Shown here: piece by piece, positions 1-35,540 of the stretch | Position numbering within the stretch: position 1 is the stretch's first letter | Layout: every line of letters starts with the position of its first letter | Assembly (NCBI GenBank): GCA_007118895.1 | Contig: SKQS01000228.1 | Coordinates: forward strand, 1 to 35,540 | DNA from: Wenzhouxiangella sp. | GTDB lineage: Bacteria; Pseudomonadota; Gammaproteobacteria; Xanthomonadales; Wenzhouxiangellaceae | Direction: 5' to 3' | Length of the DNA stretch: 35,540 nucleotides | Notes under the pieces: generated by a model | Databases searched by the model: none | What the model saw: only the letters and a program-made list of their open reading frames with translations | What the model was told of the DNA's origin: nothing | Made by a program: the position numbers and the translations under genes

Positions 1-37
1 CATTGCGGCGACGCAGTTCGGCAAGGATTCCGTTCAT
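1..37 (-). CDS. 5' end of a leftward gene, TolB/TPR-type protein N-terminus (partial)
   Basis: Reading leftward from an ATG at 37-35, the frame stays open to the window edge and gives MNGILAELRRRN, with the next codon beginning in G. The ELKRRNV-type start is typical of a large gammaproteobacterial family of single-pass membrane proteins with a TolB-like and TPR C-terminal region, so this is probably the beginning of one. A TATACT hexamer on the same strand (50-45) lies just upstream, but I see no Shine-Dalgarno sequence. Only twelve codons are present, so the family call is an inference from a short motif. Confidence 0.4.
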   Translation of the reverse strand, partial: MNGILAELRRRN

Positions 38-121
38 GTCGCGGAGTATAGCAATCGCCTTGCCGCCGGTCTGCTGTCACTTGTTCGGGAGGGTTTACCC
101 GTTCGCGTTGGCTGATGGCAC

Positions 122-155
122 TTGCCAAAATCAAACAAATGAATCAATATTCATT
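122..155 (+). promoter_or_regulatory. Probable promoter with TetR operator upstream of tetR-aidB
   Basis: A perfect inverted repeat, AATGAAT-CAAT-ATTCATT, occupies 138-155. A -35-like TTGCCA at 122-127 and a -10-like CAATAT at 145-150 are separated by 17 bp, so the -10 box lies inside the palindrome. The site ends 18 bp before the regulator's start codon. Size and symmetry fit a dimeric TetR-family operator that would block the promoter of its own operon. Symmetry and spacing are seen directly; binding is inferred. Confidence 0.55.
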
Positions 156-173
156 CTTTGGGCAGGAGTTTTC

Positions 174-809
174 ATGGCCTATCGCGAAACCGATCTTGTT
201 CGCTCTCGCAAGCAGGCACGCCGCGAGCGTCTGCTGCTGGCGGTCTGGTCGCTGGTGGCCGAACGCGGCTTCGCGTCGGTCAGGGTAAGCGACGTGGCCA
301 AACGCGCCGGCATGGCCACCGGCACCGTCTACCGATACTTCCCTTCCCGGGAAGCGCTGTTTGTCGCCGTGTTCGAACGCGCCACGGAAGTGGAAGTCGA
401 ACAGGTACGCCAGGCGCTGGCAGGGAACGAGCGCCCGGTTGCCCGGCGCGTCGAGCAGGCATTGAAAACTTTTGCCCGGCGCGCACTTCGTGCGCCAGTG
501 ATGGCCTGGAGCCTGATTGCCGAGCCGGTTGCCCCGCAGGTGGAGCAGGCCCGACTTGACTACCGCGGAAGCTATGCGCGCCTGTTTCGGGCCGCCATCG
601 AGGAGGGTATGCACCACGGCGAGTTTCCCCGCCAGCGCGCCGATCTGGCGGCCAATGCCGTGGTTGGCGCCCTGGCCGAAGCCCTGGCTGGCCCGCTGGC
701 GCCGAGACGCGATAGCCAGATTGGGCCGGAAGACAGCGAAACGATGATCGACAATCTGGTCGGGTTTTGCCTTGGCGGGCTGACCGGACCGGCAAGGAGC
801 AAGCCATGA
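174..809 (+). CDS. TetR/AcrR family transcriptional regulator
   Basis: A 211-residue protein of normal TetR length. The N-terminal helix-turn-helix is recognisable at about residues 20-62, including the segment VSDVAKRAGMATGTVYRYF, the usual recognition-helix signature followed by FPSREALF. The C-terminal helical ligand domain is divergent, so no ligand can be named. The start at 174 is chosen because GGCAGGAG lies just upstream and the HTH begins soon after; the in-frame extension to the window start lacks TetR character. The stop overlaps the aidB start as ATGA, so the two genes form an operon, and the palindrome at 138-155 is its likely autoregulatory operator. Control of aidB is inferred from this context. 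Confidence 0.88.
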   Translation: MAYRETDLVRSRKQARRERLLLAVWSLVAERGFASVRVSDVAKRAGMATGTVYRYFPSREALFVAVFERATEVEVEQVRQALAGNERPVARRVEQALKTFARRALRAPVMAWSLIAEPVAPQVEQARLDYRGSYARLFRAAIEEGMHHGEFPRQRADLAANAVVGALAEALAGPLAPRRDSQIGPEDSETMIDNLVGFCLGGLTGPARSKP

Positions 810-2476
810 ACGATAGCCACCCACAAGCCCAACGCTACCTGGCCGAAACCCACCGGGTGGAGAACCAGCCACCGCCGCTGGTCGATTACGATGCCTATGG
901 GTCCGATCGGGCGCTCATCGAGGCGCTGACCGGTTTCGGGCTGGATGCCGAGGCCGCCGGGCTGGAGGCATTCGGCCAGCGGGCCGGCAGCACCGCGATG
1001 ATCGAGCTGGGCATTGCCGCCAACGCCAATCCGCCGGAGCTGTGGACGCATGACCGCTACGGCCACCGCATCGACGAGGTGCGCTTTCACCCGGCCTACC
1101 ACCAGCTGATGCGCTATGCCATCGAGCAGGGCTTGCATGCCAGTCCGTGGACCGACCGTCGGAAAGGCGCGCAGCTGGCCCGGGCGGCGCGCTATTACCT
1201 GCATACGCAGGCTGAGGCCGCCCACTGCTGCCCCATTACCATGACCTATGCCGCCATTCCGGCGCTGCGTCACCAGCCCGAGCTGTTTGAGCGATTCGCC
1301 TCGCGCATCACCGCCCGGGTCTACGACCCGCGCAACGTGCCGGAAAGTGACAAGTCCGGCCTGACCGTGGGCATGGCGATGACCGAGAAGCAGGGCGGCT
1401 CGGATGTGCGAGGCAACACCACCCGGGCCCATCCATTGGACCAGCCCGGACCGGGCCGGGCCTACGAGCTGGTCGGCCACAAGTGGTTCGTGTCGGCGCC
1501 GATGTGTGATCTGTTCCTGGTGCTGGCCCAGTCACCGGGTGGCCTGTCGTGCTTTCTGATGCCGCGCTGGCGACCCGACGGCACCAGGAACCCGCTGCAG
1601 ATCCAGCAGCTCAAGCGCAAGATGGGCAACATCGCCAATGCCTCCTGCGAGACCGAATTGCGCGGTGCGCTGGCCTGGATGGTGGGCGAGGAGGGCCGCG
1701 GCGTGCGAACCATCATCGAGATGGTGGCCGCGACCCGCTACGACTGCATGATCGGCTCGGCGGCCGGCATGCGCCAGGCACTGGTCCAGGCCATACATCA
1801 CTGCCGCCATCGTCAAGCGTTTGGCAAGCGCCTGAGCGAGCAGCCTTTGATGCAGAACCTGCTGGCCGACCTGGCGCTCGAAAGCGAGGCGGCGATGTTG
1901 CTGGCAATGCGCGTGGCCCATGCCCTGGACCAGCCGGAAGACGAGCATGAGCGCCTGCTGGCGCGCCTGGCCACCCCGGTCGGCAAGTACTGGATCTGCA
2001 AGCGCACGCCCCATCATGCCTACGAGGCGATGGAGGTCATCGGCGGTACCGGGGTGATGGAAAGCCACGTCATGGCCCGGCTGTTTCGCGAATCGCCGGT
2101 CAATGCGATCTGGGAAGGCAGCGGCAACGTCCAGTGCCTGGACATGTTAAGAGCGATGTCGCGTGAGCCTGAGGTCACCGAGGCCTGGTTTGCCGAGCTG
2201 GCACGTGCCGCCGGGGAAAACAGTGAGCTCGACCGTCACGTAGCAGCACTTCAGCGTGACCTGAGGGATCCGGAAATGATGGACTACCGGGCGCGCGACC
2301 TGGCCGATCGCATGGCGCTGGCGCTGCAGGCCACGCTGCTGGTCCGGCATACCCCGTCAGCCGTGGCCGATGCATTCTGCGCCAGCCGCCTGGCCGGCAC
2401 CGGCAGCAGAAACTACGGAACGCTGCCGCGCGGCACCGACTGCAAGGCGATCATCGAGCGGGCGCTGAACTGCTGA
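806..2476 (+). CDS. aidB: AidB-type acyl-CoA dehydrogenase family flavoprotein
   Basis: The 556-residue protein follows E. coli AidB (about 541 residues) along its whole length: an N-terminal NQPPPLVDYD segment, then ANANPPELWTHDRYG, RFHPAYHQLM, MTEKQGGSDV (residues 192-201, flavin-binding region), GHKWFVSAP, LAQSPGGLSCFL and NAIWEGSGN. E437 in that last motif lies where acyl-CoA dehydrogenases carry the catalytic Glu. AidB is an FAD-containing tetramer induced during the adaptive response to alkylating agents; it binds DNA and has weak dehydrogenase activity. The start is preceded by AAGGAG at 794-799 and overlaps the tetR stop. Here a TetR protein, not Ada, seems to control it. Family confidence is high; the physiological substrate is unknown. 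Confidence 0.93.
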   Translation: MNDSHPQAQRYLAETHRVENQPPPLVDYDAYGSDRALIEALTGFGLDAEAAGLEAFGQRAGSTAMIELGIAANANPPELWTHDRYGHRIDEVRFHPAYHQLMRYAIEQGLHASPWTDRRKGAQLARAARYYLHTQAEAAHCCPITMTYAAIPALRHQPELFERFASRITARVYDPRNVPESDKSGLTVGMAMTEKQGGSDVRGNTTRAHPLDQPGPGRAYELVGHKWFVSAPMCDLFLVLAQSPGGLSCFLMPRWRPDGTRNPLQIQQLKRKMGNIANASCETELRGALAWMVGEEGRGVRTIIEMVAATRYDCMIGSAAGMRQALVQAIHHCRHRQAFGKRLSEQPLMQNLLADLALESEAAMLLAMRVAHALDQPEDEHERLLARLATPVGKYWICKRTPHHAYEAMEVIGGTGVMESHVMARLFRESPVNAIWEGSGNVQCLDMLRAMSREPEVTEAWFAELARAAGENSELDRHVAALQRDLRDPEMMDYRARDLADRMALALQATLLVRHTPSAVADAFCASRLAGTGSRNYGTLPRGTDCKAIIERALNC

Positions 2477-2593
2477 TCGGCGGGGTCCATGTAAGGTTCA
2501 AGCCCACCACCATGACTCTCGTCACTGTCGGCTAACGCCACACTTTGATTGAATGGGGGCCGAGACTCGTCGCCCTTGCATCGGAGCAAAGTC

Positions 2594-4366
2594 ATGAAAG
2601 CATTTCTTCTCGCCCTGTTGGGCGCTTTTCTTGCGCTGCCAGCCACATCGCAGGCAGCTGCCGCCAGGGCTGACGACGAACTGCGTGCCCGCCAGGCCGA
2701 GGTGGTCCGGACAATCGGGGTAGTGCGTCATTTCCATCCGCATGATGCGGTGGTGGAAGTCGACTGGAATGGTGTCCTGCTGGAGGCTTTTTTGCTGGCC
2801 GAGCGCGAGCAATCCAGCCCGGGTTTTGCCGACGAGTTGTTCGCGCTGCTCGACCAGGTAGCGCCAGGTCTGAAGCGGACGCCGGGCGGCGAGGCCCGGC
2901 CGGAGCTCACCGATATCCACTGCGGCGACGATGAACCCCGTATCCGCTGGCTGCATCGTGGCTTCGGCGCCGCGCCGCTGGCCGAGTCATCGCCGATCTA
3001 TTCCAGTCTGCGCACCGGTCGTGATGGGCCAGATGGCGTTATCGACCTGGCCGATGTCGAGCAGCAGCTGGGTTCCAGCCCGCCGCTTGAATGGACGATG
3101 ACCCTGGACGATGGTTCCAAGCTATCGCTTCCGCTGGTTCTGTGCGACCGTCAGGCCCGACTGGACGAGGACGGAATGGAACGGCTGGCTGAGCGCTGGC
3201 CGGCGCCGAACCTGGATGGGCTGAGCCCGGCTGAACTGGCGCGCCTGGACGTGGCGGCTCTGTGGCCGGTGCTCAGGCATTTCTATCCTTACCAGGAGCT
3301 GATCGAGGACTGGCCGGCGGCACTGGATCAGGCCCTGGCCGAGGTCGATGCAGTGACCGGCCGCACCGAGCATGGTCGCCTGTTGCAGCGCATGCTGTTC
3401 CATCTTCAGGACGGTCATGTCAATGTCTTTGATCTGCGCTCGGATCGCAGCGGCAGGGCATGGTTGCCGATTGCGCTGGAGGCTATCGAGGGTCAGCTGT
3501 ATATCGCCGAGAGCAATGCCGATGGCGATGCAAGGCCCGGTGACCGGGTGGCGGTGATCGATGATGAGCCCGCGGCTGACTGGCTCGCGCGCGAGCTGGC
3601 CCATCACAGCGGCTCGCCTGACTGGCGAGCCCACCGTGCCATCCGCGACCTGCTGCTGGGGCAGCGCGGTGAGTCTGTGAAGCTGATGCTGGCCCGCGGT
3701 GAGCACCGTTTCGAGGTGGAGCTGACGTTCGAGGCCGATCAGCAGATGCAGGCCTACTCGCATCCGCCGGTAAACGAGTCGGTCGAGGGAATCATCCATG
3801 TCAATCTCGACCGCATCGAGCAGGCGATACTGTATGAGATCATGCCTCGCCTGGTGGTGGCCAGGGGCGTGATCTTCGATCTGCGCGGCTACCCCAGCGG
3901 CATCAACCCAGGATTGCTCACCCGGCTGATGAACGAGCCGGGCCACTGGGAAGGATGGATGCAGGTTTTGGCCGCCCGGGCGCCGGACGGTGACCTGAAG
4001 GTCGCCGGACGGCATCAATGGGGCCTGGTGCCCAGCCGTCCGCAGATTCGTGCACCGGTGGTGTTTCTGACCAACCATCGCGCCATCAGCTACGCAGAAT
4101 CCCTGCTCGGACTGGTCAGGTATCACCATCTGGGCACCATCGTCGGCTCTCACACGGCAGGCTCCAACGGCAACATTCTCCCGCTCACCCTGCCGGGCGG
4201 TTTTCGGGTCATCTACACCGGCATGCGCGTGATCGGTCCCGACGGAAGCCCGTTCCAGGGACAGGGTATTGCGCCCGATGTTTACGCGCGGCCCACCGTG
4301 CAAGGTCTGAAGGAAGGCCGTGACGAGGTCCTTGAGCGGGCGCTTGAGCTGCTTGCGGATAATTGA
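2594..4366 (+). CDS. Secreted S41-family peptidase (C-terminal processing protease fold)
   Basis: A 590-residue protein with a signal peptide (MKAFLLALLGAFLALPATSQA) and GGAG at 2583-2586 before the ATG. The C-terminal part has the S41 core: a DGH motif (D273-H275), GVIFDLRGYPSG, VVFLTNHRAISYAESLLG with the likely nucleophile S499, and VGSHTAGSNG. The position 25 residues after S499, which holds the catalytic Lys in Tsp/CtpA enzymes, is Ser524, so this belongs to the IRBP/tricorn-like branch, where a His is expected to act as base; H275 is the obvious candidate. A central region around residues 315-360 may contain a degenerate PDZ-like domain. The protein is probably periplasmic or exported. 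The CIA30 gene follows 44 bp downstream. The substrate is unknown. Confidence 0.8.
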   Translation: MKAFLLALLGAFLALPATSQAAAARADDELRARQAEVVRTIGVVRHFHPHDAVVEVDWNGVLLEAFLLAEREQSSPGFADELFALLDQVAPGLKRTPGGEARPELTDIHCGDDEPRIRWLHRGFGAAPLAESSPIYSSLRTGRDGPDGVIDLADVEQQLGSSPPLEWTMTLDDGSKLSLPLVLCDRQARLDEDGMERLAERWPAPNLDGLSPAELARLDVAALWPVLRHFYPYQELIEDWPAALDQALAEVDAVTGRTEHGRLLQRMLFHLQDGHVNVFDLRSDRSGRAWLPIALEAIEGQLYIAESNADGDARPGDRVAVIDDEPAADWLARELAHHSGSPDWRAHRAIRDLLLGQRGESVKLMLARGEHRFEVELTFEADQQMQAYSHPPVNESVEGIIHVNLDRIEQAILYEIMPRLVVARGVIFDLRGYPSGINPGLLTRLMNEPGHWEGWMQVLAARAPDGDLKVAGRHQWGLVPSRPQIRAPVVFLTNHRAISYAESLLGLVRYHHLGTIVGSHTAGSNGNILPLTLPGGFRVIYTGMRVIGPDGSPFQGQGIAPDVYARPTVQGLKEGRDEVLERALELLADN

Positions 4367-4410
4367 CGCCGTTGACCCTTTGTCGATACGTCTGCCGTTA
4401 ATCTTCGTCG

Positions 4411-4983
4411 ATGGAAAAGTTGTCGCCGGTGTTTATCTTGGTCTGCCTGATCTGGAACCAGTCTCTCGCCGGGGAGAGAATCATGTTGATTGATGATTTC
4501 AGCAGCGAGCGGTCAGCGTTGGGAACTGCCTGGCAGGGCTTCACCGATCGGGTGATGGGCGGATTGTCCGACATGCAGGCCGGCTATCGCCAGGATGATG
4601 GCGAGACCGTGCTGGCCATGGCCGGTCAGGTTCGGCTGGAAAACAATGGTGGATTCATCCAGGTTCGGCTGCCGCTGGAGGCTCGTGGCGGGCTGTTCGA
4701 TGCCACCGGATTCGATGGCCTGCAGGTCAAGGCCCGCGCCCTCAAGCCCGGCGCCTACTATCTGCACCTGCGAACCGCTGATACCCGTCGCCCCTGGGCC
4801 TACTACCGTGCCCGGCTGGATCTGGACTCCGGCTGGTCGACTGTAGAGCTGGACTGGTCGGATTTCGAACCGCGCAGCCTGTCTCGGCCGCTTGATGCGA
4901 GTCGACTGCGCTCGCTGGCCGTGGTGGCCTATGGTGAGGCGTTCCAGGCAGAGGTCGAAGTGGCCCTCATCAGCTTCCGCTAA
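4411..4983 (+). CDS. CIA30 family protein (NDUFAF1-like beta-sandwich)
   Basis: 190 residues with the CIA30 signature: LIDDFSS at the domain start, WQGFTDRVMGGLSD, then ENNGGFIQVRLP and a C-terminal jelly-roll strand pattern. CIA30 is named after the mitochondrial complex I assembly factor; its bacterial members have mostly unknown roles. The start is uncertain. The ATG at 4411 gives a hydrophobic leader (VFILVCLIW) that could be a signal peptide but has no Shine-Dalgarno sequence. An in-frame ATG at 4483 sits behind a strong GGGGAGAG (4471-4478) and would give a leaderless domain starting MLIDDFSS. I keep 4411 because its codons have the high third-position GC of real coding sequence. It lies 44 bp after the S41 gene and may be co-transcribed. 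Confidence 0.75.
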   Translation: MEKLSPVFILVCLIWNQSLAGERIMLIDDFSSERSALGTAWQGFTDRVMGGLSDMQAGYRQDDGETVLAMAGQVRLENNGGFIQVRLPLEARGGLFDATGFDGLQVKARALKPGAYYLHLRTADTRRPWAYYRARLDLDSGWSTVELDWSDFEPRSLSRPLDASRLRSLAVVAYGEAFQAEVEVALISFR

Positions 4984-5062
4984 ACCGGTCTCGCAGGGCC
5001 TTTCAACGCCCGAGGTGCCGAAAACAGAGGAAATTTAACCACAACTGCTGTAAGATTCTGTG

Positions 5063-5085
5063 CTGCGGCATGCCGCAGATTTTTT
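5063..5085 (+). terminator. Rho-independent terminator-like hairpin
   Basis: The 16-bp palindrome CTGCGGCATGCCGCAG (5063-5078) can fold as a 6-bp stem with loop CATG and is followed by a T-run (5080-5085). It lies 80 bp after the CIA30 stop and 94 bp before the lipoprotein start, so it most simply ends the upstream transcript. A TAAGAT hexamer at 5051-5056 could place a transcription start close to the hairpin, in which case it would act as a leader hairpin instead. Confidence 0.65.
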
Positions 5086-5178
5086 CGTGCTGGTTGTCGT
5101 TAGCGTCGTCAGGTCTTGCGTCCTGATCCTGGCGGCAGCCGGTTTGCCAAACCCGTTGCAGGAGGTTGGAGTTTTACC

Positions 5179-5469
5179 ATGAAGAATGGAATTGTTTCTC
5201 ACGCACGCATAGTCGTCGCCGCGGCTGCCCTGGCGCTTATGGCCGGCTGTGCATCCACTGCTGAAATCGAGCGTGCCCAGGCTGACGCCGCCCGTGCCAT
5301 CCAGACCGCAGAAGAAGCCCGTCAGGCGGCTCAGAACGCGGCCAACGCTGCGCGCGAGGCAATGGCCGCAGCCCAGGCTGCCCAGCGCTCGGCTGATGCC
5401 GCGCAGCGTTGCTGCGACGAAGTCAGCGAGAAGCTGGATCGCGCGCTGGAGCGCATGCAGCAGAAGTAA
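5179..5469 (+). CDS. Lpp/OprI-type alanine-zipper outer-membrane lipoprotein
   Basis: A 96-residue lipoprotein precursor. The signal peptide ends in the lipobox LMAGC, giving lipidated Cys24 and a 73-residue mature chain. The chain is almost pure Ala-rich heptad coiled coil (for example ARAIQTAEEARQAAQNAAN) and ends in Lys, the residue by which Lpp and OprI are covalently joined to peptidoglycan. It is expected to be a trimeric tether between outer membrane and cell wall. GGAGG at 5161-5165 plus a second GGAG precede the ATG. An odd feature is a Cys-Cys pair (QRCCDEV) within the coiled coil. A clear terminator follows. The neighbouring L,D-transpeptidase gene is of the enzyme class that makes this attachment. 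Confidence 0.88.
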   Translation: MKNGIVSHARIVVAAAALALMAGCASTAEIERAQADAARAIQTAEEARQAAQNAANAAREAMAAAQAAQRSADAAQRCCDEVSEKLDRALERMQQK

Positions 5470-5487
5470 GCGTTTTATTGTTCGGCT

Positions 5488-5521
5488 CGCCGACGGCCTT
5501 CAATGGGCCGCCGGCGCTTTT
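5488..5521 (+). terminator. Rho-independent terminator of the lipoprotein gene
   Basis: An 11-bp stem with one mismatch pairs CGCCGACGGCC (5488-5498) with GGCCGCCGGCG (5506-5516) around a seven-base loop and is followed by CTTTT. It lies 18 bp after the stop codon, as expected for an abundant monocistronic lipoprotein mRNA. Confidence 0.8.
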
Positions 5522-5541
5522 CCCGGCCGTTGGCGGCCGGG
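5522..5541. other. Perfect 8-bp hairpin between convergent genes
   Basis: CCCGGCCG and CGGCCGGG flank the loop TTGG. It directly abuts the lipoprotein terminator and lies 25 bp beyond the stop of the leftward L,D-transpeptidase. Neither strand has a T-run after it, so it is not a canonical terminator, but it may slow or protect the 3' end of the leftward transcript. Confidence 0.4.
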
Positions 5542-5565
5542 CCAGCACCTCATCTCCCTGTCGGA

Positions 5566-6510
5566 TCAAGCGTCAGCGGTTATGGCGCGGGGGATGCCGT
5601 CGGCCTGCCTGGCGATCTTCCTGACCAGCTCCCAATCCACGGCACCCAGTCCCGCGCGATAGCGCCTTTCGACCATTGCAACGACCTGCTCGACCGCAAT
5701 GGTCTCGCCGTCAACCGTGGGGTGAACCTCAAGGTACAGCCGTCCCTCCCGTAAACCCAGTTTGACCGGCTGGTCAACGATGTGCACCGGCGTGCCCAGC
5801 GGCAGTTCGAACACCAGCCGTTCGATGTGCTCGGGGTACAGGCGGATGCAGCCCTGGCTGACCCGCATGCCCACCCCATCGGGCCTGTTGGTGCCATGGA
5901 TGAGATAACCAGGCTTGCTTAAGACCAGGGCATGGCGGCCCAGCGGGTTGTCAGGGCCTGGTGGGATGCGTCGGGCCAGTTCAATGCCGCGTGAGGCGTA
6001 GTCGGCAATCACGCCATCGGTGGGAAACCAGGTCGGGTCCTCCAGCCGGGCGGTGATGTGCATGCTGCCGGTAGGCGTTTCGCGGCCGGCCTTGCCGATG
6101 CCTACCGGGTAGGTGGTGACCTGCGGCTTTCCGTTGTCCGGGTGTCCGTGAAAATAGTAGAGCCGTTTCTCGGGCAGATTGAGCAGGATGCCGGTACGTG
6201 GACCGTCCGGCACAACGAACCGCGCCGGCACCAACACTTCAGTCCCTTCGCCGGGACGCCACAGATCAACTTCGGGGTTGGCGCGCCGGATTTCATGGTG
6301 GCCCATCGCGACCCAGCGGGCGATATCCATCAGTGTGTCATCCCGACGGGCATACTCGACCCGAATCTCGCCAATGACCTCGTCGTCGATCGAGACCAGG
6401 TCCAGGGTCAGGGCCTGGACGGGAGCGAAAGCCAGCATCGCCAGCGCAGCTATCAGGCCGAAGATGCAGGGATGCCAGCCACCAGAGCCAATGTTTGCGC
6501 GAATTGTCAA
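5566..6510 (-). CDS. L,D-transpeptidase (YkuD domain, ErfK/YbiS type)
   Basis: A 314-residue secreted enzyme. A signal peptide ends near PVQA-LT (about residue 33). A LysM-like segment follows at about residues 50-97 (DTLMDIARWVAMG to TEVLVPARF), then the YkuD catalytic domain with HGT (H205) and the active-site motif SQGCIRL (Cys221). These enzymes make 3-3 peptidoglycan cross-links or attach Lpp-type lipoproteins to the wall; lying next to a Lpp/OprI-like gene, the second role is attractive but unproven. The start codon is TTG at 6510, chosen because AAGGA lies at good spacing upstream and the next in-frame Met is already inside the signal sequence. Transcription converges on the lipoprotein gene. 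Confidence 0.88.
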   Translation of the reverse strand: MTIRANIGSGGWHPCIFGLIAALAMLAFAPVQALTLDLVSIDDEVIGEIRVEYARRDDTLMDIARWVAMGHHEIRRANPEVDLWRPGEGTEVLVPARFVVPDGPRTGILLNLPEKRLYYFHGHPDNGKPQVTTYPVGIGKAGRETPTGSMHITARLEDPTWFPTDGVIADYASRGIELARRIPPGPDNPLGRHALVLSKPGYLIHGTNRPDGVGMRVSQGCIRLYPEHIERLVFELPLGTPVHIVDQPVKLGLREGRLYLEVHPTVDGETIAVEQVVAMVERRYRAGLGAVDWELVRKIARQADGIPRAITADA

Positions 6511-6618
6511 TGTTGTCCTTGAGGTGTGGGCGTGACGCTTCCGCTTAATGGACCGCGGGAGTGTTCATTTTATCCCTTGCCCCTTTAGCATGACCGGTCT
6601 TGCACGGCAACAATTAAC

Positions 6619-6640
6619 AGAGTACTCTATAAAACAGAGT
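6619..6640 (+). promoter_or_regulatory. Operator-like dyad upstream of the five-gene cluster
   Basis: AGAGTACTCT (6619-6628) is a perfect palindrome, and ACTCT-ATAAAAC-AGAGT (6624-6640) is an overlapping inverted repeat, so the half-site AGAGT/ACTCT occurs three times. A TATAAA hexamer at 6628-6633 sits in the middle and may be the -10 box. The region is AT-rich compared with its surroundings and lies 85 bp before the first gene. The winged-helix regulator encoded in the operon is the natural candidate ligand. Binding is inferred only. Confidence 0.4.
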
Positions 6641-6724
6641 TTAGATCTGCACAGTCAGATCGGTCCCGGCCCCGAAGCTGCAGGGCAGGCTGGTCCGAAA
6701 TACGGGAATTTCTGGAGGAGAACC

Positions 6725-7297
6725 ATGAACACTGGATTTGAACAGGACCTGCGCTTCGTGCGCGAAGCGATCGAGCACAGTCGGCGCTCGGTAGTGGTCG
6801 ACGCGCTTCCGATCATGATCTGGGCAGTGATTACCCTGATCGGCATTGCGCTGACCTACCTGGCGCCCGTCCTGGACAGCCCCTGGCTGTGGGTCGGCCT
6901 GATTGGGCTGGCCTGGGTCGCTACCGGCTGGCGGGTACTTGGGGTCCGACGCCGGTCCGCGGCGATCGTGCTGATCGAGCGGATTCTTGCCACCGCCTGG
7001 TTTGCGCTATTGACGGCGATGACGGTGATCGGTATGGCGGGTGTATTCAGCCAGGCGCTGCCCCCGGTGGTCATTCCGCCGGTATTCGCCGCCCTGTTCG
7101 GGATCGGCTTTGCCGTGTCATCGATCAGCCTGGATCGTTCCTGGCTGCTGGGGGTGGCATGCGCGTGGTGGCTGGGTGCCATACTGCTTTTCCTGCTGCC
7201 GCCGGCGACCCGACTGGCAGCTTACGGCGTGCTGATCGCACTGCTGCTGCTGCTTCCAGCGCTGATTGTCCATCGGCGCAAATTTCACTCTGGCTGA
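6725..7297 (+). CDS. Multi-pass membrane protein of unknown function
   Basis: A 190-residue protein with a cytoplasmic-looking, charged N-terminus (about 25 residues) followed by roughly six hydrophobic segments, among them PIMIWAVITLIGIALTYLAP, a Trp-rich second helix and a very hydrophobic C-terminal one ending in VHRRKF. GGAGGAG at 6713-6719 fixes the start. I recognise no enzymatic motif. The next gene, a small winged-helix regulator, begins 8 bp after its stop. Pairs of a small membrane protein and a regulator of this type are common in proteobacteria, which suggests one co-regulated unit, but the role is unknown. Confidence 0.75.
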   Translation: MNTGFEQDLRFVREAIEHSRRSVVVDALPIMIWAVITLIGIALTYLAPVLDSPWLWVGLIGLAWVATGWRVLGVRRRSAAIVLIERILATAWFALLTAMTVIGMAGVFSQALPPVVIPPVFAALFGIGFAVSSISLDRSWLLGVACAWWLGAILLFLLPPATRLAAYGVLIALLLLLPALIVHRRKFHSG

Positions 7298-7305
7298 TCC
7301 GTCCC

Positions 7306-7611
7306 ATGACCTCTTTCGACTATCGCAGCATTGATCCGCTGCTGGCTTCACGCATCCGCCTGGCCGCGATGTCCCTGCTGGCCACGGTCGAGGAGGCCGA
7401 ATTCAGCCATTTGCGCGATCAGCTCGGCGCCAGTGACGGAAACCTGGGAGCACACATGCAGAAGCTGGTAGCTGCGGGCTACGTGACCGAGCAAAAGCGC
7501 TTTGTCGAGCGCCGTCCCCAGACTCGCTACAGCCTGACCGAATCAGGCCGCGAGGCGCTATCCGGCTACCTGGACCTGCTTCAGGCCATGGTTGACGCCA
7601 ACAAATCGTGA
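7306..7611 (+). CDS. Winged-helix transcriptional regulator (HTH_27/MarR-like)
   Basis: A 101-residue single-domain DNA-binding protein. The pattern DPLLASRIRLAAMSLLA, FSHLRDQLGASDGNLGAHM, QKLVAAGYV and then a wing with RRPQTRYSLTESGREAL is the compact winged-helix family in which an ArsR/MarR-like fold has no separate effector domain. Such proteins usually repress the operon that encodes them. The gene is second in a run of five closely packed genes and begins 8 bp after the membrane-protein stop. The AGAGT dyads at 6619-6640 are its most likely target. Confidence 0.82.
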   Translation: MTSFDYRSIDPLLASRIRLAAMSLLATVEEAEFSHLRDQLGASDGNLGAHMQKLVAAGYVTEQKRFVERRPQTRYSLTESGREALSGYLDLLQAMVDANKS

Positions 7612-7618
7612 TCCAGAG

Positions 7619-8107
7619 ATGCAAATGAAACGAAGAATGACGGGAATACTCGCCGTTGCGGCTGGGCTGGTGCTCTACCTTCATGCGCTTGCCGCCTGGC
7701 CTCCGGCCATCACGCTGGAGGATCAGTACCGACAGGCGGTGAGCTTGTCCGATGTGCTGATCGAGCCTGCAGTTCTGGTCTACAGCGATCGCCAGGGCGC
7801 ATCGCAGGCTCGAGACTGGCTGGAATTGCTGCGAGATCAGAATTGCGTGTTGATTGAAGCGGCCAACCTGTCATCGGCTCCGGCGATCGCCAGGCCCTTT
7901 GTTCGTCGCCGATTCGTCAATGGCACGCCGGTGCTGATGGACTGGCGTGGAGAACTGGCCGAGGCGCTGGGTTTCGTCGACGACCAGGTCAACCCGTACC
8001 TGCTGGGTGCAACCGACCGCTTTGCTCATTGGCACGGTGAGTTGACGATCGAAAACAGCCCGGCCTACCAGTCCCGACTCGAGGAGTTCTGCAATGCTGT
8101 GGATTGA
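7619..8107 (+). CDS. Exported thioredoxin-fold-like protein without a CxxC motif
   Basis: 162 residues: a hydrophobic leader (ILAVAAGLVLYLHALAA) followed by a small soluble domain. The order of PAVLVYSDRQGASQARDWLE, a helix, then GTPVLMDWRGELAEALGF and NPYLLG suggests a degraded thioredoxin-like fold, but the redox CxxC pair is absent; the two Cys (one at NCVLIE, one near the C-terminus) are far apart. I do not recognise a named family. The start could equally be the ATG at 7625; neither has a strong Shine-Dalgarno sequence. Its 3' end overlaps the next gene by 14 bp, which indicates translational coupling with the ABA4-like protein. Confidence 0.65.
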   Translation: MQMKRRMTGILAVAAGLVLYLHALAAWPPAITLEDQYRQAVSLSDVLIEPAVLVYSDRQGASQARDWLELLRDQNCVLIEAANLSSAPAIARPFVRRRFVNGTPVLMDWRGELAEALGFVDDQVNPYLLGATDRFAHWHGELTIENSPAYQSRLEEFCNAVD

Positions 8108-8552
8108 TCCGTCGCTCTGGTTCAGTCTGGCCGGTCAGATCATGCTGGTCGCCTGGCTGTTGCTGGCAATCTCGCTTTGGTTCAGGCCGCTGCACAGGGG
8201 GGTAGAGGTGTTGGGCTTCGTCGCTTTGCCCGTCATCATCGGCGCAGCCTACCTGGTCCTGATGCTGCTCCGCCTGCCATTTGAAGACGGCGGCTATGGC
8301 AGCCTCGACCAGGTTCGGGCGCTGTTTGCCGACGATCATCTGCTGCTGGCCGGCTGGCTGCACTTCCTGGTATTCGATTTCTTTGTCGGCACCTGGATAG
8401 CTCGCCGTTCGAGAGGGCTGCGGATCTGGCGGATTCTGATCCTGCCCTGTCTGGCCCTGTGTTTTCTGGCCGGCCCGGCCGGGCTGCTGGCTTTCCTCGT
8501 GCTTCGGGCAGTGGCCGGGCTCGGTCTTCGAGCCGGGGACTCGTCGCCATGA
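8094..8552 (+). CDS. ABA4-like (DUF4281) membrane protein
   Basis: A 152-residue protein with four predicted membrane helices. The segment LLLAGWLHFLVFDFFVGTWI, followed by an Arg-rich loop and a final helix pair with FLAGPAGLLAFLV, is the hallmark of the ABA4-like family, named after a plant neoxanthin-synthesis protein; bacterial members occur in organisms with and without carotenoids and have no agreed function. GAGGAG at 8081-8086 precedes the ATG. It overlaps both neighbours (14 bp upstream, 4 bp downstream), so it is tightly coupled to the thioredoxin-like and multi-pass membrane proteins. Confidence 0.78.
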   Translation: MLWIDPSLWFSLAGQIMLVAWLLLAISLWFRPLHRGVEVLGFVALPVIIGAAYLVLMLLRLPFEDGGYGSLDQVRALFADDHLLLAGWLHFLVFDFFVGTWIARRSRGLRIWRILILPCLALCFLAGPAGLLAFLVLRAVAGLGLRAGDSSP

Positions 8553-9343
8553 TCCGGGCCTGGGAGGAGCTCAAGCGTCGCAACCGCTTGCTGGCCTGGC
8601 TGGGTCTGGCTCACCTGGCGGTGCTGGCGGTCTTGCTGGTGCTGATGATGGCTGATGATCGACAGCTCACCGGTGTCAACCTGTGGCTGAAGCCGTCGAA
8701 GTTCGCGCTGTCGATCACCGTTTACCTGTGGACCATGGCCTGGTTGCTGGGTGAGCTGCGATCGCCGCGCTGGCTGATAGGCCTGGCTGCGACTACCATC
8801 GCTGCCGCCATGGTCACAGAGCAGTTCCTGATTACCCTGCAGGCAGCGCGTGAGACCACCTCGCACTACAACATCGCCACGCCCTTCGATGCCGCCGTAT
8901 TCAGCCTGATGGGAATCGGCGTGGCGGTCAATTCGGCCGCCGCAGCGCTGGTGTTAGGTCTGTTCCTTTTCCATCCGGAGGCAGGTCGATCGGCCTATAT
9001 TCGCGGGATCCAGCTGGGCCTGATGATCTTCCTGCTGGGCAGTGCCCAGGGATTCGTGATGATCGCCAACGCCGGCCATACGGTAGGCGGCGCCGACGGC
9101 GGGCCGGGCATTCCCCTGCTGGCCTGGTCGGTGGCCCACGGCGATCTGCGCGTGGCCCACTTCCTCGGCATCCATGCCATCCAGGTATTGCCCCTGGCCG
9201 GGTGGCTACTCCAGCGCCGGCAGGGCAGTAGTCACTGGAAGCTGGCGGCAGTCTGGGTCATCTCGCTGATTTACGGAGCATTGGGGCTGGGGGTTCACCT
9301 GTGGGCGCTACAGGGACGAGCGCTTTTTGCCTGGTGGGGGTAG
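8549..9343 (+). CDS. Seven- to eight-helix membrane protein of unknown function
   Basis: 264 residues with about seven or eight hydrophobic helices. Polar residues lie in or near the membrane, including LKPSKFALS, a TEQF motif, TSHYN, NAGHTVGG and the His-rich AHFLGIHAIQ, which recall helix-embedded metal or heme ligands, but I cannot assign a family. The start codon overlaps the ABA4-like stop (ATGA), so this is the last gene of the cluster. The intramembrane His residues would be the first thing to test by alignment. Confidence 0.72.
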   Translation: MIRAWEELKRRNRLLAWLGLAHLAVLAVLLVLMMADDRQLTGVNLWLKPSKFALSITVYLWTMAWLLGELRSPRWLIGLAATTIAAAMVTEQFLITLQAARETTSHYNIATPFDAAVFSLMGIGVAVNSAAAALVLGLFLFHPEAGRSAYIRGIQLGLMIFLLGSAQGFVMIANAGHTVGGADGGPGIPLLAWSVAHGDLRVAHFLGIHAIQVLPLAGWLLQRRQGSSHWKLAAVWVISLIYGALGLGVHLWALQGRALFAWWG

Positions 9344-9381
9344 CCACAGATCGGGACGCTATATCGTCAGTAGGGTTTCTT

Positions 9382-9413
9382 GCGAATCCCGATCTTGGCG
9401 AATCCCGATCTTG
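9382..9413. repeat. Two tandem copies of a 16-bp sequence
   Basis: GCGAATCCCGATCTTG occurs at 9382-9397 and again, identically, at 9398-9413, followed by another GCG. An inverted copy of its core, AGATCGGGA, lies at 9348-9356, so either TCCCGATCT could pair with it across a long loop. The region lies between the membrane-protein stop and ribF; no T-run follows. Confidence 0.8.
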
Positions 9414-9459
9414 GCGCGGTCATCGCACCCTCCAACGGAATTTCCGGGGTAAAACCCGG

Positions 9460-9465
9460 TAGAAT
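9460..9465 (+). promoter_or_regulatory. Possible -10 box of the ribF-ileS-lspA operon
   Basis: TAGAAT lies 13 bp before the ribF start codon and would place the transcript start close to it, giving a very short leader. There is no good -35 hexamer at standard spacing, so the call is tentative. Confidence 0.3.
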
Positions 9466-9478
9466 CCGGCGCTTGGCT

Positions 9479-10429
9479 ATGCGATTGATCAGATACTTCA
9501 AGCCGGGAGGGCCTCCCGATGAGCCGGTTTGCCTGGCCATAGGCAATTTCGATGGCTTGCATCGCGGGCATCAGGCGCTGATTGCCAGGACCCTGGCATC
9601 CGAGCTGGCGTCCGGCCTGATGTGTTTCGAGCCTCTGCCGGCGAGCTACTTTCGCCCCGATTGCCCGGTGCAAAGGATCACAGGCGTGCGCGACAAGGTT
9701 GGCATGTGCCGCGACCTGGGGCTGGAGCGGATGTATCTGCTGCGCTTTGATGCCAGGCTGGCAGGCATGTCGCCAGAGCGTTTCGCTGCCGACATTGTGG
9801 CGCGTGCGGCCGGTGCCCGCCAGGTGGTAGTTGGCGAGGATTTTCGCTTTGGTGCCCGGGCAGCCGGCGATGTCGACTCCCTTCGTGCTTTCGGTGCCCG
9901 ATTCGGTTTCGACGTTCAGGTTGTTGCCGCGGTAGGTGATAATGGGGAGCCAGATAGTACCGACAGGATCTCGTCCAGCTTTGTACGCCAGGCGCTGGCC
10001 GAGGGACGACTGGACCGCGCCGAGCGCGCGCTGGGCCGCGCCTACCGAATCTCCGGCCGTGTGCTCAGAGGTCAGGCGCTGGGGCGGAAGCTGGGCTATC
10101 CCACGGTCAATCTGCGCCCACCGGTGCCGCCCGCATTGACCGGGATCTGCGCCGTTCGTGTGCACGGCGCAGGTCTGGAAGGCTGGCCGGGTGTGGCCAG
10201 TCTCGGTCGGCGCCCAACGGTGGCTGGCAGCAGCTGGCTGCTGGAAGTGCACCTGTTCGACTTCGATGGCGATCTGTACGGACGGCATCTGGCGGTCGAA
10301 TTCGTTGCCTGGATTCGGCACGAGCGCAAATTCGATGATCTGGCAGCGATGACCGTGCAGATGAATGCCGATGCCGATCTGGCCCGGCGACTTCTGCAAC
10401 CACGCAAAACCGGCCTTGAAACGGCTTGA
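9479..10429 (+). CDS. ribF: Bifunctional riboflavin kinase / FAD synthetase
   Basis: A 316-residue enzyme of normal length. The N-terminal nucleotidyltransferase domain has GNFDGLHRGH (residues 22-31) and the SSSFVRQALAEG motif, and the C-terminal riboflavin kinase domain starts with GRVLRGQALGRKLGYPTVNL (PTVN at 208-211). It phosphorylates riboflavin to FMN and adenylates FMN to FAD. The ATG at 9479 lacks a clear Shine-Dalgarno sequence, which fits the short leader implied by the TAGAAT box, and the conserved start MRLIRY follows directly. It is first in the classic ribF-ileS-lspA operon; ileS begins 21 bp downstream. Confidence 0.95.
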   Translation: MRLIRYFKPGGPPDEPVCLAIGNFDGLHRGHQALIARTLASELASGLMCFEPLPASYFRPDCPVQRITGVRDKVGMCRDLGLERMYLLRFDARLAGMSPERFAADIVARAAGARQVVVGEDFRFGARAAGDVDSLRAFGARFGFDVQVVAAVGDNGEPDSTDRISSSFVRQALAEGRLDRAERALGRAYRISGRVLRGQALGRKLGYPTVNLRPPVPPALTGICAVRVHGAGLEGWPGVASLGRRPTVAGSSWLLEVHLFDFDGDLYGRHLAVEFVAWIRHERKFDDLAAMTVQMNADADLARRLLQPRKTGLETA

Positions 10430-10450
10430 TAAACGGAAAGTAATCAAACG

Positions 10451-13255
10451 ATGGACTACAAGAACACCATCAATCTGCCGCAGACCGAGTTTCCGATGAA
10501 GGCTGCCCTGGCCCAGCGCGAGCCGGCCATGCTGGCCGACTGGTACGAAAGCGACCTGTATGGGCGGATCGTTCAGGCAACTGCAGACCGCCCGCGGTTC
10601 ATCCTCCATGACGGCCCGCCGTATGCCAATGGCGACATACACATCGGCCATGCGGTCAACAAGATTCTCAAGGATATCGTGGTTCGCTCGGCCCTGCTGG
10701 CCGGGTTCCAGGCGCCCTACATCCCCGGCTGGGACTGTCACGGCCTGCCGATCGAGCTGCAGGTGGAAAAGAAAGTGGGCAAGGTCGGGCAGCGCATCGA
10801 TGCGGCAGCCTTTCGTCAGAAGTGCCGCGAGTACGCCGACCGCCAGATCGACAACCAGCGCGATGACTTCAAGCGCCTCGGTGGCCTGGGCGACTGGGGC
10901 CGACCCTATGCCACCCGCGACTTCAGATATGAGGCTGACATGCTGCGGGCGCTGGCCACCATCGTGGAGCGTGGGCACCTCAAGCGCGGGGTCAAGCCGG
11001 TGCACTGGTGCTTCGATTGCGGCTCGGCGCTGGCCGAGGCAGAAATCGAATACCAGGACAAGACCTCGACGGCCATTGATGTGCTGTTTCCGGTCTCCAA
11101 CCCCCAAGCCCTGGCGGCACTTTTTGCTGTGGACAACCTGGCTGACTCCGCCGGAATTGTCATCTGGACCACCACGCCCTGGACCATACCTGCCAATCAG
11201 GCAGTCTGTCTCAATGCCGAGCTGGACTACGATCTGGTTCGCGGCCAGCAAGGCGGGCGGGTGCTGGACCTGGTCATCGCCAGCGATCTCCGCGATTCGG
11301 TATGTCAGCGGCTGGGGCTGGAGCATGTCGAGGTGCGCGGGACGGTGCAGGGCAAGGCGCTTGAGCTTCTGGAGCTCAACCATCCTTTCAATGGCCAACA
11401 GGTGCCGGTGATCCTGGGCGAGCACGTCACCACCGAGACCGGCACCGGCGCGGTGCACACCGCCCCCGGGCATGGTCAGGAGGACTTCGAGGTGGGCCGG
11501 CAGTACCAGCTGCCGGTGGTCAACCCGATTGACGGTCGCGGCGTGTTTGTAGACGATACGCCCATCGTCGGTGGCGAATATGTCTGGAAGGCCAATGAAA
11601 AGCTGGTCGAGCACATGCGTGTCAATGGCACGCTGCTGGCCGCCGAGCCATTCGGGCACAGCTATCCGCACTGTTGGCGGCACAAGACACCGACTGCCTT
11701 CCGCACCACGCCGCAGTGGTTCATCAGCATGGACCAGGCCGGCCTGCGCAAACAGGCGCTGGCAGCCATCGAGAACGTACGCTGGGTGCCGGACTGGGGC
11801 AAGGCACGCATCGCCGGCATGATTGAAAGCCGACCGGACTGGTGCATCTCCAGGCAGCGTACCTGGGGCGTGCCGCTGGGTCTGTTTATCGACCGCGAAA
11901 GCCAGCAGCCACACCCGGACACCCCGCAGATTCTTCACCGCCTTGCCGAGCTGGTTGCCGCCGAGGGGGTGGACTGCTGGTATCGCGACGACATTGCCGA
12001 ACGGCTGGGTGTCGATGCCGAGCGCTACGAGCCGGTGCCCGATATCCTCGATGTCTGGTTCGACTCCGGTGTCACCCACCACTGCGTACTGGACCAGAGA
12101 GATGAACTGGCGCGGCCGGCGGATCTGTACCTGGAAGGCTCCGACCAGCATCGCGGCTGGTTCCAGTCCTCACTGCTGACCTCGGTCGCAATGCATGGCG
12201 AGGCGCCGTACCGGCAGGTGCTGACCCACGGTTTTACCGTCGATGCCGAGGGTCGAAAGATGTCGAAATCGGTGGGCAACGTGGTCGCCCCGCAGCAGGT
12301 CATGAAGACCCTGGGCGCCGACATCCTCAGGCTGTGGGTGGCAGCTGCCGACTATCGCCAGGAGATGAATGTCTCCGACGAGATCCTCAAGCGGGTCGCC
12401 GATGCCTACCGGCGCATTCGCAATACCGCCCGTTTTCTGCTCGGCAATCTGCACGGCTTCGAGCCGGAGCGCGACTGCGTCGCCATGGATGAACTGCTGC
12501 CACTGGACCGTTACGCGGTGGACATGGCCTGGTGCCTGCAGGAGGAAATCGTCGGCGGCTACCGTGACTACCGCTTCGTGCAGATCTACCAGCGCCTGCA
12601 CCATTTCTGCAGCATCGACATGGGTGCGTTCTATCTCGATGTGATCAAGGACAGGCTCTATACCCTGCCCGAGAATCATCCGGCAAGACGCTCCGCGCAG
12701 ACCGCCATGTATCTGGTACTCGAGGCCCTGGTGCGCTGGCTGGCGCCGATCTGCTGCTTTACCGCCGAGGAAATCTGGCGCGAAATGCCCGGTGATCGGA
12801 CCGAAACGGTGATGCTGGCGACCTGGTATGAAGGGTTGGGAGGCATGGCGGCAGAAGACCGCGCAACATGGGAACGGTTGCGCGAAGTCAGAGAGCTGGT
12901 GGGGCCGCACCTGGAAGCGCTTCGACGCGACAAGACCATAGGCTCGTCGCTGGCTGCCGAGATCTTCATCGAGGCCGAGGGCCGTGTGGGCGAGGAGCTG
13001 GTCCGGATCGGTGATGAGCTGCGGTTCGTGTTCATTTCCTCGGATGTTCACCTGGGCCCGGTCGAGCAGGCAGCCGAGGAGGCCACCATAGGCGGTGATC
13101 GCGTGCGGGTAGCGGTGCGGCCGACCGAACATGCCAAATGCATACGCTGTTGGCATCATCGCGACAGCGTCGGCAAGGTCTCGGCCCATCCCGAGATCTG
13201 TCAGCGCTGCGTCGACAATGTCGACGGTCCGGGCGAAACCCGGCGCTGGGCCTGA
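10451..13255 (+). CDS. ileS: Isoleucyl-tRNA synthetase
   Basis: A 934-residue class I synthetase, the standard bacterial length. Visible signatures are HIGH (H64-H67), the [10 protein letters not shown] segment of the editing domain, [16 protein letters not shown] (603-607) and the C-terminal zinc knuckle with Cys897, Cys900, Cys917 and Cys920. This is the zinc-containing bacterial type, not the mupirocin-resistant eukaryote-like type. It charges tRNA-Ile in the cytoplasm and edits mischarged valine. It is flanked by ribF (21 bp) and lspA (17 bp) in the same orientation. Confidence 0.97.
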
Positions 13256-13272
13256 AAGCGGAGCGAGCGATC

Positions 13273-13770
13273 ATGCAGCCCATGCGCCCGAAGAAATATC
13301 TGATGTGGCTTGGCCTGGCGGCTCTGATTGTCGTCCTTGACTGGTGGACCAAACACCTGGCCAGTCAGCACCTGGAGCTGTACCGGCCGGTGGAATTGAC
13401 CTCGTGGCTGAACATGACACTCGCCCACAACACTGGTGCGGCGTTCAGTTTCCTGGCCTCGGCCGGTGGCTGGCAGCGCTGGTTCTTCTCTATCGTGGCG
13501 GTAGTGATCAGCGTGGTGCTGCTGATCTGGCTGTGGCGTCTGCCCAATCGCTCACGTCTGCTGCCGACCGCACTCAGCCTGGTGCTGGGCGGGGCGATAG
13601 GCAATTTGATCGACCGTGTGCGATTTGGTTATGTAGTTGATTTTATTGATGTTCACTATGCCGGCTACCACTGGCCCGCATTCAACGTGGCCGACAGCGC
13701 CATCGTCATCGGCGTCATCCTCATTCTCATCGAGGGCTTCCTGCCCAGGCGGCATCAAACGCCAACATGA
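13273..13770 (+). CDS. lspA: Lipoprotein signal peptidase (signal peptidase II)
   Basis: A 165-residue inner-membrane aspartyl protease with four helices. The family motifs are present: LDWWTKHLA near the first helix, NTGAAFSFL, GGAIGNLIDRVRFGYVVDFI and FNVADSAI. The catalytic pair Asp114 and Asp141 falls at the E. coli numbering. It removes signal peptides of prolipoproteins such as the alanine-zipper lipoprotein at 5179. The start at 13273 has GGAG upstream; an ATG nine bases later is an alternative. It ends the ribF-ileS-lspA operon; I see no convincing terminator after it. Confidence 0.96.
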   Translation: MQPMRPKKYLMWLGLAALIVVLDWWTKHLASQHLELYRPVELTSWLNMTLAHNTGAAFSFLASAGGWQRWFFSIVAVVISVVLLIWLWRLPNRSRLLPTALSLVLGGAIGNLIDRVRFGYVVDFIDVHYAGYHWPAFNVADSAIVIGVILILIEGFLPRRHQTPT

Positions 13771-13865
13771 GCCCAGCTTTCATCACCCCTGTCAGGGTTG
13801 GTGGCGGTTTTACGTAATAGTCAGAACAAGGGGCAACATGACCATGAGCCATGTGAGAGAAGTCA

Positions 13866-16800
13866 ATGATCCGAATTCTCGTTACTGTTTGCGTACTGTT
13901 GCTGGCGTCGGCCGCCGTCGCCTTTGTTGAAGATGATTCGCTGGAAGCAGAACAGCTTTGGCTGAGCTACCAGCACGGTGCGCTCGATCGCCTGGATCCG
14001 CAAGGCCGGCTGGATGAGGCCAGGGCCATGGTTGAGCGCGCCGCTGCGCTGATCGCACGCCACGAAGCAGGTGTGAGCGGGCTGGATCAGCGCGCTTACT
14101 CCCAATTGATGACCTTGATCAATCACCTGCCACTGGAGACTGCGACTGCCTCGGGCCCACGCTCCGGCACACCGGGCACCCTTTCGGGTACCGTCACTGA
14201 GGCCGGCACCGGCTTGCCTCTGCAAGGAATCAGTATCCAGGCGATCAACTTTTCCGACCCGTTTTCGGGGATGGTGTCACAACCGACCGACAGCAATGGC
14301 GAATACACCCTCAGCCTGGATCCCGGCTTCTATGTCCTGCGCGTCGGCTCTGCACCGGATCATGTCCGTCAGGCATGGCCGGGGCTGGCGTGCGAATCAT
14401 TAGTCAACTGCCCGATTTATTCCGGAGACGTGATCGAGGTCAGCGCCGGTGTGGCCGCCGGTGGATACCATTTCGAGCTCGAACCAGGCATTCGGGTGGA
14501 GGGCCAGGTGACTGCAGGCGGCTCGGGTGTAGCCAATGTCAGTGTTCAAATTGGCCATCCGTATGATGCCCAGTTCATTTACTCGACCGTAACCGATATC
14601 GACGGAAACTACCAGCTAAGCGCGGTGTCGGCAGGTGATTATCGCCTTGTGGCCATCCCGCCCAGCGGCAGTGGCCTGGCTGGCCGCATTCACGATGGCC
14701 AGCCGTGCGGTTCGTCTGACTGCCGCGTTTTGCCACTGTCCTCGTCGCTGGCAGTCAGCGGCCCGGGCTCCAGCCAGGTTCAGGACTTCGATCTGGAGCC
14801 TGGTGGCAGCATCAGTGGCCAGGTAACCCTCAACGCCGGCGGCCCGCTGGAAGAGGCATTCGTATCGCTGTCATCGGTTGATGGCTGGATCACTGCGTCG
14901 GCGCAAACCGATGCCGTCGGCAGCTTCAGTATCGAGGGTCTGCCGCCGGGAGACTACCGGTTGGTGGCAAGCCACCCGATGACGCGGGCACAGGCGTATC
15001 CGGGCGTGGACTGTTTCCCGTGCGCGTTTGAACTGGCCACCCCCATCACCGTCATTGGTGGCTCGAACTTCACCGGCATCGACTTCGATCTCAGCGATGC
15101 GGGTGGCAGCATATCCGGACAGGTGCTCAGGGCCGACAATGGCAATCCGGTGGTAGGCGCTCGGGCATGGGCCAGTGGTTCGGGACTGGGCGGCCGCTGG
15201 GTCGAAACTGACAGCAACGGCGAATTCACCATTCCGGCCCTGAACCCCGGGTCCTATTATCTCAGGGTGGATCCGCCGACAGGGGAGAACCTGCAGCCCA
15301 CCTTTTTTGGTGACGTCAGCTGTGCCCAGTTCAATTGCGGCCAACGAGGGCAAGTGGTGGTTCTCGACTCCGGAGCAGACGTGACCGGTCTGGTCATCAA
15401 TGCACCGGCTGGCGGCGGGCTGACTGGAACCGTCACGCGCGCCGATCTTGGGATACCGATGTCGATGATGACCATCGCCAGGCTTGAGCTGTTCGCTGCC
15501 AGCGGTCCGGATCAGGGCAGGCTGGTGGCTCAGCAGATGGTATCTACTACCCCTGGTGTCACGCCAGGGGTCTACGAAATCAGCGGACTTCCACCGGGCG
15601 CCTACAAGGCGGTGTTTGCTACCTCCACACCATTCGGCTACATCGATACTGCCTTCGGTGGCCAACCCTGTCCGCGCGGTGGCTGCAATCTGGACTTGTT
15701 GCCTACCGTCTTCGTGACTTCTGGCGTTACACTGCCTGGTATCGGCGCTGCCCTGGGCCAGGGGCCGGTAATTCGCGGCACGGTTTCCGATATCGCCACT
15801 GGCCTGGCTCCAGTGCGCAAGCCTTCTGATCCAGGCGGGCTGATCGGGCTATACAATACCCTGGACAACTACGCCAGCTTTGGTGTTCTGGATGGTCGCG
15901 GCAACTGGCACAGTCGGACCGGGTTGCCGGATGGAACCTACTACGTGGCGACCTTTCTGACCCGCAACAATTTTCCTTTCGGTGGCGGATTCGTCGATCA
16001 GGCTTACGACGATGTCGACTGTCCGTGGCTCGGTTGCAGCCTGATCGCTTCGGCAACGGCACTGGATGTGACCGGAGCCGACATCAGCGGCATCGACTTC
16101 GAGCTGCGCACAGGCGGTGCGATATCCGGCACGGTGACTGACGGGTCAAGCAGTGAACCGTTGCTGGCTGTCCTGATCGAAGCCTATCAGGCTGGTGGCG
16201 TCAAGGTGGCCGAATCTTGGACCAACATACTGGGTGAATATCAACTAAGCGGGCTTCCTGCCGGTGACTACTTCGTTCGTACCCGAAACGATCAGAACTT
16301 CCAGGACCAGCTGTACAGCGGCATCAACTGCACGCCGTTCTGCGACCCGGTCAACGGCGCCCCGATCAACGTCAGTGAAGGCAGCGACACCACGGGTATC
16401 GACTTTGTCCTGATCGAATCGGGCAGCATCAGCGGCGAGGTCAGGCTGGGTGCATCGCCGGTATCGGGCGTGACCGTGGAGATTTACGGTGCGATCGGCA
16501 ACCTGCTGTCGACAACTACCTCTGGCAGTGACGGCAGCTACCAGTTCAACAACCTGTCGCCGGGCAGCTTTTATCTCCGCACCCGCAACACCTTGGGCCA
16601 CGCCGATGTGCTCTATGACGGCCTGCCGTGCGTTGGCACTGCCTGCCGTGTTAGAGACGGCGATGCGGTAGCCGTTGGCGCTGGTGGCGTGGTGAGCGGT
16701 ATCGATCTGCTATTGACCGCCGGTGCGAGCATCAGCGGCACGGTACGTGATGCGGTCAGCACCAGCGCCCTGTCGGGCGTGCGAGTGCAGCTGCTGGATG

Positions 16801-18605
16801 ATCGCGGCGCGGTGGCGGCTGAACAGACCACCAACGCTTCGGGCAACTACAGCTTTGGCGCGCTGGCTGCCGGCGATTACCACCTGGTCACCCGCGGCAC
16901 ACCAGGCTATGTCGACATGAGCCACGGCAACGTGCCGTGCCCTTCCGCCTGCAACGGGCTGAACGGAGTGGTCGTTACGGTCTCCGCTGGCGGCTCGGCC
17001 GGCGGTACGAACTTCGACTTGCCGCAGGGCGAGTCGGTCAGCGGCAATGTCATGGCAGGCGGTTCGCCGGCCGTTGGCGCCCTGGTCCAGCTTTACAACG
17101 ACAGCGGCATTCCGGTGGCCGAGGTGTTGACCAACCCTTCGGGCAACTACGAGATTACCAACCTGCCCGATGGCGATTACTTCATTCGCGTATGGAGCTT
17201 TGGCGGCTTTGCCGGTCAGCTCTACAACGGTGTTACCTGTACCGGCTACTGCGACGTGCTCAGCGCCGACCCCGTTGCCGTCAGCACCGGCAACCCTGCC
17301 GCCTCGATCAACTTCAGCCTGACACCTGCCGGTTCGATATCGGGCACGGTGACTGCTGCCGGCGCAGGCGGGTTGGGTCTGGTCGGCGTACAGGTCTGGG
17401 ATCAGTTCGGGTTCATCGCCGGCACTGCCACCACCAACGCTGCCGGGCAGTACACAGTCAGCGGGCTGCAACCGGGTCAGTACCGGGTGCGCACTACCAA
17501 CCAGGGTGGATTTGTCGACCAGGTATTCGGCGGCGACTCCTGCTCGCCAACCCCGTGCGCGATTGACAGCGGCACCGCGATCACGGTCGGCACCTCCACC
17601 GTCAGCGGCATCAACTTCGCCCTGCAGCCGGGCAGCAGCATCTCCGGCACTGCCACCGACAGCTTCGGCAACCCGCTGCCCACCGGGCTGGCCGTGCTGT
17701 TCGATGTCAACGGCATCGATATCGATACCGCGCCGATTGTCGATGGCCTGTGGCGCTTCGACGGGCTGGCCGACGGCACCTATTACGTGCTGATCGAAAA
17801 CGGCGTTGGCCTGGTTGATGAGCTGTGGCAGGACATTCCCTGTCCGGCCGGCGTCTGCGACATCACCGCCGGCACGCCGATCATCATCGGTGGCCGCGAG
17901 GCCGGCAGAACCGCCACCACCGGCATCAACGTGGTGCTCGATGCTGGCAACACCATATCCGGACGCGTTACCGATGCCGGCACTGGCGCCGGCATACTGG
18001 GCGCACGGGTCTTCATCTTCGATGACCAGGGTCAGCTGGTCGGTGACGGCTTTGCCGACGCGCTTGGTGATTACCAGACCCAGGGTGGCTTCCCGGCCGG
18101 CACTTACCATGCCGCGACTGCCAGCGGCATGGTGCGCGGTGTGGGCAGCAACTACATCAACGCCCTGTATGCCGGCCAGCCCTGCCTGCTGGACTGTGAT
18201 GTCACCGCCGGGACCGCGATCGATCTGACCGCCGGCTCGGCCACCGGCATCAACTTCGCGCTGTCTACCGGCGCCGGCCTGAAGGGTCGTGTCAGCACCG
18301 CCAACGATGCGCCAGTGGTCCAGATCGAGGTCCGCGTCTACGACTCGGCCGGCACCCTGGCCGGCATCGGCCTGACCAACTCCCAGGGTCGATTCACCGT
18401 TGACGGCCTGCCGGCCGGCAGCTATACCGCCCACACGATCAACACCCAGGGCCTGGAAGACCAGGCGTTCGGTGGCGAATTGTGTGGCACCGCTTGTCAG
18501 GGCGGGGACGGCACGCCATTTGCCGTTCCGGCTTCCGGCTTTGTCGAAAACATAAACTTCGAGCTGTTTGCCGCCGACGTCATCTTCATCGACGGCTTCG
18601 AATAG
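13866..18605 (+). CDS. Giant secreted protein of 14 carboxypeptidase-regulatory-like repeats
   Basis: A 1579-residue protein with a signal peptide ending SAAVA (residue 19), an 80-residue helical N-domain, and then about 14 beta-sandwich repeats of 100-117 residues starting near 103, 207, 312, 412, 517, 633, 749, 851, 952, 1054, 1154, 1255, 1360 and 1468. A typical unit reads SISGTVTD, GNYQLSGLPAGDYFVRT, DQLYGG, then a Cys pair, then TGINFxLxxG. The pattern is that of carboxypeptidase-regulatory-like (CnaB/SdrD B-like) domains. Almost every unit has two Cys two to five residues apart, probably a disulphide. The chain ends in the tail VIFIDGFE. The protein is likely exported and surface-exposed or released; the binding target is unknown. 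The start has a weak GAGAGAAG upstream. Confidence 0.82.
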   Translation: MIRILVTVCVLLLASAAVAFVEDDSLEAEQLWLSYQHGALDRLDPQGRLDEARAMVERAAALIARHEAGVSGLDQRAYSQLMTLINHLPLETATASGPRSGTPGTLSGTVTEAGTGLPLQGISIQAINFSDPFSGMVSQPTDSNGEYTLSLDPGFYVLRVGSAPDHVRQAWPGLACESLVNCPIYSGDVIEVSAGVAAGGYHFELEPGIRVEGQVTAGGSGVANVSVQIGHPYDAQFIYSTVTDIDGNYQLSAVSAGDYRLVAIPPSGSGLAGRIHDGQPCGSSDCRVLPLSSSLAVSGPGSSQVQDFDLEPGGSISGQVTLNAGGPLEEAFVSLSSVDGWITASAQTDAVGSFSIEGLPPGDYRLVASHPMTRAQAYPGVDCFPCAFELATPITVIGGSNFTGIDFDLSDAGGSISGQVLRADNGNPVVGARAWASGSGLGGRWVETDSNGEFTIPALNPGSYYLRVDPPTGENLQPTFFGDVSCAQFNCGQRGQVVVLDSGADVTGLVINAPAGGGLTGTVTRADLGIPMSMMTIARLELFAASGPDQGRLVAQQMVSTTPGVTPGVYEISGLPPGAYKAVFATSTPFGYIDTAFGGQPCPRGGCNLDLLPTVFVTSGVTLPGIGAALGQGPVIRGTVSDIATGLAPVRKPSDPGGLIGLYNTLDNYASFGVLDGRGNWHSRTGLPDGTYYVATFLTRNNFPFGGGFVDQAYDDVDCPWLGCSLIASATALDVTGADISGIDFELRTGGAISGTVTDGSSSEPLLAVLIEAYQAGGVKVAESWTNILGEYQLSGLPAGDYFVRTRNDQNFQDQLYSGINCTPFCDPVNGAPINVSEGSDTTGIDFVLIESGSISGEVRLGASPVSGVTVEIYGAIGNLLSTTTSGSDGSYQFNNLSPGSFYLRTRNTLGHADVLYDGLPCVGTACRVRDGDAVAVGAGGVVSGIDLLLTAGASISGTVRDAVSTSALSGVRVQLLDDRGAVAAEQTTNASGNYSFGALAAGDYHLVTRGTPGYVDMSHGNVPCPSACNGLNGVVVTVSAGGSAGGTNFDLPQGESVSGNVMAGGSPAVGALVQLYNDSGIPVAEVLTNPSGNYEITNLPDGDYFIRVWSFGGFAGQLYNGVTCTGYCDVLSADPVAVSTGNPAASINFSLTPAGSISGTVTAAGAGGLGLVGVQVWDQFGFIAGTATTNAAGQYTVSGLQPGQYRVRTTNQGGFVDQVFGGDSCSPTPCAIDSGTAITVGTSTVSGINFALQPGSSISGTATDSFGNPLPTGLAVLFDVNGIDIDTAPIVDGLWRFDGLADGTYYVLIENGVGLVDELWQDIPCPAGVCDITAGTPIIIGGREAGRTATTGINVVLDAGNTISGRVTDAGTGAGILGARVFIFDDQGQLVGDGFADALGDYQTQGGFPAGTYHAATASGMVRGVGSNYINALYAGQPCLLDCDVTAGTAIDLTAGSATGINFALSTGAGLKGRVSTANDAPVVQIEVRVYDSAGTLAGIGLTNSQGRFTVDGLPAGSYTAHTINTQGLEDQAFGGELCGTACQGGDGTPFAVPASGFVENINFELFAADVIFIDGFE

Positions 18606-18615
18606 CACGTCCGAG

Positions 18616-18641
18616 CGCCGCCGGGCTGCTGTCCGGCGGCG
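18616..18641 (+). terminator. GC-rich hairpin after the repeat-protein gene
   Basis: CGCCGCCGG (18616-18624) and CCGGCGGCG (18633-18641) form a perfect 9-bp stem with an eight-base loop, 10 bp after the stop codon. It is followed by TCTC, not a true T-run, so it is a plausible but imperfect intrinsic terminator. Confidence 0.5.
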
Positions 18642-18714
18642 TCTCACCCGCTGATCCTGTGGCGTTCATGGCCGGCTGGCCAACCGCTTGCCGGGGGGGG
18701 CTATACTCGAGCCG

Positions 18715-21309
18715 GTGAGCGTTGACAATCATGATGCCGATGACGAGCTGACCCGACCCGAGACGCTGATCGAGTCGTGGTCGGAGTTGCCTGAAAACAC
18801 GGACGACTGGCAGCCAGGTCAGAGAATCGGGCAGTTTCGGCTGTTGCGCCAGCTTGGCCGCGGGGGCATGGGCGTGGTCTGGCTGGCCGACCAGCTCGAG
18901 CCCCTGCAGCGACGGGTCGCGATCAAGGTGCTGCAGCGCGGAAATCGCTCAAGGTTGGCCAGGGCCTGGTTTGAGGTCGAGCGTCAGAGCCTCGCCCAGC
19001 TATCCCATCGTGCGATTGCCGGCATTTTCGATGCCGGCCACCTCCCGGACGGCGGGCTGTTCTTCGCCATGGAATACGTGGAGGGCCTGCCGTTGAACCA
19101 CTTCCTGGAAGCTCATCAGCTGAGCCTCAAGCAACTGGTTGGGCTGTTCATTGAAATCTGCGCCGGTATTCAGCACGCTCACCAGCGCGGCCTGATTCAC
19201 CGCGACCTCAAGCCCGGCAATATCGTCGTCCGGGTCGACGAGGCTGGCTATCAGCCGAAGATCATCGATTTCGGTATCGCCATCAGCGTGACTGGCAGAA
19301 CTGCCGACCAGGCCGGTTACAACCGGGCAGGAACTCGTGCCTATATGGCTCCGGAGCAGCTTGAAAGCCCGGAACACATTGACGTCAGAGCCGATGTCTA
19401 CGCGCTGGGCGCAACCTTGACCGAGTGTCTTCTGATTCAGCACGGCCTTCAAGGTGCTGAGGATCACTTCAGCAGTCATGCGCTGCGCAATGATCTGCAG
19501 CAAAGTCTGGGGATGCCAGCCGAGACGGTCCCGGAGACGTCTGGACAAAGCCATGATCCCGGGCAGCCGCTTTCGGTCAGCAAACTGCCAGGCCCGCTCA
19601 GGGCCATCGCGGCCCGCGCGCTGGCAGTGGATAGGGATCAGCGCTACCCCTCGGCATCGGCAATGGCCGAGGATCTGTCTCGCTGGCTGCAACATCGGCC
19701 GGTCTCGGCACTTGACGGTAACCGAGGCTACCGGATCCGGTGCTTTCTGCGCCGTAACGCCGTGGCCAGCGTGGCAGTGGCCCTTGTGTCGGTGGCCCTG
19801 ATCAGCGGTCTCGGGCTGGCGCTTTACGGCCTGGGAGAGGCGAGAGAGGGGCGCAGCCTGGCCGAAGCCGAGCGGGCTGCTGCCGAGCAGCGGCGAGTCG
19901 ATGCAGAACGATTGATCCAGTTCATGCTTGGCGATTTCGCCACCGGCCTGAGGCCGATCGGTCGCCTCGACCTGCTTGACGAGATTGCCGGCAAGGCCTG
20001 GGATTACCTGCGAGAGCAGCCTGTGGAAGATGATGTAGACAGCCTGCTCAATCGTGCCCGCGCCCTGCGCACGCTGGGAGAGGTCCATGTGCAGCGGCAG
20101 CAGCCCGAGCAGGCCAGCGATGTGCTGGCACAAGCTGCCAGCCTGCTCGAGCCGTGGCGCGAGGTGATCGAGCCGTCGGTCTCGGAAGTGCATTTCGAAT
20201 CCGGACAGATCGCCTTCTGGCGCGGGTTGATCGGCTACCGCGCTCACGACTGGGAGGACACGGCCAGGCACTGGCACGAATACCTTGCAGCTGCCAGGCG
20301 TTTGGCCGAGACCACCGAAGACAGCGCCCGAGCGCAGTGGGAATTGACCTACGCCTACAACAATCTGGGTACGCTGGCGGAGGCCAGTGACCACCCCGAG
20401 GTGGCGCTGGAACATTTCAAGCGCGCGCACGCCTTGCGCAGCGAGCTGACCGAGGCCATCGACGCGACAGGCGCCTTCGGGCTGGCCAACAACCTGTCGT
20501 GGATTTCGCGGGTTCATAACACCCTGGGCGAGGTGGTCGAGGCATGGCAGACTGCCACCGATGCGCTGGCCTTGATCCATGCAGCACTGGATGAGCACCC
20601 CGAAGACGCCAGGCTGGTGCAGGCAGCGGTCAACTTCCGATTGAATCTCGCTCGACTCGGCATGCAGCTGGAGCTGACCGAGCAGGCAAAGAATCTGTTG
20701 CTGCCGGCACTTGAGCTGGCCGAGCGTGACGTTAACAATGAACCGGGCAATCCAAGGCGTCAGGCGACGCTGGCCTGGACCTCGCTATTACTGGCCAGGC
20801 TTGAAGGTTCCGACAATGAGCAGGCCTACCAGAACCTGGCAAGAGGCAGGCAGGCGATGCAGGTCGCCATCGAGCTGGGCATTGACGACATGCAGTCACT
20901 CGAGTTGCCAACCATCCGGGCGCTGGCCGAACTGCACCTGGATCCGGTGCATTCTGCGCACCGCCAGGCGGCCCTGGATCAGCTCGACAGGTTGCTGGCA
21001 TTCATGGAGGCCAGGGAGGACTTCGAGAGTACCTGGATGCTGTTGACCGACCTGGCCCGGCAGCTGCTGATCGAAGTCGAAGCAGCCGGCGAACAGGTGG
21101 GTACAGAAGAGCTTGCCAGATTGAAATCGATCCTCGATCGTTTCCCGGCCGAACGGCAGCGGGATCTTCGCTTTCGAATGGCCAGAGCTGTTGTCGCCGA
21201 GGCGCAATCTGAAGGGCAACCCATGAGGCAGCCGCGACGCCCTGACGAGTGGGAGAAGATAAGCTTGCAGCTGGCCGAGTACCGCCAGAAAATAGAGAAA
21301 AACCAATGA
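18715..21309 (+). CDS. Membrane-anchored Ser/Thr protein kinase with C-terminal TPR-like region
   Basis: An 864-residue Hanks-type kinase. All catalytic elements are intact: glycine loop LGRGGMG (47-53), VAIK (K71), HRDLKPGN (D164, N169), DFG (185-187) and APEQ (212-215). One hydrophobic segment at about 349-371 puts the kinase in the cytoplasm and the C-terminal ~490 residues, rich in TPR-like helix pairs (AYNNLGTLAEAS, LEHFKRAHALRSEL), across the membrane. The start is taken as GTG at 18715: an in-frame TTG at 18688 would add residues unlike the family. A TATACT box at 18702-18707 lies so close that the mRNA may be leaderless. Relatives often accompany ECF sigma factors; none is present here. 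It follows the giant repeat protein and precedes a small protein by 16 bp. Confidence 0.88.
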   Translation: MSVDNHDADDELTRPETLIESWSELPENTDDWQPGQRIGQFRLLRQLGRGGMGVVWLADQLEPLQRRVAIKVLQRGNRSRLARAWFEVERQSLAQLSHRAIAGIFDAGHLPDGGLFFAMEYVEGLPLNHFLEAHQLSLKQLVGLFIEICAGIQHAHQRGLIHRDLKPGNIVVRVDEAGYQPKIIDFGIAISVTGRTADQAGYNRAGTRAYMAPEQLESPEHIDVRADVYALGATLTECLLIQHGLQGAEDHFSSHALRNDLQQSLGMPAETVPETSGQSHDPGQPLSVSKLPGPLRAIAARALAVDRDQRYPSASAMAEDLSRWLQHRPVSALDGNRGYRIRCFLRRNAVASVAVALVSVALISGLGLALYGLGEAREGRSLAEAERAAAEQRRVDAERLIQFMLGDFATGLRPIGRLDLLDEIAGKAWDYLREQPVEDDVDSLLNRARALRTLGEVHVQRQQPEQASDVLAQAASLLEPWREVIEPSVSEVHFESGQIAFWRGLIGYRAHDWEDTARHWHEYLAAARRLAETTEDSARAQWELTYAYNNLGTLAEASDHPEVALEHFKRAHALRSELTEAIDATGAFGLANNLSWISRVHNTLGEVVEAWQTATDALALIHAALDEHPEDARLVQAAVNFRLNLARLGMQLELTEQAKNLLLPALELAERDVNNEPGNPRRQATLAWTSLLLARLEGSDNEQAYQNLARGRQAMQVAIELGIDDMQSLELPTIRALAELHLDPVHSAHRQAALDQLDRLLAFMEAREDFESTWMLLTDLARQLLIEVEAAGEQVGTEELARLKSILDRFPAERQRDLRFRMARAVVAEAQSEGQPMRQPRRPDEWEKISLQLAEYRQKIEKNQ

Positions 21310-21325
21310 AAACAAGGAGCGTTAA

Positions 21326-21697
21326 ATGAGTCAAAGGAGTATCACCGTCAGCATCAGCGGCCAGGCGCCGAACTATCGGGTCAGCCTGCAGCCGCCGGGG
21401 CCCTATACAATTACCGAGTCCAACTCGACCCTCAATCTGAGCCTGGATCAGGCAACCCTGCGCGGCGGCTTCCAGATGGCAGGCATCGGTTTCGACGGCC
21501 GCTACCACGACAACGATACCACCGACGCTGAAAGCCAGCTGACCGCCCGCGTCCAGTCCAGTCAGCAGCCCAACGATACCCTGGTGGTTACCGACCGGAA
21601 CTCGCAAACCGGGCAGTTCGAGTTCATCCTGCTCTATCGCGACCGATCCGGTGTCATCTACGGCCTTGACCCGGAAGTGCTCAACGACCAGCCCTGA
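21326..21697 (+). CDS. Small beta-rich protein, DP-EP-like
   Basis: A 123-residue soluble protein with no signal peptide and a strong AAGGAG at 21315-21320. Alternating strands, the TDRNSQTGQFEFILLYRD segment and the C-terminal DPEVLNDQP resemble the small DP-EP proteins known from marine gammaproteobacteria, in which a tail like DPEIxNxP follows a beta-sandwich. I recall that family only by pattern and hold the name loosely. It begins 16 bp after the kinase stop and so is probably co-transcribed; a kinase substrate or adaptor is possible but unproven. Confidence 0.6.
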   Translation: MSQRSITVSISGQAPNYRVSLQPPGPYTITESNSTLNLSLDQATLRGGFQMAGIGFDGRYHDNDTTDAESQLTARVQSSQQPNDTLVVTDRNSQTGQFEFILLYRDRSGVIYGLDPEVLNDQP

Positions 21698-21718
21698 GCC
21701 CGACCCGCAGGGCCCGGC

Positions 21719-21748
21719 ATGACAGCAACGCCGTCAAGCCGGTATAAT
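21719..21748 (+). promoter_or_regulatory. Promoter of the tRNA-Thr gene
   Basis: ATGACA at 21719-21724 (-35) and a consensus TATAAT at 21743-21748 (-10) are separated by 18 bp. The -10 box is 33 bp before the tRNA 5' end, and the stretch between them is GC-rich, as is usual for stringently controlled stable-RNA promoters. Confidence 0.75.
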
Positions 21749-21781
21749 CCACCGTCTTCGCGGCCCCCGCGCCCCACCCGT

Positions 21782-21857
21782 GCCGGTGTAGCTCAGTCGG
21801 TAGAGCATCGCATTCGTAATGCGCAGGTCGGCGGTTCGAATCCGTCCACCGGCACCA
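21782..21857 (+). tRNA. tRNA-Thr (anticodon CGT)
   Basis: A 76-nt cloverleaf with encoded CCA. Acceptor GCCGGTG (21782-21788) pairs with CACCGGC (21847-21853) and is followed by A and CCA. The D stem is GCTC/GAGC, the anticodon loop TTCGTAA carries CGT (codon ACG), and the T arm is GGCGG-TTCGAAT-CCGTC with one G-T wobble. The outermost anticodon-stem pair is a T-C mismatch. It has its own promoter, and its last 17-18 nt are repeated three more times downstream in the 185-bp array. Confidence 0.95.
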
Positions 21858-22414
21858 TTAAAGTTTCGAAGTCCTTGAACTTGCCGGGGCTACGGCCTAT
21901 CCGCAGTCGATTCGAACCGCCGACAATAAACAATCGGTTCGAACCGAGCGGCGCCAGCCGCGAGCTTGCTGAGCTGCGAAGCAGCTCAGGCCGAAGGCCA
22001 AGCGGCCTTCAAGGCCGCGCAGCCATCCGTCCACCGGCACCATTAAAGTTTCCAAGTCCTTGAACTTGCCGGGGCTACGGCCTATCCGTAGTCGATTCGA
22101 ACCGCCGACAATAAACAATCGGTTCGAACCGAGCGGCGTCAGCCGCGAGCTCGCTGAGCTGCGAAGCAGCTCAGGCCGAAGGCCAAGTGGCCTTCAAGGC
22201 CGCGCAGCCATCCGTCCACCGGCACCATTAAAGTTTCCAAGTCCCTGAACTTGCCGGGGCTACGGCCTATCCGTAGTCGATTCGAACCGCCGACAATAAA
22301 CAATCGGTTCGAGCCGAGCGGCGTCAGCCGCGAGCTCGCTGAGCTGCGAAGCAGCTCAGGCCGAAGGCCAAGCGGCCTTCAAGGCCGCGCAGCCATCCGT
22401 CCATCGGCACCATT
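21840..22414 (+). repeat. Three 185-bp tandem repeats containing the tRNA-Thr 3' end, plus a terminal stub
   Basis: TCCGTCCACCGGCACCATT begins at 21841 (the tRNA itself), 22026 and 22211, and with one change (CCATCGG) at 22396; the period is exactly 185 bp. Units 21841-22025, 22026-22210 and 22211-22395 differ by about five substitutions (1 versus 2) and three (2 versus 3), with no indels. Each unit has an inverted 16-nt copy of the T arm (21909-21924 in unit 1), a hairpin TTCGAACCG/CGGTTCGAA, a 9-bp hairpin CTGAGCTGC/GCAGCTCAG with loop GAA, and a hairpin GAAGGCC/GGCCTTC. The array fills the 556 bp between the tRNA and the convergent gene whose stop is at 22414-22416. E. coli tyrT has the same design (178-bp repeats, each with 19 bp of the tRNA end). 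Confidence 0.95.
21858..22413 (+). ncRNA. Possible rtT-like repeat RNA co-transcribed with tRNA-Thr
   Basis: The array lies directly behind a tRNA with a strong promoter and has no T-run terminator between tRNA and repeats, so the primary transcript probably extends into it. Each unit can fold into at least three stable hairpins. In E. coli tyrT, processing of the comparable trailer releases rtT RNA. By analogy, cleavage at each CCA-like boundary could release structured RNAs of about 170-185 nt. This is inference from architecture; short Arg-rich frames exist in the repeats but look incidental. Confidence 0.3.
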
Positions 22415-23817
22415 CAGAATTCGGAGCCACCCGGCTCATATTGATTATGGTCGGGTTGCTGCTGGTCCCTGGTCAGGCTCAGACGCGACCCGGGCAGCGG
22501 CAGGGCGAAGTATTCTTCCTCGCCGGATCGATGAAGATCGACAACCAGCCGGCCCTGTTCGGTGTCCAGGCGCAGCGGACGAGTGAGTGACTGCATCTGT
22601 TCTGGCAGCCGTGCGAACGCATCCTCCGGCGACTCATCGGCAGTATTTTCCTGCAGCCATAGCAAAGCCGAAAGCAGCCGTCTGCGCGCGCCATAATCGA
22701 GATGCTGAACGTGATAGCCGAGAAAGTGAGAAGAGGTGGCGATACCTGCCATCACGCAGCCCGACCAGTTGGAAAGGCAGCGCAGATCCAGTAGGCCCGG
22801 AGGCTGCAGTAATTCAGGCTTCGGGTCGTCGGCTGCCACGGACCGAATCATTTCTTCGCTGCACCACTGGGCATAAAGCGGCGCACTTCGGGCGATGCTC
22901 GCGTTTGGTCGATAGGTCAACGTGCTCAGCGGGTCAAGTCGGTAGTCGGATCCGCCACGAGGATCGGCGCTAGCGCCAATTTTCGCGATCAGAGCCGCCA
23001 GCATTCGGAACTCTCCCTGCATGGGTCGGCACATCCTCAGCATGTCTGCCTCAGGTGGGTGCAGCAGCGCCTGACAGTCGGCCGGCAGCGGGTGACCAGT
23101 CGGCAGTTCGGCAAGCATGTCGGCCAGCAGTCTGGGGTAGGTGCGCCCGGCAAAGGCCTGACCGATCATCCTTACCAGAAGCGTATCGGTATGCGTGCCG
23201 AGCCGTTGCCAGGCAAGCAGATCGCGGCACGTGCCTGATAGCGCTTCTTCCACTCGCTGTTCCGCGAAGGCCAGCGCATGCTCAGTCTGGCTGAAGCTGA
23301 CCATCTGGAACCAAGGCGTGGGTGCGATCAGGTCTGGCGCGAACAGGCTCTGGACATGATCATGTTCTGCCAACGCCGCAATGCGATCCAGCAGGCGACG
23401 ATGCTGCAATATCAGTTGCCGGTAGGCCATCGGGTTCGCGCGTACCCGCTCGAGGCAACCCATGTTTCTGGAGGGACAGAACAGGGCCTGATCTTCTGCA
23501 TTCGGACGCAAGTCCGGGTAGCGTTCAGCCGCCAGGGTCCGGAATGGCGGCTCCTGGAATGCGGTATGTGATTCTGGCCGGACTCGCTCCAGCGCCTTGA
23601 TGTCGGCTGCAATCACCGCATCTAATTCGGATTCAGGCACATCGTAGGCAAGCAGCCATAGAATGGGAAAGGCATTGGACCCTTCAAACTCCGTAGGGTC
23701 GGCCAGCACTGCCAGCGCCTGGAGCTGACCGTCGGTTGGTGGCAGGCGGCTGGAAAGCAGCCAAAGTGCGGCCACGATCAACAGCGGCATTATGGTAGAG
23801 ATCAAGAGATAACGCAT
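22414..23817 (-). CDS. Hypothetical protein with N-terminal membrane anchor
   Basis: A 467-residue protein whose first 25 residues (LLISTIMPLLIVAALWLLSS) form an uncleaved anchor or signal; the remainder is mainly helical, with several Cys (CPSRNMGC, CRDLLAW, CQALLHP, CRPMQGE, CSEEM, CLSNWSGC). No known domain is recognised. AGGAGG lies upstream, although 11 bases from the ATG, longer than ideal. It starts 18 bp after the stop of the acyltransferase gene, so the two are probably one operon. Its stop codon abuts the last stub of the tRNA repeat array, and transcription from the tRNA promoter would run into its 3' end. Confidence 0.7.
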   Translation of the reverse strand: MRYLLISTIMPLLIVAALWLLSSRLPPTDGQLQALAVLADPTEFEGSNAFPILWLLAYDVPESELDAVIAADIKALERVRPESHTAFQEPPFRTLAAERYPDLRPNAEDQALFCPSRNMGCLERVRANPMAYRQLILQHRRLLDRIAALAEHDHVQSLFAPDLIAPTPWFQMVSFSQTEHALAFAEQRVEEALSGTCRDLLAWQRLGTHTDTLLVRMIGQAFAGRTYPRLLADMLAELPTGHPLPADCQALLHPPEADMLRMCRPMQGEFRMLAALIAKIGASADPRGGSDYRLDPLSTLTYRPNASIARSAPLYAQWCSEEMIRSVAADDPKPELLQPPGLLDLRCLSNWSGCVMAGIATSSHFLGYHVQHLDYGARRRLLSALLWLQENTADESPEDAFARLPEQMQSLTRPLRLDTEQGRLVVDLHRSGEEEYFALPLPGSRLSLTRDQQQPDHNQYEPGGSEF

Positions 23818-23835
23818 GGGATCAGCAGCCTCCTG

Positions 23836-24765
23836 TCAGTCTGCGGTCCCAGCATGTTTCAGCATCTCGATCCGATCATCCTTCTCTTCCCACAGCCTTG
23901 CTACCCAGCGATGCATGAACTCGCGAAACGCCGGGTCGCGCTGGTAATCGCCCTGCCAGAGCTTGGCATCGAGCTGGCGGGTGCGAATGTCGACGATTAC
24001 CCTGGGCACCTGGCCACTGATCAGCGCCCAGAATCCCGGGGTTTGTTCGCCGGGATAGACGATGGTCACGTCCAGCATGGCATCCAGGTCTTGTCCCAGT
24101 ACCGCCAGGGTGAAGGCCAGGCCACCAGCCTTGGGTCGCAACAGGTGACGGTAGGGTGAATTCTGTCGGGCGTGTTTCTCGGTTGTGAATCGTGTTCCTT
24201 CCAGATAGTTGACGATGGTGACCGGCATGTGTCGAAACTTTTCGCAGGCGCGGCGGGTGATTTCAAGGTCCATTCCCCGCCTCTCCGGGTGCCTTGCCAG
24301 GTATTCCCGGCTGTAGCGCTTCATGAAAGGATAGTCCAGCGCCCAGAAAGCCAGCCCCAGGAAGGGCACCCAGCTCAGCTCCTTTTTCAGAAAGAACTTG
24401 AAGTAGGGGGTCCTCCTGTTCAGCGCCTCGATAAGAGCCGGAATGTCGACCCAGCTCTGGTGATTGCAGACAACCAGGTAGGAGCCGTCACGTCGCAGGT
24501 CATCGATGCCTCGAATGTCCCAGCGGGTCGGCAGCAGCAGGGCAAAGATGGCCTTGTCGATCTCCGCCCAGGTCTCGGCGATCCACATCACCGATTTCGA
24601 GCAGATATTTTTCAGTCGCTTGCCGGGCAATAGCAGCTTTAGCAGGGCGATCAGCAGCATCGGGCCGATCAGCACCAGGGTGTTGATCAGCATCAGTACA
24701 AGCAGCGTCAGCGCCAACAGGACACCGCGCAAGCGCCGTGTCGTCCTGACAACAGGCTCGATCAT
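23836..24765 (-). CDS. YihG-like 1-acylglycerol-phosphate acyltransferase family protein
   Basis: 309 residues, the length of E. coli YihG. Two N-terminal helices (GVLLALTLLVLMLINTLVLI and MLLIALLKLLLPG) precede the PlsC-type domain with CNHQSWVDI (the HX4D acyltransferase motif), a PYFKFFLKKELSWVPFLG block and VNYLEGTRFT. It probably acylates lysophosphatidic acid or a related lipid at the inner membrane. The start is set at 24765 because the frame upstream is low-complexity and would reach into the divergent gene's start; the conserved N-terminus begins at MIEPVV. It shares a 127-bp divergent region with the diguanylate cyclase gene. Confidence 0.87.
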   Translation of the reverse strand: MIEPVVRTTRRLRGVLLALTLLVLMLINTLVLIGPMLLIALLKLLLPGKRLKNICSKSVMWIAETWAEIDKAIFALLLPTRWDIRGIDDLRRDGSYLVVCNHQSWVDIPALIEALNRRTPYFKFFLKKELSWVPFLGLAFWALDYPFMKRYSREYLARHPERRGMDLEITRRACEKFRHMPVTIVNYLEGTRFTTEKHARQNSPYRHLLRPKAGGLAFTLAVLGQDLDAMLDVTIVYPGEQTPGFWALISGQVPRVIVDIRTRQLDAKLWQGDYQRDPAFREFMHRWVARLWEEKDDRIEMLKHAGTAD

Positions 24766-24892
24766 CAACGATCCGAAGCGGCTCGAGAGACCAGCATCGG
24801 GCACTCGGTGACCGGCAGAATCTGTGTTAACTTGGAGCCGAATAGCCGATCGCGGACGCCCGCGTCGATCGTCATCCTGAAAGGGGAAATCC

Positions 24893-26746
24893 ATGCCGTC
24901 ATCAGTGCTTGCCCTGGTGTTTGCCGTTGTCCCGGACGCTGTGTCCGCGCCAGAACTGATGTTGCCCGCTAGCGTGGATGAGGCCATTGTACGTTGCGAG
25001 ACGTTGGAGTACTCACAGCCCGACCAGGCGTTGATGCTGGCCGCGCATGGTCTGACGCTCGAGCCGCGCTCTCCATCCCAGCATGGCCAGCTGCTCGGCT
25101 GCAAGGCCTGGTCGCAGATGATGCTGGGACAGATGGATGAGGCGCGCGCGCTGACCCTGGTGATCGATCAGCTGATAGGCGAAGTCGAACAGCCCGGCGA
25201 GCGGGTCGAGCTGTTGCTCAGGCTGGCTCAGCTGCACTATCGGGGCGGCGACCAGATCAGCGCGCTGGAAGTCATGGATACGGCGCTGGACCTGGCAGAG
25301 CGCCAGGCGCTGGATCGGCAGCTCCCGAATGTGCTTGGCAACTTCGCCATTTACCTCACCGAGGCCGGTCAGTTCGATCCGGCCATCGAACACTTCGAGC
25401 GGCTTTTTGCGTTGATCGAAAGAGGCAGCGAGAGCTCACAGCAAGTTCCGCCGATACCGGTGCGCTACAACCTGGCCCGGGCGCAGGTCATGGCTGGCTA
25501 CCCGGAACAGGCCCTGTCACATCTTGAGTGGCTGGTTCCGGCCATGATGCAGGCTCCTGGAATGGAGCCGCGCGTGGCCACCGCGCTGGCCATGAAGGGT
25601 GATGCCTGGCGCCAGCTGGGCGATTTTGACCGGGCCGCCGAGTTGTTCGACCAGGCCGAGCGCATGCATCAGCAGTTCGACAACCCGGGCGAGCTCAGCG
25701 TCCTGCGCCGAGAGCAGTCCATCCTGGCGATGGAGCGAGGTGATCTGGCCGCAGCGGAGGACTATGGTCGCCAGGCCCTGAGCCTGTCGCGCCAGATCGA
25801 ATACGAGCCGGCGATTCTGAATGCGCTCAAACACCTGGTGGACGTGCTGGCCCGGCGAGGATCTCATGCCGAAGCGCTGGATCTGCATCGTGAGTATGCC
25901 GAGCGAGACCGGTCATTTCTCGAGCGCGCACAGCGCTCGCGCCTGGACACGCTGGAGACCCAGCTCGGAGTCCAGCGCCAGGCTCGCGAGCTCGATGAGC
26001 TGCGCCAGGAAGCCGAAATCCAGCAGCTCAAGCTCAGCGAGGAAACCTTCCGTCGCCGAGTGGCCTGGGCCATCCTGTTTGCCGTGCTGGCCCTGGCCGC
26101 CGGGCTTGCGCTGTGGCAACGTGCCAACCAGCAGCGCCTGCTCAAGGCCAGTCGCACCGATATCCTGACCGGCCTGCCCAACCGTCGCTACCTGACCCTG
26201 CAGATCCAGCAGCGTCTGGAAAGCTCGGCCGGCGGCGTGTTGGTCCTGCTCGATCTTGATCATTTCAAGCAGATCAACGACCAGTATGGTCACGACATGG
26301 GTGATCGGGCGCTGCTGGCAGTCAGCCGGGTGATAGAACAAGCCGCTGCCGCACACGGTGCGCTTTGCGGGCGCTGGGGTGGCGAAGAGTTCGCGTTGTT
26401 TCTGCCCGAGGCCACGGCGGAGTCTGCCAGCAAGCTGTCGGGTCAGCTGCTGGAGCAGATTGCCGGAGTCGAGTTCTTCGACGACCAGGGCGAGCGGATA
26501 CCGGTCACCGCCAGCCTGGGCTTTGCCCCGATTCACGCGCTGGCGCGTGATTCCGGCCAGGAAGCCTGGGAGCCGGCGCTCAAGGCTGCCGACCTGCTGC
26601 TCTACCGCGCCAAACATGCCGGCAGAAATCGCGGATTCGGCGCCTGGCCTGCCGAGGCGGCCGAGCCAATCAACCCGCTGGCCCTGGAAGATGCCGTGAG
26701 TTCCGGCCGCTTTCAGCTCATGCGTGTGCCTGACGCCTCGATTTGA
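24893..26746 (+). CDS. TPR-sensor diguanylate cyclase (GGDEF)
   Basis: A 617-residue protein: signal peptide (cleavage after AVSA, about residue 19), a large TPR-like helical region to about 360, a coiled coil (ARELDELRQEAEIQQLKL), one transmembrane helix at about 390-408, and a GGDEF domain starting TDILTGLPNRR near 422. The active-site loop is GGEEF (496-500), which is competent for c-di-GMP synthesis from two GTP. The RxxD inhibitory site normally found five residues before it is missing (the sequence there is HGALCGRW), so product inhibition through that site is not expected. The TPR part would sense something in the periplasm. AAAGGGG lies upstream of the ATG. The gene is divergent from the acyltransferase operon. 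Confidence 0.9.
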   Translation: MPSSVLALVFAVVPDAVSAPELMLPASVDEAIVRCETLEYSQPDQALMLAAHGLTLEPRSPSQHGQLLGCKAWSQMMLGQMDEARALTLVIDQLIGEVEQPGERVELLLRLAQLHYRGGDQISALEVMDTALDLAERQALDRQLPNVLGNFAIYLTEAGQFDPAIEHFERLFALIERGSESSQQVPPIPVRYNLARAQVMAGYPEQALSHLEWLVPAMMQAPGMEPRVATALAMKGDAWRQLGDFDRAAELFDQAERMHQQFDNPGELSVLRREQSILAMERGDLAAAEDYGRQALSLSRQIEYEPAILNALKHLVDVLARRGSHAEALDLHREYAERDRSFLERAQRSRLDTLETQLGVQRQARELDELRQEAEIQQLKLSEETFRRRVAWAILFAVLALAAGLALWQRANQQRLLKASRTDILTGLPNRRYLTLQIQQRLESSAGGVLVLLDLDHFKQINDQYGHDMGDRALLAVSRVIEQAAAAHGALCGRWGGEEFALFLPEATAESASKLSGQLLEQIAGVEFFDDQGERIPVTASLGFAPIHALARDSGQEAWEPALKAADLLLYRAKHAGRNRGFGAWPAEAAEPINPLALEDAVSSGRFQLMRVPDASI

Positions 26747-26899
26747 TTGGCCTGATGCCCGGTGGAGGGAAACATCAGAACAATTTCACGGTTTTCGAAA
26801 GGTTTTCCCTGACGCTTTCGACACACTCTCCAGCAACGGCAGCTTGCCGGCCGCAATGGTCCGAGCCACAGCCGGGAAGTTCAATCAAGGAGAGTGACG

Positions 26900-29236
26900 A
26901 TGAAAGGGAAATTCTCACGCGCCCATTGCCGGTCCGGGCTCGTACTGGTCCTGTTGCTGATGAGCTGCAGCCCGCTGGTGGCTGCATCGATCAGCTACCA
27001 GGGGCAGCTAAAGAACGGCGGCAGCCCCTACACGGGCCTGGCCGATCTGTCCTTTGCGCTGTATGACCAGGTCCAGGGCGGCAGCCAGATCGGTACCACG
27101 CAGAATCGCCTGAACTGGCCGGTCAGCGACGGTCTGTTCCAGGTCGAGCTGGATTTCGGCCCAGGCGCCTTCGACGGCAGCGCGCGGTTTCTCGAAGTGC
27201 GGGTCAACGGCTCAGCCTTGAGCCCGCGCCAGGCGGTGACGGCAACACCAGTGGCACTGTTCGCGCTGGGCGGCAACCCGGGACCCGAGGGCCCGCCGGG
27301 GCCGCCAGGGCCGCCGGGCGATCCCGGACCGGACGGCTGGCGCCTGGACGGCAACGCTGGCACGGACTCGGCCACCCACTTCATCGGCACCACCGACAAC
27401 CAGGCGCTGGAACTGCGCACACGCAACACCCGAAATCTGCGCCTCCAGTCCAGTGCCACTCTATTCAATGGGATACCGGTGACCGCCAACGTGATCGCCG
27501 GATCTCACGCCAACGAAGTTTCGCCTGGCGCGCAAGGGGCGACAATCGCTGGCGGTGGGGCGCCCGCTGGCAGCAACTTTGTCAACCCGAGCGCTGCGCC
27601 AAACCGCGTCGTTAGTCACTTCAGCACAGTGGGTGGTGGTTTCGCCAATCTGGCGGGCGCTAGCGGAGGCCGGAACTTTGCAACCGTTGGCGGCGGTCAA
27701 CTAAACACTGCAAGTGGCTGGAGAAGCACCATCAGTGGTGGAAGCAACAACAGCGCCAGCGGCAGGGCAAGCACCATCGGCGGCGGCGAAGACAACACCA
27801 ACACAGGCTTCTGGAGCACTGTCGGCGGAGGCATAGAAAACACCGCCAGCGGCACCAACAGCGTCGTGGCCGGCGGCAGCGGCAACACTGCCAGCGGCTC
27901 CAGAAGCGTCGTGGCCGGCGGCGGCGGCAACACCGCCAGCGGCTCCAGAAGCACCATCGGCGGCGGCGAACTCAACTGTGCCGGCGGCTTCTGGTCCTGG
28001 GCCGGCGGGCATCGCGCCAAGGTGCGGCCGACGACCGATCCGCTACAGGGTAGCTGCAGCGGACTGAACTATCCCGGCGGCCAGGGCGATCAGGGCACTT
28101 TCGTCTGGGCTGACTCCCAGGACGCCGACTTTGTCTCCACCGGTTCGAACCAGTTCCTGATTCGTGCCAGCGGTGGTATGGGCATCAACACCACCAGCCC
28201 GTCAGCCGCCTTGCAGGTTGCCGGCAGCCTGATCGCCGGCGCCGGAAACAATCTGGCGCCGGGCGCGAACGCCGTGGTCACCGGCGGCCTGGACAACCAG
28301 GCAATCGGCGCGAACAGCCTGGTGGCTGGCCGCGGCGCGCGCGCCTTGCATGATGGCAGCATCGTGCTGGCCGATGGCAGCGAGACGCTGTTCGAATCCA
28401 CCGCCGACAACCAGTTCCTGGTCCGGGCCAGCGGCGGAGCCGGTTTCGGTCGGGCCCCGCAGGATTACTTTGAAATCTTCTCCGGTCAGGACGAGACCAG
28501 CGGCGCCTTCGGCTTCGGCGATGGCGCGTTGCGGGTAACCCTGGGCGATGGCAGCGGCGGCGTAGCGACCCGTTTCAGAGTGCTCGGCAACGGCGGCGTG
28601 GCCGTTGGCAGCGGCTACAACGGCACTGGCGTGCCGGATCGCGGATTGCGGGTATTCGGCGAGGTGCAGCTGGACAACCTGGGCAACGAAGGCGGCAGCA
28701 GCCTGTGCCGCAACAGCGAAAACCGCATTTCCGACTGTTCCTCCAGCCGCCGCTACAAGCAGGATATCGAGCTGCTGGAAGGCGATGAAGCCCTGCGCCT
28801 GATCAATGCCCTGCGCACGGTGCGCTATCAATGGATCAGCAGCGGTCGCGCCGACATCGGCCTGGTGGCCGAGGAAGTGGCCGAAATCGTCCCGGAGATC
28901 GTCACCTACAATGCCGATGGCCAGGTCGAGGGCTTCGAATACAACCGTCTCGGCCCGCTGCTGGTGGCAGGCTTACAGGCCCAGGCCGATGCCAGCCAGG
29001 CGCGTTTCGCTGAACTGGCTGCCGAAAACGCCGAGCTGCGGGCGAAGCTGTCGGTTTTGATGATCCAGTCCGGAAAGCTGCGCGAACTGGCCGACCGCAA
29101 CGCCGAACTGGAACGCAGGCTGGAGCTGACGGAACGAGGCCAGCTGGAGAAGGCCGACCTGGCCAGGCGACTGGCAGCGCTTGAATCGCTGCTGGTGGAG
29201 ACAGGTCCCTTACTGGTTGGCAAGCAGGTCGAGTGA
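26900..29236 (+). CDS. Secreted tail-fibre-like protein with S74 intramolecular chaperone domain
   Basis: 778 residues. In order: a signal peptide (to about VAA, residue 29); an N-terminal beta domain; six collagen-type GXY triplets (about 128-146); a beta-roll region with eight or so 15-residue repeats such as TVGGGIENTASGTNS (243-367); an ALQVAGSL/NQFLIRASGG stalk; a C-terminal Peptidase_S74 domain with SSRRYKQDI (S615, K620, matching the Ser-Lys spacing of phage endosialidase chaperones); and a C-terminal coiled coil (about 700-765). The S74 domain trimerises fibres and then cleaves itself off. The start is the ATG at 26900 with AAGGAGAG upstream. No phage genes flank it, so it is likely a trimeric surface or secreted fibre and not a prophage remnant. 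Confidence 0.85.
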   Translation: MKGKFSRAHCRSGLVLVLLLMSCSPLVAASISYQGQLKNGGSPYTGLADLSFALYDQVQGGSQIGTTQNRLNWPVSDGLFQVELDFGPGAFDGSARFLEVRVNGSALSPRQAVTATPVALFALGGNPGPEGPPGPPGPPGDPGPDGWRLDGNAGTDSATHFIGTTDNQALELRTRNTRNLRLQSSATLFNGIPVTANVIAGSHANEVSPGAQGATIAGGGAPAGSNFVNPSAAPNRVVSHFSTVGGGFANLAGASGGRNFATVGGGQLNTASGWRSTISGGSNNSASGRASTIGGGEDNTNTGFWSTVGGGIENTASGTNSVVAGGSGNTASGSRSVVAGGGGNTASGSRSTIGGGELNCAGGFWSWAGGHRAKVRPTTDPLQGSCSGLNYPGGQGDQGTFVWADSQDADFVSTGSNQFLIRASGGMGINTTSPSAALQVAGSLIAGAGNNLAPGANAVVTGGLDNQAIGANSLVAGRGARALHDGSIVLADGSETLFESTADNQFLVRASGGAGFGRAPQDYFEIFSGQDETSGAFGFGDGALRVTLGDGSGGVATRFRVLGNGGVAVGSGYNGTGVPDRGLRVFGEVQLDNLGNEGGSSLCRNSENRISDCSSSRRYKQDIELLEGDEALRLINALRTVRYQWISSGRADIGLVAEEVAEIVPEIVTYNADGQVEGFEYNRLGPLLVAGLQAQADASQARFAELAAENAELRAKLSVLMIQSGKLRELADRNAELERRLELTERGQLEKADLARRLAALESLLVETGPLLVGKQVE
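27626..28010 (+). repeat. 45-bp coding repeats in the fibre gene
   Basis: Eight or so consecutive 15-codon units encode GGGxxNTASGxxS-type repeats. The most similar pair, encoding VVAGGSGNTASGSRS and VVAGGGGNTASGSRS, is nearly identical in DNA around 27865-27955, which suggests recent duplication. The sequence fits a beta-roll of the kind found in YadA-like heads. Confidence 0.8.
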
Positions 29237-29255
29237 TCTTGGCGAAGAATGCCAA

Positions 29256-30374
29256 TCAGTGGCTCATCGCGGTCGGGATCGGGATGCCGCGGCCGCTGGT
29301 CAGGTAGGTGGCAAAGCTTGCCAGCCAGTGGCTGCCGGCATAGAACTCGTCGGTCACACCCTCCAGCCCGGCTTCGGCATGCGCCCTGGCGGCGCTCAGC
29401 AATGCCTCTTGCCGGACGTCTGCCGGCGGCAGCCCGTGGGCCATGCCGTTGAGCATCCAGGCCCGCGACAGGTTGAGCCCGTCGATATGGGCCAGCTTGC
29501 CGTCTTCGCGGTCAGTCACCACGGCCACCGGCAGCCAGCCGTCCTCGCCAATCTGCGGCAGGAAACCGTCTAGCCAGGCGGCAAAGGACTCGGGGTCGAG
29601 CACCCGGCGCATGAAGTCGGCTTCGGCCAGGCAGGGGGACAGAAAGTCATGGCCGGAGGGTTCGTAGTTCAGCGGGCAGTTGCGGTCATTTTGGTAGAAA
29701 CGCTCCGCCGCATCGGCCAGCAGGGCCAGCGTGGGCTCATCATTTATGCGGCGGGCGTAGTCATGGACGAGGCCGAAGGCAAAGGCCGTCTGTGAGTGCT
29801 CGCCTTCGCGAATGGGATAGTGGAGCAGGGGAATCCAGTCGTGCAGGCGGGAGACGGCAATGGCTTCGGCCGGCCGCAGCCAGTCACGCCATTGCCGGGC
29901 CTGGTCGTCTTCCCACTCATCGAGTTCGGCTACAAGCTGCAGCAGCCAGGCCAGGCCATAGGGTCGCTGGAAGCCGGCACGCTCGGGATGGGCCATGTAG
30001 GCAGCCTCGGCCAGCAGCTTGTCCCGGGTCAGGTTGGCCGCCAGCTTTTCCCTTGCATCGGCGGCAAAACCGGCATCCGGGAACAGGCGCGTCAGGCGCA
30101 CCAGCAGCCAGTGGCCATGTGCCGCGGAGTGCCAGTCGAAGCAACCGTAGAAGGAGGGTGTCAGCTGGCGCGGCGTACCGGCGTCGTCATCACTGGTCAT
30201 CACATGGCGAATCTGGTTCGGGTATTCGCGATCCACGCAGGCCAGCGCCAGTGCCGCGAAGTGGCTGGCGGTGGATTCATCCAGCCTTGTAACCATCGTC
30301 TCAGCCATGGTCTGGCTGGTCATCAACCAGGCAGTCAGCAGCAGTAAGGAAACCTGCACAAGTTTTCTCAACAT
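29256..30374 (-). CDS. DUF2891 family exported protein
   Basis: A 372-residue protein with a signal peptide (LLLLTAWLMTSQTMA). The DUF2891 signature GCFDWHSAAHGHWLLVRLTR is present, with later conserved blocks YGLAWLLQL, CPLNYEPSGHDFLSPCL and LNLSRAWML. The fold suggests an alpha/alpha toroid, possibly glycosidase- or cyclase-like, but no activity is established. The start at 30374 has AAGGA upstream; a longer in-frame extension lacks family character and removes the signal peptide from the N-terminus. It lies 94 bp behind the M20 peptidase gene on the same strand, so co-transcription is possible. It ends 19 bp from the convergent fibre gene, with no terminator visible between them. Confidence 0.82.
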   Translation of the reverse strand: MLRKLVQVSLLLLTAWLMTSQTMAETMVTRLDESTASHFAALALACVDREYPNQIRHVMTSDDDAGTPRQLTPSFYGCFDWHSAAHGHWLLVRLTRLFPDAGFAADAREKLAANLTRDKLLAEAAYMAHPERAGFQRPYGLAWLLQLVAELDEWEDDQARQWRDWLRPAEAIAVSRLHDWIPLLHYPIREGEHSQTAFAFGLVHDYARRINDEPTLALLADAAERFYQNDRNCPLNYEPSGHDFLSPCLAEADFMRRVLDPESFAAWLDGFLPQIGEDGWLPVAVVTDREDGKLAHIDGLNLSRAWMLNGMAHGLPPADVRQEALLSAARAHAEAGLEGVTDEFYAGSHWLASFATYLTSGRGIPIPTAMSH

Positions 30375-30468
30375 GCCTGCAATCCTTGAGCATGGGTGGT
30401 GATCCGGTTCGGCCCGGGCAATGGCAGATTGTCGACGAGGCGCTGATAAGCTACGTTGAAGATTGAAG

Positions 30469-31893
30469 TCAACGCGGGCGCCCCGCATGGTCGGCCAGCA
30501 CGGCGGTGACGACCATGGTCAGCTTGCTGGCATAGTCCAGATGCAGGAATTCGTTGGGACCGTGGGCGTTGGATTTCGGTCCCAGTACCCCGGTGATCAG
30601 AAATTGCGCCTCGGGAAAGGACTCACCAAGCATGGCCATGAACGGAATGGTGCCGCCTTCGCCCATGTACATCGCCGGCTTGCCGTAGACCGCCTGCGAT
30701 GCGTTCTGGCAGGCATTGTCCAGCCATTCGGCCACTTCCGGCGCGTTCCAGCCGGTTGCCGCGGCCTCCGGGGTGAAGCGAACCCGGGCGCCGTACGGGG
30801 GGTCGGATTCGAGAATCCTGCGCATGGCCTCGGTGGCCTGTTCCCCATCAAGCGTTGGCGGCAATCGCAGTGAAAGCTTGAGCGCGGTTCCGGGCCTGAG
30901 CACGTTGCCGGCCGAGTCCAGCGCCGGCAGGCCGGCAGCGCCCGTTACCGACAGTGCCGCCCGCCAGTTGCGGTTGAGCAGTCGCTCCAGCGGCTCATTC
31001 CCCATGGGCCTGGCACCATCGACGAACGGAAAGGCAGTATGGACTTCATCACCCAGCTCGCGCGCCACTGCCGTCAGTTGCTCGCGACGTTGCGCCGGGA
31101 TCTCGGCAGCAAATTGCTCCGGCAGGATCCGGCCGGTAGCCTCGTCCTCGAGCCTGGACAGCAGCTGCCGGGCGATCCGGAAACTCGATGGCACAATGCC
31201 CGAGGCATAGCCGGAATGCACACCTTCGTTGAGGATATCGACCTCAAGCGTGCCGGCAGCCATGCCGCGGAGCGAGGTGGTGATCCACAGCTGCTCGTAG
31301 TTGCCGGCGCCGGAGTCCAGGCAAACCACCAGCGAGGGCGATCCGATGCGCTCTTCCAGGTGCTCGATATAGGCCGGCAGATCGTAGCTGCCCGATTCTT
31401 CGCAGCCTTCGATGATCAGCACCATGCGGGCGTGAGGCAGCTTCTGCTCCTGCAATGCCTGGATCGCGGCGAGCGAGGCATAGGCGGCATAGCCGTCATC
31501 GGCGCCGCCGCGACCATAGAGCTTGCCATCGCGTATCACCGGTTTCCATGGGCCCAGCCCCTCGGTCCAGCCGGTCATCTCCGGCTGCTTGTCGAGATGG
31601 CCATACAGCAGCACCGTGTCGTCGATAGTTCCCGGCACCTCCATGAAGATCAGCGGCGTGCGACCTTCCAGGCGCACGATGTCAACCTGCAAACCGTCGA
31701 TGGGCTGAGCGCGGCACCAGCGCGCGATGTGTTCGACGGCATCGTCGATGTAGCCGTGCTTGGCCCAGTCGGCGTCAAAATGCGGTGACTTGGCCGGGAT
31801 GCGGATGTATTCGACCAGCTCTTCGGTGATCGACTCCTGCCACAGCCGCTCGATACGCTGTCTTGCCCGATCCAGCTGGAGGTCCATTTGCAT
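30469..31893 (-). CDS. M20 family metallopeptidase (dipeptidase-like)
   Basis: A 474-residue zinc peptidase. The metal-ligand motifs are intact: LLYGHLDKQPEM (His and the catalytic Asp), YGRGGADDGYA (bridging Asp), EGCEESGS (Glu base and ligand), CLDSGAG and, near the C-terminus, SNAHGPNEFLHLDY (His). A dimerisation domain lies between them. It resembles cytosolic dipeptidases of the carnosinase-like M20 branch. The start is uncertain between ATGs at 31893 and 31887; the in-frame extension to 31980 does not look like protein. No signal peptide is present. It is transcribed divergently from the FAD oxidoreductase gene. Confidence 0.88.
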   Translation of the reverse strand: MQMDLQLDRARQRIERLWQESITEELVEYIRIPAKSPHFDADWAKHGYIDDAVEHIARWCRAQPIDGLQVDIVRLEGRTPLIFMEVPGTIDDTVLLYGHLDKQPEMTGWTEGLGPWKPVIRDGKLYGRGGADDGYAAYASLAAIQALQEQKLPHARMVLIIEGCEESGSYDLPAYIEHLEERIGSPSLVVCLDSGAGNYEQLWITTSLRGMAAGTLEVDILNEGVHSGYASGIVPSSFRIARQLLSRLEDEATGRILPEQFAAEIPAQRREQLTAVARELGDEVHTAFPFVDGARPMGNEPLERLLNRNWRAALSVTGAAGLPALDSAGNVLRPGTALKLSLRLPPTLDGEQATEAMRRILESDPPYGARVRFTPEAAATGWNAPEVAEWLDNACQNASQAVYGKPAMYMGEGGTIPFMAMLGESFPEAQFLITGVLGPKSNAHGPNEFLHLDYASKLTMVVTAVLADHAGRPR

Positions 31894-32035
31894 GAGCTGT
31901 ACCCGTGTCGAATCCGAATCAGAAAATACCACACCCGGGTTGCACTGGCATCCGGGTCGGTCCTGCAAATCACGCGGCATATCAAGCCAGATCGGCTATC
32001 GTAGGTGCTGATCTTGTTTCGGGAGTCCACGCAGC

Positions 32036-33328
32036 ATGACATTGTCGGTGGCCGTGATCGGGAGCGGCATCAGCGGCTTGACTGCGGCCCATGCCTGCCG
32101 CAAGGCCGGCTGGCGCGTCACCCTGTTCGAGCAGGAACAGGTCGACGGCATGGCGGCCCATGCCCTGCCGGTCGATGGCGGCATCGTCGACGTTCCGCTG
32201 CGGGTCATGGGAAGGCACTCCTGGGCCAGCGTGCTGGCGCTGGCCGACGAGCTGGGCGTGGAAACCTTCGATGTCAACGTCTACGTCTCCTTAAGCCGGC
32301 TGAACGGGAAAACCTGGTTTCGCAGCAGCCGCATGCCGCTGACCCGTTGGCCGGTGGTCGGTTCCCTGCGCTACCTGGACCAGCGTGCGCTTCGCCTCGC
32401 TCTCGGTCTGCTTCGCCTGCGGCAGATCACCGGTCAGGCGCGCGGAGACAAGCTGACCCTGGAGCAGCTGCTCGCCGGTCAGTCCATCGATCCGCTGTTC
32501 TGGCGCGGCCTGGTTCTGCCTATCCTCAAGACCATCTGCACCTGCGAAGAGGAGTACCTGCTGCGCTGGCCGGCAGGGCAGCTGCTGAGCCTGCTGCATG
32601 ACATTCTCCATCGCAGCGATCTGCTGCGCCTGCGCGGCGGTACCACCGCGCTGGCCAATGCCCTGGCCGGCGACACGGCCAGCCACAAGGGCAGTCCGGT
32701 CAGCCGGGTTCGTCTAAATCAGAAGTCAATCAGCGTGCACAATGCGCGCGGTGACGGCGGTCGCTTCGACCGGGTCATCGTCGCCACCCAGGCCAACCAG
32801 CTGGGCTTTCTCGACGGTGAGCCGTTTGCCGAAGAACGCCGGGTGCTGAGCGGGATCGAGTATGCCCAGGGTGAGCTGCTGGTCCATCGCGACCGACGTT
32901 TCATGCCGGCCCGCGAGGATGACTGGACCGCGCTCAACTTCCAGGCCGACGAGTCGCTGGATCAATCCATGTTCACCGTCTGGGTCAACGCCGTGGAGCC
33001 GACCCTTGCCGAAAAACCACCGGTGTTTCAGACCTGGAACCCGATCCATCAACCCGAGCCGGACCAGGTGCTGGCCCGCATCCCGATGCAGCGGGCGGTG
33101 GTAACCGGCCGCACCGCCGGAATACTTCAGAAACTGCGTCGCTGGCATGCCCGGCCGGACCGGCGTCTGTTCTACTGCGGGTCCTGGGCTTTCGAGGGCG
33201 TGCCGCTGCTGGAGTCCGGAGTGCAGTCGGCACTTGCCGTGGTCAGGACCGTCCAAGACCAGCTGGAAACACAGGGTCAGAATGCAAACTTAAGGCCGAT
33301 ATCGAAACTCCGCTCGGGCCCGGCATAG
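32036..33328 (+). CDS. FAD-dependent oxidoreductase (amine-oxidase-like fold)
   Basis: 430 residues. The N-terminal dinucleotide-binding motif VIGSGISGLTAAHA and the following strand VTLFEQE with its acidic end define the FAD-binding Rossmann fold; a second FAD-contact strand (FDRVIVATQANQ) and a C-terminal YCGSWAFEGVPLLESGVQSA segment complete the amine-oxidase/desaturase-like architecture. Relatives are often annotated as NAD/FAD-dependent oxidoreductases linked to cyclopropane fatty-acid or lipid loci, but the substrate is not visible here. GGGAG at 32021-32025 precedes the ATG. Its last 52 bp overlap the end of the convergent TonB-receptor gene. Confidence 0.85.
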   Translation: MTLSVAVIGSGISGLTAAHACRKAGWRVTLFEQEQVDGMAAHALPVDGGIVDVPLRVMGRHSWASVLALADELGVETFDVNVYVSLSRLNGKTWFRSSRMPLTRWPVVGSLRYLDQRALRLALGLLRLRQITGQARGDKLTLEQLLAGQSIDPLFWRGLVLPILKTICTCEEEYLLRWPAGQLLSLLHDILHRSDLLRLRGGTTALANALAGDTASHKGSPVSRVRLNQKSISVHNARGDGGRFDRVIVATQANQLGFLDGEPFAEERRVLSGIEYAQGELLVHRDRRFMPAREDDWTALNFQADESLDQSMFTVWVNAVEPTLAEKPPVFQTWNPIHQPEPDQVLARIPMQRAVVTGRTAGILQKLRRWHARPDRRLFYCGSWAFEGVPLLESGVQSALAVVRTVQDQLETQGQNANLRPISKLRSGPA

Positions 33329-35412
33329 ATGCCCTGGCGCAAACCGGCAATGTAGCGTCTGTCGGCGAGGTTCCTGATCCCGCCGAAAACTCGCAGGCTG
33401 GCATTGAAGTCGTAGCTTGCTGTCAGGTCGACAGTGGCGTAGCTGGGTATCCGGCCGCCCATGTGATTCAGAGGATCTATCTCGATGCGGTTCATGCCGT
33501 CGCCAAAGACCTGGCCGGTGTAATTGAACAGCAGGGCTGTCTTTAGGCCTTCTGCGCGGTAACTCAGCGCCAGGTTGGCTGCCCACTCTGGAGAGTAGGG
33601 CAGGCGATTACCATCTTCTGCCTGGCCGGGTCGGTCTTCACCGAATTCTGCAGTCGGGATCCAGGTGACGTTTCCATCAAGCTGAAAGCCGCCTCCCAGT
33701 TCATAACCCAGAGATGCCTCAAGGCCCTGGATCAGCGCGCTGCCCTCATTCGGGGCGCGAATGTCGGAAATCCCTGGGTCGACCTGGTTGGAAAAATCCA
33801 TCTGGAAGGCGGCAAGCTGATAGTTGAGCGCGCCAGCTGCACCACGAACACCGAAGTCCAGGTTGACGGATTTCTCCGCCTCGGTAGGCACGTCATCGGA
33901 GCCAACCACGCTGCCCACCAGAGGGGGCGCAAAGGCGACGTAGACACTGCCGTAAAACTGCGCGGATGGATTGAGCTGGAACGTCGCGCCGATTCCCGGC
34001 AGCCATTCGGTGTTGCTGAAGGTATCCACCGGGTCGATTGCTGCGCGCAGGTCATTGCGCTTCTGCTCGTAGGTCTCGACGCGCAGGCCGGCGGTAACCG
34101 AGAAGGCTTCGTTGACCTCAAACCGGTTCTGGGCAAAGAATGCCAGACTGTCAGCGGAGTCGACGCGATTGCGCAGGAATGCGCCAACCGGGTTGCGGGG
34201 TGTGGCCCGATCGGCTCGAACCGTGACATCCTGCATTTCCTCCTGCATGTAACGTACGCCGAATTCGGCATCGTTGTTCACGCCGAGCAGGCCATGTCGC
34301 AAGCTGAGACGGGATTCGAATCCATAGCGTTCGAATGCGCGATTATTGCCTTGCACGGTGTCGGTGAAGTTCCATTCCGTCAGCCCGTCTGCATTGGCGA
34401 CGGCGCCGTCGACAAGGAAACGCCAGTAATCGCGACTCATCTCGCTCCAGTAAACCACGGTTTGCAGGCGCATTTGAGGATTGATTTCCCAATCGTGATT
34501 CACATCAAAGGCCCGGCGGTCGGTCAGAAAGAAGTCATCCGGTGCGGGGTTGAACCTGGCGCCGGCATCGAATGCATCCGGGAAATAGCCACGATACGAA
34601 ATGTTCGCGTCATTCTCGTAGTAGAGGAATTTCACGCCGACAAAGTGATTGGTGCCGATCGCGCTTCCGGCCTTGACCATGACATCGGTCATGTCCCAGC
34701 CCTTGTCATTCCAGCCATCACTGGTTGCATGGGTAGCGATGATCCCGAACCGCGAGTCGGAAGAGGGCGAACTGCCGCCGATCTCGACCATGGCCTCACG
34801 GGTGTTCCAGGAACCCACCTGGCCAGTCACCGCGACGCCGTCATCCGGTGTTCTGGTCAGAAAGTTGATGACACCGCCAATATTGTTTGGGCCGTAGCGC
34901 AATGACGAGGCGCCCTTGAGGATCTCGGCACCCTCCATGCGCTGGACACGGGGATTGTAGTAGCGGGAGTTTCCCACAAATATGCCAGGCTGAATCGGCA
35001 CGCCGTCTTCCAGGACCAGGGTCTTGTAGTCGCCGGCCGGGAGCCCGCGCACCCCGATATTGGTCACCACCGCGCTGTCTTCTTCGCGCTTGACGTAGAT
35101 GCCCGGCACGCGCCGCAGAAGATCCTCGGTCGATCGCGGCTGCACCATTTCTACATCCTCAGCGTCGATCGTGTAGACCGCCCCTGGAGTCAGGGAGAGA
35201 CCAAGTGGAGTGGGTGCCACGACACGAATTCTCGGCAAGGCGATCGAAGCCAGAAGCTCCGAGACTTGGACCTCCTGGAAATGCCCACTGTCGGTCTCAG
35301 CCTCAGTCTCGGCGTGGATCGGGCCGGAGGCGACCAGCAGGGCCAGCGAAATGGCAGCAGCGAGCGGCAGTGGTGCGTGAAGTTTGCCGTTTGGCGGGGT
35401 GCTTAAGTGCAT
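33277..35412 (-). CDS. TonB-dependent outer-membrane receptor, FecA-like
   Basis: A 711-residue receptor with a signal peptide (cleavage after GPIHA). After a ~35-residue linker come the plug domain (DAEDVEMVQPRSTEDLL, GIYVKREED, VRGLPAGDYKTLVLEDGVPI, SSLRYGPNNIGGVINFLTR) and a 22-strand-type barrel ending in the terminal Phe of outer-membrane proteins (LKFAF). The plug resembles ferric-citrate/siderophore receptors, without the N-terminal signalling domain of FecA. A weak TonB-box candidate is IRVVAP. The ATG at 35412 is preferred to a TTG at 35430 because of the promoter position (start near 35445) and an upstream CAGGAT. The Fur-like site in its promoter indicates iron repression. No siderophore genes are nearby. 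Confidence 0.9.
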   Translation of the reverse strand: MHLSTPPNGKLHAPLPLAAAISLALLVASGPIHAETEAETDSGHFQEVQVSELLASIALPRIRVVAPTPLGLSLTPGAVYTIDAEDVEMVQPRSTEDLLRRVPGIYVKREEDSAVVTNIGVRGLPAGDYKTLVLEDGVPIQPGIFVGNSRYYNPRVQRMEGAEILKGASSLRYGPNNIGGVINFLTRTPDDGVAVTGQVGSWNTREAMVEIGGSSPSSDSRFGIIATHATSDGWNDKGWDMTDVMVKAGSAIGTNHFVGVKFLYYENDANISYRGYFPDAFDAGARFNPAPDDFFLTDRRAFDVNHDWEINPQMRLQTVVYWSEMSRDYWRFLVDGAVANADGLTEWNFTDTVQGNNRAFERYGFESRLSLRHGLLGVNNDAEFGVRYMQEEMQDVTVRADRATPRNPVGAFLRNRVDSADSLAFFAQNRFEVNEAFSVTAGLRVETYEQKRNDLRAAIDPVDTFSNTEWLPGIGATFQLNPSAQFYGSVYVAFAPPLVGSVVGSDDVPTEAEKSVNLDFGVRGAAGALNYQLAAFQMDFSNQVDPGISDIRAPNEGSALIQGLEASLGYELGGGFQLDGNVTWIPTAEFGEDRPGQAEDGNRLPYSPEWAANLALSYRAEGLKTALLFNYTGQVFGDGMNRIEIDPLNHMGGRIPSYATVDLTASYDFNASLRVFGGIRNLADRRYIAGLRQGIYAGPERSFDIGLKFAF

Positions 35413-35451
35413 ATCCTGTTGACAGTCCAAGTTTTATTAACAATGAAAAAA

Positions 35452-35480
35452 AGTATAACGATAATGATTCGTATTTGCAA
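35452..35480 (-). promoter_or_regulatory. Fur-box promoter of the TonB-dependent receptor
   Basis: On the leftward strand, TTGCAA (35480-35475) and TATACT (35457-35452) are separated by 17 bp. Between and over them lies GATAATGATTCGTATTTGC (35460-35478, plus-strand reading), which matches the 19-bp Fur consensus at 13 positions, including all nine of the first half. A Fur dimer here would cover the promoter core, so the receptor should be expressed only when iron is scarce. Confidence 0.7.
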
Positions 35481-35513
35481 TAAATATTTCCCAAGGAGGT
35501 TTAGCAACGCTGA

Positions 35514-35540
35514 GTTCAACTCGGGAGGTTCAACTCGGGA
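35514..35540. repeat. 14-bp tandem repeat running off the window edge
   Basis: GTTCAACTCGGGAG (35514-35527) is followed by GTTCAACTCGGGA (35528-35540), an identical copy cut by the end of the window. The stretch is preceded by AAGGAGGT (35493-35500) with no usable start codon. Any further copies lie outside, so the total number is unknown. Confidence 0.8.

Follow-up and report, generated by a model that had tools for sequence, protein, structure and literature searches.

RtT-like tandem units behind a tRNA-Thr gene of Wenzhouxiangella and their probable relation to insertion in tRNA T-loops

Architecture of the array behind tRNA-Thr(CGT)

The window, by which we mean the whole 35,540-nucleotide stretch of Wenzhouxiangella sp. 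DNA analyzed here, carries an intact tRNA-Thr(CGT) gene that is followed on its 3′ side by a tandem array (Table 1). Tandem Repeats Finder delimited the array at 21840-22414, with a period of 185, 3.1 copies, 97% matches, 0% indels and a score of 1094, and a repeat search placed the copies at 21840-22044, 22025-22229 and 22210-22414, a spacing of 185 + 185; the two agree on the three exact 185-bp units and end stub that the initial annotation had described from the letters. The second and third copies of the repeat search are 98% and 97% identical to the first, and as 185-bp units, units 2 and 3 are 97% and 96% identical to unit 1. Because three 185-bp copies at 97% are involved, the array requires no chance model. 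The shared tRNA terminus that had been claimed was likewise recovered: the last 18 nt of the tRNA, ATCCGTCCACCGGCACCA (21840-21857), are recopied with each unit, at 22025-22042 and 22210-22227, and a fourth copy at 22395-22412 carries a single C-to-T change.

Table 1. Coordinates of features in and around the tRNA-Thr(CGT) array of the window
Feature	Position	Strand	Evidence or remark
Sigma-70-like promoter, ATGACA-18-TATAAT	21719..21748	+	11/12 consensus positions
Intact tRNA-Thr(CGT) gene, CCA encoded	21782..21857	+	ARAGORN; Rfam tRNA model, 72.3 bits
Unit 1, 185 bp	21858..22042	+	Tandem Repeats Finder, repeat search
Unit 1 inverted copy of tRNA 21827-21842, GATTCGAACCGCCGAC	21909..21924	+	16/16 complementary
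Unit 1 A-rich linker AATAAACAAT	21925..21934	+	By eye
Unit 1 copy of T-arm 5′ strand, CGGTTCGA	21935..21942	+	
Unit 1 core, hairpin-rich T-loop insert ACCGAGC...GCAGCC	21943..22024	+	R1 match 21936-22034, 86.7 bits (by construction, this core being among the 29 R1 source sequences)
Unit 1 tRNA 3′ end copy, ATCC...CCA	22025..22042	+	
Unit 2, 185 bp	22043..22227	+	R1 match 22121-22219
Unit 2 inverted T-arm copy	22094..22109	+	
Unit 2 core	22128..22209	+	R1
Unit 2 tRNA 3′ end copy	22210..22227	+	
Unit 3, 185 bp	22228..22412	+	R1 match 22306-22404
Unit 3 inverted T-arm copy	22279..22294	+	
Unit 3 core	22313..22394	+	R1
Final tRNA 3′ end copy, one mismatch	22395..22412	+	
Weak terminator-like hairpin, directly 3′ of the array	22424..22437	+	

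Within each unit, the parts succeed one another in a fixed order: spacer, inverted T-arm, AATAAACAAT, CGGTTCGA, an 82-nt hairpin core, and finally ATCC with the remaining tRNA end. The V-region and T-arm of the tRNA (21827-21842) recur as an exact 16-nt inverted copy in all three units, and the T-loop of the partial tRNA copy is split by the core (GGTTCGA^core^ATCC), at a point that we take to lie between tRNA bases 58 and 60. Both the inverted copy and the T-loop position of the core were absent from the initial annotation. The whole of unit 1 folds at -81.4 kcal/mol (z -4.09). By eye, AATAAACAAT or a close variant of it recurs in the same genome downstream of tRNA-Arg(ACG), Arg(CCT) and Thr(TGT). 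Separately, a 14-nt exact match between unit 3 and an E. coli spacer, AAGTCCCTGAACTT, was absent from the other loci compared and may be of chance origin.

The surroundings were surveyed for transcription signals over 21600-22700. A single sigma-70-like promoter site was found (shuffles mean 0.3), along with three terminator-like sites on both strands (shuffles mean 1.0), two of which, within units 1 and 2, are on the - strand; inside the array, no + strand terminator-like site was found. Because a promoter-like site stands upstream and the units hold no + strand intrinsic terminator, the tRNA transcript probably continues through the array.

Distribution and relation to the RtT family

The genome of the window (G000) is a 288-contig draft, 95% complete, in which relatives of the unit were recovered behind tRNA-Arg(CCT), Thr(TGT), Ser(GCT), Ser(GGA) and Arg(ACG), and also at contig ends. 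At several of these loci, the inverted and closing segments copy the local tRNA, not tRNA-Thr. For wider searches, we used a covariance model, R1, constructed from 29 Wenzhouxiangellaceae cores (30 selected, L090 excluded), which gave 13 matches in this genome at E<=0.01. A 14-mer, GGTTCGAACCGAGC, occurred 124 times across 30 of 43 family genomes, as against four occurrences of its backward control, and a DNA search with the unit was positive in 28 of 61 genomes, all Wenzhouxiangellaceae, with none among 24 other genomes of the order outside the family. A longer pattern recovered 33 stretches from a collection of 84,980 species: 24 from Wenzhouxiangella or Wenzhouxiangellaceae, seven labelled by broader group only, and two from Bacteroidales.

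In ten further family genomes, R1 yielded 108 matches at E<=0.05, distributed over nine of them, with none in G002. We examined 114 cores, 106 from the loci of these further genomes and eight of the 13 from the window's own genome. An intact same-strand tRNA lies within 1.3 kb of 101 of them, 75 cores being downstream of that tRNA and 26 upstream; the remaining 13 have no intact tRNA nearby, and five of these belong to a long array in G004. Across ten family genomes, the nearest intact tRNAs comprise eleven species. The initial annotation knew of no described version on tRNA-Thr; in these genomes, tRNA-Thr is nearest for 14 of the 101 cores (9 CGT, 5 TGT). By this census, tRNA-Thr(CGT) has cores in G000, G005, G009 and G016; their presence there is not universal, as the single-contig genomes G012 and G022 have no cores at that site, and core presence in general differs among genomes of the family.

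Across the phylum, seven of 249 genomes matched R1 at E<=0.01, the window's own genome included. This share is smaller than that of RtT in the class (see below), and R1 is tuned to Wenzhouxiangellaceae. The two Bacteroidales inserts matched R1 at E 6.3e-4 and 1.6e-3, values that are not independent because the pattern that located the inserts itself contains letters of the core; the search of 148 Bacteroidota genomes, which gave no match at E<=0.01, is uninformative, as G431, carrying a known copy, was likewise missed. Other Gammaproteobacteria are not independent either, because they were supplied to R1 by RF00391. Two candidates were set aside: a pattern match from the class search (G377) is probably due to chance, its locus being without a tRNA, and matches of Rfam sX4 near tRNA-Ser proved to be tRNA-Ser itself.

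The Wenzhouxiangella-type pattern had no match in viral contigs, and an E. coli-type pattern matched four: L313, with three units and an end in a tRNA 3′ half resembling the tRNA-Lys of L225; L314 and L315, with E. coli tyrT repeat sequence; and L316, with units that have a tRNA-Ser-like end. ARAGORN called no tRNA in any of the four, and we read these copies as candidate host flanks. The window array matched 645 phage records, none over 80% of the query, and among the ten of these matches listed only bases 1-85 of 633 aligned, essentially the tRNA. The units had no match in plasmids.

The tyrT repeats of E. coli, to which the initial annotation had likened the array, have been known for decades, and we know of no accepted account of their origin. 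The RtT RNA is about 171 nt long and is released from the tRNA transcript; Bosl and Kersten reportedly described rtT RNA from the tyrT repeats in 1991. In E. coli K-12, the tyrV unit runs from the tRNA 3′ end through a spacer, GGGGAAGGATGAGAAGCTTCGACC, AAGGTTCGA and a core with CCCGAAGGG to ...GAGTAATCC and the tRNA end, where GGGGAAGGATGAGAAGCTTCGACC is an imperfect inverse of the tRNA-Tyr 3′ half; annotation also gives the E. coli unit a Tpr protamine-like reading frame.

Compared part by part, the two anatomies agree, and the likeness is upheld. The window array shares with the 178-bp repeats of tyrT/tyrV the tandem units directly behind a tRNA, each closing with the tRNA 3′ end; the inverted copy of the tRNA 3′ half (imperfect in E. 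coli); and the succession of GGTTCGA, a hairpin core with CCGAAGG, and ATCC with the tRNA end. It differs from tyrT in its tRNA, which is Thr(CGT) and not Tyr, in a core that has diverged below the RtT cut-off, and in its exact inverted T-arm copy with the AATAAACAAT linker; the Wenzhouxiangellaceae at large also differ in using eleven tRNA species and in carrying disrupted tRNA copies upstream.

Models from both sides bear on this likeness. In a set of 111.5 kb from 36 sources, where R1 gave 39 matches in all at E<=1, it recognized the four E. coli tyrT/tyrV units with E values of 5.2e-7, 1.1e-6, 7.5e-6 and 2.4e-4, indicating a structured core shared by window-type and E. coli units, although the ends of R1 are T-loop letters common to many tRNAs and its score is thus only partly that of the core. 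In the other direction, we applied RF00391 (RtT), with its gathering cut-off of 45 bits. The tRNA alone reached an Rfam cut-off in the window, where no unit matched RF00391 at E<=1, and because the cut-off is unmet the window units are not filed under that family. The single RF00391 match of the same genome scores 18.3 bits (contig C53), and six family loci gave three sub-threshold matches only (23.8, 21.9 and 21.0 bits). Across the family, 16 of 23 genomes matched at E<=1, one of them above the cut-off, with the best match (60.7 bits) directly behind tRNA-Tyr in G002; 30 of the 41 family matches overlap pattern or R1 loci, and two of the other 11 adjoin tRNA-Tyr and tRNA-Gln of G002 on the 3′ side.

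Across Gammaproteobacteria, RtT was detected in 73 of 274 genomes at E<=0.1, 18 of them over the cut-off. Thirty class-wide loci include 26 with a tRNA and 21 with a copy of the tRNA 3′ end (<=2.5 kb, <=1 mismatch), the tRNAs at the latter being Tyr, Gln and Ser; further RtT-like loci add Lys, and Ser from another class of the phylum. The window units have the corresponding trait, lying on the same strand directly behind the tRNA and ending in its 3′ end. As judged by sequence comparison, they are probably RtT-like by descent of the core. The likeness to tyrT goes further than the initial annotation had proposed: a shared core is supported by both R1 and RF00391, even though the window units stay below the cut-off.

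T-loop site, tRNA tailoring and likeness within genomes

Besides the downstream arrays, we recovered an upstream form in which cores lie within near-full-length tRNA copies, often in tandem, 5′ of an intact tRNA. In these copies, which correspond to Arg(CCG), Ser(GCT), Ser(CGA) and Ser(GGA), the T-loop carries the core and the 3′ end of the acceptor is lost. G014, for instance, has a broken tRNA-Arg copy with three consecutive cores just upstream of an intact tRNA-Arg(CCT), and both Bacteroidales loci consist of a disrupted tRNA-Cys copy with an intact tRNA-Cys just downstream. Upon in silico deletion of the core, 17 of 459 candidates gave an ARAGORN tRNA call that spans the junction; removing two intact tRNAs (L108 and L207) and one double count (L305) leaves 14 disrupted copies, 12 from Wenzhouxiangellaceae and two from Bacteroidales, one of them (L258) without a defined anticodon. 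Shifting the cut by -6, -3, +3 and +6 nt left 1, 1, 10 and 2 of the 17 raw candidates called, and three of the 17 spliced candidates were called as tRNA even with the core retained. The T-loop of a redundant tRNA piece, partial or broken, holds the core, with an intact copy of the tRNA near it in most of the cases examined.

Both the pattern searches and R1 include T-loop ends, so cores located elsewhere are under-counted. A core-only pattern run over eight genomes gave 14 matches in four of them. The five in the window's own genome and the two in Bacteroidales are all unit or T-loop copies, and the seven in G009 all fall outside such copies, six of them, all on contig C2, occupying the loop of a different palindromic repeat away from tRNAs. 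Because of these copies, the T-loop is the main location seen and not the sole one.

The flanks of the core follow the sequence of the local tRNA, and an inverted copy of its T-arm is often among them. We quantified this tailoring in 72 arrays, taking the first unit of each array and comparing two 6-mers flanking the inverted T-loop anchor with the array's own tRNA. The anchor is present in 53 arrays and missing in 19. Agreement of the two 6-mers with the own tRNA averages 4.00 and 3.23 of 6 positions, against 2.70 and 2.23 for shuffled tRNAs, and 0 of 5000 shuffles reach either mean. Most tRNA-Thr and tRNA-Arg arrays match at 5-6 of 6 on the T-stem side, and tRNA-Tyr/Gln arrays of other Gammaproteobacteria match better on the acceptor side. 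At L035, a tRNA-Thr(CGT) with a variant T-arm, the inverted copy carries the matching variant. A test of the whole 20-nt segment is weak because tRNAs share T-loops: the own isotype was strictly best in 11 of 93 units, where random labels gave a mean of 1.3 (21 repeats).

The spacers differ strongly between tRNAs. At the tRNA-Arg(ACG) locus of G004, the tRNA 3′ half, the spacer and the terminator are, by eye, near-perfectly palindromic with the inverted copy, a direct-inverted-direct layout as expected from fold-back copying. Only some of the arrays at tRNA-Arg(ACG) plainly show such an origin, and the window spacer is not palindromic.

Core similarity averaged 0.283 between different tRNAs of the same genome, 0.214 between different genomes at the same tRNA, and 0.184 where both differed, and 0 of 1000 label shuffles reached the within-genome excess. 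The closest relative among 90 cores was in the same genome at another tRNA in 53 cases and in another genome at the same tRNA in 36, with one tie. An earlier set of 65 cores with wrong starts had given the opposite order (0.146 within genomes at different tRNAs versus 0.210) and is superseded by the R1 coordinates. The pattern fits movement or gene conversion inside genomes, and shared base composition may add to the within-genome likeness.

Origin of the array and comparison with known systems

Taken together, these observations make it probable, in our judgment, that the array arose when an element of RtT-like type, inserted in a tRNA T-loop, was amplified in tandem. The core models connect Wenzhouxiangellaceae with E. 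coli tyrT/rtT in both directions. The distribution suggests that cores insert into the T-loop of a tRNA that has been duplicated, where insertions would be tolerated as long as an intact tRNA remains, and that cores may spread, or be converted, between tRNA loci of one genome as DNA elements. Fold-back copying of the tRNA 3′ half would produce the inverted segment and the direct-inverted-direct layout, in some loci presumably spanning the tRNA terminator hairpin, and recombination between identical tRNA 3′ ends could then multiply the 185-bp units. A 175-bp VNTR is listed for the Salmonella rtT RNA in the portion available of one source (PMC2658671), and unit copy number therefore changes in a relative. 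The window array would probably be read with the tRNA and then cut into RNAs of ~185 nt, as described for rtT; a cellular function of the unit RNA is not part of this proposal.

Candidate movers were sought with integron integrase and Y1 transposase profiles in 43 family genomes, and neither enzyme could be tied to the element. Integron integrase is over the cut-off in 21 of the 43, including the window's own genome, and Y1/RAYT transposase matches in 19; neither tracks the arrays. The own genome (draft, 95% complete) has 0 RAYT/Y1 matches at E<=0.001, G024 has arrays with neither enzyme over the cut-off, and the duplicated segment itself, at 185 bp per unit, contains no integrase gene.

A competing account is that the units are functional small RNAs of a tRNA operon, released from the tRNA transcript and acting in trans or as sponges, with selection keeping the hairpins. 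The promoter-like site and the lack of a + strand terminator inside the window array agree with it, as do covarying stems: all 29 cores of R1 retain the outer pair of the CCGNAGG hairpin, as CG (14), UA (12) or GC (3). RtT RNAs also appear on northern blots of Actinobacillus pleuropneumoniae, and the family is said to modulate the stringent response, going by the part of that report available (PMC4986893). Yet in 27 of 72 arrays, a simple rule that misses some (L073, by eye) detects a terminator-like hairpin with a T-run between the tRNA and the first core, so the arrays are not generally co-transcribed; the nearest intact tRNA stands downstream of 26 of 101 cores, several of which lie inside disrupted copies, and presence is variable among genomes of one family. 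On this balance, we regard the small-RNA account as unlikely, if not strongly so. The arrays that lack a terminator would fit RNA function too, and so would a tandem GA motif that a further source, in what is available of it, describes in RtT (PMC7657543). C(GNA)G triloops are strongly enriched: of 167 family hairpins 81 have one, as do 36 of 66 hairpins from other Gammaproteobacteria, whereas in the background the figure is 28 of 2089. Such loops are unusually stable in DNA; ViennaRNA gave them no energy bonus over other triloops with either RNA or DNA parameters.

The initial annotation had offered two alternatives, that the architecture arose more than once or that general slippage or recombination at a tRNA end creates it. 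Convergence, under which the resemblance to tyrT would be superficial, would be helped by the 18-bp direct repeats, which make tandem amplification easy, and by the strong spacer differences between tRNAs, but models from either side recognize the core across tRNAs and genera, and its T-loop position is exact. The evidence at hand favors common descent with E. coli tyrT/rtT: the core looks shared by descent and the tRNA-derived parts local, so neither alternative is the best reading, convergence strikes us as very improbable, and the overall interpretation of the initial annotation is partly supported. We hold as quite unlikely a tRNA-anchored, site-specific cassette system of integron type, with the tRNA T-loop as attI and the core plus inverted T-arm as the folded site. 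Structured sites in tandem arrays recall such a system, as does the G004 tRNA-Arg(ACG) array, whose eight cores are spread over about 6.9 kb together with two long inserts, of which one encodes a subtilase. Against it, mapped tRNA-end copies are mostly 130-270 bp apart and leave no room for genes (the window has no gene-bearing unit, each being 185 bp, and cargo was noted in the G004 array), genomes such as G010 and G024 carry arrays but have no integron integrase that passes the cut-off, and the T-loop, compared by eye, shows no fit to the GTTRRRY box, which we take to be the integron site consensus. As for an artifact of draft assembly, the 288 contigs of the genome and the location of several other copies at contig ends would permit it, and the copy number in the window could for that reason be the assembler's estimate; similar arrays in the single-contig genomes G012, G016 (3,844,697 bases) and G022 nevertheless make it extremely unlikely that the array as such is artifactual.

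Amplification of a T-loop insertion element thus remains the reading we prefer, and it can be extended tentatively. Under this more doubtful generalization, tyrT/rtT and the window array would belong to one dispersed family of mobile hairpins whose main home is the tRNA T-loop, combining insertion into duplicated tRNAs, flanks remade by fold-back to match the tRNA entered, spread between the tRNA loci of a genome, jumps into other hairpin loops and occasional gene-bearing arrays.

What is already known comprises the tyrT repeats and rtT RNA, RtT in Pasteurellaceae (PMC4986893) and the likeness of some BIMEs to rtT (PMC2965389), both sources being available in part. New are the inverted T-arm copy in each window unit, the exact T-loop site of the core, the use of eleven tRNA species, and the likeness of cores within genomes. 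In the literature searched, from which subscription papers mostly fell outside, we found no description of the T-loop rule or of tRNA-matched inverted copies for RtT, nor of the upstream disrupted-tRNA form or the Wenzhouxiangellaceae expansion. These findings turn tyrT from a single-locus curiosity into a member of a wide family, a comparative system with a T-loop site, inverted copies matched to the tRNA, and pairs of intact and broken tRNAs, in which the question "RNA gene or mobile DNA?" becomes directly testable. They also suggest that RtT annotations may mark tRNA T-loop inserts instead of one RNA gene, and broken tRNA copies could confuse tRNA counts.

Several known systems share individual traits with these arrays. 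Arrc20 and Arrc21 of Actinobacillus pleuropneumoniae also belong to the RtT family, lie beside tRNA genes and give RNA on northern blots, but the source describes them as small RNAs that lie upstream of tRNA-Asn and tRNA-Lys, and the portion available describes neither a T-loop position nor a tRNA-matched inverted copy (PMC4986893). REP/BIME elements with RAYT are likewise short hairpin elements in many copies; the parts available of two sources note that some enterobacterial BIMEs resemble rtT (PMC2965389) and list rttR as containing REP (PMC12306157). In contrast to them, the elements here sit mainly at tRNA T-loops, and Y1 transposase is found in 19 of 43 genomes and not in the window's own. 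The tRNA fragments of integrative elements are also partial tRNA copies beside a complete one (PMC9897764, in the text available), whereas the units here are mostly 130-190 bp, have no room for an integrase, affect many tRNAs at once, and share a T-loop core and an inverted copy. Integron attC arrays, finally, are arrays of structured sites, with which the present arrays have cargo in common in one case; they differ from them in their mostly gene-less units, in the lack of an integrase that tracks the arrays, and in being anchored on tRNAs.

Cores within and behind tRNA copies

The hairpin-rich RtT-like insert that we call the core was recovered in several tRNA contexts, most often, in searches that favoured this site, within the T-loop of redundant or broken tRNA copies. 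A core-pattern search detected one copy in each of two Bacteroidales genomes, where an insert of 44-45 nt occupies the T-loop of a tRNA-Cys copy, with an intact tRNA-Cys immediately downstream. In a Wenzhouxiangellaceae genome (locus L296), a broken tRNA-Arg copy contains three cores consecutively and lies upstream of an intact tRNA-Arg(CCT); several cores can therefore also stack within a single T-loop.

The long array behind tRNA-Arg(ACG) comprises eight cores spread across ~6.9 kb and includes two long inserts whose starts are alike by eye, one of them encoding a subtilase (Peptidase_S8, E 1e-26). Before the final core of this array lies a longer tRNA piece, extending from the anticodon loop onward.

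Loci bearing cores or the sX4 match
Feature	Locus	Coordinates	Strand	Genome
tRNA-Cys copy with T-loop insert	L127	3450-3680		Bacteroidales
tRNA-Cys copy with T-loop insert	L132	1637-1900		Bacteroidales
Broken tRNA-Arg copy with three cores	L296	829-1240	reverse	G014
Core array behind tRNA-Arg(ACG)	L079	C33:20000-38800	reverse	G004
Rfam RF02223 (sX4) match	L275	560-1300		G016
Six solitary shortened cores	L069-L071	C2		G009

As the sX4 alignment covers tRNA-Ser together with its trailer, this family may represent a tRNA-Ser precursor instead of a separate sRNA.

Solitary cores, a viral contig and integron integrases

None of the six solitary cores in G009 lies near a tRNA; all six are enclosed by the loops of a different palindromic repeat (CCCAAA...GAGTTTGGG or variants of it). 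The window carries 45-bp tandem repeats (27689-27967) within an open reading frame (26894-29236).

One end of a viral contig from IMG/VR (L313) carries a tRNA 3' half that resembles tRNA-Lys, together with three RtT-like units; this terminal stretch may be host DNA flanking a prophage. Integron integrases scored above the curated cut-off in 21 of the 43 Wenzhouxiangellaceae genomes, including the source assembly of the window, and a second group of relatives scored lower.

A spacer segment common to the window and E. coli tyrV

Allowing at most one mismatch, AAGTCCCTGAACTT was absent from the other loci compared, except for the E. coli-type viral contig L315. It occurs exactly in the spacer of the third 185-bp unit of the window (22239-22252), with units 1 and 2 differing from it by one base, and exactly in the E. 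coli tyrV unit (L190), at a nearly equal distance from the tRNA end in unit 3 and tyrV.
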